NCBI RefSeq assembly: GCF_030733745.1
Contig: NZ_JASHIK010000023.1
Location: forward strand, 1-64,000
DNA: 64,000 bases
Reading direction: 5' to 3'
DNA from: Stappia sp. MMSF_3263
GTDB lineage: Bacteria; Pseudomonadota; Alphaproteobacteria; Rhizobiales; Stappiaceae
This document shows, in pieces, positions 1 to 64,000 of the stretch; position 1 is the stretch's first letter; every line of letters starts with the position of its first letter. The notes under the pieces were generated by a model. That model did not search any database, was not told the DNA's origin, and saw nothing but the letters and a program-made list of their open reading frames with translations. A program made the position numbers and the translations under genes.

Positions 1-197
1 AACCCGTCCGAGAGTTGCTCCAGCGTCGTGCCGGTCTCGCTGTTGAAGCTGACGCGCATGAAGAAGTTGCCGGTCTCGCGATCGTCGAACTGGGCGCTGT
101 CGGTGATGTTGCAGCCGTTCTCGGCCAGGTAGGTCGAGATGGCTGCGACGATGCCGCGGGTCGAACGGCATGTGACGGTCAGGGCAAAGGCGCTCAT
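1..197 (-). CDS. purU: Formyltetrahydrofolate deformylase, N-terminal part (cut by window edge)
   Basis: The minus strand from 197 down to the window edge reads as the N-terminal ACT domain of PurU, about 65 residues starting MSAFALTVTCRSTRGIVAAI and continuing through a SAQFDDRETGNFFMR segment. In the family this regulatory domain precedes the hydrolase domain that cleaves 10-formyl-THF to formate and THF, balancing one-carbon units for purine synthesis. The start is chosen because a CAGGAAG ribosome-binding sequence lies a few bases upstream of the ATG and the protein aligns from its first residue. The catalytic domain lies outside the window, so completeness cannot be judged. No stop codon is visible. 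Confidence 0.85.
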   Translation of the reverse strand, partial: MSAFALTVTCRSTRGIVAAISTYLAENGCNITDSAQFDDRETGNFFMRVSFNSETGTTLEQLSDG

Positions 198-336
198 GGG
201 AACTTCCTGCTGGGCGAGGGCTTCGTTGCGGGCCGGATCGCGGACGAACCAATAGCCGGTCGTGACCAGTCTTGTCAGCATCGCTTCGCCGCACCATCGC
301 GAAAAGCGGCGCGCAGCGGCTGATTTGCGACGAAGG

Positions 337-1302
337 TCACCCGTCGGACAGGGGGATGCCTTCGACCGGGGCGGCGGCGGCCCACCAGTGCGGGCGCCGG
401 GCGCCGACCTCCTCCACCAGAGCGCGGGCGGCGGCAAGGCTTTCAAGGAGCGCGAAGCAGGTCGCGCCGGACCCGGACATGCGGGCCAGCCGCACGCCGT
501 CCTGCCGCCGGAGCATGGCGAGCACGTCGCCGATTTCCGGCACCAGGGAGATTGCGGCCTCCTGAAGGTCGTTGCGCGTCCCGCCGAGCCAATCGATAAG
601 ATCGCCGAAACCGGCAAAGCCAGTGTAGCCGATCGCCGGCAAGGGAGGATTGTCCCGGTTGGCAAGGCGGGCAAAGACCGCGGGCGTCGGCACCGCCACG
701 CCCGGATTGACGAGGACGATGGCATGCGCGGGAAAGCACGCCAGCGGGGCGATTTGCTCACCGATGCCAGAGACAAGCGCGGGGCGCGAGGCCAGGCACA
801 TGGGCACGTCTGCGCCCAGCTCCAGTGCAAGCGCGGCCAGCATGTCGAGATCGTGGCGGTCCGCCGGCCGGCCGGTGCGCAATTCGAGGCCAAGCAGCAG
901 GGCGGCAGCCGCATCGGCCGAGCCGCCGCCGATGCCGGAGGCAACGGGAAGGTTCTTTTCCAGGTGAAGCCGGCAGCGCCCGGCCGGAAGGGGGAGGCGG
1001 GCATCAAGGGCGCGGAGCGCGCGCAGGACGAGGTTGTCTCCGCCGCCGGCATCGCCGCCGAGCTCGGAGGCAAAGCGCCCGCCGATCGTCAAGCCGGTGC
1101 CTGTTGTCTCGCCGCCGGCGGTCGGCGCGCCGGTCGACAGGGTCAGCCGGTCGCCGAACTCGGGGAAGGCGACGAGGCTTTCCAGGAGGTGGTAGCCGTC
1201 CGCGCGCCGCCCCGTCACGTGCAGGGCGTAGTTCACCTTGGCCCGGGCAAGCCTGGCCGGGCGAAACCCGGTACCGGCGTTCTGCGCGCCGCTGGCGCTC
1301 AT
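337..1302 (-). CDS. ispE: 4-diphosphocytidyl-2-C-methyl-D-erythritol kinase
   Basis: A 321-residue GHMP kinase that phosphorylates CDP-methylerythritol at the 2-OH, the fourth step of the non-mevalonate isoprenoid pathway in the cytosol. The N-terminal substrate motif ARAKVNYALHVTGRRADGYH covers residues about 20-38 (Lys22 and Asn24 are the conserved pair). The glycine-rich ATP loop PVASGIGGGSADAAA lies at about 119-133. A C-terminal RMSGSGATCF motif is also present. Length fits the family (about 280-320). It begins 10 bp after the stop of the upstream TPR gene on the same strand, so the two are very likely co-transcribed, an arrangement often seen in Rhizobiales. Confidence 0.96.
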   Translation of the reverse strand: MSASGAQNAGTGFRPARLARAKVNYALHVTGRRADGYHLLESLVAFPEFGDRLTLSTGAPTAGGETTGTGLTIGGRFASELGGDAGGGDNLVLRALRALDARLPLPAGRCRLHLEKNLPVASGIGGGSADAAAALLLGLELRTGRPADRHDLDMLAALALELGADVPMCLASRPALVSGIGEQIAPLACFPAHAIVLVNPGVAVPTPAVFARLANRDNPPLPAIGYTGFAGFGDLIDWLGGTRNDLQEAAISLVPEIGDVLAMLRRQDGVRLARMSGSGATCFALLESLAAARALVEEVGARRPHWWAAAAPVEGIPLSDG

Positions 1303-1312
1303 GGGGCGCGCG

Positions 1313-3088
1313 TCAGCCGCCGTTTTTCTTCGGTTCGATGTTGGCGGCAGGCGCTTCCGGTGCGTCCGTCAGGCCGTTCTCGATCTTTTTCAGGATCTTC
1401 GGCAATTCATCGGGCTCGGGGCCAAGGTCGCGGGCGTGATTCCACTGGAAGCGGGCTTCAAGCCGGCGATCCACCTTCCAGTAGGCGTCGCCCAGGTGAT
1501 CGTTGATCACCGGGTCCTGCGGACGCAGCTCGACCGCGCGTTCCAGTTCCTTGACCGCATCCTCGAAGCGGCCGAGGCGGTAATATGCCCAGCCGAGACT
1601 GTCGACAATGTAGCCGTCCTTCGGCCGCAACTCGACGGCCTTGCGGATCATGTCGAGCGCCTCGGCGAGTTTGAGGCCCTGGTCGACGAGCGAATAGCCC
1701 AGATAGTTGAGCACCAGCGGCTGTTCCGGGGACAGTTCGAGAGATTTCCGGAAGTCAGCCTCCCCCTGGCCCCACTTCTTCAGCCGTTCGCGGCAGATGC
1801 CGCGATAGTAGAAGAGCGTCCAGTGCTGGGCCTTGGGCGCCTCGATCGTGTCGATGCCCTTGGTGTAGGCCTCCTCGGCCTCGGCGAACAGCTTGTGCGA
1901 GCGCAGCACGTTGCCAAGGGCGGTCACCGCATCGAGATCGGAGGGGTCGCTCTCGACCAGGGCCTCCAGGTGCGCACGCGATTCCTCGAGGTTTTCGAGG
2001 GCGTTGTAGTTGAGCCCGACCTGAATCTCGGCATCGCGCTTCAGCGGCGATGCGTCCGGCACGCCCTGCAGAACGGTGATCGAGCGCTCGTATTTGCCGA
2101 GCCGGTCGAACAGCCCGGCCAGCGCGACGGCCGCGACATCGGCGTCATTGTCGAGATGCAGGGAAAGCTGCAGGAAGACGGCCGCCAGTTCCTCGCCGCC
2201 GTCGCGGCCGATGGCGGCGCCCAGGCCGTACAGGACCTCGGCCGCACCCACTTGCGGGGTCTCGGCGATTCGCCCGATCGGCTCGTCGGCCTCGATTCGC
2301 TTGCGCGTGGCGAGGATCACCGGGTGGTCGGGCAGGATGCGGTTGTAATCGGCAAGAACCTTGAGGGCGGCGTCCTTGTCGCCGTTGCCGGCCAGCGAGC
2401 GGGCATAGGCATCGACGACGCGCAGGGCGCCGCGATCGGTCGTGTAGGCCTCGCGAAAGTTATCCAGCGCTTCCTTGCCCCGTCCGGCGTGATCCTGGAT
2501 CAGCCCGGCGTGGTAGGTGACGAAGACGGTGTACCAGCTGGGTCCCTTGAGGCGGGAGACCAGTTCGAGCGCCTTGTCGGTCTCTCCCTTTCCGGCCAGA
2601 GCCCACGCGGAAACGAGCCCGGAGGCAAGTTCGGCGAGCGGGCCGCGCCCGCCATTGGCGAGCTTGTCGCCAGCGGCGGCGAAGCGGCCGGCCCGCATGT
2701 CCTCGACGGCTAGCATCAACCCGGCGACGAAATGATCGGACTGCTCGGTCTTCAGCCGCTCTGCAAGCTCCAGCGCTTCGGCGAGGTCGCCATTGGCGAG
2801 CTTGAGCACGAAGGTGCGGTCAAGCAGGAAGGGGTTGCCCGGATCGACCACAAGGGCTTCGCCGAAGAAGGCGGCGGCATTTCCCAGATCGTTGGTCTGT
2901 CCGGCGAGCCTGCCGGACAGGTAGCTTCCGCTCAGCGTCAGTGGCAGGCCTTCCGCCGTCCCGGTTGTCTGCGGTTCAGCATCCGCGCGAAACGGCGACA
3001 TCCCGGCGGTGGCGAGCATCGAGCACAAGGCGACGCCGGCAAGCAGGGCCGTGCGGCGGAACGAATGGGCGAAACGGCTGTTCTTCAT
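1313..3088 (-). CDS. Exported tetratricopeptide-repeat protein
   Basis: A 591-residue protein with an N-terminal signal peptide (basic MKNSRF segment, hydrophobic core ALLAGVALCSMLATAG, cleavage near residue 36) followed by many TPR helices to the end. The clearest repeats are in the C-terminal half, with motifs such as LGWAYYRLGRFEDAVKELER near residue 500. TPR arrays mediate protein-protein contacts, and export suggests a periplasmic scaffold role, possibly in the cell envelope. The exact partner is unknown. It sits directly upstream of ispE with 10 bp between them and is divergent from ppdK. The C-terminus is low in complexity (EAPAANIEPKKNGG). Confidence 0.88.
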   Translation of the reverse strand: MKNSRFAHSFRRTALLAGVALCSMLATAGMSPFRADAEPQTTGTAEGLPLTLSGSYLSGRLAGQTNDLGNAAAFFGEALVVDPGNPFLLDRTFVLKLANGDLAEALELAERLKTEQSDHFVAGLMLAVEDMRAGRFAAAGDKLANGGRGPLAELASGLVSAWALAGKGETDKALELVSRLKGPSWYTVFVTYHAGLIQDHAGRGKEALDNFREAYTTDRGALRVVDAYARSLAGNGDKDAALKVLADYNRILPDHPVILATRKRIEADEPIGRIAETPQVGAAEVLYGLGAAIGRDGGEELAAVFLQLSLHLDNDADVAAVALAGLFDRLGKYERSITVLQGVPDASPLKRDAEIQVGLNYNALENLEESRAHLEALVESDPSDLDAVTALGNVLRSHKLFAEAEEAYTKGIDTIEAPKAQHWTLFYYRGICRERLKKWGQGEADFRKSLELSPEQPLVLNYLGYSLVDQGLKLAEALDMIRKAVELRPKDGYIVDSLGWAYYRLGRFEDAVKELERAVELRPQDPVINDHLGDAYWKVDRRLEARFQWNHARDLGPEPDELPKILKKIENGLTDAPEAPAANIEPKKNGG

Positions 3089-3445
3089 ACGATTGGTCTT
3101 GCTGCCCCTGGTGCGACACGGGTCAAAACGAGTCAGGATGCCCCGATTTTCCCTGTCAGGATGGCCTTATTGTGTCTGCGTCGCAAGCAGGCCGCAGCGA
3201 CCGACGGCGCGTGGCATCCGGCCGGCGCCGTTCTGCGGCGCAACGGCCTGCCGCCGCGTCGAAATATGGTGCGCGGATACGGCACGACAACGAGATACAG
3301 GGCAAAGCTCGCAAAAAACCTTTGTTTCGTGCACTGCATCATTTAAGTGGGGTGACATCCGGGGAGGGAGCAATCCTGCACGGAACGGAATGCTTCCGTG
3401 CGGCCGGCGGTCCTGCCGGCGACAGGCCTGCTCCGAAGAGGGGAT
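3089..3445. promoter_or_regulatory. Divergent intergenic region between TPR gene and ppdK
   Basis: A 357-bp gap with no convincing gene. It must carry the divergent promoters of the TPR-ispE unit and ppdK, but I could not fix -35/-10 boxes with confidence. An AT-richer patch runs at about 3308-3345. Close to ppdK are two consecutive hairpins: GCACGGAA (3378-3385) paired with TTCCGTGC (3394-3401), and GCCGGC (3403-3408) paired with GCCGGC (3415-3420). Neither is followed by a T run, so they look like leader structure rather than terminators. Confidence 0.45.
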
Positions 3446-6127
<2,682 letters not shown>

Positions 6128-6131
6128 ACGG

Positions 6132-7094
6132 ATGGCACAGCGCCGGCCGCCGAGCGTCGAGGAGCTGCGCGCGGGCGGCAAGGCGGCGCTGGCGCGGACG
6201 CTGTCGGCGGTCGAGACGCAGGGAGACAGCGCGGAGTTCGCCGCCTTTCTCGACGCGGCGGCGCGGGCAGGGCGCGCCCATGTGATCGGCCTCACCGGTC
6301 CACCGGGGGTCGGCAAGTCGACGCTGACGAATGCGCTGATCCGCGCCTATCGGGCGCGCGGCGAGAGCGTCGGCGTGATCGCCGTCGATCCGTCCTCGCA
6401 ACTGACCGGCGGGGCACTCCTCGGCGACCGCACGCGGCTTGCCACCGACCCGGAGGACGCCGGCATCTTCGTGCGCTCGATGGCGGCGCGCGACCGGCTG
6501 GGCGGGCTTTCCGACCATGCGGTTGCCGGCATCGTGCTGATGCGCGCCATGATGGACCGGGTGATCGTGGAATCGGTGGGCATCGGCCAGTCGGAGGCCG
6601 ATGTGGCCCATGCGGTCGACACGCTGGCCCTGTGCATCCAGCCGGGCTCGGGCGACAGTTTGCAATTCATGAAAGCCGGGGTGATGGAACTGCCGGACCT
6701 TGTCTTCGTCACCAAGGCGGACATGGGCGCGCTGGCGCGGCGCGCCCGGGCCGATGTGGAAGGCGCGCTGTCGCTCGCCCGGCCGGCAGGGGCGGGACCA
6801 CTGCCGCAGGTGATGGCGCTCTCGGCAAGCACCGGCGAGGGGATCGCGGAAGCGGTGGCGGCCTTTGACGCGCATGGCGCGCGGATGGCCCTGGAGGGAG
6901 CGCGCGACCGGCGCCGGCAGGCCCAGCAACGGCACTGGGTGGCGGACACCGTGCGCCGCCGGTTCGGCAGCCACGGATTGCATCTGTGCGACGTGGAGCG
7001 GGCGCTGGCCGAGGCCGGGGGCGCGTTCGCGGCGATTGCCGGGATCGACCGGGACCTGCGCACGCGGTTCGGGACTATGCCGTCCTGGATGTGA
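6132..7094 (+). CDS. meaB: MeaB/ArgK-family G protein, methylmalonyl-CoA mutase chaperone
   Basis: A 320-residue SIMIBI-class GTPase. The P-loop GPPGVGKST is at about residues 55-63, followed by the switch-type VDPSSQLTGGALLGDRTR and a VTKAD base-recognition motif. Family members gate cobalamin loading and protect B12-dependent acyl-CoA mutases (methylmalonyl-CoA, ethylmalonyl-CoA) from inactivation. The gene starts 4 bp after ppdK stops, so they probably share a transcript, but no mutase gene lies in this window. Its 3' end overlaps the convergent sugar transferase gene by 20 bp. Older databases call the family ArgK (lysine/arginine/ornithine transport kinase), which is a misnomer. Confidence 0.93.
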   Translation: MAQRRPPSVEELRAGGKAALARTLSAVETQGDSAEFAAFLDAAARAGRAHVIGLTGPPGVGKSTLTNALIRAYRARGESVGVIAVDPSSQLTGGALLGDRTRLATDPEDAGIFVRSMAARDRLGGLSDHAVAGIVLMRAMMDRVIVESVGIGQSEADVAHAVDTLALCIQPGSGDSLQFMKAGVMELPDLVFVTKADMGALARRARADVEGALSLARPAGAGPLPQVMALSASTGEGIAEAVAAFDAHGARMALEGARDRRRQAQQRHWVADTVRRRFGSHGLHLCDVERALAEAGGAFAAIAGIDRDLRTRFGTMPSWM

Positions 7095-7896
7095 GCCGCG
7101 ACCAGACGGTCCGCAGGCGCACAACGGCGGGCGGGCCGAAGCCCGTCAGCAGCGAGGCCCTGCTGGTGGTGTAGCCGCTGCTGCCGACAGTGCCGCGTGA
7201 AAGCACGTTGTTGTCGAAGATGGAATAGACGAGGCCGAGATCCGCCGCCGCGACAATGCGATGGGGATGCTGGGCAAGGATCGGGCGGATGGCCGTGGTG
7301 TAGGCGACCGGGCCGGTCGTTGCCACGGTGGCGGCCTGGCCGACGCCGTCACGCACCGGGTGGTAGGCGGCCAGGTTGCGCCAGACCCGCTCGATCACCG
7401 CCGCCAAGAACGGATGCCGGGGCGCGCAGACGATGTGCCACTGCTGGTATTCGCTGTCGATCCCGTATTGCGGCCAGCGGCCCCAGTCCTGGTAGAGGGA
7501 GCCGGGGCCATTGTTCCAGAAGGACAGCAGGAAGGCATCGTCCGGCGCCAGCACCTCCGACAGCGGCCGGCGGGCGGTCGACTTGATGTCGAGATAGACC
7601 CCGCCGGTCTCGTAGAGCTGCACGTAGCGGAAGATGTCGGCCTTCGCCGCGCCGTAGTCGGGGTGGATGCGGTCGAACAGGGCGAGCCTGTCCGGCCCGC
7701 AGATGCGCTGGATGCAGGCGCGCACGTCGCTGTCGTCGTAAAGGCGGTGCTCCCAGTCCGGACTGCCGGCCTTCAGGGCCTCGACATTCTCCCGAAGCGC
7801 GGGATGCAGGGGGCTCGTGCAGGCGGCGGTCTGGTGGATGATCCTGGGGATCGACAAGAAATGCTCCGGGAAAACAACCACGTGACGTAAAGTCAT
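7075..7896 (-). CDS. DXD-motif sugar transferase, OCH1/capsular polysaccharide type
   Basis: A 273-residue glycosyltransferase with the DXD-type nucleotide-sugar/metal motif ETGGVYLDIKS at residues about 96-106, preceded by the typical IPRIIHQTA start and KADIFRYVQLY. These match the Gly_transf_sug family (GT32-like), which adds mannose or another sugar to polysaccharides or glycolipids. The acceptor is unknown. The open frame runs further upstream, but that part is a shadow of the GGDEF-EAL gene. The ATG at 7896 fits the conserved N-terminus. It stands alone between a convergent meaB and the c-di-GMP gene upstream, with no other polysaccharide genes nearby. Confidence 0.85.
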   Translation of the reverse strand: MTLRHVVVFPEHFLSIPRIIHQTAACTSPLHPALRENVEALKAGSPDWEHRLYDDSDVRACIQRICGPDRLALFDRIHPDYGAAKADIFRYVQLYETGGVYLDIKSTARRPLSEVLAPDDAFLLSFWNNGPGSLYQDWGRWPQYGIDSEYQQWHIVCAPRHPFLAAVIERVWRNLAAYHPVRDGVGQAATVATTGPVAYTTAIRPILAQHPHRIVAAADLGLVYSIFDNNVLSRGTVGSSGYTTSRASLLTGFGPPAVVRLRTVWSRLTSRTA

Positions 7897-7928
7897 AGGG
7901 GTTGTTTCACCCTGCGGCAAGCCGCGCG

Positions 7929-10190
7929 TCAGGCGCTGAGCGAGATCGCCCTGCTTGCGTCCTCTTCGCCGGCCAGCCGCTTCTCGGCCTCGATGATCCG
8001 TGCCGGCGGGATCGGCCGCGACAGGTAGAAGCCCTGCAGCCGGTCGCAATTGGTGCGTTGCAGGATCGCCGCCTGCTGGCGGGTCTCGATGCCTTCGGCC
8101 ACCACCTTCATTCCGAGCGCCTCGCCCAGATCGATGATCGTGGACAGGATCGCATGCGCGTGCGGGGCGATCTCCAGGTCGGCAATGAAGGAGCGGTCGA
8201 TCTTCAGCGTGTCGAAGGGGAAGCGCCGCAGGTAGCTGAGGCTGGAATAGCCGACGCCGAAATCGTCGAGCGCCACGCGCACGCCCATCTCCTGGACCTG
8301 GGTCAGCACCTTGAGAATGTCGGTGTCGTTGTCGGCGAAGACCGATTCCGTCACCTCGATCTCCAGGCGGGTCGGCTCGAAGGCACAGGCCTCCAGCGTG
8401 TCGCGCAGGTCCTCGATGAAGCGGGGGTGGCGGAACTGGGTGGGCGAGACGTTGACGGCCAGACCCAGATGCGGCCAGGCGGCGGCGTCCTGGCAGGCGC
8501 GGCGCAGCACATAGAGGCCGAGATCGTTGATCAGGCCGATCTCCTCGGCGATCGGCACGAAGGTGGCGGGGCTGATCGCGCCCATGTCCGGATCGGTCCA
8601 GCGCAGCAGCGCCTCGACGGAGAGGACCTTGGTGCCGTCGATGGTGGTCTGCGGCTGGTAGACGACGTCGAGCTTCTCGCGGGCGATGGCCTCGCGCAGT
8701 GCATGGGCGAGGTTCTCGCGCGTGCGCACATGCTCCTCCATGCCCATGTCGAAGAAAGCCCATCGGCCGCGACCGCTCGCCTTGGCCGAGTAAAGGGCAA
8801 TGTCGGCCTTGCGCAGCAGCTCGCCCATCGACAGGCTGTCCTCCGGCGCCGTCGCGGCGCCGACGCTGAGGCTGACATGCAGGTGGTGGCCGCCGATATA
8901 CATCGGCACGGCAAAGCGGTCCTGCATGCGCTTGAGCACTTGCTCGATGGTCGCGCGCGAGCCGCAATCGGGCAGCAGCAGGGCGAATTCGTCGCCGCTG
9001 ATGCGCGCAAGCGTTGCTGCCTCCGGGGCCAGCACGCGCAGGCGCCGGGCCGCCTCGCGGATGACTTCGTCGCCAGCCGCGTGGCCCAGCGTGTCGTTGA
9101 TGTCCTTGAAGTGGTCAAGATCGATGTAGATGACGCCGATCAGTCCCTTGCCAAGCTGCCAACCGGCCAGTTCGTCGCGGAAGCTGGCGGCGAAGAAGTC
9201 GCGGTTGGCAAGACCGGTGAGGCTGTCATGCAGCGCCGCGTGCTGGGCACGGGCCTCGCTCTCGGCGAGGCGGCGCGTGTTCTGCCGCGTGTAGAAGAGG
9301 ACGAGGCCGGTCAGGCCGGCGATGGTCGCGGCCAGGAAGAACAGCACCGGCCCGACGCCGGACAGGATCGCGGAGCCTGGATTCTCCGCCGCCCAGGTCA
9401 GGTAGCCGAGAGGCGCGGCGCGCGGGCTCTTCAGTATCATGTAGGCGCCGCCGGTGGCGTTGCGCGGGTCCTCGACACTGCGCAGGCCGCTGATGCCGGA
9501 GCGCTCGGCCAGGGCCGCCAGGCGGACCGGGTTGAGTTTCTTCAGGCTGACCAGCACGGCGGGCGGGCGGCGCGCCGAGAGGAACTGCTTCATCTCCGGA
9601 CCGATCGCCGTCACGGAAACCAGGGCCGGCTGTCCCTCGAAAACGGCGAACCCGGTCTCGTAGAGCGACCGGGTGAAACCGGTCTTGGGCCTCTCGATAT
9701 AGTAGAGACCGGAGGGAAGGCGGGAGAAGCTGGCGATGAAGCGGGCGCGGGCACGCGCGATCAACGGCTTGACGGCCTCCAGCAGGCGTTCGGCCGTCTC
9801 CGGGTCCTGGCGCTGGCCACGTACGGAATTGTAGATCGGCTCGCCGCCGACACTGACGATGAGCGTCTGGTCATGGCCGTGGTTGGAATAGAGCCATTGC
9901 CCGATATTGGCGTTGAGCCAGTCGGTGCTGAGAGTTTCGGGCCGCGAATAGAAGAAGGCCTGGTCCCAGACCGCGACACCTTCCTGTTCCTTGGCGAGAA
10001 GCTCCAGCTGCAGGCCCGTGCTTCCCCGCAGAAGGCTGCGCTCGCTGTTCAGCGCGGCAATGTCGGCCGACCGCGAGGTGTAGGCAATCAGGGCAACCGA
10101 GAACGCGATGGCCAGCAGAACCAGTCCCACGACGGGGAACAGGATCGCGTTTGCCAAGCGTGCACCGGTGTCCGTTTTTGCTGCTGCCAT
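7929..10190 (-). CDS. CHASE4-GGDEF-EAL cyclic-di-GMP protein
   Basis: A 753-residue inner-membrane protein. One membrane segment lies near residues 12-33 and a second near 300-320, bracketing a periplasmic CHASE4-like sensor domain. The cytoplasmic part is GGDEF (about 345-500) then EAL (about 510-750). The GGDEF signature is ARISGDEFALLL, with Ser replacing the first Gly; SGDEF variants can be active. No RxxD inhibitory site precedes it. The EAL domain keeps EALLRW (about 527) and DDFGVGYSSLSYL (about 643), so phosphodiesterase activity is plausible. Whether it makes or breaks c-di-GMP cannot be read from sequence. It is divergent from the MaoC-phosphotransacylase gene. Confidence 0.93.
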   Translation of the reverse strand: MAAAKTDTGARLANAILFPVVGLVLLAIAFSVALIAYTSRSADIAALNSERSLLRGSTGLQLELLAKEQEGVAVWDQAFFYSRPETLSTDWLNANIGQWLYSNHGHDQTLIVSVGGEPIYNSVRGQRQDPETAERLLEAVKPLIARARARFIASFSRLPSGLYYIERPKTGFTRSLYETGFAVFEGQPALVSVTAIGPEMKQFLSARRPPAVLVSLKKLNPVRLAALAERSGISGLRSVEDPRNATGGAYMILKSPRAAPLGYLTWAAENPGSAILSGVGPVLFFLAATIAGLTGLVLFYTRQNTRRLAESEARAQHAALHDSLTGLANRDFFAASFRDELAGWQLGKGLIGVIYIDLDHFKDINDTLGHAAGDEVIREAARRLRVLAPEAATLARISGDEFALLLPDCGSRATIEQVLKRMQDRFAVPMYIGGHHLHVSLSVGAATAPEDSLSMGELLRKADIALYSAKASGRGRWAFFDMGMEEHVRTRENLAHALREAIAREKLDVVYQPQTTIDGTKVLSVEALLRWTDPDMGAISPATFVPIAEEIGLINDLGLYVLRRACQDAAAWPHLGLAVNVSPTQFRHPRFIEDLRDTLEACAFEPTRLEIEVTESVFADNDTDILKVLTQVQEMGVRVALDDFGVGYSSLSYLRRFPFDTLKIDRSFIADLEIAPHAHAILSTIIDLGEALGMKVVAEGIETRQQAAILQRTNCDRLQGFYLSRPIPPARIIEAEKRLAGEEDASRAISLSA

Positions 10191-10516
10191 GGGGGCCTCT
10201 TCTTATCGGGCCAAACCTTGCACAAACGGTTTAACAAAAGCCCTCGAATGTTAGTTAACCAGCATTCAAAAACCTGCCGGAAGACTTGCGATTCGCAAAG
10301 CCCGGCGAAACACTGACCGGACGAATAAGTGTTTTGACCAAGCCACTTGCGGATCCACTGCGCCGGCGAGCGCGAAGCCGCGGTGCCGGCCGTGCCACGA
10401 GCGTGAGGGCGAGACCGGGGGTGTCCGCATATTGACGGATTGCGGCAGGCGACGCGCGGCATACATGCTGGCGCGGAGCAGCCCTTCTCCACGCCGCGCA
10501 TCTGGAACCCGTCTTC
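10191..10516. promoter_or_regulatory. Divergent intergenic region with 22-bp imperfect palindrome
   Basis: A 326-bp region between the c-di-GMP gene and the MaoC-phosphotransacylase gene. No gene is evident. AT-rich DNA at about 10203-10275 contains a 22-bp imperfect palindrome at 10246-10267, with arms GAATGTTAGTT and AACCAGCATTC (9 of 11 positions complementary) centred on GTTAAC. It lies 56 bp upstream of the c-di-GMP gene start and could be an operator. No -35/-10 pair could be fixed. Confidence 0.4.
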
Positions 10517-11935
10517 ATGGACAAGAGACCGAGCGACCCGCGATCCGAGTTTGTCGAGAGCCGGACCATCGACGAGATCGCGCCAGGGGACACCGCAACA
10601 CTGCGGCGGAGCGTGGCGCAGCAGGACATCGACCTTCTGGCCGTGCTTTCCGGCGAGGCGATGCCGGTCTCGCTGGGGGTGACATCGCTGCCTGGCAGCG
10701 CGCCCGGCCCTCTTGCCGCGAGCCTGATTGCGCTGCTTCTGGCAACGGAGTTGCCGGGGCCGGGAACGGTCAGCCTTAGCCAGTCCCTGACATTTCACGG
10801 AATGGTCGCGGCGGGCGATGTCCTGGAGCTTGCGCTGACCGTCACGGCTTGCGATCGGGCGACCCGCGAGCTGGAACTTGCCTGCGACCTGAAGACGGAG
10901 ACGGGACGGGAGGTGGCGTCCGGGAGCCTGCGCGTGCGCGCGCCGGAGACAAAGATCCGCCGTCACCGGCTGGAGCTGCCGGATATCCGCATGAGCCGGC
11001 ATGAACGCTTCCGCGCCCTGATCGCGGAAGCGGCAAGCACGACACCGCCTGTCGTGGCTGTTGCCCATCCGTGCAGCGCCGCAGCCATCGCGGCGGCCGT
11101 CGAAGCGGCGGATTTCGGGATTGTCACACCGGTTCTGGTGGGGCCGCGCGCCAAAGTCGAGAGGGCGGCGAGGGAGGCCGGGGTGGCGATCGGCCGGTTC
11201 CGTCTGGTCGATGCGCCGCACAGCGACGCGGCGGCGGCGGAAGCGGTGGCCCTGGTCAGGCGCGGCGAGGCATCGCTGCTGATGAAGGGGTCGCTGCATA
11301 CCGATGAGCTGCTTCGGGCGGTGCTGGCCCGGGACGGCGGCCTTCGGACCGAGCGGCGGCTGTCGCATGTCTACCTGATGGACGTTCCGAGCTATCCGCG
11401 CCCACTGCTGATCACCGATGCGGCGGTCAATATCGAACCGGATCTGGCGATGAAACGCGACATCATCCAGAACGCCGTCGACCTTGCCCAGGCCATGGGT
11501 ATCGATACGCCGAAAGTGGCGATTCTGTCGGCCGTGGAGACGGTCAATCCGAAGCTGCGCTCGACGCTGGACGCGGCGGCGCTTTGCAAGATGGCGGACC
11601 GGGGGCAGATCACCGGCGCGCTGGTCGACGGGCCGCTTGCCTTCGACAATGCCGTCAATCCGGAGGCGGCGCGGGAAAAGGGGATCCGCTCGCCGGTGGC
11701 GGGCATTGCCGACATCCTGGTGGTGCCGGATCTCGAGGCCGGCAACATTCTCGCCAAGCAGCTCACGTTCCTTGCCGGAGCGGATGCGGCGGGCGTCGTT
11801 CTGGGCGCGCGGGTGCCGATCATCCTCACCAGCCGCGCCGATGCCGAACGCACGCGGCTGGCCTCCTGCGCGGTGGCGGCGAAGCTGGCGCGGCTTGCCA
11901 CGGCGCCTGAGAACCGTGGCAAGGGGGCGGCGTGA
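10517..11935 (+). CDS. MaoC-like domain fused to phosphate acetyl/butyryltransferase
   Basis: A 472-residue fusion. Residues about 10-145 form a MaoC-type hot-dog domain, the family of (R)-specific enoyl-CoA hydratases. Residues about 160-465 form a phosphotransacylase (PTA_PTB family) with MKGSLHTDELLRAVL and LVDGPLAFDNAVN motifs. The C-terminal domain swaps CoA for phosphate on a short acyl group. Together with the next gene this gives acyl-CoA to acyl-phosphate to acid plus ATP. NCBI-style names for this architecture are bifunctional enoyl-CoA hydratase/phosphate acetyltransferase. Whether the MaoC domain is catalytic is uncertain. The stop overlaps the GTG start of the kinase gene (GTGA). 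Confidence 0.93.
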   Translation: MDKRPSDPRSEFVESRTIDEIAPGDTATLRRSVAQQDIDLLAVLSGEAMPVSLGVTSLPGSAPGPLAASLIALLLATELPGPGTVSLSQSLTFHGMVAAGDVLELALTVTACDRATRELELACDLKTETGREVASGSLRVRAPETKIRRHRLELPDIRMSRHERFRALIAEAASTTPPVVAVAHPCSAAAIAAAVEAADFGIVTPVLVGPRAKVERAAREAGVAIGRFRLVDAPHSDAAAAEAVALVRRGEASLLMKGSLHTDELLRAVLARDGGLRTERRLSHVYLMDVPSYPRPLLITDAAVNIEPDLAMKRDIIQNAVDLAQAMGIDTPKVAILSAVETVNPKLRSTLDAAALCKMADRGQITGALVDGPLAFDNAVNPEAAREKGIRSPVAGIADILVVPDLEAGNILAKQLTFLAGADAAGVVLGARVPIILTSRADAERTRLASCAVAAKLARLATAPENRGKGAA

Positions 11936-13101
11936 GCGACGCTATCCTGACCCTCAATGCCGGATCGTCGAGCATCAAGCTGGCGGTCTTCGATCTCGCG
12001 CCCGGGGGAGGCCTTTCCTGTTGGCGACGCGGAGAGCTTCGCGAGGCCGGAGCGGCGCAACGGTTCCGCCTGCGCGACGCGCGGGGGCTGACCATCGCCG
12101 AGGAGACATGGCAGGCGGGCGGCTTCGAGACCTCCCTCTCGCAGCTCATGGCGCGCGTCGGGGATGCGCTTGCCGGTCGCCGGCTGGCGGGGATCGGCCA
12201 CCGGGTGGTGCATGGCGGGGCGGGCCACCGCGCGCCGGAACGGGTGACGCCGGACCTGCTGGCCCTGCTGGAGGAGCTTGCGGACCTTGCCCCGCTGCAT
12301 GTGCCGCACAATCTGGCGCCGATCCGGGCGATTGCCAGGCAGTTGCCGGACGTTCCGCAGGTCGTGTGTTTCGATACGGCGTTCCACCATACGATGGCGC
12401 CGGTTGCACGGCGCTTCGCGTTGCCGCGTCAATACGAGGATCGCGGGATCCGCCGCTACGGGTTTCACGGCCTTTCCTACGAATATATCGCCGGCCGGCT
12501 CGCCACCTTGTCGCCGCGCATGCACGCTGGCGGCACGATCATCGCCCATCTGGGCAGCGGCGCCAGCATGTGCGCGATGCGCGGGGGGATCAGTGTCGAC
12601 ACAACGATGGGCTTTACCGCGTTGGACGGACTGGTCATGGGTACGCGATGCGGTGCGCTCGATCCCGGCGCGCTGCTGCATGTGATGCGCCAGGACGGGC
12701 TCGATGTCGAAGCGGCGGAACGGCTGCTCTACACCCGCTCGGGACTGCTCGGATTGTCCGGCGTTTCCAATGACATGCAGGTTCTGCTGGAGAGCGGGGA
12801 GGCAGGCGCGGAGGAGGCTGTCGACGTCTTCGTCTACCGCATCGTGCGGGAAGCGGGGGCGCTTGCCAGCGTGCTCGGCGGGCTCGACGGCTTCGTGTTC
12901 ACCGCCGGGATCGGCGAGAACGCGCCGGAGATCCGCGAGAGGGTCTGCGAGCGACTCGGCTGGCTCGGCGTGGATCTTGACGGGGAGGCCAACCGCTGCG
13001 GCGCGGCGGTGATCTCCACGCCTGAAAGCCGGGTGGAGGTGCGGGTGATCGCCACCGACGAGGAGGCGATGATCGCGGAACATGTCCGCGACCTGCCGTA
13101 G
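11932..13101 (+). CDS. ackA: Acetate/propionate kinase
   Basis: A 389-residue ASKHA-fold kinase that makes ATP from acetyl- or propionyl-phosphate, or runs in reverse. The signature LNAGSSSIKLAVFDL is at residues about 7-21, with RRYGFHGLSYEYI near 180 and DTTMGFTALDGLVMGTR near 225. The start is a GTG whose last bases share the stop of the upstream gene (4-bp overlap), a sign of translational coupling. An 8-bp GC hairpin follows downstream. The acyl specificity (acetate, propionate or butyrate) cannot be told from sequence. Confidence 0.95.
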   Translation: MSDAILTLNAGSSSIKLAVFDLAPGGGLSCWRRGELREAGAAQRFRLRDARGLTIAEETWQAGGFETSLSQLMARVGDALAGRRLAGIGHRVVHGGAGHRAPERVTPDLLALLEELADLAPLHVPHNLAPIRAIARQLPDVPQVVCFDTAFHHTMAPVARRFALPRQYEDRGIRRYGFHGLSYEYIAGRLATLSPRMHAGGTIIAHLGSGASMCAMRGGISVDTTMGFTALDGLVMGTRCGALDPGALLHVMRQDGLDVEAAERLLYTRSGLLGLSGVSNDMQVLLESGEAGAEEAVDVFVYRIVREAGALASVLGGLDGFVFTAGIGENAPEIRERVCERLGWLGVDLDGEANRCGAAVISTPESRVEVRVIATDEEAMIAEHVRDLP

Positions 13102-13144
13102 GTCGCCATAGGTTGCCATGGGCCGCCATGGCCGGATGGCGGAG

Positions 13145-13177
13145 GCCCCGCCCCGGGCGCCCCGGACCCGGCGGGGC
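13145..13177. terminator. GC-rich hairpin between ackA and phasin gene
   Basis: GCCCCGCC (13145-13152) pairs with GGCGGGGC (13170-13177) across a 17-nt loop, between two convergent genes. There is no T run on either side, so this is at best a weak bidirectional terminator or stabilising 3' structure. Confidence 0.4.
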
Positions 13178-13178
13178 G

Positions 13179-13577
13179 TCAGGCGACCGTGAGGGTCGCC
13201 GTTTTCAGGTCGTTGGACAGTTCCTCGGCATCCTTGCGGACCTGCTCGGAGGTTTCCGATGCCACGTCCTGGCCGTAGCGCGCCGCCTTGACGGCTTCGC
13301 GCGTGTAGTCGTCAAAGGCCTGGCTGCAGAACGCACTGCAGGTCGAGACGACCTCGTCCGGCTCGCGGGCCTTTATCAGGCTGTCGACAAGGCGGATGTC
13401 CTGCTCGATCCGGTGGCGAAAGAAGTCCAGCATCTCGGCCTGCCAGCCAAGCGTTGCACGCAACGCTTCGGAGTGCATGCGCTGGGCGATCAGCAGCGGG
13501 TTTGCGTAGGCTGTCTCGAACGGCACCAGCGACGCGTTGACGGCGTCCGCGGGCGTCTTGTTCCGGGCTTTTGCCAT
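13179..13577 (-). CDS. Phasin family protein
   Basis: A 132-residue helical protein of the phasin (phasin_2) family. These proteins coat polyhydroxyalkanoate granules. The sequence has the amphipathic stretch NPLLIAQRMHSEALRATLGW and a central helix IEQDIRLVDSLIKAREPDEV, with a CSAFCSQAFDDYTREA segment typical of the family. The ATG at 13577 is preceded by GGGAGGCAG at good spacing, so I prefer it to the ATG 11 codons upstream. No polyhydroxyalkanoate synthase gene is in the window, though the neighbouring acyl-CoA/acyl-phosphate genes are at least compatible with carbon storage. Confidence 0.8.
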   Translation of the reverse strand: MAKARNKTPADAVNASLVPFETAYANPLLIAQRMHSEALRATLGWQAEMLDFFRHRIEQDIRLVDSLIKAREPDEVVSTCSAFCSQAFDDYTREAVKAARYGQDVASETSEQVRKDAEELSNDLKTATLTVA

Positions 13578-13733
13578 TGTCTGCCTCCCTTGGCTTTCGG
13601 TCCCCGTCACGAACGGGGATGAAAAGCGGTCTGTACGACCGCGGGAGCAAGTGTAAGGGCCGCGTGTGTCAGAACGTTGATCGAGGTCAACAAGACCCTG
13701 CGGCAGTCTGTCATGCCGCAGCTTCGCGCAAGC

Positions 13734-14441
13734 TCAGATGAGCTGCAGGCCCTTGAAGCTCACATGACCGTCGCGACCGACGATGATGTGGTCATGCAGG
13801 ACGATGCCGAGCGGCTTGGCGATCTCGGCGATCTGGTTGGTCATCTGGATGTCGGCGCGAGATGGCGTCGGGTCGCCGGACGGGTGGTTGTGCACGAGCA
13901 CGATGGCGCTGGCGGAGAGTTCCAGCGCCCGCTTCATCACCTCGCGCGGATAGACCGGCGTGTGGTCGACGGTGCCGCGCTGCTGCACCTCGTCGGCGAT
14001 CAGGGCGTTCTTCTTGTCGAGGAAAAGAATGCGGAATTCCTCGCGATCGGAAAAAGCCATGGCGGTGCGGACATAGTCGAGCACGGCCGACCAGGAGGAG
14101 AGGATCTTCCTGCCGGTCACCTGGCCGCGCAGGAAACGTTCGGCGACGGCGTGGGCGAGCTTCAACTCGTCGACGACGCGGTCGCCGACGCCGCGTACCT
14201 CCTTCAGCCGCGCCGGCGGGGCGGCAAGAACCTCGGCGAAAGAGCCGAAGCGGGCGATCAGCGCCTTGGCGATGGGCTTGGTGTCGGCCCGCTTGATCGG
14301 CGAGAAGAGCAAAAGCTCGAGCAGCTCATAATCCTGCAGGGCGGCATGCCCGCCCTCGCGGAAGCGCTGGCGCAGGCGGTCGCGATGGCCGTGAAAATGC
14401 GGGGAGGCAGCGTCCGAGAAGCCGTCTTCCGTGCCGCTCAT
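13734..14441 (-). CDS. radC: RadC-family JAB-domain protein
   Basis: A 235-residue protein with an N-terminal helix-hairpin-helix-like region (about 20-95) and a C-terminal JAB/MPN metalloprotease-like fold. The metal-ligand signature [14 protein letters not shown] is complete at about residues 185-198. The family was named for an E. coli radiation-sensitivity allele that proved to be in another gene, so a DNA-repair function is not established. The ATG-proximal region reads [13 protein letters not shown]. It lies 22 bp from the stop of map and is read in the same direction, so the two may be co-transcribed. Confidence 0.9.
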
Positions 14442-14462
14442 GCCGCCCCTCCCGCTGCAGGC

Positions 14463-15296
14463 TCAGGGCCGGACGTGCGCCGATGGATTGTCGAGGCCGG
14501 CCGGTGACAAGGTGAAGATCTCGCAGCCCGTAGCGGTGATGCCGACGGAATGCTCGAACTGGGCCGAGAGCGAACGGTCGCGGGTGACCGCGGTCCATCC
14601 GTCCGCCAGGACCTTCACATGTGGTCGGCCGAGATTGACCATCGGCTCGATGGTGAAGATCATGCCGGGCTTCAGCTCGATGCCCTCGCCCGGGCGGCCG
14701 TAATGCAGGATGTTCGGCATGTCGTGGAACAGGCGACCGACGCCATGGCCGCAGAAATCGCGCACGACCGAGCAGCGCTCCGCCTCGACATAGCTCTGGA
14801 TCGCGTGGCCGATATCGCCGGTGGTGTTGCCGGGTTTCGCCGCCGCGATGCCGCGCAGCAGGGATTCGTAGGTGACCTCGACCAGCCGTTCGGCGGCGCG
14901 CTTGGGCTGGCCGACCGAATACATGCGGCTGGAATCGCCGTGCCAGCCGTCAAGGATGTAGGTGACGTCGATATTGACGATGTCGCCGTCCTTGAGCGGC
15001 TTGTCGTTGGGAATGCCATGGCAGACGACATGGTTGATCGAGGTGCAGGTCGACTTGGTGTAGCCGCGATAGTTCAGCGTGGCGGGAATCGCGTCGTGCC
15101 GAATGCCGAAATCGAAGACGAAATCGTCGATCTCCTGCGTCGTGACGCCGGGCACGATCCGCTCGGCCAGAGCGTCTAGGCAGCGGGCGGTGAGTTGCCC
15201 GGCCCGGTGCATGCCGGCGAAGTCGTCCGGTCCGTAGAGCCGGATCTGGCCGGTGTTCTTCAGTGGTGCCGTCGCGGCGTCGATATAGGTGACCAT
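14463..15296 (-). CDS. map: Methionine aminopeptidase, type I
   Basis: A 277-residue cytosolic metalloprotease that removes the initiator methionine from nascent proteins with small second residues. The pita-bread fold ligands can be seen in NIDVTYILDGWHGDSSRM (two Asp) and CGHGVGRLFHD (His), with further Glu ligands in MIFTIEPMVN and AQFEHSVGI. Length is normal for an alphaproteobacterial enzyme, with a short N-terminal extension of about 25 residues. It lies upstream of radC on the same strand. Confidence 0.96.
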   Translation of the reverse strand: MVTYIDAATAPLKNTGQIRLYGPDDFAGMHRAGQLTARCLDALAERIVPGVTTQEIDDFVFDFGIRHDAIPATLNYRGYTKSTCTSINHVVCHGIPNDKPLKDGDIVNIDVTYILDGWHGDSSRMYSVGQPKRAAERLVEVTYESLLRGIAAAKPGNTTGDIGHAIQSYVEAERCSVVRDFCGHGVGRLFHDMPNILHYGRPGEGIELKPGMIFTIEPMVNLGRPHVKVLADGWTAVTRDRSLSAQFEHSVGITATGCEIFTLSPAGLDNPSAHVRP

Positions 15297-15798
15297 CGGT
15301 ATCCCGCAATCTGTCCCGATCCGCCCGGCGCTTCTGGCTGTCGCTCCGGGGGGCGTTGCCGCCGCCGGCGCGATCCCGGCGCCCGAAGGAGGGCGCGCCC
15401 GCCGCTATCGGACCTGTCCTGTTTGGTATAGCCTTAATTCGCCGGGGCGCGCGGTGCAATCCGCATTCGCCGCAGGGTTGCCGACCGCCCAGGAGAGAAG
15501 GGCACGCCAGGCGCAGGCGCGCGCGCGATGCGGGCAGCCTGCCATTTTCCGAGCCGGGCCAAGCACAGGGCTGAACGGGCATCGTAAAGGCTTCGCCCGG
15601 AGCGACCCGCCAGGCAGCCGCATCCACCGCTCATCCTTGCTGGTGATGCGCCACTTCGATCGCCGCCTGTGCCGCAGTCTCGCGCTGCATCCGGGATGCA
15701 AACGCGGCTTGGCCAATCATCAAGCTCAGACATGTCAAGAATCCTTAGGCATCCACGCGCCGGCTATGGTATGCGGCGCGCTCACAGAGGTTCCCCAG
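15297..15798. other. Intergenic region between map and the DEAD-box gene
   Basis: A 502-bp gap. Open frames here (for example 15434-15733 on the minus strand) have no recognisable protein features, are Arg/Ala-rich in the way random GC-rich frames are, and lack good ribosome-binding sites. The divergent promoters of map and the helicase must lie here. I see no clear terminator, RNA structure or repeat. Confidence 0.4.
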
Positions 15799-17610
15799 AT
15801 GGCCCCAGCCCACGACGCCGATTTTTTGCCGACCCCCATTCATCCATCCCTTGCTTCCGCGCTTGAAGCGAAGGGTTACAAACATCTCACGCCGGTCCAG
15901 TTGGAGATGGCGGACAAACGCTATGCCGAGGCCGATCTTCTGGTTTCGGCGCAAACCGGCTCGGGCAAGACGGTTGCCTTCGGCATCGCCATCGCCTCAA
16001 GCCTCCTTGGGAGCGCGAGCCATTTCGATCGCCCGGACCGGCCGTTGGGGCTGATCATCGCGCCGACGCGCGAGCTGGCGCTTCAGGTGCAGCAAGAACT
16101 CGACTGGCTCTATGGGGCGGCGCGTATTCAGACCGCGACTTGCGTCGGAGGCATGGACGTACGCAAGGAACGCCGCGCGCTTGAGCGCGGCGCGCATCTC
16201 GTCGTCGGCACGCCCGGGCGCCTGCGCGATCATATCGGAAGAGGCGCGCTGGACCTCGGGGCGCTGCACACCGTGGTGCTCGACGAGGCCGATGAAATGC
16301 TCGATCTCGGCTTCCGTGAAGACCTTGAATACATCCTCGGCGCGGCTCCGGCGGAACGCCGAACGCTGTTGTTCTCGGCAACTGTGCCACGTGGCATCGC
16401 GGACCTGGCCAAGACCTTTCAGAAGGACGCGCAACGCGTGGCGGTGACCGTCTCGACCGACCAGCACGCCGATATCGAATACCAGATGATGCTTGTGCGG
16501 CGCGACGAGCGCGAGCATGCAGTGATCAATACGCTGCTCAACTCCGACAGCACGAGCGCGCTGGTATTCTGCCACACGCGCGAGGCCGTGCGCCACTTGA
16601 CCGCACGCCTCGCCAACCGCGGCTTCTCGGTGGTTTCGCTTTCAGGCGAAATGGCACAGTCCGAGCGATCCAACGCGTTGCAGGCGATGCGGGATGGCAA
16701 GGCACATGTGTGCGTGGCGACCGACGTCGCGGCCCGCGGCATCGACCTGCCGAATCTTGATCTCGTCATCCATGCGGACGTGCCGAGCAATCCCGCAACG
16801 CTTCTCCATCGCTCCGGCCGGACGGGACGTGCGGGCCGCAAGGGCGTGTGCGTCCTTGTCGTGCCTCAGCACAGGCGCAGCGCGGCGCAACGCGTCCTTG
16901 CGCTGGCCAGGTTGACGGCGGTCGAGCGTGCCGCGCCCGGCATCGCCGAGATCGAGGCGCGTTATCGCAAGGACATAATGGATACGGCGCTCTCCACCGC
17001 CGAACCCGACGAAGCAGAAGCCGCGTTCGTGGCGGAGCTGCTTGCGAAAGTCGCTCCCGAGCGCGTTGCCGCAGCCTTCCTGCGCCACCAGCTCAGCTCC
17101 CGCCCTTTGCCGGAGGATCTGACCCCTCTGCCCGCCGCCGAGATCCACGCGAAAAAGTCCAGGTACGACAAAAAGGTCGGGCACGAGCGTGGCCCGGTCC
17201 CGGCACGAGAGCCACGCGGACCGGACATGGAGGACGGCGTCTGGTTCACGCTTTCGCTCGGCCGCAAGCAGCGCGCCGACCCGAAGTGGCTGCTGCCGAT
17301 GATCTGCAAGGCCGGCGGCGTGACCAAGCGCGACGTCGGCTCGATCAGGATCGAGGATGCCCAGACCCGGTTCGAGATTGCCGGCGACAAGGCGGCCTCG
17401 TTTGCAGAGCAGGTCAACCGGCCCGGCGGTACCGAGCGCGGTATCGTCATCGCACCGGCCGGAGGGGCGCCGGGGCCAGCGCGGCAGGCGAAAGCGAAAG
17501 TCCGCAAAGACGCGAAGCCGGGGAAGAAGCCTGCGCACCGTGGCAAGGCCGCACCTAGCGATCCCGGCCAGGCCCGCAAGCACAAGGGCAAACCGAGGCG
17601 CCCAGGCTGA
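15799..17610 (+). CDS. DEAD-box ATP-dependent RNA helicase
   Basis: About 603 residues. Helicase motifs appear in order: Q motif region HLTPVQLEMA, motif I AQTGSGKT (about 52-59), PTREL, motif II VLDEADEML (Asp about 162), motif III FSATVP, and motif VI HRSGRTGRAG (about 337-346). A C-terminal domain of about 75 residues (from MEDGVWFTLSLGRK, about 476) resembles the DbpA RNA-recognition fold, followed by a basic Lys/Arg tail (from about 555). This suggests a role in ribosome assembly or RNA remodelling. The open frame extends 170 codons upstream, but homology starts at about MAPAHDADFLPTPIHPSL, so I take the ATG at 15799; ATG 15766 is an alternative. Confidence 0.93.
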   Translation: MAPAHDADFLPTPIHPSLASALEAKGYKHLTPVQLEMADKRYAEADLLVSAQTGSGKTVAFGIAIASSLLGSASHFDRPDRPLGLIIAPTRELALQVQQELDWLYGAARIQTATCVGGMDVRKERRALERGAHLVVGTPGRLRDHIGRGALDLGALHTVVLDEADEMLDLGFREDLEYILGAAPAERRTLLFSATVPRGIADLAKTFQKDAQRVAVTVSTDQHADIEYQMMLVRRDEREHAVINTLLNSDSTSALVFCHTREAVRHLTARLANRGFSVVSLSGEMAQSERSNALQAMRDGKAHVCVATDVAARGIDLPNLDLVIHADVPSNPATLLHRSGRTGRAGRKGVCVLVVPQHRRSAAQRVLALARLTAVERAAPGIAEIEARYRKDIMDTALSTAEPDEAEAAFVAELLAKVAPERVAAAFLRHQLSSRPLPEDLTPLPAAEIHAKKSRYDKKVGHERGPVPAREPRGPDMEDGVWFTLSLGRKQRADPKWLLPMICKAGGVTKRDVGSIRIEDAQTRFEIAGDKAASFAEQVNRPGGTERGIVIAPAGGAPGPARQAKAKVRKDAKPGKKPAHRGKAAPSDPGQARKHKGKPRRPG

Positions 17611-17700
17611 ACCTGCCGCGGGACGGTCCTCATTCATAAAGACATGAGCGTGACAAGCCCGTGACCACAACCTGGTTTTCCTTATCGACGAAGGCATACC

Positions 17701-18357
17701 ATGCTGGCCTGGAAACAAGTGGATCGAACCTCTGTCCCCGGCGGGGGCGAACTCAAGCTCATGCAACGGGGCGACGAGTTTTCCATCATGTCGGGGGCGA
17801 CCGAGTTGATGAACAGCCGCCGGGGCGGCTCTGAAGAACAGCTGGCGATCCTGGCGGCCGACCGGATAGGCAAGCGGGACCGGACCCGGGTCCTGATCGG
17901 CGGTCTTGGCATGGGCTTCACGCTGCGGGCAGCGCTCGCGCATTTTTCCGCGCAGTGCGAGATCATCGTCGCCGAACTGGTGCCGACCGTCATCGCCTGG
18001 GCCAAAGGTCCGCTTGCCGGCGTCCACGGCGAAAGCCTGGCGTGTCCGCGCGTCGTCCTTCACGAAGGCGACGTTGCACCGGTGATCAGCGACAACGGGC
18101 CGTTCGACGCCATATTGCTCGATGTCGACAATGGCCCGGATGGACTGTCCCGGCCGGCGAACGACCAGCTTTACAACGCAAGGGGACTGGCTGCCGCGCG
18201 GGCAGCGCTCAATCCCGGCGGCGTTCTGGCCATATGGTCCGCTGCCTCCGATCAACGGTTTGCAAAACGCCTGCGGCAAACCGGTCTGGAGGTCGAGGAG
18301 GTGCGTGTACGCGCAGGCGGCGCACGGCATCTCGTCTGGCTCGCCAGGAAACGCTAG
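17701..18357 (+). CDS. Spermidine-synthase-like SAM-fold protein
   Basis: A 218-residue Rossmann-fold protein related to spermidine synthase/SpeE-like methyltransferases. It has a glycine-rich nucleotide loop LIGGLGMGFTLRAAL (about 62-76), an acidic strand end VAELVP, and the motif ILLDVDNGPDG (about 139-149). It is shorter than true polyamine aminopropyltransferases (about 280) and lacks the usual N-terminal beta domain, so the polyamine role is unproven. It may bind SAM or decarboxylated SAM. It starts 90 bp after the helicase with a GAAGG ribosome-binding sequence and may be in the same transcript. Confidence 0.82.
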   Translation: MLAWKQVDRTSVPGGGELKLMQRGDEFSIMSGATELMNSRRGGSEEQLAILAADRIGKRDRTRVLIGGLGMGFTLRAALAHFSAQCEIIVAELVPTVIAWAKGPLAGVHGESLACPRVVLHEGDVAPVISDNGPFDAILLDVDNGPDGLSRPANDQLYNARGLAAARAALNPGGVLAIWSAASDQRFAKRLRQTGLEVEEVRVRAGGARHLVWLARKR

Positions 18358-18666
18358 GGCGAACCCGAACCAGTCATCCCTTTGCGTCCTCATGGGGCGC
18401 AGCCGCCGGTTCATTGCCCGGGCGCGCCTTGACCACCGGTTTCTTCTTCTAGGCCTTGGAAAATCTGCCCGCTGGGTGTTCACGCCGTGTTCGGAGCCGG
18501 AGCTGCCGCGCGTCTCGCGCCAGCGGGAGTTCACGGACGAGGAGACCCCGGCGCATCTCACGCCTCCCGACGCCATGATTTCGGTTCCGGAGGGCCTCCA
18601 AGCCAGCGCGGCCAACGCAGTTCCAGGTTGAGCATTGGCCATCGCTTTGCTAGCAGAGATGCACGT
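18358..18666. other. Intergenic stretch before the split tRNA-Leu gene
   Basis: 309 bp without a convincing gene. A frame ending at 18631 contains a Pro/Glu-rich peptide (FTPCSEPELPRVSRQREF and onward) that could be the remnant of a lost 3' gene end, but it has no start or ribosome-binding site of its own. The tRNA promoter lies at the right end. Confidence 0.3.
18628..18656 (+). promoter_or_regulatory. Likely promoter of tRNA-Leu(UAA)
   Basis: TTGAGC (18628-18633) and TAGCAG (18651-18656) are separated by 17 bp and end 10 bp before the tRNA 5' end. Both are imperfect matches to a sigma-70-type promoter, but their position is what a tRNA gene requires. Confidence 0.4.
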
Positions 18667-18958
18667 GCGGACGTGGTGGAATTGGTAGACACAAGGGACT
18701 TAAGGCAAACTTGAGTGCGCTGGCGGAAACGCCGGACGTAGAACTGCTCAAATTCGGGGAACCCTGTCAGATGGCGATCCCGAGCCAAGCCCGAGCGATC
18801 GGGAAGGTGTAGAGACTAGACGGGCAGCACCTAAGGCATTCGCTAGGGTGAAGGTATAGTCCAGACCACAAACGCCGAGAGGCGGCGGCGAAAGCCGTAG
18901 CTGGTACGAAAATCCCTCAGCCTTGGCTATGCGGGTTCGAGTCCCGCCGTCCGTACCA
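18667..18958 (+). tRNA. tRNA-Leu(UAA), split by a group I intron
   Basis: Exon 1 is 18667-18701 and exon 2 is 18909-18958. Joined, they make an 85-nt class II tRNA with encoded CCA. The acceptor stem is GCGGACG (18667-18673) paired with CGTCCGT (18948-18954), with G1-U72 at the end as in other leucine tRNAs. The anticodon stem is AGGGA (18694-18698) paired with TCCCT (18913-18917). The loop is C U U A A A A with anticodon UAA. The long variable arm is AGCC-TT-GGCT and the T arm is GCGGG-TTCGAGT-CCCGC. The gene is interrupted after U34, the first anticodon base. A normal tRNA scan could miss it. Confidence 0.95.
18702..18908 (+). ncRNA. Group I intron (IC3-like) in the anticodon loop of tRNA-Leu(UAA)
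   Basis: A 207-nt intervening sequence with the full group I core. P1 pairs exon ACTT and intron AA (18698-18703) with TTGAGT (18711-18716), placing the conserved U-G wobble (U18701, G18713) exactly at the 5' splice site. P4 is TTCGGG (18753-18758) with CCCGAG. The R and S elements are TAGAGACTAGACGG (from 18810) and GTATAGTCC (to 18862), which form P7 GACTA (18814-18818) with TAGTC (18857-18861). P8 is CACCTA/TAGGGTG. Two GNRA hairpins follow (18873-18884 and 18886-18897). The intron ends in the required terminal G (18908). It closely resembles, from memory, the cyanobacterial tRNA-Leu(UAA) intron. There is no endonuclease ORF, so it is a minimal intron that is probably self-splicing. Confidence 0.93.
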
Positions 18959-19454
18959 GTGAATTTGATCCCGGACATTCCACATGGGAGCTGAATTCGC
19001 TGCTTACCCGAGCGTGACAGCCTCACCGGAGGCCCTCTGAAAGGGACGGCAACATGCCCGCCGTCACCTCCGGCAATCCAGCTGCCGGAGAACGGCAGCG
19101 GACTGGGCCGCAGGCGAGCGCGAAGCCTTGACCACGTCCGCCCAGCCTTGTACTTGGCTCGGCTGGGGAAGATGGTAGGTTGGCAGCCGAACGTCCTTGC
19201 CGCCTCGAGGCGACGGGCGGAGGAGGTCCGGGAGGTCCGCCGGGCGAGCAGAATTCGTGCACACGGCCCGGCGCACTGCCGGCGAAAACCGGTTTTACGT
19301 TTCAATACAAGGCTATACGGACGGGCCTGCAGGATCTAAAATTCTTTGGCCTTGCGCCGTGCGGGGGCAGGTCCCGCGCCCCGCGTGCCGGCGGCCCGCA
19401 GCGGCCGGGAGACGAACTGATCGCGAACCGTAGACGACGAAAGACGCCCGCAAC
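18959..19454. other. Intergenic region between tRNA-Leu and trkH
   Basis: 496 bp with no supported gene. Short frames on both strands are Arg/Pro-rich and featureless. Several GC-rich inverted segments occur (for example around 19072-19100, CCGGCAATCCAGCTGCCGG), but none is followed by a T run. The trkH promoter is presumably in the AT-richer patch near 19290-19350. Confidence 0.35.
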
Positions 19455-20900
19455 GTGATTTCACTTCGTCCCGTCCTCAATGTCCTCGGCTTCCTCTATG
19501 TGGGCCTTGCGACCGCCATGCTGATCCCGGCAATGGTCGATGTCGCGGCGCGCAACGCCGACTGGCAGGCCTTCGTCATGTCGGCGCTGATCACCGGGCT
19601 GATCGGCCTGCTCTTGTCGGTCGCCGTCGGCGGGTCGCTGAACCAGGGGCTCGACCTGCGCCAGACCTTCGTGCTGACGACGCTTGCCTGGCTGACCCTG
19701 CCGGCCTTCGGCGCGCTGCCGTTCCTGTGGCTGGGTATCGGCTACGCGGATGCCGTGTTCGAGGCGGTCTCGGGCTTTACCACGACGGGCTCGACCGTGC
19801 TGTCGGGCCTCGACGGGCTGCCGCCGGGACTGCTCGTGTGGCGCTCGCTGATGCAGTGGATGGGGGGCGTGGGCATCGTCGTCATGGCCATCGTGCTGCT
19901 GCCCTTCCTCAAGATCGGCGGCATGCAGCTGTTCCAGACGGAGAATTCCGACCGCAGCGAGAAGATCGTCGCCCGCTCCATCGAACTGGTGCGGCTGATC
20001 GGCGTCTCCTACCTGTTCCTGACGCTGGCCTGCGCGCTGGGCTACTGGGCGACGGGCATGAGCGTGTTCGACGCGGTCAACCATGCCTTCACGACGATCG
20101 CCACCGGCGGCTACTCGACGCATGACGCGTCCTTCGGCTATTTCACCAACCCGGCGACGAGCTGGATCGCGATCCTGTTCATGGTGATCGGCTCGCTGCC
20201 CTTCGTGCTGATCATCCAGGCGCTGCGCGGCAAGCCGTTGTCGCTCTGGCGGGATCCGCAGGTGAGGGCGTTCTTCGGCTTCATCGTGCTGGTGTCGCTG
20301 GCGGTCACGGTCTATCTGGGGCTGGAGCACCGGGTGCCCTTCGGCGAGGCGCTGCGCATCTCCGCCTTCAACATGATCGCCATCGTCACCGGCACCGGTT
20401 ATGCCTATGGCGACTACACGACCTGGGGCGCCCCCATCGTCGTGCTGGCGCTTTTGCTGAAATTCGTCGGCGGCTGCACCGGATCGACGACCGGCGGCAT
20501 CAAGATGTTCCGTTTTCTCGTTTTCTTCGGCACGGTGCGCGCCCATCTGCGCCGCATGGTGCGCCCGAACCGGGTGCTCTCCGAGGAATACGGCAACACG
20601 CGCCTGACACAGGACCTGTCGTTCTCGGTGCTTGCCTTTCTCGTCGTGTACATGGGCACGGTCGGGGTGCTGACCCTGGTGCTGGCGAGCTTCGATCTCG
20701 ACCTGGTCACGGCGCTTTCGGCGGCCGCGACGGCGGTCGGCAATGTCGGTCCCGGCCTTGGCCCGATCATCGGCCCCTCTGGCAATTTTGCGCCGATCCC
20801 GGACGGCGCGAAATGGATCCTGTCCTTCGCCATGCTGATGGGGCGGCTTGAACTGTTCACCGTGCTGGTGCTGCTTGATCCGGATTTCTGGTCGCGCTGA
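19455..20900 (+). CDS. trkH: TrkH-family potassium uptake membrane subunit
   Basis: A 481-residue inner-membrane protein with about 10-12 hydrophobic segments and the repeated pore-loop signature of Trk/Ktr channels: [13 protein letters not shown] near residue 110, [12 protein letters not shown] near 215, a third loop with [12 protein letters not shown], and a fourth with TAVGNVGPG near 430. It conducts K+ inward, normally with a cytoplasmic TrkA (RCK) partner, which is not in this window. The start is a GTG at 19455 that begins directly at the first conserved residues ([15 protein letters not shown]). sfsA follows 35 bp after the stop. Confidence 0.93.
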
Positions 20901-20935
20901 TCCGGCACCGGCCGCGTTTCCCTCAGGAGGTTGCC

Positions 20936-21643
20936 TTGCGCTTTCCCTCACCGCTCGTCTCCGGCCGTCTCGTCAAGCGCTACAAGCGCTTCCTCGCCGA
21001 TGTCATCCTCGACGAGGGCGGGGAAGCCGTCACCGCGCATTGCGCCAATCCCGGCTCCATGCTCGGCCTCAAGGGCGAGGGATCGCGGGTCTGGCTGTCG
21101 CGGTCCGACAATCCGGCGCGCAAGCTGAAATTCTCATGGGAGATCGTCGAGGCGGACGGCGCGCTGGTGGGCATCAACACCGCGCATCCCAACGGGCTCG
21201 TCGAGGAGGCGCTGCGTGCCGGCCTGGTGCCGGAGCTCGCCGGGTTCACCGGCCTGCGCCGCGAGGTCAAGTACGGCAAGAATTCGCGCATCGACATCCT
21301 GCTGGAACAGGGCGAGGGCGTCCCGCCGGTCTATGTCGAGGTGAAGAATGTCCACCTGATGCGCGAGGCCGGGCTGGCGGAGTTTCCCGATTCCGTCACC
21401 GCGCGCGGCGCCAAGCACCTGGTGGAGATGGGCGACATGGTGGAACAGGGTGCGCGCGCGGCGATGGTCTATCTCGTCCAGAGACCGGACTGCGACCGGC
21501 TTTCCTTCTGCCGCGACATCGACCCTGCCTATGCGGCGGCCTTCGAGACGGCGCGGGCGCGCGGTGTCGAGGCCTATGCGATCGGCTGCCGGGTGACGTG
21601 CGAGGAGATCGTCGCCGAGCGGGCCGTCAGGCTTCTGGCCTGA
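20936..21643 (+). CDS. sfsA: SfsA-family DNA-binding/sugar fermentation stimulation protein
   Basis: A 235-residue SfsA protein with the family hallmarks [12 protein letters not shown] (about 38-49), [20 protein letters not shown] and VEVKNVHL. The fold has an OB domain and an endonuclease-like domain. The role is poorly defined: in E. coli it affects maltose metabolism and binds DNA. The start is TTG at 20936, decided by a perfect AGGAGG at 20925-20930 with 5-nt spacing and by alignment from the first residue ([20 protein letters not shown]). It sits 35 bp downstream of trkH. Confidence 0.93.
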
Positions 21644-21656
21644 GGCGCTGGCCTGC

Positions 21657-21688
21657 CTGAGGCGCTGGCGCGACTGCGCCAGCCTCAG
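21657..21688. terminator. Long hairpin between sfsA and the L,D-transpeptidase gene
   Basis: CTGAGGCGCTGGCGC (21657-21671) folds back on GCGCCAG (21676-21682) and CCTCAG (21683-21688), with one unpaired base and a GACT loop. It lies between convergent genes and covers the stop codon of the minus-strand gene (21685-21687). The left arm CCTGAGGCGCTGGC is also directly repeated 17 bp upstream. There is no T run, so it is a probable bidirectional 3' structure. Confidence 0.5.
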
Positions 21689-22422
21689 GCGATACCGTCG
21701 CTGCCCTGCTGCACGACGATGGGCGTGTCGTTCGGCACGCGCGCGGCCAGGTCGATGACGTCCTGGTTGAGCAGGCGCACACAGCCGGAGGAAACCGCCT
21801 TGCCGATTGTCCAGGCCTCCATCGTGCCGTGGATGCGGTAGATGGTGTCGCGACCGCCCTCGAAGATATAAAGCGCGCGGGCTCCGAGCGGGTTGTCGAG
21901 GCCCGGCTCCATGCCGTTGCGATACGGCTCGAGTTCCGGCTGGCGCGCGATCATCTCGGCCGGCGGCGTCCAGCGCGGCCAGGCGCGCTTGTAGGCGATG
22001 CGGGCCCGTCCGCCCCACGAGAAGCCGGCGCGGCCGATGCCGACGCCGTAGCGCAGCGCCTGGCCGTTTTCCATCACCAGATACAGGAACCGGTTGGGCG
22101 TATCGACGACAAGGGTGCCGGCGCGCTCCGAGGTGGAGTAGGGCACGACCTGGCGGAAATAGACGGGGTCGACCTTGCGCAGGTCGATCGCCGGCACAGG
22201 GAACTTCTCCTGGGGCATGGCCGCGTACATCTGCAGATAGTACGGGTCGATGGCCGGTGCCGCCGGGGCAACGCCCATGGTCTGCAGGCGCGGGTTCGAA
22301 CCGTTGCTCTGGCAGCCTGCAAGGGCAAGCGAACCGAGGCCGACGAGCAGGCTGCGGCGGCTGAGCTGCCCGGAGCCTGGGAGGAGGGCGCCGGTGCGCC
22401 GCAAATCGAGATCCTGTGTCAT
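21685..22422 (-). CDS. Lipoprotein L,D-transpeptidase (YkuD domain)
   Basis: A 245-residue protein with a lipoprotein signal: SRRSLLVGLGSLALAGC, lipobox LAGC with Cys37 as the lipidation site. The two arginines are also compatible with Tat export. The catalytic YkuD domain covers about 105-240, with the active-site motif HGTMEAWTIG and SSGCVRLLNQDV (catalytic Cys about 214). Such enzymes make 3-3 peptidoglycan crosslinks or attach outer-membrane proteins to peptidoglycan, and several paralogs per genome are usual in Rhizobiales. The first ATG is used. Confidence 0.93.
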   Translation of the reverse strand: MTQDLDLRRTGALLPGSGQLSRRSLLVGLGSLALAGCQSNGSNPRLQTMGVAPAAPAIDPYYLQMYAAMPQEKFPVPAIDLRKVDPVYFRQVVPYSTSERAGTLVVDTPNRFLYLVMENGQALRYGVGIGRAGFSWGGRARIAYKRAWPRWTPPAEMIARQPELEPYRNGMEPGLDNPLGARALYIFEGGRDTIYRIHGTMEAWTIGKAVSSGCVRLLNQDVIDLAARVPNDTPIVVQQGSDGIA

Positions 22423-22568
22423 GGCGCCGTTATAGGCTTAGAAATTGCGCCAAAATATGGGCACTTTTTCACTTTCCCGCGAGCGCAAGGCAGCCTTGCG
22501 CATAGCGGGATGCTCTGCCTTTCGCTCACGTGTCCGGCGGCGTCGCGGGAAGCGCCGTCGCCGCGACG

Positions 22569-23105
22569 TCAGCCCTGGGTGTTGGTGGAAATCGGCGGCT
22601 GGAACTGCCAGCCCATGTCCCAGGGGAAATAGATCCAAGTATCCTGGGAAACTTCCGTCACGAACGTGTCGACAAGGGGGCGGCCCATCGGCTTGGCATA
22701 GACGGTGGCGAAATGGGCGTCCGGCAACATATCGCGCACGACGCGGGCGGTCTTGCCGGTGTCGACGAGATCGTCGATCACGAGCACGCTCGATCCCTTG
22801 CCCGCATTGAGGTCGATGACGTTGTGATCGACCGGCTTGATCACCTGCAGGGCGCCTTGCGATTCGTAGTCGTGATAGGAGGCGACGCAGACCGTCTCGA
22901 TCATCCGGATGCCGAGTTCCCGGGCAACGATCGCCGCCGGCACGAGGCCGCCACGGGTGATGCACACGATGGCTTCCCACTTGCCCTGGCTCGACAGGCG
23001 CCAGGCGAGGGCGCGGCAATCGCGGTGGAACTGGTCCCAGGAGACGGGAAAGGCTTTCGGGGGCTGCGGGTTTTCCATGCGGGTCGGTCCTGTTGGGTCG
23101 GTCAT
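22569..23105 (-). CDS. gpt: Xanthine-guanine phosphoribosyltransferase
   Basis: A 178-residue type I phosphoribosyltransferase for purine salvage (xanthine/guanine + PRPP to nucleotide + PPi). The PRPP-binding signature [17 protein letters not shown] is at about residues 108-124, and [16 protein letters not shown] forms the substrate loop near 50. The C-terminus [11 protein letters not shown] is characteristic of Gpt. ATG 23105 gives a short extra leader (MTDPTGPTR). [10 protein letters not shown], 9 codons in, is an alternative start. It lies 13 bp downstream of the CinA-like gene on the same strand. Confidence 0.95.
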
Positions 23106-23117
23106 GCTGTCATTTGG

Positions 23118-23867
23118 TCAGGTGGCTGCGGCGACGGCCTCGATGGCCGAACGCACGGCCGCGCCGGCGCGTTCAAGGAGCTCGGTGTCGCGGGAGCGCA
23201 CCACGATCTGGGTGGAGAAGCGCCCGTCGATCGAGCGCGGATAGGACCCGATCAGGACACCGGGGTGAGCGTCCTGGATCTCGCGCAGCGCGCCTGCGAC
23301 CCGGCTTTCGGGAAGATCCGCGTCGACGGCCAGCGAATGCATCTTCGCGCCGGTGCGCAAGGTCGGGGCGATCGCGTCGAGCATCGCCTGCATGATCGCC
23401 GGCACGCCGGCCATCACGTGGACATTGCCGATGCGGAAGCCCGGCGCCTTCGACACGGAGTTCTCGATCAGGTCCGCCCCTTGCGGAATGCGGGCCATGC
23501 GGGCCCGGGCCTCGGTCAGTTGGCCCTCCGGATAGAAGGCGGTGAGAATGGCGATCGCGCGCGGGTCATGGTCGATGGGAACGTTGAATGCCCTGGCGAT
23601 GGAGTCGGCCGTGATGTCGTCATGGGTGGGGCCGATGCCGCCGGAGGTGAAGACGTAGGTGTAGCGGGCGCTGAGCGCGCGCACCGCCTCGACAATGCGC
23701 TCCTCGATATCCGGCACGATGCGCACTTCCGACAGCTCGATGCCGATGGCGGTGAGATATTCGGCAAGGTAGCCGATATTCTTGTCCTTGGTCCGGCCCG
23801 AGAGGATCTCGTCGCCGATGACGAGAAAGCCAGCCGTGACGATGTCCGACACCTGGTCAGCACTCAT
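23118..23867 (-). CDS. CinA-like molybdopterin-binding-domain protein
   Basis: A 249-residue protein made of the MoCF/MoaB-like domain only: FLVIGDEILSGRTKDKN near residue 15-31 and VFTSGGIGPTHDDIT near 73-87. Full-length CinA has a further C-terminal nicotinamide-nucleotide amidase domain, which is absent here. These stand-alone proteins are annotated competence/damage-inducible protein A, or by analogy FAD/ADP-ribose pyrophosphatases. The true substrate in this lineage is uncertain. It is 12 bp upstream of gpt, suggesting an operon. Confidence 0.9.
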   Translation of the reverse strand: MSADQVSDIVTAGFLVIGDEILSGRTKDKNIGYLAEYLTAIGIELSEVRIVPDIEERIVEAVRALSARYTYVFTSGGIGPTHDDITADSIARAFNVPIDHDPRAIAILTAFYPEGQLTEARARMARIPQGADLIENSVSKAPGFRIGNVHVMAGVPAIMQAMLDAIAPTLRTGAKMHSLAVDADLPESRVAGALREIQDAHPGVLIGSYPRSIDGRFSTQIVVRSRDTELLERAGAAVRSAIEAVAAAT

Positions 23868-23933
23868 GCCGCTCCGCCCCTTCGTGTTTTGCAGGCGGTC
23901 ATGCGCCTGGCCTGCCGCCTGCCTTTCCGTCGG

Positions 23934-25154
23934 TCACGTGGCCGCCGGAGGTCGCCATCCATATAGCCAATCGAGCCGCGCGAGAAGCCGTTCGGCGGGC
24001 AATCCCCGCATCACGGCGTCACGGGCCAGCGCCATCGGTCCGCTCATGTGATAGACGCGATCGTTGGCGCGGGCCAGCCGAAGCACCTTGTCGGCCCGGT
24101 TCTGGCGCTCCGCCTGATAGGCGCGCAGGGCCTGCGGAATGTCGGCAACCCCGTCGATGGCGCGGGCCAGCGCCTCGCCATCCTCGATCGACATGCCCGC
24201 GCCCTGTGCCGCGAAGGGCAGCATCGCATGGGCGGCATCGCCCATCAGGGCGATCCGGCCGTCGACCCAGTCGGTGCCGGGATCCATGCCGCACAGCGCC
24301 CATTTGAGCCAGCTGTCGGGCCGGGCGAGAAGATCGCGGCAAGCCGCCGGCCAGTCGGCGAAACGGGCGAGCAGCGCGTCGCGGTTCGCGGGTGCCGACC
24401 AGCGTTCCTCCCGCCAGTCCTCGCTGACCAGAGCGACCAGGTTGAACTGGGTGCCGGCGGAAACCGGGTAGTGAACCACATGGGCATTGGCGCCGAGCCA
24501 GAGCCCGGTGACATCCCGCCATTCTTCCGGAACGTCGTCGGCGGGGATGACCGCGCGGTAGGCCGTGCGACCGCTGAACACCGCTTGGCGCAGGTTCATG
24601 ACCCGTCGGCGCACGGTCGACCAGACGCCGTCGGCACCGATCAGGCCGGCGCCTGAATGGTGGTCGACATGGGATGCGCCGCCATCGCTCGCCACCTGTT
24701 CCAGTTCGATCTTGACCGCGCCGGCATTTTGCGAGGCGTCGCGCAGTCGGGTGCCGAACCGCAGCGTGATGCCGGCCGAGGCCCTGGCGGCCTTGAGCAG
24801 GACGGACTGCAGATCGGCCCGGTGGATCACCAGATAGGGCGCGCCGTAGCGCTGCTCGGCCTGTTCGGCGAGCGGGATTTCCGTGAGGGGGTTTCCGGTG
24901 CGGGCCGACATGATGCGGATCGCCCGGGGCGCGACCGCGTGCCGGAGCAGCGCCTCTTCAAGGCCGAGGCCGCGCAGCACATGCATGGCGTTTGGAGAGA
25001 GTTGCAGTCCGGAGCCGACCGGCTCCAGCGCGGCGGCCTGTTCGATCACGGTCACCGGCAGCGCCCGGCGCGACAGGGCCAGGGCGGCCGTCAGGCCACC
25101 TATGCCCGCGCCCGCGATGAACAGGCGGTTCGCATCGGAACGGGACTGAGCCAT
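23934..25154 (-). CDS. FAD-dependent monooxygenase (aromatic hydroxylase type)
   Basis: A 406-residue class A flavoprotein monooxygenase. The Rossmann FAD loop AGAGIGGLTAALALSRR is at about 15-31, a GADGVWSTVRRR (DG-type) motif near 175, and the second FAD motif GDAAHAMLPFAAQGAGMSIE near 305. The family hydroxylates aromatic rings such as salicylate or 3-hydroxybenzoate using NAD(P)H and O2. No ring-cleavage genes are nearby, so the substrate is unknown and a hydroxybenzoate 6-hydroxylase label would be a guess. It lies 25 bp from a small zinc-protein gene upstream on the same strand. Confidence 0.92.
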   Translation of the reverse strand: MAQSRSDANRLFIAGAGIGGLTAALALSRRALPVTVIEQAAALEPVGSGLQLSPNAMHVLRGLGLEEALLRHAVAPRAIRIMSARTGNPLTEIPLAEQAEQRYGAPYLVIHRADLQSVLLKAARASAGITLRFGTRLRDASQNAGAVKIELEQVASDGGASHVDHHSGAGLIGADGVWSTVRRRVMNLRQAVFSGRTAYRAVIPADDVPEEWRDVTGLWLGANAHVVHYPVSAGTQFNLVALVSEDWREERWSAPANRDALLARFADWPAACRDLLARPDSWLKWALCGMDPGTDWVDGRIALMGDAAHAMLPFAAQGAGMSIEDGEALARAIDGVADIPQALRAYQAERQNRADKVLRLARANDRVYHMSGPMALARDAVMRGLPAERLLARLDWLYGWRPPAAT

Positions 25155-25179
25155 TCGGCGTCTCCGGCCGCGCCCGTGC

Positions 25180-25425
25180 TCAGGCGGCCTCGGGGGTCCA
25201 GACGCAGTCGGAAGGATTGCTCTCGCCGGCGCTCAGAGCGGGGTTGAAGCGGTAGAGCGTGGAGCAGTAGGGACAGACGATCTCGTTGTCGTCGCCCATG
25301 TCGAGAAAGACATGGGGATGGTCGAAGGGCGGGCGCGCGCCGATGCACTGGAATTCCTTCGCGCCGATCTCGATCGCGTCGTGGCCGCGGTCGTTCTGGA
25401 AGTGGGGGATTGCAGCATGCGCCAT
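25180..25425 (-). CDS. Small zinc-finger protein (zf-CHCC, NDUFS6-like)
   Basis: An 81-residue protein with a conserved Cys/His pattern: FQCIGARPPFDHPHVFLDM then EIVCPYCSTLYRF. This is the zf-CHCC domain of the mitochondrial complex I subunit NDUFS6 and its alphaproteobacterial homologs. Supernumerary complex I subunits of this type are known in alphaproteobacteria, so a link with NADH dehydrogenase is plausible, but no nuo gene is nearby. I choose ATG 25425 because homology begins there. The frame's upstream 62 codons look non-coding. It is divergent from the alpha/beta hydrolase pair. Confidence 0.85.
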   Translation of the reverse strand: MAHAAIPHFQNDRGHDAIEIGAKEFQCIGARPPFDHPHVFLDMGDDNEIVCPYCSTLYRFNPALSAGESNPSDCVWTPEAA

Positions 25426-25647
25426 CGCATTTGTCCGTCGTTTCTTGAGTCCCTTGAGATTTGGCGGACCATACGCAGGAAGGACGGGTTTGAACAGTGG
25501 GAAGTCGCCGTATCCCGGCGCCCGGGCATGGTGTCGCGGGGCGGTGGCTTGCGCAGGCCGCATGTGGGAGAGGGGCGCGCCTGGCGGCACGGTGCGCGCG
25601 GGGCTTTTCATCCCGGCCCTGTCAAACTATCGTAGGCCTCCGTCCGT

Positions 25648-25663
25648 TTTACGTTTACGTCAA
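25648..25663. promoter_or_regulatory. Candidate LiuR-like operator before hydrolase pair
   Basis: TTTACGTTTACGTCAA (reverse TTGACGTAAACGTAAA) lies 13 bp before the ATG of the first hydrolase. From memory this matches the MerR-family LiuR box found before branched-chain amino acid and fatty acid catabolic genes in proteobacteria. No liuR gene is in the window. Confidence 0.4.
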
Positions 25664-25675
25664 GGTAATCTTGCA

Positions 25676-26443
25676 ATGCCCCAATTCGATTCCGCCGGCC
25701 TGCGTCTTTCCTACCTGGATGAGGGGCGGGGCGAGCCCATCCTGCTGATCCACGGCTTTGCCTCCAACAAGGAGGTCAACTGGGTCTATCCCGGCTGGGT
25801 CAAGCTTTTGACCGAGGCCGGCCGCCGGGTGATCGCCATCGACAACCGGGGGCACGGCCAAAGCCAGGGCAGCCACAAGCCGGAAGACTACGGCGCGCCG
25901 ACCATGGCGGAGGATGCCCGCCGCCTGCTCGACCATCTCGACATCGCCCGCACCGACGTCATGGGCTATTCCATGGGCGCGCGGATCACGGCCTTCCTCG
26001 CCCTCAATCATCCCGGGCGGGTGCGCAGCGTCATCTTCGGCGGTCTCGGCACCGGCATGATCACCGGCGTTGGCGACCCTGAACCAATCGCCGCCGCGCT
26101 GGAAGCGGAGAAGCTGTCGGATGTGCCCGACAAGACAGGCCGGGCCTTCCGCGCCTTTGCCGAGCAGACCAATTCCGACCGGCTGGCGCTGGCCGCCTGC
26201 ATGCGCTCCTCGCGCCAGAAGATCAGCGCGGAGGAGGTCTCGCGGATCTCCCAGCCGGCCCTGGTGGCGATCGGCACCAGGGACGACATTGCCGGCTCCG
26301 CCAGCGGACTTGCACGGCTGATGCCCCATGCGGAGGTGCTCGACATTCCCGAACGCGATCACATGGTCGCGGTCGGGGACAAGGTCTACAAGGCCGGCGC
26401 GCTGCGCTTCCTGGAGGCTGTGTCGCGGGGCGGCGCGGCATGA
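25676..26443 (+). CDS. Alpha/beta-fold hydrolase
   Basis: A 255-residue hydrolase with the classic fold. The HGFASNKEVNW oxyanion region is near residue 25, the nucleophile elbow GYSMGARI has Ser near residue 98, and the catalytic His is in ERDHMVAVGD near residue 228. The substrate is unknown (ester, lactone or thioester). The frame continues upstream, but ATG 25676 begins at the conserved MPQFDSAGLRLSYLDEG. Its stop overlaps the ATG of the second hydrolase by 4 bp (ATGA), so the two are translationally coupled. Confidence 0.9.
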   Translation: MPQFDSAGLRLSYLDEGRGEPILLIHGFASNKEVNWVYPGWVKLLTEAGRRVIAIDNRGHGQSQGSHKPEDYGAPTMAEDARRLLDHLDIARTDVMGYSMGARITAFLALNHPGRVRSVIFGGLGTGMITGVGDPEPIAAALEAEKLSDVPDKTGRAFRAFAEQTNSDRLALAACMRSSRQKISAEEVSRISQPALVAIGTRDDIAGSASGLARLMPHAEVLDIPERDHMVAVGDKVYKAGALRFLEAVSRGGAA

Positions 26444-27333
26444 GCGGGCGCATCGCCGAATGCGCCGGCGACGTCACTGGCGAGTTCACCGGCGCGGACG
26501 GCAACCGGCTCGTCGCCGACCGGTTCGGCGCGGCGGGGCGGCCCGTGCTGTTGCTGCATGGCGGTGGCCAGACCCGCCATGCCTGGGACGCAACCGGCAC
26601 ACGGCTGGCGCAGCGCGGCTTCCAGGCCTGGAGCATGGACCAGCGCGGCCATGGCGACAGCGACTGGGTGGACAGCGGCGCCTATGACTTCGTCGATTTC
26701 GCGCGCGACGTGGTTGCCGTTTCAGAGCGCATCGAGAGTGACACGGGATTCCGTCCGATTGCCATCGGCGCCTCGCTCGGCGGCATTGCCTCGCTGCTGG
26801 CGGAGGGGCGGCTACAGGCGGGTACGCTGTCGGCGCTGGTGCTTGTCGACATCACGCCGCGCATGGATCCCTCTGGTGTCAACAAGGTGATCTCCTTCAT
26901 GTCGGCTCGCCTCGAGGACGGGTTCGCGAGCGTTGAGGAGGCGGCCGATGCGATCGCCCGTTACCTGCCGCATCGCAAGCGGCCGAGCAGTCTCGACGGG
27001 CTCGCCAAGAACCTGCGGCGACATGCGGACGGCCGTTATCGGTGGCATTGGGATCCGCGCTTCCTGGGCGGGCACCACGACCGCGAGGTCGAGCCGCATC
27101 ATATCGAGGACGAGCTGGTGGCGGCCGCGCGGGCGCTCAAGCTTCCGGTGCTGCTGGTGCGCGGGGGGCGCTCCGAACTGGTGAGCGATCACCATGTCGA
27201 GGAGTTCATGACCCTCGTGCCGCATGCCCGGTATGCCGATGTGGAAGGGGCCGGCCACATGGTCGCCGGGGACCGCAACGATGCTTTCGCCGGCGCCGTG
27301 GTTCGCTTCCTTGATCAGCTCAAGGCCGCCTGA
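26440..27333 (+). CDS. Alpha/beta-fold hydrolase, second of pair
   Basis: A 297-residue hydrolase. It shows LLLHGGGQTRHAWD near residue 35, a nucleophile elbow GASLGGIAS (Ser near residue 109), and a C-terminal GAGHMVAGDRNDAFAG with the catalytic His. It resembles epoxide hydrolase/haloperoxidase-type enzymes, which often act on small xenobiotic or acyl substrates. It overlaps the preceding hydrolase by 4 bp and is probably co-regulated through the operator just upstream of that gene. Confidence 0.9.
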   Translation: MSGRIAECAGDVTGEFTGADGNRLVADRFGAAGRPVLLLHGGGQTRHAWDATGTRLAQRGFQAWSMDQRGHGDSDWVDSGAYDFVDFARDVVAVSERIESDTGFRPIAIGASLGGIASLLAEGRLQAGTLSALVLVDITPRMDPSGVNKVISFMSARLEDGFASVEEAADAIARYLPHRKRPSSLDGLAKNLRRHADGRYRWHWDPRFLGGHHDREVEPHHIEDELVAAARALKLPVLLVRGGRSELVSDHHVEEFMTLVPHARYADVEGAGHMVAGDRNDAFAGAVVRFLDQLKAA

Positions 27334-27824
27334 GAGCAAGCGCTTCCAGCCGTTCCCCAACCTCCCGCGAGCGTGGCCGGCACATGCCGGCGCGCGGGCG
27401 GTCCCGTTCGCCCTGGTGGCGGCCGGGAGACATTTCATGTGCGGTGTCGGATCGGGCCTACGCTGTCGCGGCCCCGGTTTGGTTTTTTCTTTTTTGGCAA
27501 TTGCTTGCATGGTTAATCGAAAGTTAATTCGAAGTGTGCGAGCACGCTGAAGCATTGCCTGAAAAAGGCTCTTCAATCCGTTCTTGGAAAAGAGAAATCA
27601 GGCGCTGTTAAACCGGTTTCTCCGGTTCGTGCTGACAATCTGATTCAAGTGCTTCGCAAAGAGAATCAAGCAATCGGCAGCGGCATGGAATCAGGCGCGG
27701 GAACCGCCGTCAAGCGCAGGAAGGCGGGCGTCTTGCCCGCAGCCTGGCAATCCGGTCCGGCGCGTTGGATCTCACGCTGCAAGGAGTCGGTTAACGAAAT
27801 GACTCCGGCCCGCGTTCTTGCCCG
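27334..27824. other. Low-GC intergenic region with CtrA-type box and cryptic open frame
   Basis: A 491-bp gap that is clearly lower in GC than its neighbours around 27470-27680. It holds a TTAA-N7-TTAA pair at 27513-27527 and a hairpin AACCGG (27611-27616)/CCGGTT (27622-27627). An uninterrupted plus frame runs from 27517 to a stop at 27855. It encodes a basic, protein-like segment (LKHCLKKALQSVLGKEKSG and onward), but its first ATG/GTG/TTG is a GTG at 27649 without a ribosome-binding site. The remainder could be a gene fragment, a gene with an unusual start, or chance. Confidence 0.35.
27513..27527. promoter_or_regulatory. TTAA-N7-TTAA (CtrA-type) box
   Basis: Two TTAA half-sites exactly 7 bp apart (TTAATCGAAAGTTAA). 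This is the consensus of the cell-cycle regulator CtrA in alphaproteobacteria. There is no recognised gene start within 200 bp on the plus strand, so its target is unclear. Confidence 0.45.
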
Positions 27825-28718
27825 CTATCCCCGAAAGGTGCGGCCTGGCTTCTGACCCAGGTCCTGGCCCGGGCTGCCGGTGAAGCGGGGGGTGCGTTTC
27901 TCCATGAAGGCGGCGCGGCCTTCGGCGAAGTCCGCGCTGTCGAAACAGGCGTCGGCGAGCGCCTGGCAAGTCGCGAGCTCCTCGTCCGAGAGGTGCGCGG
28001 TCAGCGCGTCGATGCCGGCCTTGGCGGCCTTGAGGGTCAGCGGCGCGCCCTGTGCGATGGCCTGCGCCAGATCCCGCGTCGCCTGCTCCAGGGGTGTGTC
28101 CGTGGCCAGCGTGTCGACGATGCCGAGGCCCTGTGCCTCGGACGCGCCGAACTGGCGCGCGGTGAAGAAGAGGAGTTTCGCGCGCGAAGGCCCGACAAGG
28201 CGGACGACGTCGGCGATGGCCGATGGCGGGTAGCCGACGCCGAGCCGGGCGGCGGGAATGCCGAAGCGCGCGGTGGCATCGGCAATGCGCAGGTCGCAGG
28301 CCGCGGCAAGGCCGAAGCCGCCGCCCAGGCAGAAGCCGCGCACCATCGCGATCGTCGGCAGGGAAGCCTCGCGCAGCGCGTCGAAGGCCGCCGCGTTGGC
28401 CGCCTCGTAGGCGCGTGCGGAAGCGGCATCGCGGCGCACGGTCGCGAACTCCGAGATATCCGCCCCGGCAACGAACGTGTCGTCGCCTGCGCCGCGCAGC
28501 ACGATCACCCGCGGCTCGGGATCGGCGCAAAGCCTTGCCACGGCCTCGGGTATCGCCGCCCACATGGCGAGGGTAAGCGCGTTGCGGCGGCGCTCGTTGT
28601 CGATGACGATCCAGCCGATCTGTCCCTCGGTCCCTATGCGGACACGCCCGGCGACGGCAGCGTCCTGCGTCCGGGTCGATGCGGTGTTGGCGTCGGTGTC
28701 CGCTGCCGGTGTCGTCAT
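27825..28718 (-). CDS. Enoyl-CoA hydratase/isomerase
   Basis: A 297-residue crotonase-family protein. The oxyanion-hole regions are visible as DDTFVAGADISEF near residue 83-95 and VRGFCLGGGFGLAAACDLRI near 125-144, with YPPSAIADVVRLVG in the active-site helix. The second catalytic Glu of true hydratases cannot be confirmed by eye, so it could be a hydratase, isomerase or other crotonase. An N-terminal Ala/Thr-rich extension of about 25 residues is unusual. ATG 28718 follows GAGGAG at good spacing and replaces the longer frame start. Confidence 0.9.
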   Translation of the reverse strand: MTTPAADTDANTASTRTQDAAVAGRVRIGTEGQIGWIVIDNERRRNALTLAMWAAIPEAVARLCADPEPRVIVLRGAGDDTFVAGADISEFATVRRDAASARAYEAANAAAFDALREASLPTIAMVRGFCLGGGFGLAAACDLRIADATARFGIPAARLGVGYPPSAIADVVRLVGPSRAKLLFFTARQFGASEAQGLGIVDTLATDTPLEQATRDLAQAIAQGAPLTLKAAKAGIDALTAHLSDEELATCQALADACFDSADFAEGRAAFMEKRTPRFTGSPGQDLGQKPGRTFRG

Positions 28719-28879
28719 GTCGGTCTCCTCAAGGCCGGGCTGCCGGAAGTGCCCGCAAAGGCGCTTGTTGCAATGTCGCGCGAACCAGTCCATTCGCCGC
28801 CCGTATCAGGAGCGCGCATTCGTGAACGAAAGAGGTTTCCGCGACGGCCACAAGCCCGCTTGACCTATGGCCATCCTTC

Positions 28880-28895
28880 CTTACATCGCTGTAAG
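28880..28895. promoter_or_regulatory. Perfect palindrome CTTACA-N4-TGTAAG upstream of cysE
   Basis: CTTACATCGCTGTAAG has 6-bp perfect arms around a 4-bp centre. It lies 81 bp upstream of cysE and 161 bp upstream of the divergent enoyl-CoA hydratase start. The arms resemble TetR-family operator half-sites. It is a candidate operator of either gene. Confidence 0.5.
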
Positions 28896-28976
28896 ATGTT
28901 GTCCATGACGAGCGCTTGAAACGGACCGCCAGACCGACCCGGATGTGGCCGGCGGCGAGCCCACAAGGAGGCAGGC

Positions 28977-29816
28977 ATGCCGCAATCCACCCCCCTTACG
29001 GACGCAACCCCTCTGGCGCGCCATGATCCCGTGTGGGATCGCCTGCGCGAGGAAGCGGAGGCGATGGTCCGGTGCGAACCGGCGCTCGCGTCCTTCGCCT
29101 ACGAGACCGTGCTCAACCATGACCGCCTCGAGGAGGCGGTGGTGCATCGGCTGGCCGACCGGCTCGGCCATGTCGTCGTGTCGCCGTCGCTGATCCGCCA
29201 GACCTATCTGGAGGCGCTTGTCGACAGCCGCGAGATCGCCGAGGCGTTTCGGGTCGATCTCGTCGCCGTCTACGACCGCGATCCTGCCTGCACCCGGTTC
29301 CTCGAGCCGCTGCTCTACTTCAAGGGGTTCCACGCCCTGCAGACCCACCGGCTGGCCAACTGGCTGTGGCGACGCGGGCGCAAGGATTTCGCCCTCTACC
29401 TGCAGAGCCGCTCCTCGGAGACCTTCCAGGTCGACATTCATCCGGCGGTTCCCGTCGGGGTGGGCGTGTTCATGGACCACGCCACCGGCATCGTGGTCGG
29501 CGCCACCGCCCAGATCGGCGACAATGTCTCGATCCTGCAGAACGTGACGCTGGGCGGCACGGGCAAGGAGGAGGGCGACCGGCACCCCAAGATCCGCAAC
29601 GGGGTTCTCGTGGGCGCGGGGGCCAAGGTGCTCGGCAATATCGAGATCGGCCATTGCTCGAAGATCGCCTCGGGCTCTGTGGTGCTGACAGACGTGCCGG
29701 CCAACTCGACCGTCGCCGGCGTGCCGGCGCGCGTGGTCGGGGCGGCGGGGTGCGCCGAGCCGTCGCGCACGATGAACCAGTTGCTGGCCTCGGACGAGGG
29801 CGGCGCCGCCGGCTGA
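28977..29816 (+). CDS. cysE: Serine O-acetyltransferase
   Basis: A 279-residue enzyme that acetylates L-serine with acetyl-CoA to give O-acetylserine, the first step of cysteine synthesis. The N-terminal all-helical domain (about 15-150) is followed by the left-handed beta-helix of hexapeptide repeats. Catalytic and binding motifs include QTHRLANWLWRRGRKDFAL, DIHPAVPVGVGVFMDHATG (catalytic His/Asp) and NVTLGGTGKEEGDRHPKI near residue 185-200. The start follows an AAGGAGG ribosome-binding site 5 bp upstream. The C-terminal tail that normally docks with cysteine synthase (ending Ile) is not obvious here (ends DEGGAAG). Confidence 0.96.
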   Translation: MPQSTPLTDATPLARHDPVWDRLREEAEAMVRCEPALASFAYETVLNHDRLEEAVVHRLADRLGHVVVSPSLIRQTYLEALVDSREIAEAFRVDLVAVYDRDPACTRFLEPLLYFKGFHALQTHRLANWLWRRGRKDFALYLQSRSSETFQVDIHPAVPVGVGVFMDHATGIVVGATAQIGDNVSILQNVTLGGTGKEEGDRHPKIRNGVLVGAGAKVLGNIEIGHCSKIASGSVVLTDVPANSTVAGVPARVVGAAGCAEPSRTMNQLLASDEGGAAG

Positions 29817-30086
29817 GCGGCCCGCAATTGCCGGTTTTCGCCATGGCTTGGGGAAAAGAAGCGCCTTTTCCCTTGGTTCGCGCGCGTGATTGTGTAGGGT
29901 CCAGCTTCACGGATGCCAGCCTTGCCGCCCCTCCGGCGGGCTGGTCCGGTGTCGGCTTTACTCGGCCGCCGTTCCGTTTCGCGTTCGCGAACGGGGCGGT
30001 CCCGCCCGCCGCCGACCGGGACAATCCGAAACCGCATCGAAGAAGAACCGTCCCCCAAGCGTGACGGTCGCCGAAAGGAGCCTTTC

Positions 30087-30305
30087 GTGAAGCCTGACGA
30101 GATCCGCAAGCTCGAAGCCTACCTCCAGAAGAAATTCGAGCTGCAGAAGCTTGTCGTCCGGGCGCGGCCGAAGAAGGACGATTCCGCCGAGGTCTATATC
30201 GGCGACGAGTTCATCGGGGTCATCTACCGCGACGACGACGATGACGACGACCTGAGCTGGAACTTCCAGATGGCCATCCTGTCCTACGATATCGACGAGG
30301 GCTGA
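30087..30305 (+). CDS. DUF3126 family protein
   Basis: A 72-residue conserved alphaproteobacterial protein of unknown function (DUF3126). The visible core is KPDEIRKLEAYLQKKFEL, EVYIGDEFIGVIYRDD, a run of seven Asp, and SWNFQMAILSYDIDEG. The compact beta-rich profile suggests a small globular cytoplasmic protein. The start is GTG at 30087, preceded by GAAAGGAG at 6 bp. A strong rho-independent terminator follows at 30364-30396. It stands as a single-gene unit downstream of cysE. Confidence 0.9.
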   Translation: MKPDEIRKLEAYLQKKFELQKLVVRARPKKDDSAEVYIGDEFIGVIYRDDDDDDDLSWNFQMAILSYDIDEG

Positions 30306-30363
30306 GCGCCTGACGAAAGGCCTTCCGTCCGTGACGGGAGCGCCACCCGAACATGGAACGAGA

Positions 30364-30396
30364 ACGGGCGACGCGGCAGCGGGCGCCCGTTTTTTT
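30364..30396 (+). terminator. Rho-independent terminator after DUF3126 gene
   Basis: ACGGGCG (30364-30370) pairs with CGCCCGT (30384-30390), followed by a run of seven T (30390-30396). Textbook intrinsic terminator on the plus strand. Confidence 0.85.
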
Positions 30397-30427
30397 GCGT
30401 GAACAGCAGGGAACGTGCGTGCCCGCC

Positions 30428-31153
30428 TCAGGAAGCGGCTTCGGGCCTCAGCTCGGCGATCAGGCTTGTCACCGCGGCATCCATGCCGCGCCAGTGCTCG
30501 AGCAGCGCCTGACGGAAGCGGTAGGTGACGAAGAGGCCCGGGGCGACGCGAATGCTTCGCTCGCAATTGGCGGCAAGGGCGGCATCGCGCGGGGTGAAGC
30601 AGCGCGCGGCGAAGAGCGTGCCTGCCTCGGCGCGGTGGGCGACGAAACCGGTGCCGCTTTCCGCATCTCCCGGCAGGGGCAACAGGGCAAGGCCCGCCGG
30701 GCCGGGCAGCGGGTCGCCTGAGGCCAGCGACATCCACACGCGTTCGAGGCGCTCGCTGGTGTTCATCTCCGGCAGCGCTCCGGTGGCGGTGGCGCCGATC
30801 AGCATGACCGGTGAACGGTCGCCGGAATCCGCGAAGAGGCGGGCGTTGAATTCACTGTAGCCGTCCATGGACGGCCAGAGCACCGCCAGGCTGAGACGCT
30901 CGACGGGGCCGCCGGCAATGCGCTCCTCGACCCGGCGCATCAGATTTGCGGGAACCTTGAGGCTGATGGAACCGAGCTGTACGGGCACCCGGTCGGCGCT
31001 TTCGCTCCAGCCCGAGGGCGCGCGGGTGTAGTTCATCCACTTGCCGACCGTGTGCACGACGAGGGCGGTGCCGGCAAGCGCCAGAGCCAGAACCATCGGG
31101 GTGAAGTGCCGGGCGCGCATTCCCGTTCCGCTCGGCAGGGTCAGCGGCATCAT
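30428..31153 (-). CDS. Conserved membrane-anchored hypothetical protein
   Basis: A 241-residue protein not recognised as a known family. One N-terminal hydrophobic segment (VLALALAGTALVVHTVG, about residues 20-36) would anchor it in the inner membrane, with the rest, including SLAVLWPSMDGYSEF and RFRQALLEHWRG, facing the periplasm. It may be a lineage-specific Rhizobiales protein. The first ATG gives MMPLTLPSG; an internal ATG 11 codons on is a possible start. It is convergent with DUF3126, sharing its terminator region. Confidence 0.7.
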   Translation of the reverse strand: MMPLTLPSGTGMRARHFTPMVLALALAGTALVVHTVGKWMNYTRAPSGWSESADRVPVQLGSISLKVPANLMRRVEERIAGGPVERLSLAVLWPSMDGYSEFNARLFADSGDRSPVMLIGATATGALPEMNTSERLERVWMSLASGDPLPGPAGLALLPLPGDAESGTGFVAHRAEAGTLFAARCFTPRDAALAANCERSIRVAPGLFVTYRFRQALLEHWRGMDAAVTSLIAELRPEAAS

Positions 31154-31355
31154 CCGCGCGCCCCTGCTTCAGGACCGGTGTCCCGGCGGCTCGCCTTGCT
31201 GTCCCGTCGCGGGACGGGTGTCCCGTTTTGTCGCGGGACGAGGGGCAGTGCGCTCGCCATTTTATGGTTACCAGTCCGTTAATGGGGTTGCGGAAACGGC
31301 ATGCAATTTGCTGGAACAGAACCCGAGTTCAAGTTTAAGGTTCCCAGAACATTGG

Positions 31356-31370
31356 TTAACGGGGGGTTAA
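31356..31370. promoter_or_regulatory. TTAA-N7-TTAA (CtrA-type) box before small membrane protein
   Basis: TTAACGGGGGGTTAA lies 8 bp before the ATG of the small membrane protein gene. Half-sites are exactly 7 bp apart, the CtrA consensus. At this position a bound protein would block initiation, so repression is the simpler reading. Confidence 0.55.
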
Positions 31371-31377
31371 CGGCATC

Positions 31378-31695
31378 ATGAGCGAACTGGCACTGGCTGC
31401 CTATCTCGGTTGCGCGGGCTTTGTGATTTCCGGAATCACCGGCAGTTTCTATCAGTTGGTGACGGGTGAACCCTTGCGGTTCAATATTTCGGTCGAGACC
31501 TGGATCAAGGGCGTCATGTCCTGCGTCCTGTGTGTTTTCGCCGGGCCTTTCATCATCATGCGCAATGCGATTCGCGGACGGCGTATCGAGCAGCGGCCGC
31601 TTGGCTGGCTTGTCGCGTCCTCCACCATTGCCGGCATGTGGAGCCTGTGCTCCGGCGTGATGGTGGTGCATTTCATGCTCGTGGTGATGCTGTAG
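31378..31695 (+). CDS. Small conserved membrane protein
   Basis: A 105-residue protein with about three predicted membrane helices (residues about 4-30, 40-60, 78-102). It has no recognised domain, but it resembles short conserved Rhizobiales membrane proteins of unknown function. [19 protein letters not shown] segment joins helices 1 and 2. The ATG is close to a TTAA-N7-TTAA box and has no strong ribosome-binding site. It lies between a divergent anchored hypothetical and the gamma carbonic anhydrase gene. Confidence 0.75.
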
Positions 31696-31790
31696 ACTGG
31701 CGATCCGCGAGCCGGAGTGACGCCGGCTCGCATGTTGTCCGGCCATTGCCGCCGGCACCTCCCGTGTCCGACCAAACGCGAGTTCCCGCC

Positions 31791-32324
31791 ATGACGATCT
31801 ACCGCCTCGACGACCGTATCCCCGTGACACCGGCTGACGGCGACTTCTGGATCGCGCCGGACGCGGCGGTGATCGGCAGCGTGATCCTGGAACAGGCGGC
31901 GAGCGTGTGGTTCGGCGCAACCCTGCGCGGCGACAACGAGACGATCACCATCGGGGCAGGCTCCAACGTGCAGGACGGCTGCGTGCTGCATACCGACATG
32001 GGCTTTCCGCTCGACATCGGGCGCAACTGCACCATCGGCCACAAGGCGATCCTGCATGGCTGCACGATCGGCGAGAACAGCCTTGTCGGCATGGGAGCGA
32101 CGGTGCTGAACGGCGCCAGGATCGGCCGCAACTGCATTGTCGGGGCGAATGCGCTGGTTGCCGAGGGCAAGGAGATCCCGGACAATTCCCTGGTCGTGGG
32201 GATGCCGGGCCGGGTCGTGCGCACCCTCGACGAGGCGGCGGTGCAAGGCCTGGTCGCCTCGGCCGAGGCCTATGTGCGCAACTGGCGCCGCTTCAAGGCG
32301 GGCCTTGTGCCGGTCGGCGGCTGA
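31791..32324 (+). CDS. Gamma-class carbonic anhydrase / hexapeptide-repeat protein
   Basis: A 177-residue left-handed beta-helix protein. Hexapeptide repeats run from about residue 20 to 140. The three zinc-ligand histidines of the family are in VLHTDMGFP (about 67) and IGHKAILHG (about 84 and 89). Homologs include the PaaY/YrdA group and the CA-like subunits of plant complex I. Carbonic anhydrase activity is not proven for most of these. The ATG at 31791 begins the conserved [14 protein letters not shown]. It is a single gene. Confidence 0.92.
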
Positions 32325-32341
32325 GCCAACACTCCTTTCGC

Positions 32342-32379
32342 AAAAAAATGGCCGGCCCTCTTTTGACGGAGGACCGGCC
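32342..32379 (-). terminator. Rho-independent terminator on the minus strand
   Basis: On the minus strand GGCCGGTCCTCC folds with GAGGGCCGGCC (arms at about 32367-32379 and 32350-32360), then a run of seven T (complement of A run 32342-32348). It would end minus-strand transcripts from the peptidase gene, 207 bp away, and may stabilise the 3' end of the carbonic anhydrase mRNA. Confidence 0.75.
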
Positions 32380-32585
32380 GGGCAACCCGACCCGGCGTGT
32401 GTGGGGGAGGGGGATGGGCCTGGTTGCTTAGGTGTCGGGCGCAAACAATGTCCCGCAAGCCGTCTCCAAGGAGACGGAAGCTTGTCGGGCCCGGCGGAGC
32501 CCGCCGGATCCGGAGTGTCTCTTCAGGCGCGCGGGGACCGCTCTATTTCCTGGTCCCGTTGCGGCCTTTCACGTCGGTCGCCATC

Positions 32586-33215
32586 CTAGTCGGCAAGGCT
32601 GGCGACGGTGCTGGTCCGCCGGTCGGAGATCGCCGCCCATTTCGCCGGGCTCTTCACGGACTGGCGTTTGACGAAGCGGTAGGGCGCGGAATACCAGGGC
32701 AGGACAGCCTCGATCTGATTGTCGAGAATGACGTCGCCCTGATCGGTGCGCACGGTCAGTACCGCGTGGCCGGCATTGTTGGTGTCCTTGACCACGGTGA
32801 TGAGCAGCGCGCTTTTCGGCCAGCCGCGCCGAGCCAGCACGCGTTGTTTCTCCAGCACGTATTCTTCGCAGTCGCCGACGCCGTCGCTCGGGTAGGTCCA
32901 GTACTCCTCGACGCCGAACAGTTCGATGTCGGTGACCGGCCTGACACGCTTGTTGACCTCGGCGTTGACGGCAATCAGCTCGTTCCATCGATCGCGGTCG
33001 AGTTTTACCACCACGGCGCCGTCACGGCCGGTCTTGCACTCATCCGGGTTTTCCCGGCAGAAGCCGACATGGCCGACGGGAGCTTTCGCGGCGGCGCCGA
33101 CATCCATGAAACGGCCGGTTCCCTGATCCGCCAACGCGGCATCGGCGGAGAGCATGGCGGCTGCCACGCCCAAGGCCACGGCAATATACTTCAGTTTAGT
33201 TCTTGTGTTCTTCAT
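32586..33215 (-). CDS. Transglutaminase-like cysteine peptidase (BTLCP/LapG-like)
   Basis: A 209-residue exported protein. The signal peptide is MKNTRTKLKYIAVALGVAAA to about residue 30. The Cys-His-Asp triad is clear: SDGVGDCEEYVLEKQ (Cys116), NNAGHAVLTVRT (His150) and ILDNQ (Asp165). The family (DUF920, COG3672) includes LapG, the periplasmic protease that releases adhesin LapA under c-di-GMP control, but many alphaproteobacterial members are of unknown target. ATG 33215 is preceded by GAAGGGATGAAG. No lapA or lapD genes are nearby, although several c-di-GMP genes are in the window. Confidence 0.9.
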   Translation of the reverse strand: MKNTRTKLKYIAVALGVAAAMLSADAALADQGTGRFMDVGAAAKAPVGHVGFCRENPDECKTGRDGAVVVKLDRDRWNELIAVNAEVNKRVRPVTDIELFGVEEYWTYPSDGVGDCEEYVLEKQRVLARRGWPKSALLITVVKDTNNAGHAVLTVRTDQGDVILDNQIEAVLPWYSAPYRFVKRQSVKSPAKWAAISDRRTSTVASLAD

Positions 33216-33340
33216 GTCTTCATCCCTTCCCCAAGGTTGAAGACACAATGGCAGTGCGATTTTTATCCTGATCTAAGGTGCGTTGTTGGATTTGAAGTGA
33301 AATAACCTCAAATAGACATCAAGTTTTATCTTGTTTTTAT

Positions 33341-33368
33341 TTGATATTTATCTTGATTTGAGTAAAAT
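33341..33368 (+). promoter_or_regulatory. Strong sigma-70-type promoter in AT-rich block
   Basis: TTGATA (33341-33346) and TAAAAT (33363-33368) with 16 bp between, pointing to the plus strand with predicted start near 33375. It is followed by a hairpin-rich segment and a T8 run, and not by any known gene. Confidence 0.5.
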
Positions 33369-33374
33369 TTTATC

Positions 33375-33521
33375 GATCCCCGGGGCGGGGGCAAAGAAGC
33401 GCAGAAATGCGCGCTTTCTCGCTCTCGGCCTGGTTTGTCCGAGACAAGGAGAGGAGGGCATCAAGACATGCCGCGGCCTTGATCCGGACGGCCATGCGGA
33501 CCTTGCCGCCGGCTTTTTTTT
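33375..33521 (+). ncRNA. Candidate small RNA with its own promoter and terminator
   Basis: About 147 nt from the predicted start of the TTGATA/TAAAAT promoter to a terminator-like stem (CCGG 33484-33487 with CCGG 33509-33512, inner GGC/GCC) followed by eight T (33514-33521). A second hairpin, GCGC-AGAAAT-GCGC with flanking AAAG/CTTT, is near 33393-33418. No recognisable peptide starts inside it. No named family could be assigned. Expression is inferred only. Confidence 0.38.
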
Positions 33522-33964
33522 GGAGAATTTTTTCAAGAACGAGCGGATTGGGCGGGTTTGGGCGTGCCGGGCAAGGGATCGCCACAAGTCGCGGCTCTAA
33601 AAGCAGACGCGCCGGCTCCGATCCGCCGGCGTCAGGCGGAGCGACAAGAGAGGCGTTCTGACGGGGGAGGTCCCTCGGGGGGCATCCCTGAGGCGGCCGT
33701 TTCCGGCACGGGTTTCGAACAGGACCTCAGGCGCCTGCCGTGAACGTCGTGGAAGCTGGAACACGAAAACCCTGCGGGCCATGCCGGCGGCGCCGGCAAG
33801 ACAGATCACCGGCAAGAAAGGTTACCGGGAAGACACACTACCAGGAAGGCAGGCTAGCGGGGAGACAGGCAAAAATGCACGGCACCGCACGGCAAACTCG
33901 CGCGAGCGCCCTGTCTCTCCGGAAAGGGCCGCCGGGTTTGGCGTTCAGGAGCGCGGTTGGCGTA

Positions 33965-34585
33965 TCAGGAAATGTGCTGTTCGAGCAGGGAGCGGTTCTG
34001 GATATGCGCGAACTCGACGGCAATGCCGTCCTCGGTGTGGCGGACCACACGGGCGCGCATCTTGCCGATTCCGATCGCCAGGCCGATCTCCGGCTTGACG
34101 TCGGTCTTCAGCGAAGCGCCCGACAGGGACACGTCGATGATGCGCGACTTGTAGCTGCGCCCGTCCGGCAGGACGATCTGCGTGAACGGGTTCTTCGGCG
34201 TGAAGCGGTCGTGACGGCGGTCTTCCGGAAGGTTCAGGACGTCGCGGTTGACCAGCCAGGTCAGCACATTGGCGAGCTTGTCGCGCTTGCGCAGCGGCGC
34301 GTTGATGCGAATGGCGAAGCCACCCTCGATCTCGCGCACGACCTCGCCTTCGATACGGCCGATATGGTCGATATAGGCGATGACACGCTCACCGATACGG
34401 GCGCTGACCGGTGCGATCAGCGCGGCACCGCCCGGCGACATGTCGACGATCTGGCACGGATACTCACGACGGTCTTCAAGCATGAAGCGGCCAAGGATGT
34501 TGACCGGGACGCGTGCATGCCGGCGAAGGTCAAGTTGCTTCGCTGCGGCAGCCGTCGTGTATGTGAGTGCCGTGGCGTGCGCCAT
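33965..34585 (-). CDS. Tandem PilZ-domain protein
   Basis: A 206-residue protein with two PilZ-like domains. The first has RRHARVPV (residues 21-28; Arg pair for c-di-GMP) and DMSPGGAAL (about 48-56). The second has HDRFTPKN near residue 124 and DVSLSGASL near residue 150, with the Arg motif weaker. PilZ domains bind c-di-GMP and alter motility or polysaccharide output. This is consistent with the GGDEF proteins elsewhere in the window, but the target is unknown. It is upstream-adjacent to the PAS protein gene, which is also on the minus strand. Confidence 0.88.
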   Translation of the reverse strand: MAHATALTYTTAAAAKQLDLRRHARVPVNILGRFMLEDRREYPCQIVDMSPGGAALIAPVSARIGERVIAYIDHIGRIEGEVVREIEGGFAIRINAPLRKRDKLANVLTWLVNRDVLNLPEDRRHDRFTPKNPFTQIVLPDGRSYKSRIIDVSLSGASLKTDVKPEIGLAIGIGKMRARVVRHTEDGIAVEFAHIQNRSLLEQHIS

Positions 34586-34704
34586 CCGTCATCGACCTTC
34601 CTTGGAGCACAACGGCAGGATATGCCGCGTGAACGCTGCAATTGGGAAGATAGGGGGCGACAGTTAACACTTGGTAAGTGCACCCCGTTTCGGCGGCGTT
34701 CCCG

Positions 34705-35358
34705 TCAAGACTTGCCGCCCTCGATGACTGTCAGGTGCTGTACCTGGCGGGCATTGGCCGCGACCGGCAGCGCGGTTATGGCCTGGATCGCCGAGGAATG
34801 GCGGCCGAGCTGGGGTACGGGGCTGGTGGCGACATTGCCGCGCATGCTGAGGAAGGCGGGGCGCTCGTCCGGCCAGATGAGGCGGACGCTCTTCACGGTC
34901 TGCGAAAGAATCGGATGCATGCCGGCCCAGTACGGCTGCTCGAGCGCGACGCAGGACCCCAGCACCCGGCTGCATCCCTCGCCGGGAATGTGCAGCGGCA
35001 GAAGCAGCATCTCCATGTCGACGCTCTGTTTGCGCTCGGTGTAGCCGCTGACGCCGATCACCGCGGCCGCCGCATCCTCGGTCACGGCGGCAAGCAGCGT
35101 GCCGAGCGCTTCGTGGTCTTCCGGGGACCAGCCGCGCAGGATGTTGCGGTTCTTCAGTTCGCGGCAATGCAGGGCGCACAGGCGCGTGCCTGCAAGACGG
35201 TAACGATAGGTCGCGCGGTCGACCAGTTCCAGGATGAACGTGTCGCCGAGGACGCTGCGGATGCGGCCCGGTTCGATCTCGCTGCGATCGGGAGCGGGGC
35301 GGGTGTCGCGCAGCCCGTCCCAGTACTCGTACAGCCGCTGTGTGACCGGATGTTTCAT
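34705..35358 (-). CDS. PAS_5 (DUF1419-type) domain protein
   Basis: A 217-residue protein whose main body (about 20-170) is the PAS_5 domain, PF07310. It contains VLGDTFILELVDRATYRYRL and TRLCALHCRELKNRNILRG, then a PAS-like core with SGYTERKQSVDMEML and SVRLIWPDERPAFLSMRG. No output domain is fused. PAS domains of this kind are common single-domain proteins in Rhizobiales with unknown ligand. The gene ends 119 bp before the PilZ protein gene starts, so a shared transcript is possible. Confidence 0.85.
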   Translation of the reverse strand: MKHPVTQRLYEYWDGLRDTRPAPDRSEIEPGRIRSVLGDTFILELVDRATYRYRLAGTRLCALHCRELKNRNILRGWSPEDHEALGTLLAAVTEDAAAAVIGVSGYTERKQSVDMEMLLLPLHIPGEGCSRVLGSCVALEQPYWAGMHPILSQTVKSVRLIWPDERPAFLSMRGNVATSPVPQLGRHSSAIQAITALPVAANARQVQHLTVIEGGKS

Positions 35359-35545
35359 CGTGTTCCTCGCCCCCTGGCCGCTTGAGCGGCGTTCTGTGCG
35401 GCCGCGTGCATTTGCGGGACGTCAGCCACCGGACATGTCCGAATTCGGGACATTCGCGGCGGCTTCCGCGTTTCCTGGGGGATACGAAGCAGGCGGCATG
35501 CCAAGCAGTTGAGCGTTTCCGTTAACCTGTCATTAGGGTTAACGA

Positions 35546-35723
35546 AGAGTGGCTGTTGCCGCAGAGGTGGATAACTGCGCAAGATTGGCCAGTTGGTGAA
35601 TACAAGCTTACCTGCACCGTAGCTGGAACTGACCTCGACTTGCCGGGCGGACGCGGAAAGCGCCTTGCCGGCCCCACTTCAAACCGTCCGGATCGCGCCT
35701 GAATGCGCGGCGGACGGTTTTTT
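35546..35723 (+). ncRNA. Candidate small RNA or attenuator leader upstream of rhomboid gene
   Basis: The 3' end is an intrinsic terminator (35682-35723) preceded by another hairpin: GCCGG and GGCG pairing with CGCC and CCGGC around 35642-35672. The nearest plus-strand gene upstream ends beyond 32 kb, so something must start within this intergenic region. The start chosen is approximate, placed just after the GTTAACC/GGTTAAC repeat. If the transcript reads through, it would be the rhomboid leader instead. Confidence 0.35.
35682..35723 (+). terminator. Orphan rho-independent terminator
   Basis: AACCGTCC (35682-35689) pairs with GGACGGTT (35712-35719), with inner pairing GCGC/GCGC, followed by T6 (35718-35723). 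It is strong and oriented plus, but no plus-strand gene lies upstream in the same gap. Confidence 0.75.
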
Positions 35724-35881
35724 CTTGCCCGGCGACACGGCCTTTTGCCGGATCGTGGGCGCGGCCCATCTTGACTGCCCCCCGGATCGGGCCGATGTGA
35801 GCCGGGGCGACATCCGGAATCGGGACAGGTTCCGGCAACCGTTTCGTGCCGACACACAATGCGCAGACGCCAAGGACCCTC

Positions 35882-36655
35882 ATGCTCGATCCCGTGACCA
35901 AGGACGACCCGGAGCGGATGCCGCCGCCGCCGCCACCCGCCGAGCCGATCTTCAACCTCCCGCGCGTGGTCTCGACGCTGGCGATGCTGCTGATCGCGAT
36001 CCATCTCATGGCGACCTACATGCTGTCGCAAGACGGCCGCTTCGAACTGCTGGTGACCTTCGGCTTTCTGCCCTTGCGCTACCTGCCAGATGCCGTTGCC
36101 CAGTACCAGTTGCCCGGCGGCGAGGCCGCGCGGGTGTGGACCTTCCTCACCTATGCGTTCCTGCATGGCGGATGGGGGCATCTCTTTGTCAACGTGATGT
36201 GGATGGCCGTGTTCGGCAGCGCGGTCGCCCGGCGCTTTGGCACGGCGCGCTTTCTGCTCCTGTCGGCGGTGTGCGCCGCCGCCGGCGCAGGGCTGCACCT
36301 TGCGATGCATTTCGGTGAGGTGGTGCCGATGATCGGAGCTTCGGCGGCGATCTCGGGGCAGATGGCGGCGGCGACGCGGTTCGTCTTCCAGCTCGGTGGC
36401 CCGCTCGGCGCCATGCGCCGCACGGATGCCTTCGCCTACCGGGTTCCGGCCAGCGGCGCGCGCGAGTCGCTCTCCAATCCCAAGGTCGCGATGTTCCTGC
36501 TGGTCTGGTTCGGCATCAATCTGCTGTTCGGCATCATCTCCCTGCCGATTGCCGGAGAGGGGGCAAGCATTGCCTGGGAGGCCCATATCGGGGGCTTCGT
36601 CGCCGGTTTCCTGCTCTTTCCGCTGTTCGACCCGGTGCGCCTGCGCCGGACCTGA
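35882..36655 (+). CDS. Rhomboid-family intramembrane serine protease
   Basis: About 257 residues with six or seven membrane segments. The catalytic motif MIGASAAISGQM has Ser near residue 154, and the catalytic His is in AHIGGFVAGFLLFPL near residue 235. WGHLFVNVMWM near residue 100 is the conserved H..N loop. A Pro-rich cytosolic leader (six Pro in a row) precedes the first helix. It cleaves membrane proteins within the bilayer, but its substrate is unknown. The start at ATG 35882 has an AAGGA at 5 bp; GTG 35846 would add 12 residues. Confidence 0.92.
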   Translation: MLDPVTKDDPERMPPPPPPAEPIFNLPRVVSTLAMLLIAIHLMATYMLSQDGRFELLVTFGFLPLRYLPDAVAQYQLPGGEAARVWTFLTYAFLHGGWGHLFVNVMWMAVFGSAVARRFGTARFLLLSAVCAAAGAGLHLAMHFGEVVPMIGASAAISGQMAAATRFVFQLGGPLGAMRRTDAFAYRVPASGARESLSNPKVAMFLLVWFGINLLFGIISLPIAGEGASIAWEAHIGGFVAGFLLFPLFDPVRLRRT

Positions 36656-36769
36656 AGGGGAGGCCCGCAAGCTTTGCCGATTGCGCCGGGGCGCGGATTT
36701 GTCATGATGCCTTAAGGCGGTGGCTCGCAGGGCCGCCGAAGCGATGACAAGCCACCCGGGAGGTACAGG

Positions 36770-37201
36770 ATGACTGTCGCATCTATTCTCAACCAGAAGG
36801 GGCGGGACGTGACGACGGAACGCGCCGAGACGTCGATGCGCGAGATCTGCGCCATCCTGGGAGCGCAGCGCATCGGCGCCATCGTCATCACCGACGCCAA
36901 GGGAAGCATCAACGGCATCATCTCCGAGCGCGACGTGGTGCGCGCCATCTCGCAGGACGGCACCGATGCGCTGGACAAGCCGGTTTCGGCCTACATGACG
37001 GCGCGGGTCGTCACCTGCGACCCGATGGAGACCGTCAACACGGTGATGGCGCGGATGACGGGCGGGCGGTTCCGCCACGTGCCGGTGGTGAAGGACGGCA
37101 AGCTCGACGGGCTGATCTCGATTGGCGATGTGGTCAAGCACCGCATCGCGCAGATCGAGCAGGAAGCCGAGGACATGCGCAACTATATCGCCATGACCTG
37201 A
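36770..37201 (+). CDS. CBS-domain-pair protein
   Basis: A 143-residue protein composed of two CBS motifs, about residues 10-70 and 75-135. They are recognisable by GAIVITDAKGSINGIISERDVVRAI and GGRFRHVPVVKDGKLDGLISIGDVV. CBS pairs bind adenosyl ligands such as AMP, ATP or SAM and regulate partner proteins. Stand-alone pairs like this are widespread in alphaproteobacteria. There is no fused effector. A tandem GC-hairpin structure follows downstream. Confidence 0.9.
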   Translation: MTVASILNQKGRDVTTERAETSMREICAILGAQRIGAIVITDAKGSINGIISERDVVRAISQDGTDALDKPVSAYMTARVVTCDPMETVNTVMARMTGGRFRHVPVVKDGKLDGLISIGDVVKHRIAQIEQEAEDMRNYIAMT

Positions 37202-37218
37202 GTGACGATGATCTGAAG

Positions 37219-37265
37219 CGCCACGCCCTCAGGCGTGGCGAGGCGGCCCGCCCCTGCGGGGGCGG
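37219..37265. terminator. Two tandem hairpins between CBS gene and hisI
   Basis: CGCCACGCC (37219-37227) pairs perfectly with GGCGTGGCG (37232-37240) through a CTCA loop, followed by CCGCCCC (37248-37254)/GGGGCGG (37259-37265). There is no T run. The position between convergent genes suggests a bidirectional 3' structure. Confidence 0.5.
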
Positions 37266-37283
37266 TGCCGAGACATCATATCT

Positions 37284-37733
37284 TCAGCCGTAGACGTCCT
37301 TGGGATCGTAGACGCGCTCGCCGCCGGTCATGTCGAGGCGGACCGATCCGTCGGGGGAGCGGGTGATGCGGCGGTAGAAGCAGGAACGGTAGCCGACATG
37401 GCAGGTGGCGCCATTGCCGGCGACCCGGACCTTGAGGACGAGGGCGTCCTGGTCGCAGTCGGTGAGGATCTCGACGACGCTCTGGACCTGTCCGGAGGTC
37501 TCGCCCTTCTTCCAGAAGGACTGCCGGGACCGGCTCCAGTAACAGGCCTCGCCCGTGTCGATCGTGCGGGCGAGCGCCTCGGCGTTCATGTAGCCGACCA
37601 TCAGCACGGTGCCGTCGTCGGCATCCGTGACGACGCAGGCGATCAGCCCGTCGGCATCGAATTTCGGCTGGAAGGCGTCACCGCCCTCGATCTCGGCCTT
37701 GCTGCCGCGCCCGGCGAAGGAAAGTTCGGTCAT
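37284..37733 (-). CDS. hisI: Phosphoribosyl-AMP cyclohydrolase
   Basis: A 149-residue enzyme of histidine biosynthesis that opens the purine ring of phosphoribosyl-AMP. Signatures are [39 protein letters not shown] and [13 protein letters not shown], with zinc-ligand cysteines in [13 protein letters not shown]. It is monofunctional, without the HisE domain. The start is the first ATG and the length fits. It is 47 bp downstream of folE on the same strand, so the pair may be co-transcribed. Confidence 0.96.
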
Positions 37734-37780
37734 GTCCGGTTGCCCGCGCCGGGCGGCGCGTCCTTTGATCGACTGAGGCC

Positions 37781-38416
37781 TCAGCCGCGACGGGTGTCGC
37801 GGATGAGGCTCATGAAACGGACCTGTTCGTTCGGATCGTCACGGAAGACGCCGGTGAACTGGGTGGTGATGGTCGACACGCCGCGCTTCTGCACGCCGCG
37901 CATTGTCATGCACTGATGCTCGGCCTCGAGCATCACGGCGATGCCGCGCGGGGCGAGATTGGTGTCGAGCGCGTCGACGATCTGCGCCGTCAGGTTTTCC
38001 TGCGTCTGCAGGCGCTTGGCGAAGATGTCCACCACCCGCGCGATCTTCGACAGGCCGACGACCCCGTCCGTGGGATAGTAGGCAACATGCGCCTCGCCGA
38101 TGAAGGGCAGCATGTGGTGTTCGCAATGGGAGAAGAACGGGATGCCGCGCACCAGCACGATGTCGTCATAGCCACCGACATCCTCGAAGGTCCGCTGCAG
38201 GTGTTCCGCCGGATCCTGGAAGTAGCCGGAGAAGATCTCCTCATAGGCCTTGGCCACGCGCTTGGGCGTGTCGAGGACGCCTTCGCGTTCCGGGTTGTCG
38301 CCCGCCCATGCCAGCAGGATGCGCACGGCCGCCTCGGCCTGCTCGCGCGTCGGGCGTCCAAGCGATGCGTCCGCTGCATCGCCGCGCTGCGCGACCGGTT
38401 TCAAGATGGCATCCAT
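37781..38416 (-). CDS. folE: GTP cyclohydrolase I
   Basis: A 211-residue type I enzyme converting GTP to dihydroneopterin triphosphate, the first step of folate/tetrahydrobiopterin synthesis. Catalytic and zinc motifs are [22 protein letters not shown] and [22 protein letters not shown], with [16 protein letters not shown] at the C-terminus. I start at the internal ATG ([12 protein letters not shown]), as the 11-residue N-terminal addition of the longer frame is not conserved. It precedes hisI on the same strand. Confidence 0.96.
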
Positions 38417-38687
38417 CGCGGGCTCTCCCGTTTGTACTGTATTCCGCATGGCCTACGCGTCTCCCGACTGTTCGGACCACACGGACCGCTGTTTCCGGGC
38501 CGTCTCGGCGGAGACGGGATCGCATGCCAGATTGTTTGAATTGCGGCAGTTTTTCACGACCTCGTCCGCCCGGTCGACTCTCGCTGCACCTGTGTCCATT
38601 TCTTTCCTGCGTTCCACCCTATATAAGAAATGCGGAAGGGCTGTGAAGCCGGATCGCCTGCGTCACGCTTTCTTGAAGAGGCGCTTA

Positions 38688-39137
38688 ATGCTCGACGATA
38701 TCTACAACGCCAAAATTCTCGAACTCGCTGGCAATATACCTCGTCTTGGCCGCCTCGATGCCCCCGACGCCTCAGCCAAGGCGCACTCCAAGTTGTGTGG
38801 TTCGACCGTCATTGTCGACCTAAAGATGCAAAAAGGAGTTGTGACCGATTTCACGCAGGACGTCAAAGCTTGTGCGCTCGGCCAGGCCGCCGCATCGGTC
38901 GTGGCCCGCAATGTGATCGGTGCAAAGCTCGAGGAACTGCGGCTCGCGCGCGACCAGATGCGGGCGATGCTGAAGGAAAACGGTCCCCCGCCGGAAGGGC
39001 GTTTCGCCGAGGCGGAGGTGCTTCAGCCGGTGCGCGACTTCAAGGCGCGGCACGCCTCCACCCTGCTGGCCTTCGAGGCGGTCGTCGACGCGGCCGAACA
39101 GATCGAGGCGCGGCGCGGCGACGAGGCCGCCGCCTGA
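38688..39137 (+). CDS. NifU-like iron-sulfur scaffold protein
   Basis: A 149-residue IscU/SufU-type scaffold that assembles Fe-S clusters before transfer to apoproteins. Two of the three ligand cysteines are visible: HSKLCGSTVIVDL (Cys about 37) and FTQDVKACALGQAAASVV. The third, usually in a C-terminal HCS motif, is replaced by Ala (RHASTLLAFEA). This variant is known in alphaproteobacteria, so it may hold a cluster differently or serve another role. ATG 38688 follows GAAGAGG. The longer frame upstream is antisense to folE. It is divergent from folE and upstream of yidD. Confidence 0.9.
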   Translation: MLDDIYNAKILELAGNIPRLGRLDAPDASAKAHSKLCGSTVIVDLKMQKGVVTDFTQDVKACALGQAAASVVARNVIGAKLEELRLARDQMRAMLKENGPPPEGRFAEAEVLQPVRDFKARHASTLLAFEAVVDAAEQIEARRGDEAAA

Positions 39138-39174
39138 GACAAGGGGCGTCGGCGGGCGGATTTCCGGTCCCCGG

Positions 39175-39543
39175 ATGCAAGGTGCGGGCATGTGCTCAAA
39201 CGAGGATCACGCGGCCCGGACGGGCCTGCGCCCGCCCGGGCCGGTCGCGCGGGCGGTGCTGCTCCTGATCCGGGTCTACCAGCTCACGCTCTCGGCCTTT
39301 ATCGGCCGCTCATGCCGCTATGCGCCGAGCTGCTCGGGCTACATGTCCGACGCCATCCTCCGTCACGGTGTGTGGCCCGGACTGTGGATCGGTCTTGCCC
39401 GCCTGCAGCGCTGCCGTCCGGGCGGGGGGAGTGGTTTCGATCCGGTTGCGGACGACCTTCCGGCCGGTTCGCGCTGGTACCTGCCCTGGCGCTATGGCCG
39501 CTGGACGTCGGAACATATCGATCCGGCGACCCGGCTCGATTGA
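39175..39543 (+). CDS. yidD: Membrane protein insertion efficiency factor YidD
   Basis: A 122-residue YidD protein that helps YidC insert inner-membrane proteins. The signature RSCRYAPSCSGYMSDAILRHG lies in the first half, with Cys-containing PSCSGY conserved, followed by LQRCRPGG. It is longer than the usual 70-90 residues because of an N-terminal extension and a C-terminal RWYLPWRYGRW tail, a feature of rhizobial members. ATG 39175 and ATG 39190 are both possible. It lies 37 bp after the scaffold gene and may be co-transcribed. Confidence 0.92.
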   Translation: MQGAGMCSNEDHAARTGLRPPGPVARAVLLLIRVYQLTLSAFIGRSCRYAPSCSGYMSDAILRHGVWPGLWIGLARLQRCRPGGGSGFDPVADDLPAGSRWYLPWRYGRWTSEHIDPATRLD

Positions 39544-39790
39544 GGGCATGCTCGGCGGCCGCGTCGCGTGTCATGCAATTTTTGCAAAAGCCATGCGAAA
39601 CGTGTTGAAGACGACCATCCCGAATACGGATATTTGACGCGCGCACAATCGATGGGCAGGCTTGACGGGCAAATTGCGGGCCGTCCTGCCGTCCGCCCGC
39701 GAGTGCGCCGGATGCCGGCGGTTTCGTGCCCGGCCATGCGCAGCGGAACCGCAAACCAGTTCCGGCAAATCGTCCCCGGGGGACCCGGAT

Positions 39791-40906
39791 TTGGACATTC
39801 CAGAAGGCGCGGGCCTGACCCTGCGCGCTGCAACTCCCGACGACCTTCCCGCGCTTCTCGACATCGAGAACGCCTGCTTCACGCAGGACAGGATCTCGCG
39901 GCGCTCGTTCCGAAGGTTTCTGGAAAGCGCAGGCGCCTCCTGCATCCTGGCGACCCTCGAGGGCCGGCCGGCCGGCTATGCCCTGCTGCTGTTCCGCAGC
40001 GGTACGGCGCTTGCCCGCCTCTATTCCTTCGCCATGATGCCGCAGATGCGCGGACGCGGCCACGCGCGCGCCCTGCTGGGAGCGGCGGAGGCGGATGCCT
40101 TCGCCCGCGACCGGATCGTGCTCAGGCTGGAGGTGCGCGAGGACAACACGCCCGCACGGCGGCTCTATGAAAGCGTCGGTTATCGCGCCCATGGCCGCGT
40201 TCCGAACTATTACGAGGACGGCTGCGCGGCGCTGCGCATGGAAAAACCACTGCGCGACGCGGCGGCTCAAGGATCCGTCGTTCCCTATTTCGCGCAGACG
40301 AGCGAGTTCACCTGCGGCCCCTCCTGCCTGATGATGGCGCTCAAGCATTTCGACCCGCAGATCGAGACCGGCGAACGCCTGGAACTGCGGTTGTGGCGGG
40401 AGGCGACGACGATCTATCTTGCCTCCGGGCACGGCGGTTGCGGTCCCTACGGGCTGGCGGTTGCCGCGGCGCGGCGGGGTTTGCGGGCCGAGGTGCGGCT
40501 GTCGCCACCCGGCCACCTGTTCATCTCGTCTGTGCGCGATCCCGACAAGCGGCGGGTGATGGAGATCGTCCAGGACGACTACCGGGCGGAAGCGGCCGGG
40601 CTGGGCATTGCCGGGCGCGAGGAACAGTTGTCCGCCCGCGATCTTGCCGGGGAAGTGGCCGGGGGGGCGCTGGCGATCGTGCTGATTTCCGAATACCGCA
40701 TGCTGGGACGGCGAGGCCCGCACTGGGTGCTTGTCCAGGGAGAGGATGCGGGCCACCTTTTCATCCACGATCCCTGGCTTGGATACGAGGGTTACGAGAC
40801 GCCGCAGGACGCGGCCAACCTGCCGATACCGGATGCCGAATTCGACCGCATGGCGCGTTGGGGAAAGCCGCCCGTGCGCGCGCAGATCATCTTGAGAAAG
40901 GGTTGA
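39791..40906 (+). CDS. GNAT acetyltransferase fused to C39-like papain-fold peptidase
   Basis: A two-domain protein of about 372 residues. Residues 1-150 form a RimI-type GNAT N-acetyltransferase with an acetyl-CoA loop PQMRGRGHARALLG. Residues about 160-370 form a C39-like papain-fold peptidase, with Cys in SEFTCGPSCLMM (about 174), His in RGPHWVLVQ (about 310) and an Asp in FIHDPWLGYE. The start is uncertain: TTG 39791 begins at the conserved MDIPEGAGLTLRAATPDDLP, but the frame is open from 39662. The next gene, a RimK-family ATP-grasp ligase, begins 6 bp after the stop, so the two are certainly coupled. Confidence 0.85.
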   Translation: MDIPEGAGLTLRAATPDDLPALLDIENACFTQDRISRRSFRRFLESAGASCILATLEGRPAGYALLLFRSGTALARLYSFAMMPQMRGRGHARALLGAAEADAFARDRIVLRLEVREDNTPARRLYESVGYRAHGRVPNYYEDGCAALRMEKPLRDAAAQGSVVPYFAQTSEFTCGPSCLMMALKHFDPQIETGERLELRLWREATTIYLASGHGGCGPYGLAVAAARRGLRAEVRLSPPGHLFISSVRDPDKRRVMEIVQDDYRAEAAGLGIAGREEQLSARDLAGEVAGGALAIVLISEYRMLGRRGPHWVLVQGEDAGHLFIHDPWLGYEGYETPQDAANLPIPDAEFDRMARWGKPPVRAQIILRKG

Positions 40907-40912
40907 GCCACG

Positions 40913-42373
40913 ATGGCCACATGGGTTGTTCTCGTCGACAACGCAAAGGATGTTTCCAACGCCGACACGCCGCACAAGGTGATGAGCGTGCGCGACTACA
41001 TGATGCGGCCGAAACTCTTTACCGGCACGCATCCCAACATCATCAACCTGTCGCGCTCCTATTCCTACCAGGGCGCGGGTTATTACGCCTCGCTGCTGGC
41101 CGAGGCGCGCCAGCACCGCGTGCTGCCCAATGTCGAGACGATGATCGAACTGTCGCGCAAGGGGCTCTACCGGCACGCGCTTCCCGAGCTGGAGGACAGC
41201 CTCAACCGCTGCCTTGGCAAGCCGGGCGCGGCGGAGGCGGGCGAGCGCATACTGGTCTGTCTCGGCCATACCGCGATCGCCGCGCTGGAGCCGTTTGCCC
41301 GGCTGCTCTTCGACTGGTACCGGGCGCCGATCCTTGAGGTCAGCGTGGCCTCGGGCCAGTGGCGCGCGATCACCCGCATCCGCGTGGTTCCGATCCCGGA
41401 GCTGGAGGGCGATGCCCGTGCCTTCATGATGGAGAGCCTGGAGCGCTACACTCATCGCGCCTGGCGGGCACCGAAGCAGCGCGTGCCGATGAAGCATGCG
41501 CTGGCGGTGCTTTCGAACCCGAAGGAGGAGCTGCCGCCCTCGGCCCAGTCGTCGCTGCGTCACATGGCCAAGGTCGCCGCGCGCCAGGGCGTCGAGATCG
41601 TGCCCATCGGCAAGGGGGATCTCGACCGGCTGGCGCAGTATGATGCGCTGTTCATTCGCGAGACGACCAATATCGACAACCACACCTACCGTTTCGCGCG
41701 TCGCGCGGTGCAGGAGGGGATGCCGGTGATCGATGATCCGGTGTCGATGATCCGCTGCACCAACAAGGTCTATCTGGCCGAGTTGATGGAATCGCACGGC
41801 ATCCCGATCCCGAAGACGGCGATCCTTTCAAGCGTCAAGGAGGCGGCGGGACTGGAGGCGCGCCTCGGCTCGCCCGTGGTGCTGAAGATCCCGGACGGGT
41901 CCTTCAGCCGGGGCGTCTATCGGGTCGAGGGCGAGACGGCGATCGCCGCGAAGCTGAAGGAGCTTCTGGAGGACAGCGACATCATCATTGCGCAGGAATA
42001 CTGCCCGACCGAGTTCGACTGGCGCATCGGCGTGCTCGACGGCGAACCGCTCTTTGCCGTGCAGTACCTGATGGCCAAGAAGCACTGGCAGATCGTCAAG
42101 CACGAGGACGGCAAGCAGTCGAAGGAAGGCAGCTTCCGCTCCGTCTCGCTGGCGGAAACGCCTCCGGCGGTGGTGGAGACGGCGGTGCGCGCGGCGAGCC
42201 TGATCGGCGACGGGCTCTACGGTGTCGACCTGAAGTCCTTCGGCGACCGGGTCGTCGTCATCGAGGTCAACGACAACCCGAACCTCGACCACGGCGTCGA
42301 GGATTCCGCCGAAAAGGACGTGGTGTGGGAACGCCTGGTGCGCTGGTTCGTGCGCCGCATCGAGGCACGGTGA
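40913..42373 (+). CDS. RimK-family ATP-grasp ligase with N-terminal RLAN domain
   Basis: A 486-residue amide/peptide ligase. Residues about 1-150 form the RimK-like ATP-grasp N-terminal (RLAN) domain. Residues about 270-470 form the ATP-grasp catalytic core, with PVVLKIPDGSFSRGVYRV (phosphate loop), SDIIIAQEYCPTEFDWRIGV and the metal site VIEVNDNPNLDHGVE. It should join an amino acid to a carboxylate using ATP. The upstream gene encodes a GNAT plus C39 peptidase, so a product peptide could be assembled, acetylated and trimmed by this pair. The substrate is unknown. Confidence 0.9.
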   Translation: MATWVVLVDNAKDVSNADTPHKVMSVRDYMMRPKLFTGTHPNIINLSRSYSYQGAGYYASLLAEARQHRVLPNVETMIELSRKGLYRHALPELEDSLNRCLGKPGAAEAGERILVCLGHTAIAALEPFARLLFDWYRAPILEVSVASGQWRAITRIRVVPIPELEGDARAFMMESLERYTHRAWRAPKQRVPMKHALAVLSNPKEELPPSAQSSLRHMAKVAARQGVEIVPIGKGDLDRLAQYDALFIRETTNIDNHTYRFARRAVQEGMPVIDDPVSMIRCTNKVYLAELMESHGIPIPKTAILSSVKEAAGLEARLGSPVVLKIPDGSFSRGVYRVEGETAIAAKLKELLEDSDIIIAQEYCPTEFDWRIGVLDGEPLFAVQYLMAKKHWQIVKHEDGKQSKEGSFRSVSLAETPPAVVETAVRAASLIGDGLYGVDLKSFGDRVVVIEVNDNPNLDHGVEDSAEKDVVWERLVRWFVRRIEAR

Positions 42374-42395
42374 GGGGCGGGAGGAACCTGCCCGC

Positions 42396-43289
42396 TCATG
42401 ACGCCGGCGCCTGCCGCCGCCTCCCCAGCAGCCGCCAGCCGAAGGTAAGCCCGGCTGCGGCGGCAATGATGGCGACCGCGCCGGCGATCTGGACCGGCTG
42501 CAGCCTGTGGCCGAAAGCCAGGTAGTCGACCAGGATGGCAACGACCGGGTAGACGAACGAGAACGCGCCCTGGAGATGGGTCGGGAGTTTCTGCACCGCC
42601 CCGTACATCAACGTGTACATCAGGCCGGTATGAACGACACCGAGCGTGACCAGCGCTCCCCAGGCGGCGGGCCCTTGCGGCGGTTCCGCCCAGGTGGCGA
42701 AAGGGGCCAGCATGGCGATGCCGACGCCGACCTGGATCAGGGCGATCAGGTGCGGCGGCGTGCCGCTCAGCTTCTTGGTGATCAGCGCGGCCACGGCCCA
42801 GAAGAAGGCGGCGCCGAAGGCGAGCGCGATGCCGAGCGCGTAATTGGCGCCGGTGTAGCCGGCATCGGGTTTTGCCTGGACGATCATCACCACGCCGGCA
42901 AAGGCGATGGCAAGCCAGCCAAGCTTGGTTGCGGTGACCTTTTCGGACAGGAACAGCGCGCCGAAGCCGACCAGGATGAAGGGTTGCATGTTGTAGACCG
43001 CCGTCGCGATCGAGATCGAGGCCTGGCCGTAGGCACTGAACAGCATGGCCCAGTTGACGACGATGGCAACGCCGCCGAGCGCGGCGAGACCGGCGACGCG
43101 CCAGCTCAACCGGTGGCGCAGCGCGCCCTGCAGGCCGCAGATGGCGAGCAGGGCCAGTGCGCCGAAGACGCAGCGCCAGAAAACGACGTCGACGGCCGGC
43201 TGGCCGGACATGATGACGAACCATCCGATCGAGCCGAGAATGGTCATCGCTGCGATCATTTCGGTGGCGCCGCGCAGGGTCTTGTCCAT
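42396..43289 (-). CDS. DMT-superfamily transporter (EamA)
   Basis: A 297-residue inner-membrane protein with ten predicted helices in two EamA repeats (about residues 10-135 and 150-280). DMT members export amino acids, metabolites or xenobiotics in exchange for protons. The C-terminal LLGRRRQAPAS is basic, as usual for the cytoplasmic tail. It is divergent from a Lrp-family regulator with a 130-bp gap carrying a symmetric pair of ATTGTAAG elements. By family convention the substrate is likely an amino acid. The first ATG is used. Confidence 0.9.
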   Translation of the reverse strand: MDKTLRGATEMIAAMTILGSIGWFVIMSGQPAVDVVFWRCVFGALALLAICGLQGALRHRLSWRVAGLAALGGVAIVVNWAMLFSAYGQASISIATAVYNMQPFILVGFGALFLSEKVTATKLGWLAIAFAGVVMIVQAKPDAGYTGANYALGIALAFGAAFFWAVAALITKKLSGTPPHLIALIQVGVGIAMLAPFATWAEPPQGPAAWGALVTLGVVHTGLMYTLMYGAVQKLPTHLQGAFSFVYPVVAILVDYLAFGHRLQPVQIAGAVAIIAAAAGLTFGWRLLGRRRQAPAS

Positions 43290-43315
43290 GGGATGTTCTC
43301 CTGGAAACAGATGCC

Positions 43316-43391
43316 CTTACAATCGCGCCGCCGGCCCGTGCTTTCCATCTTCCAAGTAAGGTGATTTGACGAAAATTCTTTTTATTGTAAG
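43316..43391. promoter_or_regulatory. Paired inverted ATTGTAAG elements between the transporter and Lrp genes
   Basis: CTTACAAT (43316-43323) and ATTGTAAG (43384-43391) are exact inverted 8-mers, each placed 26-28 bp from the start of its gene. This symmetry suggests operator or core promoter elements shared by divergent genes. TTGACG (43366-43371) with TAAGCT (43388-43393, 16 bp spacing) is a possible promoter for the regulator. Confidence 0.5.
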
Positions 43392-43419
43392 CTTAAGTGG
43401 CGTTTATTTGGAGTTTTCC

Positions 43420-43869
43420 ATGATCGATGACGTTGATCGCCGTATTGTCGAAGCCTTGCTCGAGGATGCCCGCATGTCGCTGAAGGAGCTTGCGGGACGA
43501 GTCGGCCTGTCCTCGCCGGGGGTCTCCGAGCGCATCCGGCGGTTGCAGGAGCGCGGGGTCATCCGTGGCTTCACCGTCGATGTCGATCCCAAGGCGCTGG
43601 GCTATGCGCTGCAGGCGATCGTGCGCATCCGGCCGCTGCCGGGCAAGCTGCACATGGTCCAGCGGCATATCGAGGAGACACCGGAATTCTGCGAATGCGA
43701 CAAGGTGACGGGCGAGGATTGTTTCGTCGTGCGGCTGGTGCTGACCTCGATCGACGAGCTTGACGGTATTCTCGACAAGATCGCCGACAAGGCCGAGACG
43801 AGCACGTCCATCGTCAAGTCGCAGCCGATACGCCGCCGGCCGCCGCCTCTCGTGCCGACAGGCGCCTGA
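43420..43869 (+). CDS. Lrp/AsnC-family transcriptional regulator
   Basis: A 149-residue regulator with an N-terminal winged helix-turn-helix (DRRIVEALLEDARMSLKELA and GLSSPGVSERIRRLQERGVI, about residues 5-47) and a C-terminal RAM/ligand domain. The family senses amino acids. It is divergently placed from an EamA transporter, and a Lrp member next to an exporter commonly regulates that gene. I start at ATG 43420, preceded by TTGGAG, as the 18 residues before it are not conserved. Confidence 0.92.
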   Translation: MIDDVDRRIVEALLEDARMSLKELAGRVGLSSPGVSERIRRLQERGVIRGFTVDVDPKALGYALQAIVRIRPLPGKLHMVQRHIEETPEFCECDKVTGEDCFVVRLVLTSIDELDGILDKIADKAETSTSIVKSQPIRRRPPPLVPTGA

Positions 43870-44017
43870 TCCCGGTCGCAGGCGTCCTGCATAGCCCAAT
43901 GGCAACGCAAGGTAAGCCGCATCGGCGGAAATCGGTTTCCCGTATTCGCGATTCAGTTACTCTTGAATGGCATTATCTTCGTGTTGCTGAAAGCAGACGC
44001 ATCGGAAAGCCGGCAAA

Positions 44018-46378
44018 ATGCCCGAGGAGATCGAGCGGCTTCAGGTACTGGACAGACATGAACTCGTCTTCCTTGGACAGGACGAGAGCCTGGATCGTCT
44101 TGCCGAACTCACACGACACCAGTTCAAGGTGGACGTGGCCTCGATTTCCGTCCTCGACCGAACGACGCAGCATGTGAAGGCATCGGCAGGCGAGGCCTGC
44201 GAGACGCGGCTGCGTTCGGATTCCTTCTGCGATCAGGTCGTGATCTCGCAAAACGCGCTGCTGGTCGACGACCTGTCGAACCATGCGCTGTTTCGCGCGC
44301 GAAAGAGCGTCACGGGCGGCCCCCGCTTTCGCTCCTATGCCGGGTCGCCGATCCGCATCGATGGCCATGTCGTCGGTGTCGTCTGCCTCAAGGACCACCG
44401 GGTCGGGGTGCTTGGCGAGGACACGCTGGCCCAGCTCGAGGCCTTTGCCAGGATCGCCGCCGATCTTCTCACGGCGGCGCAGGCGCGCCGCGCCGCCGAG
44501 CGTATCGCCCGTTTCAACAATGACGGCCCGATCGTGCGCATTCGCTGGCAGGGCAAACCGGCCTGGCCCCTTGCCGGAGAGAATCCCGCGCTGGCGCGCC
44601 TGCTTGGCCTGAAGGACCCGGGCGATGCGGCCCGTTTCGGGTTCCTCAGCTTCGTCCATCCCGAGGACCGGGACGGGCTGATCCATGTGCTCAACAGCCA
44701 TCTCAACAGTCAGGCGAGCGAGACCGAGAAACAGGAATTCGAGTACCGGCTGGTTCGGCCAGACGGCCGCGAAGTGTGGGTGCATCAGTACACGCAGGGC
44801 TTTTATGGCGGCGATGGACGCCTGATCGTCGTCGAGGGGCTGCTTGTCGACCAGACGGACCAGAAACAGCTGGCATTGCAGGTGCGCGCGGCGCTGGGCC
44901 GGCTCAACATCGTCATGGATGCCGGCGAACTCGGCGCATGGGAATGCATGCTTGCGACCGGCGAGTTGCATCGAAGCCAGCAATGGGCCGCCCTGGTCGG
45001 GAAGTCGTACGATCATCTCGAACCCTCGCTGCTGTCGTGGAAGCAGGCCATTCACCCGCTCGACAGGGCGCGGTTCGAGAAGGCCTGGCGCGATCACGTG
45101 GAGGGGCGCTCGCCCGCGTTCTCGGTCGAGTGCCGCGTGCGCCACGAGATGGGACACTGGATCTGGATGCAGAATTTCGGCCGCGCCACCGACCGCGACG
45201 CGCTCGGCAACCCCTCGCGCATCATCGGTGCGAGCCGGGACGTCACCAAGCGCCAGCAGGCGTTTTTCCGGCAGAGCAAGCAAGGCGAGTTGTTCGACCT
45301 CCTCAATCGCAGCCAGCAGGCCTTCCTGATCGAGAAGGACGTGCGCAAGGCCTGCGAGATGCTGCTCGGTCCGATCATCGAGCTGTCCGAAAGCCAGTTC
45401 GGCTTCATCGGCGCGGTGGCACGGGACCCGGAGACGGGCAACCGGGAGCTTGCCATCAAGGCGATCTCGGATATTTCCTGGAACACCGAAAGCGCCCGTC
45501 TCTACGCTCTCCACGAGAAGGGGGAGCTGGTGTTCAAGAGCCTCGACAACCTGTTCGGCTCCACGATCACGACCGGGAGCGTCGTGGTCGCCAATGACGT
45601 GCCCGCGCATCCGCTGGCCAAGGGCGTGCCTGCAGGGCATCCCGTGCTGACGCGTTTCCTCGGACTGCCGATCAAGTATGGCGAGGAATTGCTGGGCATG
45701 ATCGGGCTGGCCAACCGGACGGACGAATATGACGGGGAACTGCTCGACCTGCTCGCGCCGTTGCCCATGGCGCTCGGCCTGTTGCTGCATGCCCGCAGGC
45801 TGGAGGAACAACGGGCGGAGACAGAAGAGGAACTGCAACGGCTGGCAAGCCAGGATTCACTCACCGGCTTGCTGAACCGGCGGGCCTTCATTTCGGCGAT
45901 CGAAGGCGTCGCGGAGAATCCCGACCGGATGGTCTGCCTCGCTATCGTCGATCTCGATCACTTCAAGTCGGTCAACGACGTTCATGGACATGGCGTGGGC
46001 GACGAGGTGCTGCGGGTCTTTGCCCGCTGGCTGCGGGAATGCCTGGCCGAGGGGGACCTGTGCGCGCGCATAGGCGGGGAGGAGTTTGCTGTCCTGTTGC
46101 CCGCGTCGAGCGAGGCGGAAGCGGTGGAGCGGCTTGACGCGATCCGCAAGACGATCGCGGCGCGCGAGGTCGATGTGGGAGGGATCAGGCTCGGGGTCGC
46201 GTTTTCTGCCGGCCTGTGCAGCTGGCGCCCGGATACGGAGACGGTGGAGACAGCTTTCGCGGTGGCGGACAAGGCGCTCTACGAGGCGAAGCGGGCGGGC
46301 CGCAACCGTATCCAGCTTGGCAGAATCGGCAAGGCCGATCGCCGCGGCGTTGTTGCCCACTTGCGGCAAATCTCTTAA
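44018..46378 (+). CDS. GAF-PAS-GAF-GGDEF diguanylate cyclase
   Basis: A 786-residue cytoplasmic signalling protein. The order is GAF (about 15-165), PAS with PAC (about 180-290; YRLVRPDGREVWVHQ), PAS (about 295-415; SVECRVRHEMGHWIWMQNFG), GAF (about 425-600; IELSESQFGFIGAVARDP) and GGDEF (about 610-775). The active-site motif is ARIGGEEFAVLLP (GGEEF, about 686-690), typical of functional cyclases. The inhibitory RxxD site upstream is AEGD, so product inhibition is probably lost. There is no EAL domain and no membrane segment. The start ATG is unsupported by a strong ribosome-binding site. Confidence 0.93.
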   Translation: MPEEIERLQVLDRHELVFLGQDESLDRLAELTRHQFKVDVASISVLDRTTQHVKASAGEACETRLRSDSFCDQVVISQNALLVDDLSNHALFRARKSVTGGPRFRSYAGSPIRIDGHVVGVVCLKDHRVGVLGEDTLAQLEAFARIAADLLTAAQARRAAERIARFNNDGPIVRIRWQGKPAWPLAGENPALARLLGLKDPGDAARFGFLSFVHPEDRDGLIHVLNSHLNSQASETEKQEFEYRLVRPDGREVWVHQYTQGFYGGDGRLIVVEGLLVDQTDQKQLALQVRAALGRLNIVMDAGELGAWECMLATGELHRSQQWAALVGKSYDHLEPSLLSWKQAIHPLDRARFEKAWRDHVEGRSPAFSVECRVRHEMGHWIWMQNFGRATDRDALGNPSRIIGASRDVTKRQQAFFRQSKQGELFDLLNRSQQAFLIEKDVRKACEMLLGPIIELSESQFGFIGAVARDPETGNRELAIKAISDISWNTESARLYALHEKGELVFKSLDNLFGSTITTGSVVVANDVPAHPLAKGVPAGHPVLTRFLGLPIKYGEELLGMIGLANRTDEYDGELLDLLAPLPMALGLLLHARRLEEQRAETEEELQRLASQDSLTGLLNRRAFISAIEGVAENPDRMVCLAIVDLDHFKSVNDVHGHGVGDEVLRVFARWLRECLAEGDLCARIGGEEFAVLLPASSEAEAVERLDAIRKTIAAREVDVGGIRLGVAFSAGLCSWRPDTETVETAFAVADKALYEAKRAGRNRIQLGRIGKADRRGVVAHLRQIS

Positions 46379-46531
46379 GGGAGTGTCGGGCGGCCGCCGT
46401 GTCGCTTCGAACTGGCCTGTCCAAACGCCGGGCGCCCCCCGTGTCTTGATGCAAGGAGCCGCGCGCGCGGACGGCCAGCCTTGAAACGATCGCTTACCTG
46501 CCTTGTTTGCAGGAGTGAGCAGGAGACAGAG

Positions 46532-48514
46532 ATGATCCATCTGACCTTCCCCGATAGTTCGGTTCGTGATTTTTCGCCCGGCGTTACCGGCGCCGAGATC
46601 GCCGCCGGCATTTCCAAGTCACTGGCCAAGAAGGCCGTGGCGGTGACCCTCGATGGCGAGCTTGCCGACCTGTCGCTGCCGATCGAGCGCGACGCGCGGC
46701 TGGAGATCGTCACCCGCGAGGATCCGCGCGCGCTGGAGCTGATCCGCCACGACGCGGCCCATGTCATGGCCGAGGCGGTGCAGGCGCTGTGGCCGGGCAC
46801 CCAGGTCACCATCGGCCCGGTGATCGAGAACGGCTTCTATTACGACTTCAAGCGCGTTCATTCCAATTCCGGGGAAGACTGGCCGTTCACGCCTGAGGAC
46901 CTGCCGGTCATCGAGAAGAAGATGCGCGAGATCATCCAGCGCGGCGATGCCTTTGCCCGCGAGGTCTGGTCGCGCGACGAGGCCAGGCGCCACTTCCTCG
47001 ACAAGGGCGAGACCTACAAGGTCGAGCTGCTTGAAGCGATCCCCGCCGGCGAGGACGTCAAGATCTACCGCCAGGGCGACTGGCTCGACATGTGCCGGGG
47101 TCCGCACATGGCGAGCACCCGCCAGATTGGCGACGCCTTCCGCCTGATGAAGGTGGCCGGCGCCTATTGGCGCGGCGACAGCAACAACGAGATGCTGACC
47201 CGCATCTACGGCACCGCCTGGGCGAACGAAGCCGAACTGAAGGCCTATCTTCACATGCTGGAGGAGGCCGAGAAGCGCGACCACCGCAAGCTCGGCCGGG
47301 AAATGGACCTCTTCCATTTCCAGGAGGAGGGGCCGGGTGTCGTGTTCTGGCACGCCAAGGGCTGGAGCCTCTTCCAGAGCCTCGTTGCCTATATGCGTCG
47401 CCGGCTCGACGAGGATTACGACGAGGTCAACGCGCCGCAGATCCTCGACACCTCGCTGTGGGAGACCTCCGGTCACTGGGGCTGGTACAAGGAGAACATG
47501 TTCTCCGTGCAATGCGCGGACCCGGAGGCCGAGGACACGCGCCTGTTCGCGCTGAAGCCGATGAACTGCCCGGGGCACGTGCAGATCTTCAAGCACGGGC
47601 TGAAGAGCTACCGCGACCTGCCGCTGCGCATGGCCGAGTTCGGCGCGGTGCACCGCTACGAACCCTCGGGCGCGATGCACGGCCTGATGCGCGTGCGAGG
47701 CTTCACCCAGGACGATGCCCACATCTTCTGCACCGAGGAGCAGATGGCGGCGGAGTGCCTGAAGATCAATGACCTGATCCTGTCGGTTTACGAGGATTTC
47801 GGCTTCAACGAGATCGTCGTGAAACTGTCGACCCGGCCCGAGAAGCGGGTCGGTTCGGATGACCTTTGGGATCACGCCGAAAGCGTGATGGAAAAGGTCC
47901 TGAAGCAGATCGCCGACCAGTCGGGCGGACGCATCAAGACCGACATCCTGCCGGGCGAGGGCGCCTTCTACGGGCCGAAATTCGAATACACGCTGCGCGA
48001 TGCGATCGGCCGCGAGTGGCAGTGCGGCACGACCCAGGTCGACTTCAACCTGCCGGAACGGTTCGGGGCGTTCTATGTCGACAGGGACGGCGAGAAGAAG
48101 ACCCCGGTGATGATCCACCGGGCGATCTGCGGCTCGATGGAGCGGTTCCTGGGCATCCTGATCGAGAACTTCGCCGGGCACTTCCCGCTGTGGCTGGCGC
48201 CGCAACAGGTGATCGTCACCACCATCACCTCGGATGCGGATGATTATGCCCGCGAGGTTCTGGCGGCGATGAAGAAGGCGGGGCTGCGGGCCGAGATCGA
48301 TCTCAGGAACGAGAAGATCAACTACAAGGTCCGAGAGCACTCGCTCGCCAAGGTTCCGGTGATCGTCGTGTGCGGCAAGCGCGAGGCGGAGGAGCGGACG
48401 GTCAACATCCGCCGGCTCGGCTCGCAGCACCAGAGCGCGATGGGGCTCGACGAGGCGATCGCGGCCCTGCGCGAGGAGGCCGTCGCACCGGATCTCAAGC
48501 GCGACGCCGACTGA
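46532..48514 (+). CDS. thrS: Threonine-tRNA ligase
   Basis: A 660-residue class II aminoacyl-tRNA synthetase. Domains in order are TGS (about 1-62), the editing domain with [12 protein letters not shown] (about 72), catalytic core with [14 protein letters not shown] and [14 protein letters not shown], and anticodon-binding domain at the C-terminus ([15 protein letters not shown]). ATG 46532 has AGGAGA at 7 bp. The 17-codon extension of the open frame is not conserved. An intrinsic terminator follows. Confidence 0.97.
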
Positions 48515-48541
48515 TCGGCCAGGTTTTTCAAGATCCCTGGA

Positions 48542-48577
48542 GGCCGGTGCGATCCATCGCATCGGCCTTTGCCTTTT
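48542..48577 (+). terminator. Rho-independent terminator after thrS
   Basis: GGCCGGTGCGAT (48542-48553) pairs with ATCGCATCGGCC (48556-48567), a near-perfect long stem, followed by TTTGCCTTTT (48568-48577). Confidence 0.7.
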
Positions 48578-48676
48578 CGCCCGTCACTGGTGTCGCCGAT
48601 CTGTCACGCAATGCCGGCTATTATTCCCTTTTCGAGAATCGTCTAAATTGACGAGGCGTGGCCGGGAAACCTGCCG

Positions 48677-49612
48677 GTGACAGTTGATGACAGGCACGAG
48701 GGCCGCCCGGTGCAAGAGAGCGAACTGAGCTATGCCAATGCCGGGCATTCCTGGACGAAGCGGTCCGTGATCCGGGCCATCGAGACCCTGTCGGGCCGGG
48801 AGCATCTGCTTGGCTATTACCGCTACTGGCGCGATGCCGTCGCCGCCACCTCGACCACTAAGTGGAGCGACCTGCTGGCGCTGATCGGGGTCGATGTGGT
48901 GGTGGAGGAGGGGAACTGGCCGCCCCAGGGCCTGCCCGACGGGCCGCTGGTGATGATCGCCAACCACCCTTACGGCCTTGGCGACGGGCTGGCGATCCTG
49001 GCGCTCGCCGAGCGGCTGGAGCGACCCTACCGCATCCTCATCAACAACGAGCTGCTGAAGGCGCCGGAGATCCGGCCCTATTCGTTGCCGATCGATTTCG
49101 AGGAAACACCGGAGGCCCTGCGGACCAACATGCGCACCCGGCAGGAGGCACTGCGCCTGCTCGCCGAGGGCGTCACCATCATCGTCTTTCCCGGCGGCGG
49201 CGTGGCGACGGCGGACAAGCTCTTCGGCCGGGCCCGCGAACTGCCCTGGAAGACCTTCACCGCGAAGATGATCCGCGCGGCGCGGGCAACCGTGATCCCG
49301 CTTTATTTCGACGGCCAGAACTCGCCGCTCTTCCACCTTGTGTCGCGGTTCTCGCTGACATTGCGTCTGTCGATGTATATCCGGGAGTTCCGCCGCATCA
49401 TGGGGTGCGACCTGCCGGTCAGGGTCGGGGCGCCGATCCCCTACGACGAGCTGGCCACTTTCGGCGACCAGAAGGCGATGATCGAGCACCTGCATCACCG
49501 GGTGATCTCGATGGCTCCGTCCCGCCCGCGCGCCAGGTCCAGGGCCGACCGCAGGCGTCTGCGCCCGATCGCGGCCGCAGGGACACTGCCCGCGTCACTG
49601 CTTGAGCAGTGA
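48677..49612 (+). CDS. Lysophospholipid/glycerophosphate acyltransferase-like protein
   Basis: A 311-residue PlsC-superfamily acyltransferase. The catalytic HX4D-type block is IANHPYGLGDGLAILALAER near residue 95 and a second block is VFPGGGVATADKLFG near residue 170. The family transfers acyl groups to lysophospholipids or ornithine lipids; OlsA-like and 1-acylglycerol-3-phosphate types are both possible. No membrane helix is obvious, apart from hydrophobic patches. The start is GTG 48677 (VTVDDRHEG). It overlaps the convergent 49595-50662 gene by 18 bp at its 3' end. Confidence 0.88.
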   Translation: MTVDDRHEGRPVQESELSYANAGHSWTKRSVIRAIETLSGREHLLGYYRYWRDAVAATSTTKWSDLLALIGVDVVVEEGNWPPQGLPDGPLVMIANHPYGLGDGLAILALAERLERPYRILINNELLKAPEIRPYSLPIDFEETPEALRTNMRTRQEALRLLAEGVTIIVFPGGGVATADKLFGRARELPWKTFTAKMIRAARATVIPLYFDGQNSPLFHLVSRFSLTLRLSMYIREFRRIMGCDLPVRVGAPIPYDELATFGDQKAMIEHLHHRVISMAPSRPRARSRADRRRLRPIAAAGTLPASLLEQ

Positions 49613-50662
49613 ACTGGTCAGCACCTCGACTTCGCCGTGGCTGGCGGTGTTGACCTCGAACTCGCGTGAGTAGAGCTTGTCCTCGTTGCGGGCGATGACC
49701 TGATATTCGCCCGAAGCCAGGATGAAAGCCGGGAATGCGCCGGTGCCTTCGACGACAACGTCGCCGCCGGGCGTGAGGACCGACCATTTGGTGTTGGCGA
49801 TGGCCTCTCCGCCGGACTGGTTGACGAGCTTCAGCGTCACGCGCGCGGCATTGTGATAGACGGTTGCCTCGGTCAGCTTGCCAGGCTCGACGCGAATGTC
49901 GGCGCGCACGGTCGCGTTGACCGCGCCGTAGCGGCTGACCACGTGATAGGTGTCGGCATTCAGGCGGACGATGGCGCCGGGCTTGACGTTGCCGGCGACA
50001 AGCTTGCGTTCGCCGCGGCTGTCGAAATCCCGCTCGTAGATGTCGAAGACGACGCGGCCGGTCTGGATCGGCTGCTGGCCGGAGAACTGCGCGTCGAGCT
50101 TGATGCCGCCGGCGTTGAGCATCACCGTCTGGCTGGTCAGGCCGTTGCGCACGGCGATCCGGCTGGTGCGGCCGGCATAGCCATAGGCGGTGTGGACGAA
50201 ATAGTCGCCCGGCGCGAGGCGGAAATCCGCGTCGCCGCCCTGTGCCGTCGCCACCAGCTCAAGCTTGCCCTGCTCATTCGGCTGGTTGGCATAGACACGC
50301 CAGCGAACGCCCTGGGTAAGGGAGGGGCCGTCCTCGGCCAGGCGGGCGACCAGATAGACCGGCGACAGGGTGGAAGGGCCGGGCATGCCGGTGTCGGGCG
50401 TGATCGCCGGGGCGTAAGGGACAACGGGAGTGGAGGAGCCCGGCACGGCGTTGCCGCCAAGCAGGTTTCCAAGCGGAGCGGGCGTGTCGAGAAGAGGCGG
50501 TGCGTTGAGCGGAGCGGGATCGTCCGGCAACGCGGTGACCGGCGCGGAGGCCCCCAGATCTCCGGGCTTTGCCTGCGGTGTGATCACGTCCTGAGCGGCG
50601 AGAGGCTGGATCGCCAGCCCGAGGGCGCACAGCGCGCATGCAATAACCCTGGTCACCCGCAT
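49595..50662 (-). CDS. Exported hypothetical protein with beta-rich repeats
   Basis: A 355-residue secreted or periplasmic protein of no recognised family. It starts with a signal peptide MRVTRVIACALCALGLAIQ (cleavage near AQA/D, about residue 23), then a Pro/Ala-rich linker (about 25-90). From about residue 100 a series of beta-sandwich-like segments occurs, such as FRLAPGDYFVHTAYGYAG and VRLNADTYHVVSRYGAVNA. Such repeats are typical of carbohydrate-binding or polymer-associated modules. ATG 50662 is chosen over an upstream ATG because the signal peptide begins there. It is divergent from the nitroreductase gene. Confidence 0.8.
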   Translation of the reverse strand: MRVTRVIACALCALGLAIQPLAAQDVITPQAKPGDLGASAPVTALPDDPAPLNAPPLLDTPAPLGNLLGGNAVPGSSTPVVPYAPAITPDTGMPGPSTLSPVYLVARLAEDGPSLTQGVRWRVYANQPNEQGKLELVATAQGGDADFRLAPGDYFVHTAYGYAGRTSRIAVRNGLTSQTVMLNAGGIKLDAQFSGQQPIQTGRVVFDIYERDFDSRGERKLVAGNVKPGAIVRLNADTYHVVSRYGAVNATVRADIRVEPGKLTEATVYHNAARVTLKLVNQSGGEAIANTKWSVLTPGGDVVVEGTGAFPAFILASGEYQVIARNEDKLYSREFEVNTASHGEVEVLTSSLLKQ

Positions 50663-50876
50663 TGGCCGGTACGTCCCACCCGTTTCACGATCGATTTTGT
50701 CCTTCCTGTTTCCAACCCAAAACTGGGGCGATTTCAAGTCATCTTGCCGGATCGGCATGGGATGATTGACAGGGGCGAAAACCTGATTAGGTCATGGAGG
50801 TGAAAATCGCTGCCAGTTCAGCCTCACCTCCATCACGCCCGCCCCCGGGGCCGGCGGCCGATATCAAGGAAATGCG

Positions 50877-51461
50877 ATGACGACGGAGCAATCCGAAACC
50901 TTGCGCCTGCTGCTGACGCGCCGGTCTCATCCGGCAATCAGCCTGGTCGCACCGGCACCGGAAGGCGACGCGCTGCGGGATATCCTGCAGGCGGCCTCGC
51001 GTGTGCCGGACCACGGCAAGCTCGCGCCCTGGCGCTTCGTTCTGCTGAGGGGCGAGGCGCGTGCCGACCTCGGCAACCGTCTCGTGTCGCTGCTGGAAAC
51101 CCGCGAGGGGCCGCTCGCCGAGGACCGCCGCCAGCAGGAGGCGACCCGCTTCACCCGCGCGCCGCTGGTGATCGCGGTTGTCAGCCGTGCAGCGGTGCAT
51201 CCCAAGATCCCCGTCTGGGAGCAGCAGCTTTGCGTCGGTGCGGTCTGCATGAATCTGGTGATCGCCGCTCATGCGAGCGGCTTCGCCGCGCAGTGGCTGA
51301 CCGAATGGATGGCCTTCGACGATGACGTGTCGGCGATGCTGGGGCTGGCCGAGGTCGAGCGGATTGCCGGCTTCGTTCACCTGGGCACGCCGTCGGAGAC
51401 GCCGAGCGAGCGGCCCCGGCCGGATCTTGACGGCCTGATCAGCGAGTGGACGGGAGCATGA
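50877..51461 (+). CDS. Nitroreductase-family FMN protein
   Basis: A 194-residue FMN-dependent nitroreductase fold protein of the small YdjA-like type. It carries the FMN phosphate loop LLTRRSHPAIS, the SRVPDHGKLAPWRF loop and a C-terminal FVHLGTPSETPSERPRP. These reduce quinones, flavins or nitroaromatics with NAD(P)H, but the true substrate is unknown. Its stop overlaps the ATG of the flavin reductase gene by 4 bp (ATGA), so the two are translationally coupled. Confidence 0.9.
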   Translation: MTTEQSETLRLLLTRRSHPAISLVAPAPEGDALRDILQAASRVPDHGKLAPWRFVLLRGEARADLGNRLVSLLETREGPLAEDRRQQEATRFTRAPLVIAVVSRAAVHPKIPVWEQQLCVGAVCMNLVIAAHASGFAAQWLTEWMAFDDDVSAMLGLAEVERIAGFVHLGTPSETPSERPRPDLDGLISEWTGA

Positions 51462-52066
51462 GCACCTACAGCTACGAAGTGGCCAAGGGTCACGGCCTGC
51501 CGCACAATCCGTTCAAGGCGATCGTCGCGCCGAGGCCGATCGGCTGGATCTCCACCCGCTCGCCCGAGGGCACGCTGAACCTTGCGCCCTACAGCTTCTT
51601 CAACGCGGTTTGCGACACGCCGCCAATCGTCATGTTCTCCTCGTCCGGCTACAAGGACAGCGTGACCAATGTGGATGCCAGCGGCGAGTTCGTCTTCAAC
51701 CTGGCGACCGAGGATTTTAAGGACGCGATGAACGTCTCCTCGGCACCGTATCCGCACGGCGTCTCGGAATTCGAGAAGGCGGGTCTGACGGCGGCCGCAT
51801 CGACGCTGATCGGCACGCCGCGCGTTGCCGAGGCGAAGGCCGCGTTCGAATGCCGCCACCTGCAGACCTTGCGCCTTGCCGGACTGGACGGCAGGCAAGC
51901 CGACAACTGGGTGGTGTTCGGCGAGGTCGTTGCCGTGCATATCGACGAAAGCGTGCTGGTCGACGGGCTATTCGACGTGACCCGCGCCCGGCCGCTCGCG
52001 CGTCTCGGTTACATGGACTACTCGGTCGTCGACGCCGTGTTCCAGATGACCCGTCCGCGCGCCTGA
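51458..52066 (+). CDS. Flavin reductase-like FMN-binding protein
   Basis: A 202-residue split-barrel flavoprotein. The core is PRPIGWISTRSPEGTLNLAP, then FSSSGYKDSVTNV and GEFVFNLA, typical of the flavin reductase (DUF447-like/FMN-binding) family. It resembles proteins that supply reduced FMN to a partner oxygenase, or act as independent reductases. It overlaps the upstream nitroreductase gene. ATG 51458 is chosen because it restores the 4-bp overlap and starts at the conserved MSTYSYEVAKGHG. Confidence 0.9.
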   Translation: MSTYSYEVAKGHGLPHNPFKAIVAPRPIGWISTRSPEGTLNLAPYSFFNAVCDTPPIVMFSSSGYKDSVTNVDASGEFVFNLATEDFKDAMNVSSAPYPHGVSEFEKAGLTAAASTLIGTPRVAEAKAAFECRHLQTLRLAGLDGRQADNWVVFGEVVAVHIDESVLVDGLFDVTRARPLARLGYMDYSVVDAVFQMTRPRA

Positions 52067-52133
52067 AACTTGCAGCCCTGACGCCGGCAGTCTTGATACC
52101 GGCAGTCCTGGCGCGAGGCCGTCTCGCCGCCCG

Positions 52134-53021
52134 TCACGAGCGGCTGGCGGCCTCGGCCCGTGCCAGGACCTTTTCGGCGCGGCGCAGGTGCGGACGGTCG
52201 AGCATTTCGCCGTCCAGGCCGACCACGCCCGGATTGCCGGCGGCCGCGAAGGCCCCGATGACCGCGCGTGCCTTGGCGATCTCGTCCTCGGACGGGGTGA
52301 AGACCTCGTTGATCACCGGCACCTGGGCGGGGTGGATCGCCATCTTGGCGGTGAAGCCGTCGCGCAGGGCCTGCATCGCTTCCGTCCGCAAACCGTCCAT
52401 GTCCCGGAAATTGGTGAAGACCGTGTCGATCGGCGTCGCGGCGGCCGCGACCGCGCCGAACAGGCACAGGTTGCGGGCGAGGCGAAACGGTTCGTTGAAG
52501 GCGCCATCCGGCGTCCGGCTGGCCAGCGCCCCGATATCGGCCGAGAGGTCTTCCGCGCCCCATGTCAGGCCTTCCAGGCGCGGGCTCGCGCCCTGATAGG
52601 TGCCCAGGTTGAAGAGCGAGGCGGCGGTTTCCGTGGCAACGGCGAGGATCCGGGTCTGGCCGTCGGCAATGTCGTTCTCCGCCTCCTGGACGGCAAGCTT
52701 TGCGGCAAGGTGCTGGACGTCCGCGCCGGAGAGGGACTTGGGCAGCATGATGCCTTCCGGCATCGCCGCCATCACCGCCGCAAGGTCCGCATCCGTCTGG
52801 CCGGTGTCGAGCGCGTTGACCCGCACATAGAGCCGCGGCCGGCTGGCGACCTCGCGCTGAGCGGCGAGGAAGCGGGCGGTGATGTCGCGCGCCGCAGGCT
52901 TGGCGTCGAGCGCGACGGAATCCTCCAGATCGACAAGCAGCAGGTCGGCACCGCTTGAAAGGGCCTTCTCGAGCTTGCGCTCGCTGTCGCCGGGAACGAA
53001 GAGAAGCGAGCGCATGATCAC
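52134..53021 (-). CDS. HpcH/HpaI aldolase-type CoA-ester lyase
   Basis: A 295-residue citrate lyase beta/malyl-CoA-lyase-like protein: RSLLFVPGDSERKLEKAL at the N-terminus, LLVDLEDSVALDAKPAAR (metal-binding Glu/Asp), LYVRVNALDTG and KMAIHPAQVPVINEVF. The family cleaves (S)-malyl-CoA, methylmalyl-CoA or citramalyl-CoA in the glyoxylate/ethylmalonyl-CoA and itaconate routes. It is the second gene of a pair with a MaoC-type hydratase: its ATG overlaps that stop by 4 bp. Specificity cannot be assigned from sequence alone. Confidence 0.93.
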   Translation of the reverse strand: MIMRSLLFVPGDSERKLEKALSSGADLLLVDLEDSVALDAKPAARDITARFLAAQREVASRPRLYVRVNALDTGQTDADLAAVMAAMPEGIMLPKSLSGADVQHLAAKLAVQEAENDIADGQTRILAVATETAASLFNLGTYQGASPRLEGLTWGAEDLSADIGALASRTPDGAFNEPFRLARNLCLFGAVAAAATPIDTVFTNFRDMDGLRTEAMQALRDGFTAKMAIHPAQVPVINEVFTPSEDEIAKARAVIGAFAAAGNPGVVGLDGEMLDRPHLRRAEKVLARAEAASRS

Positions 53022-53470
53022 CCTTTCTTTCGCATGAAGGCCTGGCGCCGGCAGATGGCGACGAGCTGGTCATGCTGGTTGAAGGCCTTGTGCTCGAACT
53101 CGACGATGCCGGCACCGGGACGCGACTTCGATTCGCGCTTGGAGATCACCTCGGTCGTGCAATGCACGCTGTCGCCCTGGAACAGGGGATGGGGGAACTT
53201 CACGTCGTTCATGCCCAGGTTCGCGATCGTGGTGCCGACCGTCGTGTCATTGACCGAAATGCCGATCATCAGGCCGAGCGTGAACAGGCTGTTCATCAGC
53301 GGCTGGCCCCACTCGGTCTGGGTTTCGCAGAAGTGCCGGTCGATATGGAGCGGCTGCGGGTTCAGCGTCATGTTGGAAAAGAGCATGTTGTCCATCTCCG
53401 TCACCGTGCGGGTGAGCGCGTGATGGAATACGTGGCCGACGGTGAATTCCTCAAAATGCAAACCCGGCAT
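53018..53470 (-). CDS. MaoC-family dehydratase (mesaconyl/itaconyl-CoA hydratase type)
   Basis: A 150-residue single hot-dog domain. Conserved MaoC features include DNMLFSNMTLNPQPLHIDRHF (hydratase-type Asp/His), GMNDVKFPHPLFQGDSVH and a C-terminal RRQAFMRKKG. Together with the CoA-ester lyase downstream (4-bp overlap) it matches pairs that act on branched dicarboxylic CoA esters (itaconyl-CoA, mesaconyl-CoA, beta-methylmalyl-CoA). ATG 53470 starts at the conserved MPGLHFEEFTVG. It is divergent from the lytic transglycosylase gene. Confidence 0.92.
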   Translation of the reverse strand: MPGLHFEEFTVGHVFHHALTRTVTEMDNMLFSNMTLNPQPLHIDRHFCETQTEWGQPLMNSLFTLGLMIGISVNDTTVGTTIANLGMNDVKFPHPLFQGDSVHCTTEVISKRESKSRPGAGIVEFEHKAFNQHDQLVAICRRQAFMRKKG

Positions 53471-53571
53471 GGTGTCCTCCCTGTGGATCCCGGCGATATG
53501 GCGCCAAAGCGGCGAATCGATTCTTCCGATTAAAGCCACAAAACCCAATGGGCAACGGGCCTTAGCGGGCA

Positions 53572-53586
53572 TTAACCACTCGTTAA
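53572..53586. promoter_or_regulatory. TTAA-N7-TTAA (CtrA-type) box before lytic transglycosylase gene
   Basis: TTAACCACTCGTTAA at 53572-53586, half-sites exactly 7 bp apart. It is 58 bp before the transglycosylase start and 101 bp before the divergent MaoC gene. CtrA boxes are often found at flagellar and cell-division genes. Confidence 0.6.
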
Positions 53587-53644
53587 CCAAATCTTCACGA
53601 CTGTTAAGTAAATCCTAAGACATGCGTTGCCAGGAGAGCGGAGC

Positions 53645-54733
53645 ATGAAAGTCGGCGAACCGTTCTCGATCGCGTCCAGGATCGAGCAAGCTTTTCAGTC
53701 CGCGAGCACCTCGACCGGAGCCTCTTTCGAGTATCTGGTCAAGACCGCAAAGCGGGAGTCCAATTTCGACGAGACGGCCAAGGCGCGCACATCGAGTGCG
53801 ACCGGGCTGTTCCAGTTCATCGAAAGCACCTGGCTGGAGACCGTCAAGGAAGCTGGCGGCCGGCACGGGCTGGGCCAGTACGCGGAGCAGATCCAGCGCG
53901 GGGCGAACGGCCGGTATCGCGTTTCCGATCCGGCGATGCGCGCCAAGATCCTCGATCTGCGCAACAATGCCGAGATCTCCTCGCGCATGGCGGGCGAACT
54001 GACCCAGAAGAACGCGGCCTATCTTACAGAGAAGCTCGGACGCGAGCCGAGCGAGGGTGAGCTCTACATCGCTCATTTCCTCGGGGCGGGCGGCGCGCGC
54101 AAGCTGATCAGTCTTGCGCAAAGCCAGCCGGATCTCGCCGCCGATCGCGTGTTCTCGCGCCAGGCCAAGGCGAACAAACCGATATTCTACGACCGGGGCG
54201 GCGCGCGCAGCGTTTCCGAGGTCTATGCCAATCTTGTCGCCAAGCATGGCGGCCCGATGCCGACGCTGCCGGGCACGACCCAGATTGCGGCGCTGCCCGA
54301 AGCCAAGCCCGGCGCATCCGCCGCGACGACGGTTGCCGCAGCCGCCACGACGGGCACTGAGACGGCCGGAGAAGGCCTGTCGATGGGCGATCCGACGAGC
54401 CGCGTCCTGACCGCATGGTCGGCGACCAGCGACGTTTCCTCGCCGTTCCATGCACTGTTCCGCAATGGCGTCGAAGCAAAGCGTGTGTCGTTCGATTCGC
54501 GCTTCACGTCGGCTTTCGCGGCGCAGGAGGCCGGGCAGGTCGAGGCGCTGGAGCGCGCCGCCGCGCGCGCCGACAGCCAGACGGATGCCTACAGCCAGCG
54601 GCGCTCGCGCATCCTGACGGAAGCCGGCACCACCCGCACGGCCAGTCTCGTCAAGGGCCAGCCGATGGATCTGACGGGCTTCCTCAACTACCGGCCGACG
54701 CTCGAGCAGAAGGACCTGCTGCCGCCGGTGTGA
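53645..54733 (+). CDS. Lytic transglycosylase-fold (SLT) protein
   Basis: A 362-residue protein with a lysozyme-like SLT domain in the N-terminal part: KTAKRESNFDETAKARTS with catalytic Glu near residue 40, and SATGLFQFIESTWLE. No signal peptide is seen (starts MKVGEPFSIASRIEQAFQ), which is unusual for a peptidoglycan-cleaving enzyme and resembles flagellar rod or secretion-associated forms. Residues 205-245 are a Thr/Ala-rich low-complexity linker, and the C-terminal third is of unknown function. A CtrA-type box lies upstream. An intrinsic terminator follows. Confidence 0.85.
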   Translation: MKVGEPFSIASRIEQAFQSASTSTGASFEYLVKTAKRESNFDETAKARTSSATGLFQFIESTWLETVKEAGGRHGLGQYAEQIQRGANGRYRVSDPAMRAKILDLRNNAEISSRMAGELTQKNAAYLTEKLGREPSEGELYIAHFLGAGGARKLISLAQSQPDLAADRVFSRQAKANKPIFYDRGGARSVSEVYANLVAKHGGPMPTLPGTTQIAALPEAKPGASAATTVAAAATTGTETAGEGLSMGDPTSRVLTAWSATSDVSSPFHALFRNGVEAKRVSFDSRFTSAFAAQEAGQVEALERAAARADSQTDAYSQRRSRILTEAGTTRTASLVKGQPMDLTGFLNYRPTLEQKDLLPPV

Positions 54734-54783
54734 GCCGGCCCGGGGCGGCCGCACAGGGCAGGCGGGACCTGCAGGCGATCAGC

Positions 54784-54818
54784 AAGGCGCGCGACCCATT
54801 CGGGCCACGCGCCTTTTT
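54784..54818 (+). terminator. Rho-independent terminator after the SLT gene
   Basis: AAGGCGCG (54784-54791) pairs with CGCGCCTT (54808-54815) and is followed by a T run (54814-54818). Confidence 0.7.
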
Positions 54819-54981
54819 CGTGCCGTTCGCGCGGTCCCGTGTGGTCTGCCGGGCGAGGCGACAGGCATGAAGCGGGCCGCCTTTCGGCGGCTTTCTTTTA
54901 TGGTGAACGAAGCTTTAAGCGTTTCCGTCGCAGACTGCTCATGTCGCCGCTTCATGCGGCGCGGCAGGAGACTATCGCATC

Positions 54982-56136
54982 ATGATCGTACAACAGTTTC
55001 TGCGATGGATGGCCGACGCACCGGTGACGCGGCGGGCGGAGGCAACCAGCGCGCTGGCGCGGGCCTATCTCCATTCAGCCATGACCGAGGCGGACCGCGA
55101 AGCGGCGGAAGCCGCGATGACGATCCTGCTCGATGATCCCGCCGTCCAGGTGCGGCGCGCGCTGGCCGAGGCGCTGTCGCGCAGCGCCGATGCGCCGCGC
55201 GAGGTGATCCTGGCGCTGTCCGGCGATCTGCCGGAGGTGGCGAGCCTCGTTCTGGAACGCTCGCCCGTGCTGCTCGACATGGAACTGGTCGACGCGGTTG
55301 CCGGCTTTGCCGATCCGCTGCCGGCTGCCGTTGCCCGGCGCGTCGATCTGGGATCGCAGGTTGCCGCCGCGATCGCCGAGGTCGGGTCCCTGCAGGCATG
55401 CCAGGCGCTGGCCGAGAACCGCGAGGCGGAGATCCCGCGCTTCAGCATGGTCCGGTTGGTCGAGCGCCATGGCACGGACGCCATCTTGCGCGAGGCGCTG
55501 ATGGCGCGCGGCGAAACCCCCATCGAAATCCGCCAGATGCTGTTGAAGCAGGTCGGGGATCTCCTCAGCGATCATCCGCTCGTGCGCCGGGGGCTCAAGG
55601 ACGAGCGCGCCCGCGCCGTCGTCGCGGAAGCGCGGGAGCGCGCCACGGTGACACTGGCCAGCACGGCCGCACCGCACGAGACGCCGGCGCTGGTGGAGCA
55701 TCTCGTCCAGTCCGGACAGTTGACGCCGGCGCTGTTGTTGCGGGCGGTCTGCACCGGAAACATCGTCCTGTTCACGGCCGCGCTGGCGCGCCTGTCGGGG
55801 CTTGGCGTGTCGCGGGTCGAGGCGGTGCTCGGCTCGGCGCGCGGCCTGCCGCTGCGCGCGCTGCTGTCGCGCGCGGGGCTTCCGTCGCGCACGCATGGCC
55901 TCTTCCAGGTGGCAATCGGGGTCTGGCGCGATCTTGCACGGGAAGTGACGCCGGTTCTTGCCGTGCCGGGCAATCCGGCCGTCGCGCGGTTGCTGATCGG
56001 CGAGGTACTGGACAGGTATCAGGAACAGGACGGGGTCGAGGCCGACGACCTGGTCGTCATGCTGCGCCGGTTCTCGGCGGAAATCGCGCGGGATGCGGCA
56101 CGCGCCTATATGGACCGGACACTGGCGGCCGCATAA
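54982..56136 (+). CDS. DUF2336-domain protein
   Basis: A 384-residue protein. The N-terminal two-thirds is the alpha-helical DUF2336 domain, with HEAT-like pairs (MTILLDDPAVQVRRALAEAL, REVILALSGDLPEVASLVLE) that form a scaffold. Family members are widespread in alphaproteobacteria, where function is mostly undefined. The genomic place, between a CtrA-boxed transglycosylase gene and Hpt/response regulator genes, fits a cell-cycle or motility theme. ATG 54982 is used. Confidence 0.88.
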   Translation: MIVQQFLRWMADAPVTRRAEATSALARAYLHSAMTEADREAAEAAMTILLDDPAVQVRRALAEALSRSADAPREVILALSGDLPEVASLVLERSPVLLDMELVDAVAGFADPLPAAVARRVDLGSQVAAAIAEVGSLQACQALAENREAEIPRFSMVRLVERHGTDAILREALMARGETPIEIRQMLLKQVGDLLSDHPLVRRGLKDERARAVVAEARERATVTLASTAAPHETPALVEHLVQSGQLTPALLLRAVCTGNIVLFTAALARLSGLGVSRVEAVLGSARGLPLRALLSRAGLPSRTHGLFQVAIGVWRDLAREVTPVLAVPGNPAVARLLIGEVLDRYQEQDGVEADDLVVMLRRFSAEIARDAARAYMDRTLAAA

Positions 56137-56164
56137 GCGACCGGGAGGATAGTGACGGACCAGA

Positions 56165-56204
56165 CAAAAGCCGGCCGGAAGACGGGAACCAATCCCGGCC
56201 GTTG
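56165..56204 (-). terminator. Possible terminator of the Hpt gene
   Basis: On the minus strand, inverted arms (56173-56178 and 56195-56200) are followed by a short T4 run (complement of 56166-56169). Weak but well placed just after the Hpt stop. Confidence 0.35.
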
Positions 56205-56214
56205 GCCTTGAGTA

Positions 56215-56739
56215 TCAGTCCTCGGCATCGGGCGCGACGCGCCTGATGAAGTCCTCGGTCACGTCGGCGAGACGTTCGACCAGCGCGCGCGCGGTGGCAT
56301 TGTCCTCCTGCCGCGAGGTCTCCGCGACCATGGCGCGGACGGCGTCGACATGCTGTGCGACCAGCGGCCCCGGCAGGTCGGCGGGCGTCACATGCTCGAT
56401 CAGGTGGCAGAGGTTTCCGGCAACGGCGCCGACCAGCGGATAGCCGAAGGTGCTGGCCTGTCCCTTGATGTCGTGGGCAGCCCGGAACAGGGACGCACAG
56501 CGCTCCTCGCTCATTCCGTTGGCCTGGATGTCTGTCCAGGCATCGACAAGGGCCGTCGCCTCTGTCGCCATCCAGTCGTCGAAATCGTGGGAGAGACGCT
56601 GCAGAGCGGCTTCCGCAGACTTGACTGGGTCGAACCGGGCAGCCTCACGGTCGCTCATCACGCGCACCTTCGAGCGCAGGTCGCGCGGCGGCTTCACCAG
56701 TTCGTAGCCGTCGTTCTGCTTTGTCGGGTCGCTCGTCAT
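56215..56739 (-). CDS. Hpt-domain phosphotransfer protein
   Basis: A 174-residue protein with a C-terminal helical histidine-phosphotransfer domain. The site is FRAAHDIKGQASTFG (His89), followed by GAVAGNLCHLIEH. The first 35 residues are charged. It would shuttle phosphate between a hybrid kinase and a response regulator. The response regulator gene lies 88 bp upstream on the same strand, which makes that protein the obvious partner. Confidence 0.9.
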   Translation of the reverse strand: MTSDPTKQNDGYELVKPPRDLRSKVRVMSDREAARFDPVKSAEAALQRLSHDFDDWMATEATALVDAWTDIQANGMSEERCASLFRAAHDIKGQASTFGYPLVGAVAGNLCHLIEHVTPADLPGPLVAQHVDAVRAMVAETSRQEDNATARALVERLADVTEDFIRRVAPDAED

Positions 56740-56827
56740 CTTGCTTCTTTTCCCGGCCGTGTTCCGGCGTGTCGGTTTGTGTGCTGCCTTGGCAACCGGA
56801 GCACCTGATCACTGAAATACGGCGTCA

Positions 56828-57412
56828 TCACGCCGCCGATTCCCTTGATATGTCGTTCGGGTGACTTTGCGGGAGATCGTTCGGATCGTCCAGAGTGTAT
56901 CCGTCGTCGACCTTGACGCCGCGTCTTTCCGCGCCGCTGAAGGACGGGTTCTGGAAACGGCGCCTGTCTGGGCCGAAGAAACCCTTGGTCCTGACGAAGT
57001 CGCGCTGGTTCAGGACGCAATTCGCGACCCGCAGATAGAGGCCCTTTGCCGAGACCGGCTTGCACATGACCTCGGTGACGCCGGCGTCGCGGGCCGACAT
57101 CACGCGGTGCTTCTGGGTATGTGCGGTAACCGCGACGATCGGGACGAAGCAGCCGGGCTTCTTCGAGGCGCGTATCTTGCGGGTGAGTTCCCGTCCGTCG
57201 ACGATCGGCATCAGCCAGTCGAGAATGATGAGGTCGGGGTCGTTGTTCTTGATCTGCTCGAGTGCGGCCGCGCCGTCTTCCGCTTCGTAGATCTCGCCGA
57301 CGCCGAAACCCGAGACCATCGTCCTCAGGATCCGCCGCATGTTGGTGTTGTCGTCGACGATGAGAATGCGGAGCGCACTCAGGTCCAGATGAGGTATCTT
57401 CATGTTCGGCAC
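56828..57412 (-). CDS. CheY-like response regulator
   Basis: A 194-residue single receiver domain (about 12-135) plus a C-terminal tail of about 55 residues with no known DNA-binding domain. The receiver has ILIVDDNTNMRRILRTM, phospho-acceptor Asp65 in LIILDWLMPI, Thr in AVTAHTQKHRV and Lys in EVMCKPVSAKG. The tail RTKGFFGPDRRRFQNPSF is not conserved in CheY and may bind a partner. It is upstream of the Hpt gene and probably in one transcript with it. Confidence 0.92.
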   Translation of the reverse strand: MPNMKIPHLDLSALRILIVDDNTNMRRILRTMVSGFGVGEIYEAEDGAAALEQIKNNDPDLIILDWLMPIVDGRELTRKIRASKKPGCFVPIVAVTAHTQKHRVMSARDAGVTEVMCKPVSAKGLYLRVANCVLNQRDFVRTKGFFGPDRRRFQNPSFSGAERRGVKVDDGYTLDDPNDLPQSHPNDISRESAA

Positions 57413-57556
57413 AGGCGATGTGATGCAGCGCCAGCCACCGGCGCTGTATTGCGCCAGGACCGGCGCGCAGCCGGTTCTCGTTGGTTCGCCGGAGTCTGGA
57501 CCGGATTACTAAATAAATCGCGAATATAATGGTATATCAGTGTTCTTCCGTAGCGA

Positions 57557-58339
57557 TCAGTACCGGAACATCTCCGAAAGTATACGCTCGTCCCAGTTGT
57601 GGTCGGCGTCGAAGAGCGCCAGGCTGGAGGAATTCTTCTCCTCCCGAACCCGAACCTCGATGACGTTGCGGATCTCCGTATAGTCGGCCGCCGCGCTGAC
57701 CGGCCGTTTCGCCGGATCGAGGACGGTGATGCGCACCTCGACATAGTTGGGCAGCAGCGCGCCGCGCCAGCGCCGTGGCCGGAAGGCGCTGATCGGCGTC
57801 AGCGCCAGAAGCTGTGCGTCGATCGGCAGGATCGGGCCATGGGCGGAGAGGTTGTAGGCGGTGCTGCCGGCCGGTGTGGCCACGAGCACACCGTCGCAGA
57901 CCAGTTCCTCCATGCGGATACGTTCATCCACCGACAGGCGCAGCTTGGCGGCCTGGTGGGTCTGTCGCAACAGCGAGACCTCGTTGATCGCCAGCGCCGA
58001 ATGAACATGGCCGAGTGCGTCGGTGGCTTCCATCACCAGCGGGTGGATGCGGCTGACGACGGCCGACCCGATGCGCGCGATCAGGTCGTCGGCGCCATAC
58101 TCGTTCATGAGGAAGCCGACCGAACCGCGGTTGAGGCCGTAGATCGGCTTGCCCGTGTTCATGAAGCGGTGCAGCGTCTGCAGCATCAGGCCGTCGCCGC
58201 CAAGGGCGACGATCACGTCCGCCTTCTTCGGGTCGTGGGCGCCGTAGCGGGCCTCGAGCTCGCTGCGCGCGTCTTCCGCCTCCCCGGTCTCGCTTGAGAC
58301 GAAGGCCAGTTTCTCGATAGGGTGCGGCAGCCGGTCCAT
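57557..58339 (-). CDS. nadK: NAD kinase
   Basis: A 260-residue enzyme making NADP from NAD and ATP or polyphosphate. The GGDG catalytic motif is at [18 protein letters not shown] (residues about 42-59), with the second motif [22 protein letters not shown] near residue 147-168. Length and motifs fit bacterial NadK. It is divergent from cutA. Its start is the first ATG ([14 protein letters not shown]). Confidence 0.95.
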
Positions 58340-58397
58340 GCTCCTGACGTAGCACGGGCCGGAGCGATTTGGGACCCGTCTTTTGCAGCAGGGCGAT

Positions 58398-58733
58398 ATG
58401 GATATCCGGTTGATCTATGCGACTTTTCCGGACATGGCGACGGCGCGCGCGGCCGCCGGTCAGCTGGTGCGCGAAGGGCTTGCCGCCTGCGTCAACATGT
58501 GGCCGGGCATGATCTCCCTCTATTGCTGGGAGGGGGCGGTGGAGGAAGGCCAGGAGGTCGTCTTCCTCGCCAAGACGACCGTTGCCAGGCAGGACGAGGC
58601 GGTGCAGGCGATCCGCGCGCTGCACCCTTATGACGAGCCGGCCATCCTGGTGCTGCCGGTGGAGGGCGGCAGTGCGTCCTTCCTCGACTGGATCCGCGCG
58701 GGAAGCAGCGGGCAAGGCCCTGGCGCGAGCTGA
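58398..58733 (+). CDS. cutA: CutA1 divalent-cation tolerance protein
   Basis: A 111-residue trimeric ferredoxin-like protein. Motifs include [38 protein letters not shown] and [13 protein letters not shown]. The family was named for copper tolerance in E. coli, but its true function is unclear. ATG 58398 is chosen over ATG 58383, as it begins the conserved [10 protein letters not shown]. Its stop is 2 bp from the end of the convergent cytochrome gene. Confidence 0.93.
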
Positions 58734-58735
58734 CC

Positions 58736-59653
58736 TCAGTCCGCGGCCGGGGCCGATGGCGGGATCGTCTTCAGATAGGCGGCCACGGCCTCACGGTCGG
58801 CGGCGGGCAGTTTCGCCCAGCTCTCCTGCACGGCCGTCATGCTGCCGCCGACGCTGTCGAAATCCGGCGTGAAGCCGCTTTCCAGATAATAGGCGATGTC
58901 GGTTGCCGACCAGGAGCCGATGCCGTGCGGGGAGGGGGTGATGTCGGGGATGGTGCCCTTGCCATCCGGATTCGGCCCGCCGGCCAGCCAGCGCGCCGTG
59001 TCGAGCCCGCCCAGCGCGTTGCGCGGCGTGTGGCATTCGGCGCAATGGCCGGGACCTGCCACCAGATAGGCGCCGCGTTCGGCCACGTCCCCGGCACCTG
59101 GCGGTGCGGGAACCGGGGTCGTGTCGAGGAAGAGAAGTTTCCACAGTCCGAGCGCGCTGCGCCAGGAGAAGGGGAAGTCGAGAGCGTGGTCGGCGACCTG
59201 GTTGTCAGACACCGGAAGCGTGTCGAGATAGGCCTTCATGTCGATCAGGTCGGTGAAGGTCATGTTGCGATAGGAGCCGTAGGGAAAGGCCGGATAATAG
59301 TGCAGGCCTTCCGGCGAAGTGCCCTTGGTCATGGCATTGAGAAAGTCGGCGTTGGACCAGCTGCCAATGCCGTGCTCGGGCGAGGGCGAGATGTTGGGAA
59401 CCCGGAACAGGCCGAAGGGAGTATCGAGTTCCAGCCCGCCGGCAAGCACCAGCTTGGCCTCGCCGCTTGCGCCCGGTGCCGCGTGACACGAGGCGCAGCC
59501 GCCGGCCCAGAACATGCGTTCGCCATTGGCAAGGTCCGGTGCGTGGTCGGGGATCGAGGCGGAATCGACCCGCTCGGGGCGGGTCAGGTAGAGCCCGCCG
59601 GCAATCAGCAGCAGGACAACGCCGACCAGACGGCGAAAGGTGCGACGGGTCAT
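58736..59653 (-). CDS. Di-heme cytochrome c
   Basis: A 305-residue cytochrome with two CXXCH heme sites: CASCHAAPG (Cys53-His57) and CAECHTPRN near residue 203. The N-terminal MTRRTFRRLVGVVLLLIAGG signal-anchor directs it to the periplasm. Each half is a class I cytochrome c domain, as in the membrane-bound dehydrogenase cytochrome subunits (alcohol, gluconate or sorbitol type). No dehydrogenase gene is adjacent. ATG 59653 with GGAG at 7 bp is preferred. Confidence 0.92.
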   Translation of the reverse strand: MTRRTFRRLVGVVLLLIAGGLYLTRPERVDSASIPDHAPDLANGERMFWAGGCASCHAAPGASGEAKLVLAGGLELDTPFGLFRVPNISPSPEHGIGSWSNADFLNAMTKGTSPEGLHYYPAFPYGSYRNMTFTDLIDMKAYLDTLPVSDNQVADHALDFPFSWRSALGLWKLLFLDTTPVPAPPGAGDVAERGAYLVAGPGHCAECHTPRNALGGLDTARWLAGGPNPDGKGTIPDITPSPHGIGSWSATDIAYYLESGFTPDFDSVGGSMTAVQESWAKLPAADREAVAAYLKTIPPSAPAAD

Positions 59654-59757
59654 TCGGCGGTCTCCCCAAGGCAAAAGGGCCTGCGGCGGCGATTGCCGCG
59701 ACGCAGGCGTGCCCGGGAGATGTCTCCCCCGGGTGTCGTTGTGGTGCCCTTGTTAGA

Positions 59758-60201
59758 TCAGTTTTTCTTGACGCGGTAGGTCTCGTGGCAGGCGCGGCAG
59801 TTCTGCGCCACGGAACCGAAGGCGCCCTTCAGCGCGTCGAGGTTCTCGCTGGCCGCCGGAATCGCCGCGAGCGCCGCGTTCTGCATGTCCATGGCGACCT
59901 TCTCGAAGCCGGCGCGGTCTTCCCAGATTTTCGGCCCGGCCTCGCTGGTGGGAGAATCAGCCCCTTCCGGGAACTGGGTGACGAAGCCGGCCGGCGTGGT
60001 GAACAGGATGCGCATGGCCAGCCCGGCCAGGGCGGGGTCGTAGGGGATCTCGCCCTTGACCATCTTGCCGAGCGTTCCGGTGGCGGCGCCGACGGATTTC
60101 ATCATGTTCTGGCGGATTTCGATCGGTTCGGCGGAAGCAATCGACGTCGCCGCCAGCAATGGCAGCGCGACTGCGACGGCACGGACGCAGGACTTGAGCA
60201 T
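59758..60201 (-). CDS. Cytochrome c prime-type (class II) cytochrome
   Basis: A 147-residue exported four-helix cytochrome. The signal peptide is MLKSCVRAVAVALPLLAATS to about residue 24, and the heme site NCRACHETYRV is at the C-terminus, as in class II cytochromes (c prime, c556). They bind NO or transfer electrons. The longer open frame upstream is not conserved. It lies 104 bp upstream of the di-heme cytochrome on the same strand and may be in one operon. Confidence 0.92.
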   Translation of the reverse strand: MLKSCVRAVAVALPLLAATSIASAEPIEIRQNMMKSVGAATGTLGKMVKGEIPYDPALAGLAMRILFTTPAGFVTQFPEGADSPTSEAGPKIWEDRAGFEKVAMDMQNAALAAIPAASENLDALKGAFGSVAQNCRACHETYRVKKN

Positions 60202-60287
60202 GTTCGGTTCTCCCTCGGTCGCGGCGACACTGGGCCGCGCACCGGGAATCTCGGCATTTTTCGCGTTGCCGCTCAAGCGCTTCGTCT

Positions 60288-61154
60288 TCACGAAGGCGTG
60301 ACCTGACGCGTGCCGGCGAGCTGGCGGATGTGATCGGCGGCGCGATCCGGACCGACGCTGGCGGCGCGGATCAGCATGTCGAAATGCCGTGTCAGGGCGC
60401 GGATGTGCTCCACGGAATTGACCACAAGGTAGAGCGAGCCGAGGAAAAGCGCCGCGCGTTGCGGCCCGAAAACCGTATAGGCGGCCGAATAGCGGTTGCG
60501 CGCGTCGAAGAGAAACAGCCGGAAGGTCGGGTAAAGCTCTTCCGCCAGACGGGCCATGTGGTCGAGCTGGTCCTGCCGGTCGCCGGGGCTGAGTGCGCTC
60601 CAGATGCCGGACCCGGCGGCGATCTCCTCCAGCGTCTGCAAGGGCATGCAGACTTCCATGTCGGTCTCCGGGCGCCTGGTATAGGCCAGCAGCCGGCGTC
60701 CCTGATCCGCCTTGGCGGCGGCCTTGGCGGTTTCCGGCGCGCCGAACTCGTAGGCGAGCACTGCTTCGGTGCGCAGCAGGTCGGGAATGGTGGAGGGGAC
60801 GTAGCGGATCTTGTAGCCGATCGCCTCCTGGTGCCAACTGGCCAGCAACGTGTCGCCGCGCCCGTTCTCGGTCTGCTCGATCTGGATCGCCGGGGCGATG
60901 CCGGCGGCATCCGCCGTGGTCTGCGTCAGGCCGAGCAGCCAGTCGGTGGTCACGCCTTCCGCGCGGGCAATGTCGGCAAGTGCCTCGGCACGGGGCATCC
61001 GGGTCGAGGCAGGGTCGAGGAAATGGCTGAGGGCCGAGCGGTCGAGCCCCACGCGCTGCGCGAAACGGCCGGGCGGCTCGCCGCGCCGTGCGATCAGGAT
61101 TGCCAGCCGTTCGCGGAACAGTTCGGCCAGTTCCCTCTTGTCAGCCCGTGCCAT
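60288..61154 (-). CDS. XRE-type HTH transcriptional regulator
   Basis: A 288-residue regulator with an N-terminal Xre/Cro-type helix-turn-helix (FAQRVGLDRSALSHFLDPAS and EALADIARAEGVTTDWLLG, about residues 30-75). A C-terminal effector domain of about 190 residues follows and was not recognised. ATG 61154 is preferred over the 13-codon longer frame. It is divergent from a fatty acid desaturase and may control it. A GTGAATTCAC palindrome lies in the gap. Confidence 0.82.
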   Translation of the reverse strand: MARADKRELAELFRERLAILIARRGEPPGRFAQRVGLDRSALSHFLDPASTRMPRAEALADIARAEGVTTDWLLGLTQTTADAAGIAPAIQIEQTENGRGDTLLASWHQEAIGYKIRYVPSTIPDLLRTEAVLAYEFGAPETAKAAAKADQGRRLLAYTRRPETDMEVCMPLQTLEEIAAGSGIWSALSPGDRQDQLDHMARLAEELYPTFRLFLFDARNRYSAAYTVFGPQRAALFLGSLYLVVNSVEHIRALTRHFDMLIRAASVGPDRAADHIRQLAGTRQVTPS

Positions 61155-61214
61155 GCGAGCACCCCGGTTCCGCCGCGGAGCGATCCACGGCATTTGCGAT
61201 TACGAATGGAATTT

Positions 61215-61224
61215 GTGAATTCAC
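61215..61224. promoter_or_regulatory. GTGAATTCAC palindrome between HTH and desaturase genes
   Basis: A perfect 10-bp palindrome 61 bp upstream of the HTH gene start. A further dyad AAATC (61248-61252)/GATTT (61260-61264) lies toward the desaturase. Both are AT-rich and well placed as operators of the divergent pair. Confidence 0.45.
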
Positions 61225-61336
61225 GCGAAAAATACACTTTAGGCATTAAATCACATTTTGATTTGGATATCGACACATTGTCTCGGGCCGTGACCGGGAA
61301 GATGACTTGGGGGACATCCTCAAGGAGTTGCAAACC

Positions 61337-62332
61337 GTGAAGCCCGATACCGTCCGCCCATTCCTCGCCGCGCATCCGGAGGCAGGTGCGGGTGATCCGG
61401 TGTCGGCCCGGCTCTCTCCCACATCCGGCTTCGCTGCGGGCATCGAGTGGCCAACCATCGCGCTCCTGGCCGGAGTGCATGTGCTCTTCGCGCTGCTGGT
61501 GGTTGCCGCACCCGTTGCCGGGCCTCTTGCCTGGCTGGCGCTGGTGCCGGTGATCACGCTGCATTCGTCGTTGCAGCACGAATTGCTGCACGGGCACCCG
61601 TTCCGCAATCCGCGGCTCAACGCGCTGCTGGTGGCCTTGCCGCTCGGCCTCTTCATTCCCTACTGGCGGTTCCGGGCGCTGCATATCGCCCATCACGACG
61701 ACCCGCGCCTGACCGACCCTTACGAGGACCCGGAGAGCTGGTATCTGCATCCGCGCGACTGGGCCTCGGCCGGCCGGGCGCGGCGTGCCCTGCTCAAGGC
61801 CAACAACACGCTTATCGGGCGGATCGTTCTGGGGCCGCTGATCGGGCTGACGGGCTTTCTGCTGGCGGAGGTCCGGTTGGCGCTGTCCGGCCGGAGGGAC
61901 GTGCTGCGCGCCTGGGGCGAGCATCTCGTCTTCGCCGGCATCCTCGTCGGCCTCTTGCGGCAGGTGCCGGGCTTTTCCTTCGGCTGGTACCTCGCCGCCT
62001 GCTACGGCGCCTATGCGCTTTTATGCGTGCGCACGTATCTGGAGCACCGGGCGGAGGAGGAGGTCGGCCATCGTACCGTGCTGATCGAGGATCGCGGGCC
62101 GCTGGCCTTCCTGTTCCTGTTCAATTCCCTGCACGCGGTGCATCACCGCTTTCCGCGGCTGCCATGGTACCGGCTGTCGGGCGTCTATGCACGGCACCGG
62201 GAGACCTTCCTCGCCGACAATGGCGGCTATGTCTACCGGTCCTACCTTGAGATCGCGCGGCGCCATGCCTTCACCGCCAAGGAGCCGGTGGCCCATCCGT
62301 TTGCCGGGAAGGGCGGGCCTTTCGGGTCCTGA
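61337..62332 (+). CDS. Fatty acid desaturase
   Basis: A 331-residue inner-membrane di-iron desaturase. The three histidine boxes are HELLHGHP near residue 80, HIAHH near 115 and HAVHH near 267, the usual iron ligands, with about four membrane helices between. It probably introduces a double bond in acyl chains to tune membrane fluidity, or acts on a carotenoid-like substrate (beta-carotene ketolase/hydroxylase type is an alternative). The start is GTG 61337 with AAGGAG at 61322-61327. It is convergent with pyrE, 3 bp apart, and divergent from the HTH regulator. Confidence 0.9.
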   Translation: MKPDTVRPFLAAHPEAGAGDPVSARLSPTSGFAAGIEWPTIALLAGVHVLFALLVVAAPVAGPLAWLALVPVITLHSSLQHELLHGHPFRNPRLNALLVALPLGLFIPYWRFRALHIAHHDDPRLTDPYEDPESWYLHPRDWASAGRARRALLKANNTLIGRIVLGPLIGLTGFLLAEVRLALSGRRDVLRAWGEHLVFAGILVGLLRQVPGFSFGWYLAACYGAYALLCVRTYLEHRAEEEVGHRTVLIEDRGPLAFLFLFNSLHAVHHRFPRLPWYRLSGVYARHRETFLADNGGYVYRSYLEIARRHAFTAKEPVAHPFAGKGGPFGS

Positions 62333-62335
62333 GCG

Positions 62336-63031
62336 TCAGACGGCAAATTCCGAAATGCCGCCATGGGCGGCCGACCAGGCCAGAGGCGCATCGAGGAAGG
62401 CTTCCACCGAGGCGAGCGTCTCGGGCGGGAAGTGTCCGCCCTCGCGCGCGGCGGCGAGCACATCGCGCCAGGTGGCGAGATAGTGCAGCGTCAGGCCGTT
62501 GCGGGCCATCGCGTCGTGGGTTTCGGGGAAGATGTCGTAGAAGAACAGGACGATCGCATGGTCGACCTGGGCGCCGGCCTTGCGCAGCGCCTCGGCGAAG
62601 CGGACCTTGCTGCCGCCGTCGGTGGTCAGGTCCTCGACCAGCAGCACCCGGTCGCCCTCCTTGAGAACACCCTCGATCTGGGCGTCGCGGCCGAAGCCCT
62701 TGGGCTTCTTGCGCACATACTGCATGGGCAGGGCGAGGCGCTCGGCAATCCAGGCGGAGAAGGGGATGCCGGCCGTTTCGCCGCCGGCGACCGCGTCGAG
62801 CGATTCGAAGCCGATGTCGCGCAGGATCTTGGCCGTGGCGAAATCCATCAAGGTGGCGCGCAGGCGCGGATAGGAGATCAGCTTGCGGCAGTCGATATAG
62901 ACCGGGCTCGCCAGCCCCGAGGTCAGCTTGTAGGGCTCGTCGGCGCGGAAGTGGACCGCCTTGACCTCGAGCAGCATCTTCGCCGTCTGGCGGGCGACGA
63001 AGGCGGGATCGGGAAAGCTGATCAGGGTCAT
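62336..63031 (-). CDS. pyrE: Orotate phosphoribosyltransferase
   Basis: A 231-residue enzyme converting orotate and PRPP to OMP in pyrimidine synthesis. The PRPP motif [17 protein letters not shown] (about residues 129-145) and an N-terminal [17 protein letters not shown] are conserved. The ATG at 63031 begins at [15 protein letters not shown], and the upstream open frame is not conserved. It lies 3 bp from the desaturase stop, and a tRNA-Thr gene lies upstream. Confidence 0.96.
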
Positions 63032-63155
63032 GTTCTGTCCTCTTGCTGCTGCCAGGTCATGCGCTGCCGGCCCGGCCGGGAGGCCGGCAGGGCGAAACCG
63101 TTCGACCCGCGATGCGGACCGTGCCGTTTTCGGACTGGGAAACATCGGGGAAAGA

Positions 63156-63231
63156 TGGTGCCGGCAACAGGATTCGAACCCGTGACCCCCTGATTACAAA
63201 TCAGGTGCTCTACCAGCTGAGCTATACCGGC
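63156..63231 (-). tRNA. tRNA-Thr(UGU)
   Basis: A complete 76-nt tRNA with encoded CCA on the minus strand. The acceptor is GCCGGTA at the 5' end (63231 downward). The anticodon stem CTGAT/ATCAG encloses TTGTAA with anticodon TGT (reads ACA, threonine). The T arm contains GGTTCGAATCC. No intron. Confidence 0.95.
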
Positions 63232-63331
63232 ATCGCGGCGGCATTTAGCACACCTTTGCCGCGCGCGCATCCGTTTCGACAAGGTTTCCCTTAAAATCGG
63301 TCCCGGCCCGCTTTTGCGTGCGCGAACGGGT

Positions 63332-64000
63332 TCACAGGGTCTCGAGAAAGGCGACCAGCGCCTCGATCTCGGCCCGCTCCAGGTCGAGTTCGTCGAGCAG
63401 CGGCGAGGTGCGCATCGCATGGGGCAGGAGAGGATCGGCCGCCTCTGCCTCGTTGCGCGGGCGGATTCGCCCGCCGCCCTGGACGTAGAAGGCGATGACG
63501 TTGACGAGGCGGGGCAGAACCCCGTTGTGCATGTAGGGCGCGGTCAGGCGTACATGGCGCAAGGAGGGTGTGCGGAACAGGCCGACATCCTGCGGGTCGC
63601 CGGTTTCCTCGTAGCGGCCAAGGTCCTGAAGGCGCCGTCGAAAGAAGGTGAGCCCCAGATTGTGCATCTTCTCGTCGGTCAGCATCGGACCGAAATGGCA
63701 ATTGGCGCAGCCCGCCTTGCCGCGAAAGAGGTTCAACCCCCAAAGCTCCTCGTCTGAAAAGCGGGTCGGCAATCCGGCGGCGAAGCGGTCGAATCGCGTC
63801 GGGCGTTCCAGTGTGCGCTGGAAGGCGGCCAGTGCGTCGGCGACCTGCGAAAAGACGATGGGCGTGTCGTCGTAGACTTCGCTGAAGGCGCGGACATAGT
63901 CGGGTCTTGCGCGCAGGCGCTCGACCACCTCGGCAAGGTCTTCATTGGCCATCTCGACCGGATTGAGCAGCGGGCCGGCCGCCTGTTCCTCAAGGCTCGC
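63332..64000 (-). CDS. MauG/cytochrome-c peroxidase-type di-heme protein, C-terminal part
   Basis: The C-terminal 223 residues of a di-heme peroxidase, running off the window at 64000. The second heme site is AGCANCHFGPML, and a typical MauG segment EQAAGPLLNPVEM lies before the first internal Met (63952). Other motifs are DVGLFRTPSLRHVRLTAPYMHNG. The family either reduces peroxide or oxidises methylamine-dehydrogenase-type cofactors. The frame has no start inside the window; the ATG at 63952 is internal. Confidence 0.88.
   Translation of the reverse strand, partial: ASLEEQAAGPLLNPVEMANEDLAEVVERLRARPDYVRAFSEVYDDTPIVFSQVADALAAFQRTLERPTRFDRFAAGLPTRFSDEELWGLNLFRGKAGCANCHFGPMLTDEKMHNLGLTFFRRRLQDLGRYEETGDPQDVGLFRTPSLRHVRLTAPYMHNGVLPRLVNVIAFYVQGGGRIRPRNEAEAADPLLPHAMRTSPLLDELDLERAEIEALVAFLETL

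Follow-up and report, generated by a model that had tools for sequence, protein, structure and literature searches.

How a tRNA gene reading UUA comes to be interrupted by a group I intron in an alphaproteobacterium is the question raised by a locus of Stappia sp. MMSF_3263, analysed here in a stretch of 64,000 nucleotides (the window). The original prediction placed a tRNA-Leu(UAA) gene at this locus, split after U34 by a group I intron, and both calls were confirmed. ARAGORN run without introns reports no tRNA at this position; when introns are allowed, it returns a tRNA-Leu(taa) with a 207-nt intron from position 36. The 5' exon (18667..18701, +) ends at U34 and the 3' exon (18909..18958, +) begins with A35 and includes the CCA; once joined, they are called by the same program as tRNA-Leu(taa), a standard leucine tRNA. 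The intron itself (18702..18908, +) is recognised by the Rfam model RF00028, which matches over its whole length at 18692-18887 (+) with 55.3 bits for a gathering score of 50 (E 2.5e-11). It is the sole RF00028 match reported in the 5.02-Mb genome, an assembly of 50 contigs that is 99.87% complete. A second tRNA-Leu(UAA), which would have relieved the cell of the need for splicing, was found in this genome neither among the RF00005 matches nor by ARAGORN nor with a UAA pattern. The leucine tRNAs among the 45 RF00005 matches are TAG, CAG and GAG, in a search that is incomplete, as it missed the Leu(CAA) recovered by pattern; the UAA pattern matched the window gene alone in the whole genome and its reversed control gave one match. 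A tRNA finder run without introns overlooks the only UUA-reading tRNA found in this genome. The end pair of the mature tRNA is G1.U72 (window 18667 and 18954), which is also present in some intron-less congeners and is therefore unlinked to the intron.

P1, P2, P3, P4, P6, P6a, P7, P8, P9, P9.1 and one further pairing are formed in the window intron, and these helices were counted on 79 distinct tRNA-Leu introns, that of the window among them. P1 (18698..18716, +; strands 18698-18704 and 18710-18716) bears the predicted U.G pair at the 5' splice site, which is found in 79/79 rows, five exon bases having been filled in by script in four rows without stored exons. It is followed by the P2 hairpin (18720..18735, +), closed by a GAAA loop, all 6 pairs of which are changed on both sides in some rows. 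The strands of P3 (18744-18749 and 18822-18827, spanning 18744..18827, +) surround P4 (18753-18758 / 18779-18784, +), P6 (18784-18786 / 18806-18808, +), which shares G18784 with P4 in the assignment used, and P6a (18790-18803, +) with its GCGA loop. P7 pairs GACTA (18814-18818) with TAGTC (18857-18861; 18814..18861, +), as had been predicted, and P8 (18828-18850, +) lies between its strands. The P9 region (18865..18905, +) contains P9 (18873-18884), P9.1 (18886-18897) and an outer pairing (18865-18868 / 18902-18905, +) formed in just 70.9% of the cells, and the expected terminal G is read at 18908. Compensatory changes are found in P1, P2, P6a, P9 and P9.1, all of them outside the pattern used for collection. 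Since most of the 79 introns were collected by an exact pattern in P7-P3-P8, with which P6, P7, P3 and P8 overlap, the conservation of these four helices results in part from selection of the set. No endonuclease gene was found within the intron, the ORFs listed there being overlapping frames that run far outside; with 207 nt in all, there is no room for one and this is not a homing-endonuclease intron.

Azoarcus tRNA-Ile has a group I intron, and the window intron, which resembles it, may belong to subclass IC3. The tRNA-Leu(UAA) intron of cyanobacteria and plastids is inserted at the same point as that of the window. Vepritskiy et al. reportedly found in 2002 a tRNA-Leu(UAA) intron in a deep-subsurface Pseudomonas, which is likewise non-cyanobacterial but belongs to a gammaproteobacterium. 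To our knowledge, neither the spread of such small tRNA introns devoid of endonuclease nor their position in the anticodon loop had received a clear answer. The passages in PMC4033280 on the cyanobacterial and plastid intron concern the same tRNA as in the window, and those in PMC7717549 describe group I introns in the tRNA-Arg(CCU) of Agrobacterium and Bartonella, the latter reportedly self-splicing in vitro and spliced in vivo. As far as these descriptions go, the window intron is similar to the proteobacterial tRNA-Arg(CCU) and tRNA-Ile introns in size, core sequence and anticodon-loop position. It differs from them by its host tRNA, and no close integrase of the group discussed below is present in their 12 and 22 listed loci.

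The original prediction implied that alphaproteobacteria seldom have an intron of this kind in tRNA-Leu(UAA), a view that is not supported: RF00028 matches (E<=0.001) are found in 31/385 evenly drawn genomes of the class, 14 of them over the cut-off. Besides the window, 29 loci were typed with ARAGORN or an exon pattern, giving 13 tRNA-Leu(UAA), 3 tRNA-Arg(CCT), 1 called tRNA-Lys(ttt) and a remainder left unassigned. A named pattern scan returned at least 118 stretches: at least 82 tRNA-Leu, at least 22 tRNA-Ile, at least 12 tRNA-Arg(CCU), at least 1 tRNA-Arg(UCU) and 1 of ambiguous type, where ten loci had first been assigned to tRNA-Leu by hand and L081 to the ambiguous class. Among the matches listed, these introns span the Alpha-, Beta- and Gammaproteobacteria, the Acidobacteria, the Binatota and, through a few MAGs, other phyla. 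The 124 introns placed in a tree fall on two sides: 28 tRNA-Ile introns form a group (support 0.955; one of the 28 was entered by hand), and the other side (support 0.911) holds 81 tRNA-Leu introns, one tRNA-Lys intron and the group of 12 tRNA-Arg(CCU) introns (support 0.789). The tRNA-Arg introns thus fall within the tRNA-Leu group and the tRNA-Ile introns outside it. The single cyanobacterial sequence, entered by hand and also serving as root, sits with the tRNA-Ile side, a position that does not amount to a formal test of kinship. The tree does not include four duplicate records of one gene, nor 13 introns, namely 12 of ambiguous or cut-off extent and the 484-nt tRNA-Leu intron of Tahibacter harae (L179), which apparently has large insertions in the P5 and P8 regions. 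Two contigs, L178 and L191, are both 17,218 long and share the same intron region, but are filed under two unrelated MAGs, so that one of them is probably misbinned.

A comparison within the genus bears on the origin of the window gene. All 14 Stappia genomes have a tRNA-Leu(UAA), interrupted in 4/14 and uninterrupted in 10/14. The order map, tRNA-Leu, trkH is found in 9/10 intron-less genomes, trkH being unseen for G001. Two types of upstream block can be distinguished, one preceding the intron-less genes and another preceding the interrupted ones. The latter, a promoter-like block in the window (GTTGAGC..TTTGCTAGCAG; 18618..18660, +), was recognised by eye as common to the intron-bearing genes compared in Stappia, Breoghania and Rhizobium; it recurs in Breoghania, Rhizobium ecuadorense and further Rhizobiales and was not seen before the ten intron-less Stappia genes. 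Within the genus, the exons of the interrupted genes are also unlike those of the uninterrupted ones. Moreover, the window intron is 96.6% identical to that of Breoghania, versus 93.7-95.2% to those of its congeners, and the neighbouring map gene is only 78.8% identical to that of Breoghania, versus 87-88% to those congeners. A different upstream block, and an intron closer to Breoghania despite the distance in map, argue that the whole gene came from outside together with its promoter.

These results bear directly on another reading, in which homing or reverse splicing placed the intron in the resident gene, or in which its descent was vertical and the majority of species have lost it. A patchy presence within one genus is also expected from such gains and losses. 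The promoters and exons that differ within Stappia, however, already contradict this reading, the greater proximity of the intron to that of another genus than to those of congeners is at odds with it, and its small size leaves no space for an endonuclease gene. An old intron kept in place, which the original prediction had offered as its second option, is consequently rejected, and the reading as a whole appears extremely improbable. The host tree, built on seven neighbouring proteins (five of which are missing for G001 and G017), adds a complication: the intron-less G008 nests among the intron-bearing species (supports 75 and 94), and the window genome lies next to the clade holding G008. 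This position requires several gains or losses; it implies either repeated acquisition of the intron gene or a return of the resident gene in G003 and G008.

A candidate vehicle is found in Breoghania (G017). In this genome the resident tRNA-Leu(UAA) is broken within its anticodon loop, with 31.6 kb separating the two halves, and GGACTTAAAATCC is present at both ends of the inserted element. The 5' half adjoins a gene for a 405-aa integrase-like protein, which matches Pfam PF00589 below the cut-off and has a 63.8% relative annotated as a tyrosine-type recombinase/integrase. The insert also encodes a second integrase, a large serine recombinase, ParB/RepB, HipA, a MobA/MobL relaxase and TraG, then an M48 peptidase (Pfam PF01435) followed directly by the intron-bearing tRNA-Leu. 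The order TraG, M48, tRNA is the same in Oricola. In the window, a decayed fragment of an M48 peptidase gene (18419..18601, +) is located directly upstream of the tRNA and matches residues 192-252 of the Breoghania protein (tblastn, 57% over 61 aa, E 1.8e-13). Together with the upstream block and the contrasting identities of intron and map, this fragment substantiates the horizontal acquisition that the original prediction had put forward. No integrase match was obtained in the window genome at E 1e-30 or 1e-80, and a remnant of a resident tRNA was found neither there, over 20 kb, nor in G012. Of the features of tRNA-dependent integration, the window itself therefore shows neither integrase nor split resident tRNA, and it is classed as a relic and not as an active member; that its gene descends from an integrative element is very probable from these comparisons.

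Two congeners preserve more of the resident locus. G005 and G002 carry a decayed 3' half of tRNA-Leu beside trkH, with the interrupted gene 2.4-3.5 kb away in the opposite orientation. Such remnants, accompanied by an oppositely oriented new gene, argue, together with the M48 fragment, against another proposal, in which the whole tRNA locus was swapped between species by ordinary recombination and no element ever entered the lineage of the window. An exchange of tRNA-Leu(UAA) intron loci is described by a title cited in the reference list of PMC3984707, and Rhizobium and several other genomes contain a lone intron gene with no halves among the matches listed, as would be expected from such a swap; on balance it seems improbable. 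The segment between map and the tRNA comprises, in the window genome, ORFs read as a DEAD-box helicase and a SpeE-like protein (15289..18357, +), absent from the other 13 Stappia regions compared. An inverted repeat, here called repeat X (19111..19195, +, and 15535-15596, -, 78%), surrounds this segment and the tRNA. It occurs in 4/4 intron-bearing Stappia regions and 0/10 intron-less ones (E<=0.001, about 20 kb per genome) and matches no known RNA family (best E 0.27). Recombination between its copies could explain the opposite orientation of the tRNA in three congeners.

The arrangement seen in Breoghania is recurrent. Halves of tRNA-Leu were detected in ten of the at least 118 tiles (8 kb or less per locus) with regular expressions, which miss divergent halves. 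In 36 further intron genomes, among the matches listed, the intron gene stands between the two resident halves in 4 (Rhizobium pisi, Rhizobiales AFS049917, a Caulobacter MAG and a Devosia MAG); in 3 others (Ensifer, Oricola and Stappia WLB 29), only a 3' half lies near it. The other 29 have no flanking halves among the matches listed; one of them is without any match and one has a 5'-half-like match on another contig. In each of the four islands with both halves, an integrase of the Breoghania group, 55-82% identical, is encoded beside the 5' half, and the island ends share at least GACTTAAAATCC. The end repeats measure 13 bp in Breoghania and in the Devosia and Caulobacter MAGs; they are longer in Rhizobiales AFS049917 (18 bp) and R. 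pisi (about 46 bp), in which the resident gene is still without its 3' end. A split tRNA, an integrase, a short core and a cognate tRNA, the hallmarks of tRNA-dependent integration, are thus found together in those five relatives. At the 5'-half junction of Breoghania, Devosia and G093, a short tRNA-like tail ends in CATGGGCACCA and, by our own reading, seems unfit to make up a whole leucine tRNA. In Pacificispira spongiicola (L081:4200-6100), an intact tRNA-Leu(UAA) is accompanied by an extra 3' half 1.8 kb away with a group I core of ambiguous extent in between; perhaps the element repaired the gene here and its own copy then degenerated. In another genome of Breoghania's genus (L251, G022:C1 3321450-3322690), an insert of about 1.2 kb divides the resident tRNA-Leu(UAA) and carries an intron-less tRNA-Leu(taa) with the core AGACTTAAAATCT.

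The association can also be approached from the integrase. A relative with at least 45% identity is encoded in 17 of the 82 listed tRNA-Leu tiles (14 near full length and 3 fragments), absent from the other 65, and found in 0 of the 35 listed Ile/Arg tiles (Fisher p 0.003, for tiles made non-independent by shared descent). Distant integrases, at 26-27%, occur in two tRNA-Ile loci. Searches with the integrase only gave matches in 19/385 genomes of the class (E<=1e-30), 19/397 of the order and 5/398 of the phylum (E<=1e-80), draws that overlap. With one row per gene and matches under 50% identity left out, the set amounts to 41 loci (15, 20 and 6). Eight of these 41 lie close to an intron-bearing tRNA-Leu: L252, L254, L256, L260, L277, L282 and L284 within 1.5 kb and L257 within 2.1 kb, L260 being counted by a cut-off RF00028 match where a full tRNA is not called. 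A split 5' half of tRNA-Leu(UAA) is recognisable beside the integrase in L252, L254, L260 and L282, and 4/4 have the intron. A split tRNA-Leu is not recognised in the other four of the eight, and the nearest plain tRNA of L256 and L277 is a tRNA-Asn. The remaining 33 loci show in their flanks neither a recognisable split 5' half of tRNA-Leu(UAA) nor an intron; they adjoin tRNA-Met, Phe, Arg, Gln, Trp, Leu(CAA) or Leu(TAG), or none that could be seen. Flanks were checked with Rfam for L252-L264, L271, L277 and L282-L297, and with ARAGORN and patterns alone for L298-L301 and L315-L320.

Elements that break a host tRNA and supply another are known. In tRNA-dependent lysogeny (Guerrero-Bustamante and Hatfull, mBio 2024, PMC10865867), as outlined in the passages on this system, a tyrosine integrase acts on an attB located in a tRNA gene through a short core, 8-17 bp in the non-reconstructing cases, the host tRNA is not reconstructed and the element brings the cognate tRNA; all of these traits are shared by the elements described here. 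The differences, according to the same passages, are that the carried tRNAs are uninterrupted in the published system, whereas here a group I intron lies inside the core, and that the carriers are here integrative elements targeting tRNA-Leu(UAA). The main text of that paper contains the word intron a single time, within the title of a reference. For the alphaproteobacterium Sinorhizobium, the relevant passages of PMC11476347 and PMC12429752 (2024 and 2025) report phage tRNAs replacing host tRNAs and do not mention introns. The open-licence literature, to which the search was confined, yielded in the passages retrieved no description of intron-bearing tRNAs as cargo of integrative elements. 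This is a weak sign that an intron-bearing replacement tRNA-Leu(UAA) on such elements is new relative to the literature searched.

The position of the intron suggests a role. In the carried gene it interrupts the repeated core, with GACTT on one side and AAAATCC on the other. The integrase would have made the insertion and split the resident tRNA-Leu(UAA); the transcript of the carried gene would lose its intron by splicing and provide a mature tRNA in place of the broken one, and at the DNA level the carried gene would no longer offer the core to the integrase. An element so equipped could carry the essential gene that it targets and still avoid recombination with its own DNA. In the Stappia lineage of the window, the element would then have decayed, integrase and resident tRNA being lost, and the intron-bearing gene would have stayed as the only tRNA-Leu(UAA), with splicing needed to read UUA. 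This complete account, a domesticated relic of an integrative element whose intron shields the carried tRNA, is given a probability of roughly 55 to 60% on the genomic comparisons above. The general proposal, that a group I intron can act as a DNA-level shield hiding the integration core of an essential replacement tRNA, perhaps invented twice separately (in the tRNA-Leu elements and in a Gordonia phage with tRNA-Lys), is more tentative and falls slightly short of an even chance. If true, tRNA-Leu introns travel inside replacement tRNAs, on elements that break the host gene, and the intron stops the element from attacking its own tRNA copy. This would explain why endonuclease-less tRNA introns are maintained in the anticodon loop and by what means they spread, and two fields, group I introns and tRNA-dependent lysogeny, would be joined.

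The joined exons give GGACTTAAAATCC in 70 of the 82 introns with both exons read (70 from tiles and 12 from other loci, four being second records of one gene), and the shorter GACTTAAAATC in 82/82, partly as a consequence of exon extraction; as any working tRNA of this kind keeps these sequences, they lend no independent support to shielding. The complete account also has against it the 65 tRNA-Leu tiles without the integrase, the 29 genomes with no flanking halves among the matches listed, the two tRNA-Ile loci with distant integrases and the four integrase-plus-intron loci in which a split tRNA-Leu is not recognised. The intron-less copy carried in G022 speaks against shielding being needed. 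Likewise, Sinorhizobium meliloti prophages inserted in tRNA-Leu(UAA) are reported, in the passages of PMC12429752 on these prophages, to reconstruct the gene, so that this target does not force a shielded design. It may therefore be asked whether the replacement tRNA on elements targeting tRNA-Leu(UAA) simply happens to hold a selfish intron with no protective role. The copy of G022 would fit, as would the tRNA-Ile and tRNA-Arg introns of the same kind, which are without a close integrase of the group among the loci listed, a phage contig (L201) with such a tRNA in a tRNA array, and a further case in a 735-kb phage. Less easily accommodated are the four split tRNA-Leu(UAA) loci of the integrase-only search, all with the intron gene, and the similar design found with tRNA-Lys in an unrelated phage. 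A mere passenger is for these reasons considered distinctly less likely than an intron that shields its tRNA, although a serious competitor.

The unrelated phage is Gordonia phage Daredevil, whose attB is, in the passages of PMC10865867 devoted to it, a tRNA-Lys-TTT that is not reconstructed on integration. Its genome contains a tRNA-Lys(ttt) in whose anticodon loop 238 nt, which include a group I-like core, separate CGGACTT from TTAATCCG. This insert splits CGGACTTTTAATCCG, and an uninterrupted CGGACTTTTAATCCG is also found upstream of the integrase gene. Daredevil is thereby a possible independent case of the shielded design, read from its genome; Rfam at E<=0.001 did not list its intron. 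The same passages of PMC10865867 report the phage as having no own tRNA and forming clear plaques. The first statement seems to overlook the interrupted gene, and the clear plaques speak against a function of the interrupted tRNA in that host. The same tRNA is concerned in a member of the class, L349:1477-1775, where a tRNA called Lys(ttt) has a 223-nt intron.

Other occurrences in mobile genomes were recorded. The cyanobacterial core pattern gave no match in viral contigs. Two phages were examined and rejected, a deep-sea phage with two RF00028 matches and HTVC120P, a BLAST match that Rfam did not list; in both, the matches lie between capsid-annotated ORFs and not in a tRNA. Phage introns known in 2014 were, in the relevant passage of PMC3984707, all in protein genes. 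The phage-like contig L201 (10900-11660, -) contains within its tRNA array what is, by reading, a tRNA with anticodon UAA and a short variable loop; it is interrupted at the same point by a putative intron, which holds a putative HNH-like ORF on the other strand. The 735-kb metagenomic phage (L306:1501-1791, LR756501.1) gives a full-length match, at 71.4%, to the tRNA-Leu(UAA) with its intron. Plasmids also gave matches, with 1279 records matching the window tRNA and intron, 1266 over at least 80% of the length and 1273 at 60-80% identity, in Escherichia, Klebsiella, Salmonella and other hosts. In one of them, pCTX-M3 (L304:7001-7299, NC_004464.2 61823-62121), ARAGORN calls a tRNA-Stop(tta) with an intron, and the RF00028 match reaches 36.8 bits, which falls short of the cut-off; by reading, the locus is an unannotated intron-bearing tRNA-Leu(UAA), with an AAA ATPase gene and aac(3)-IId as its neighbours.
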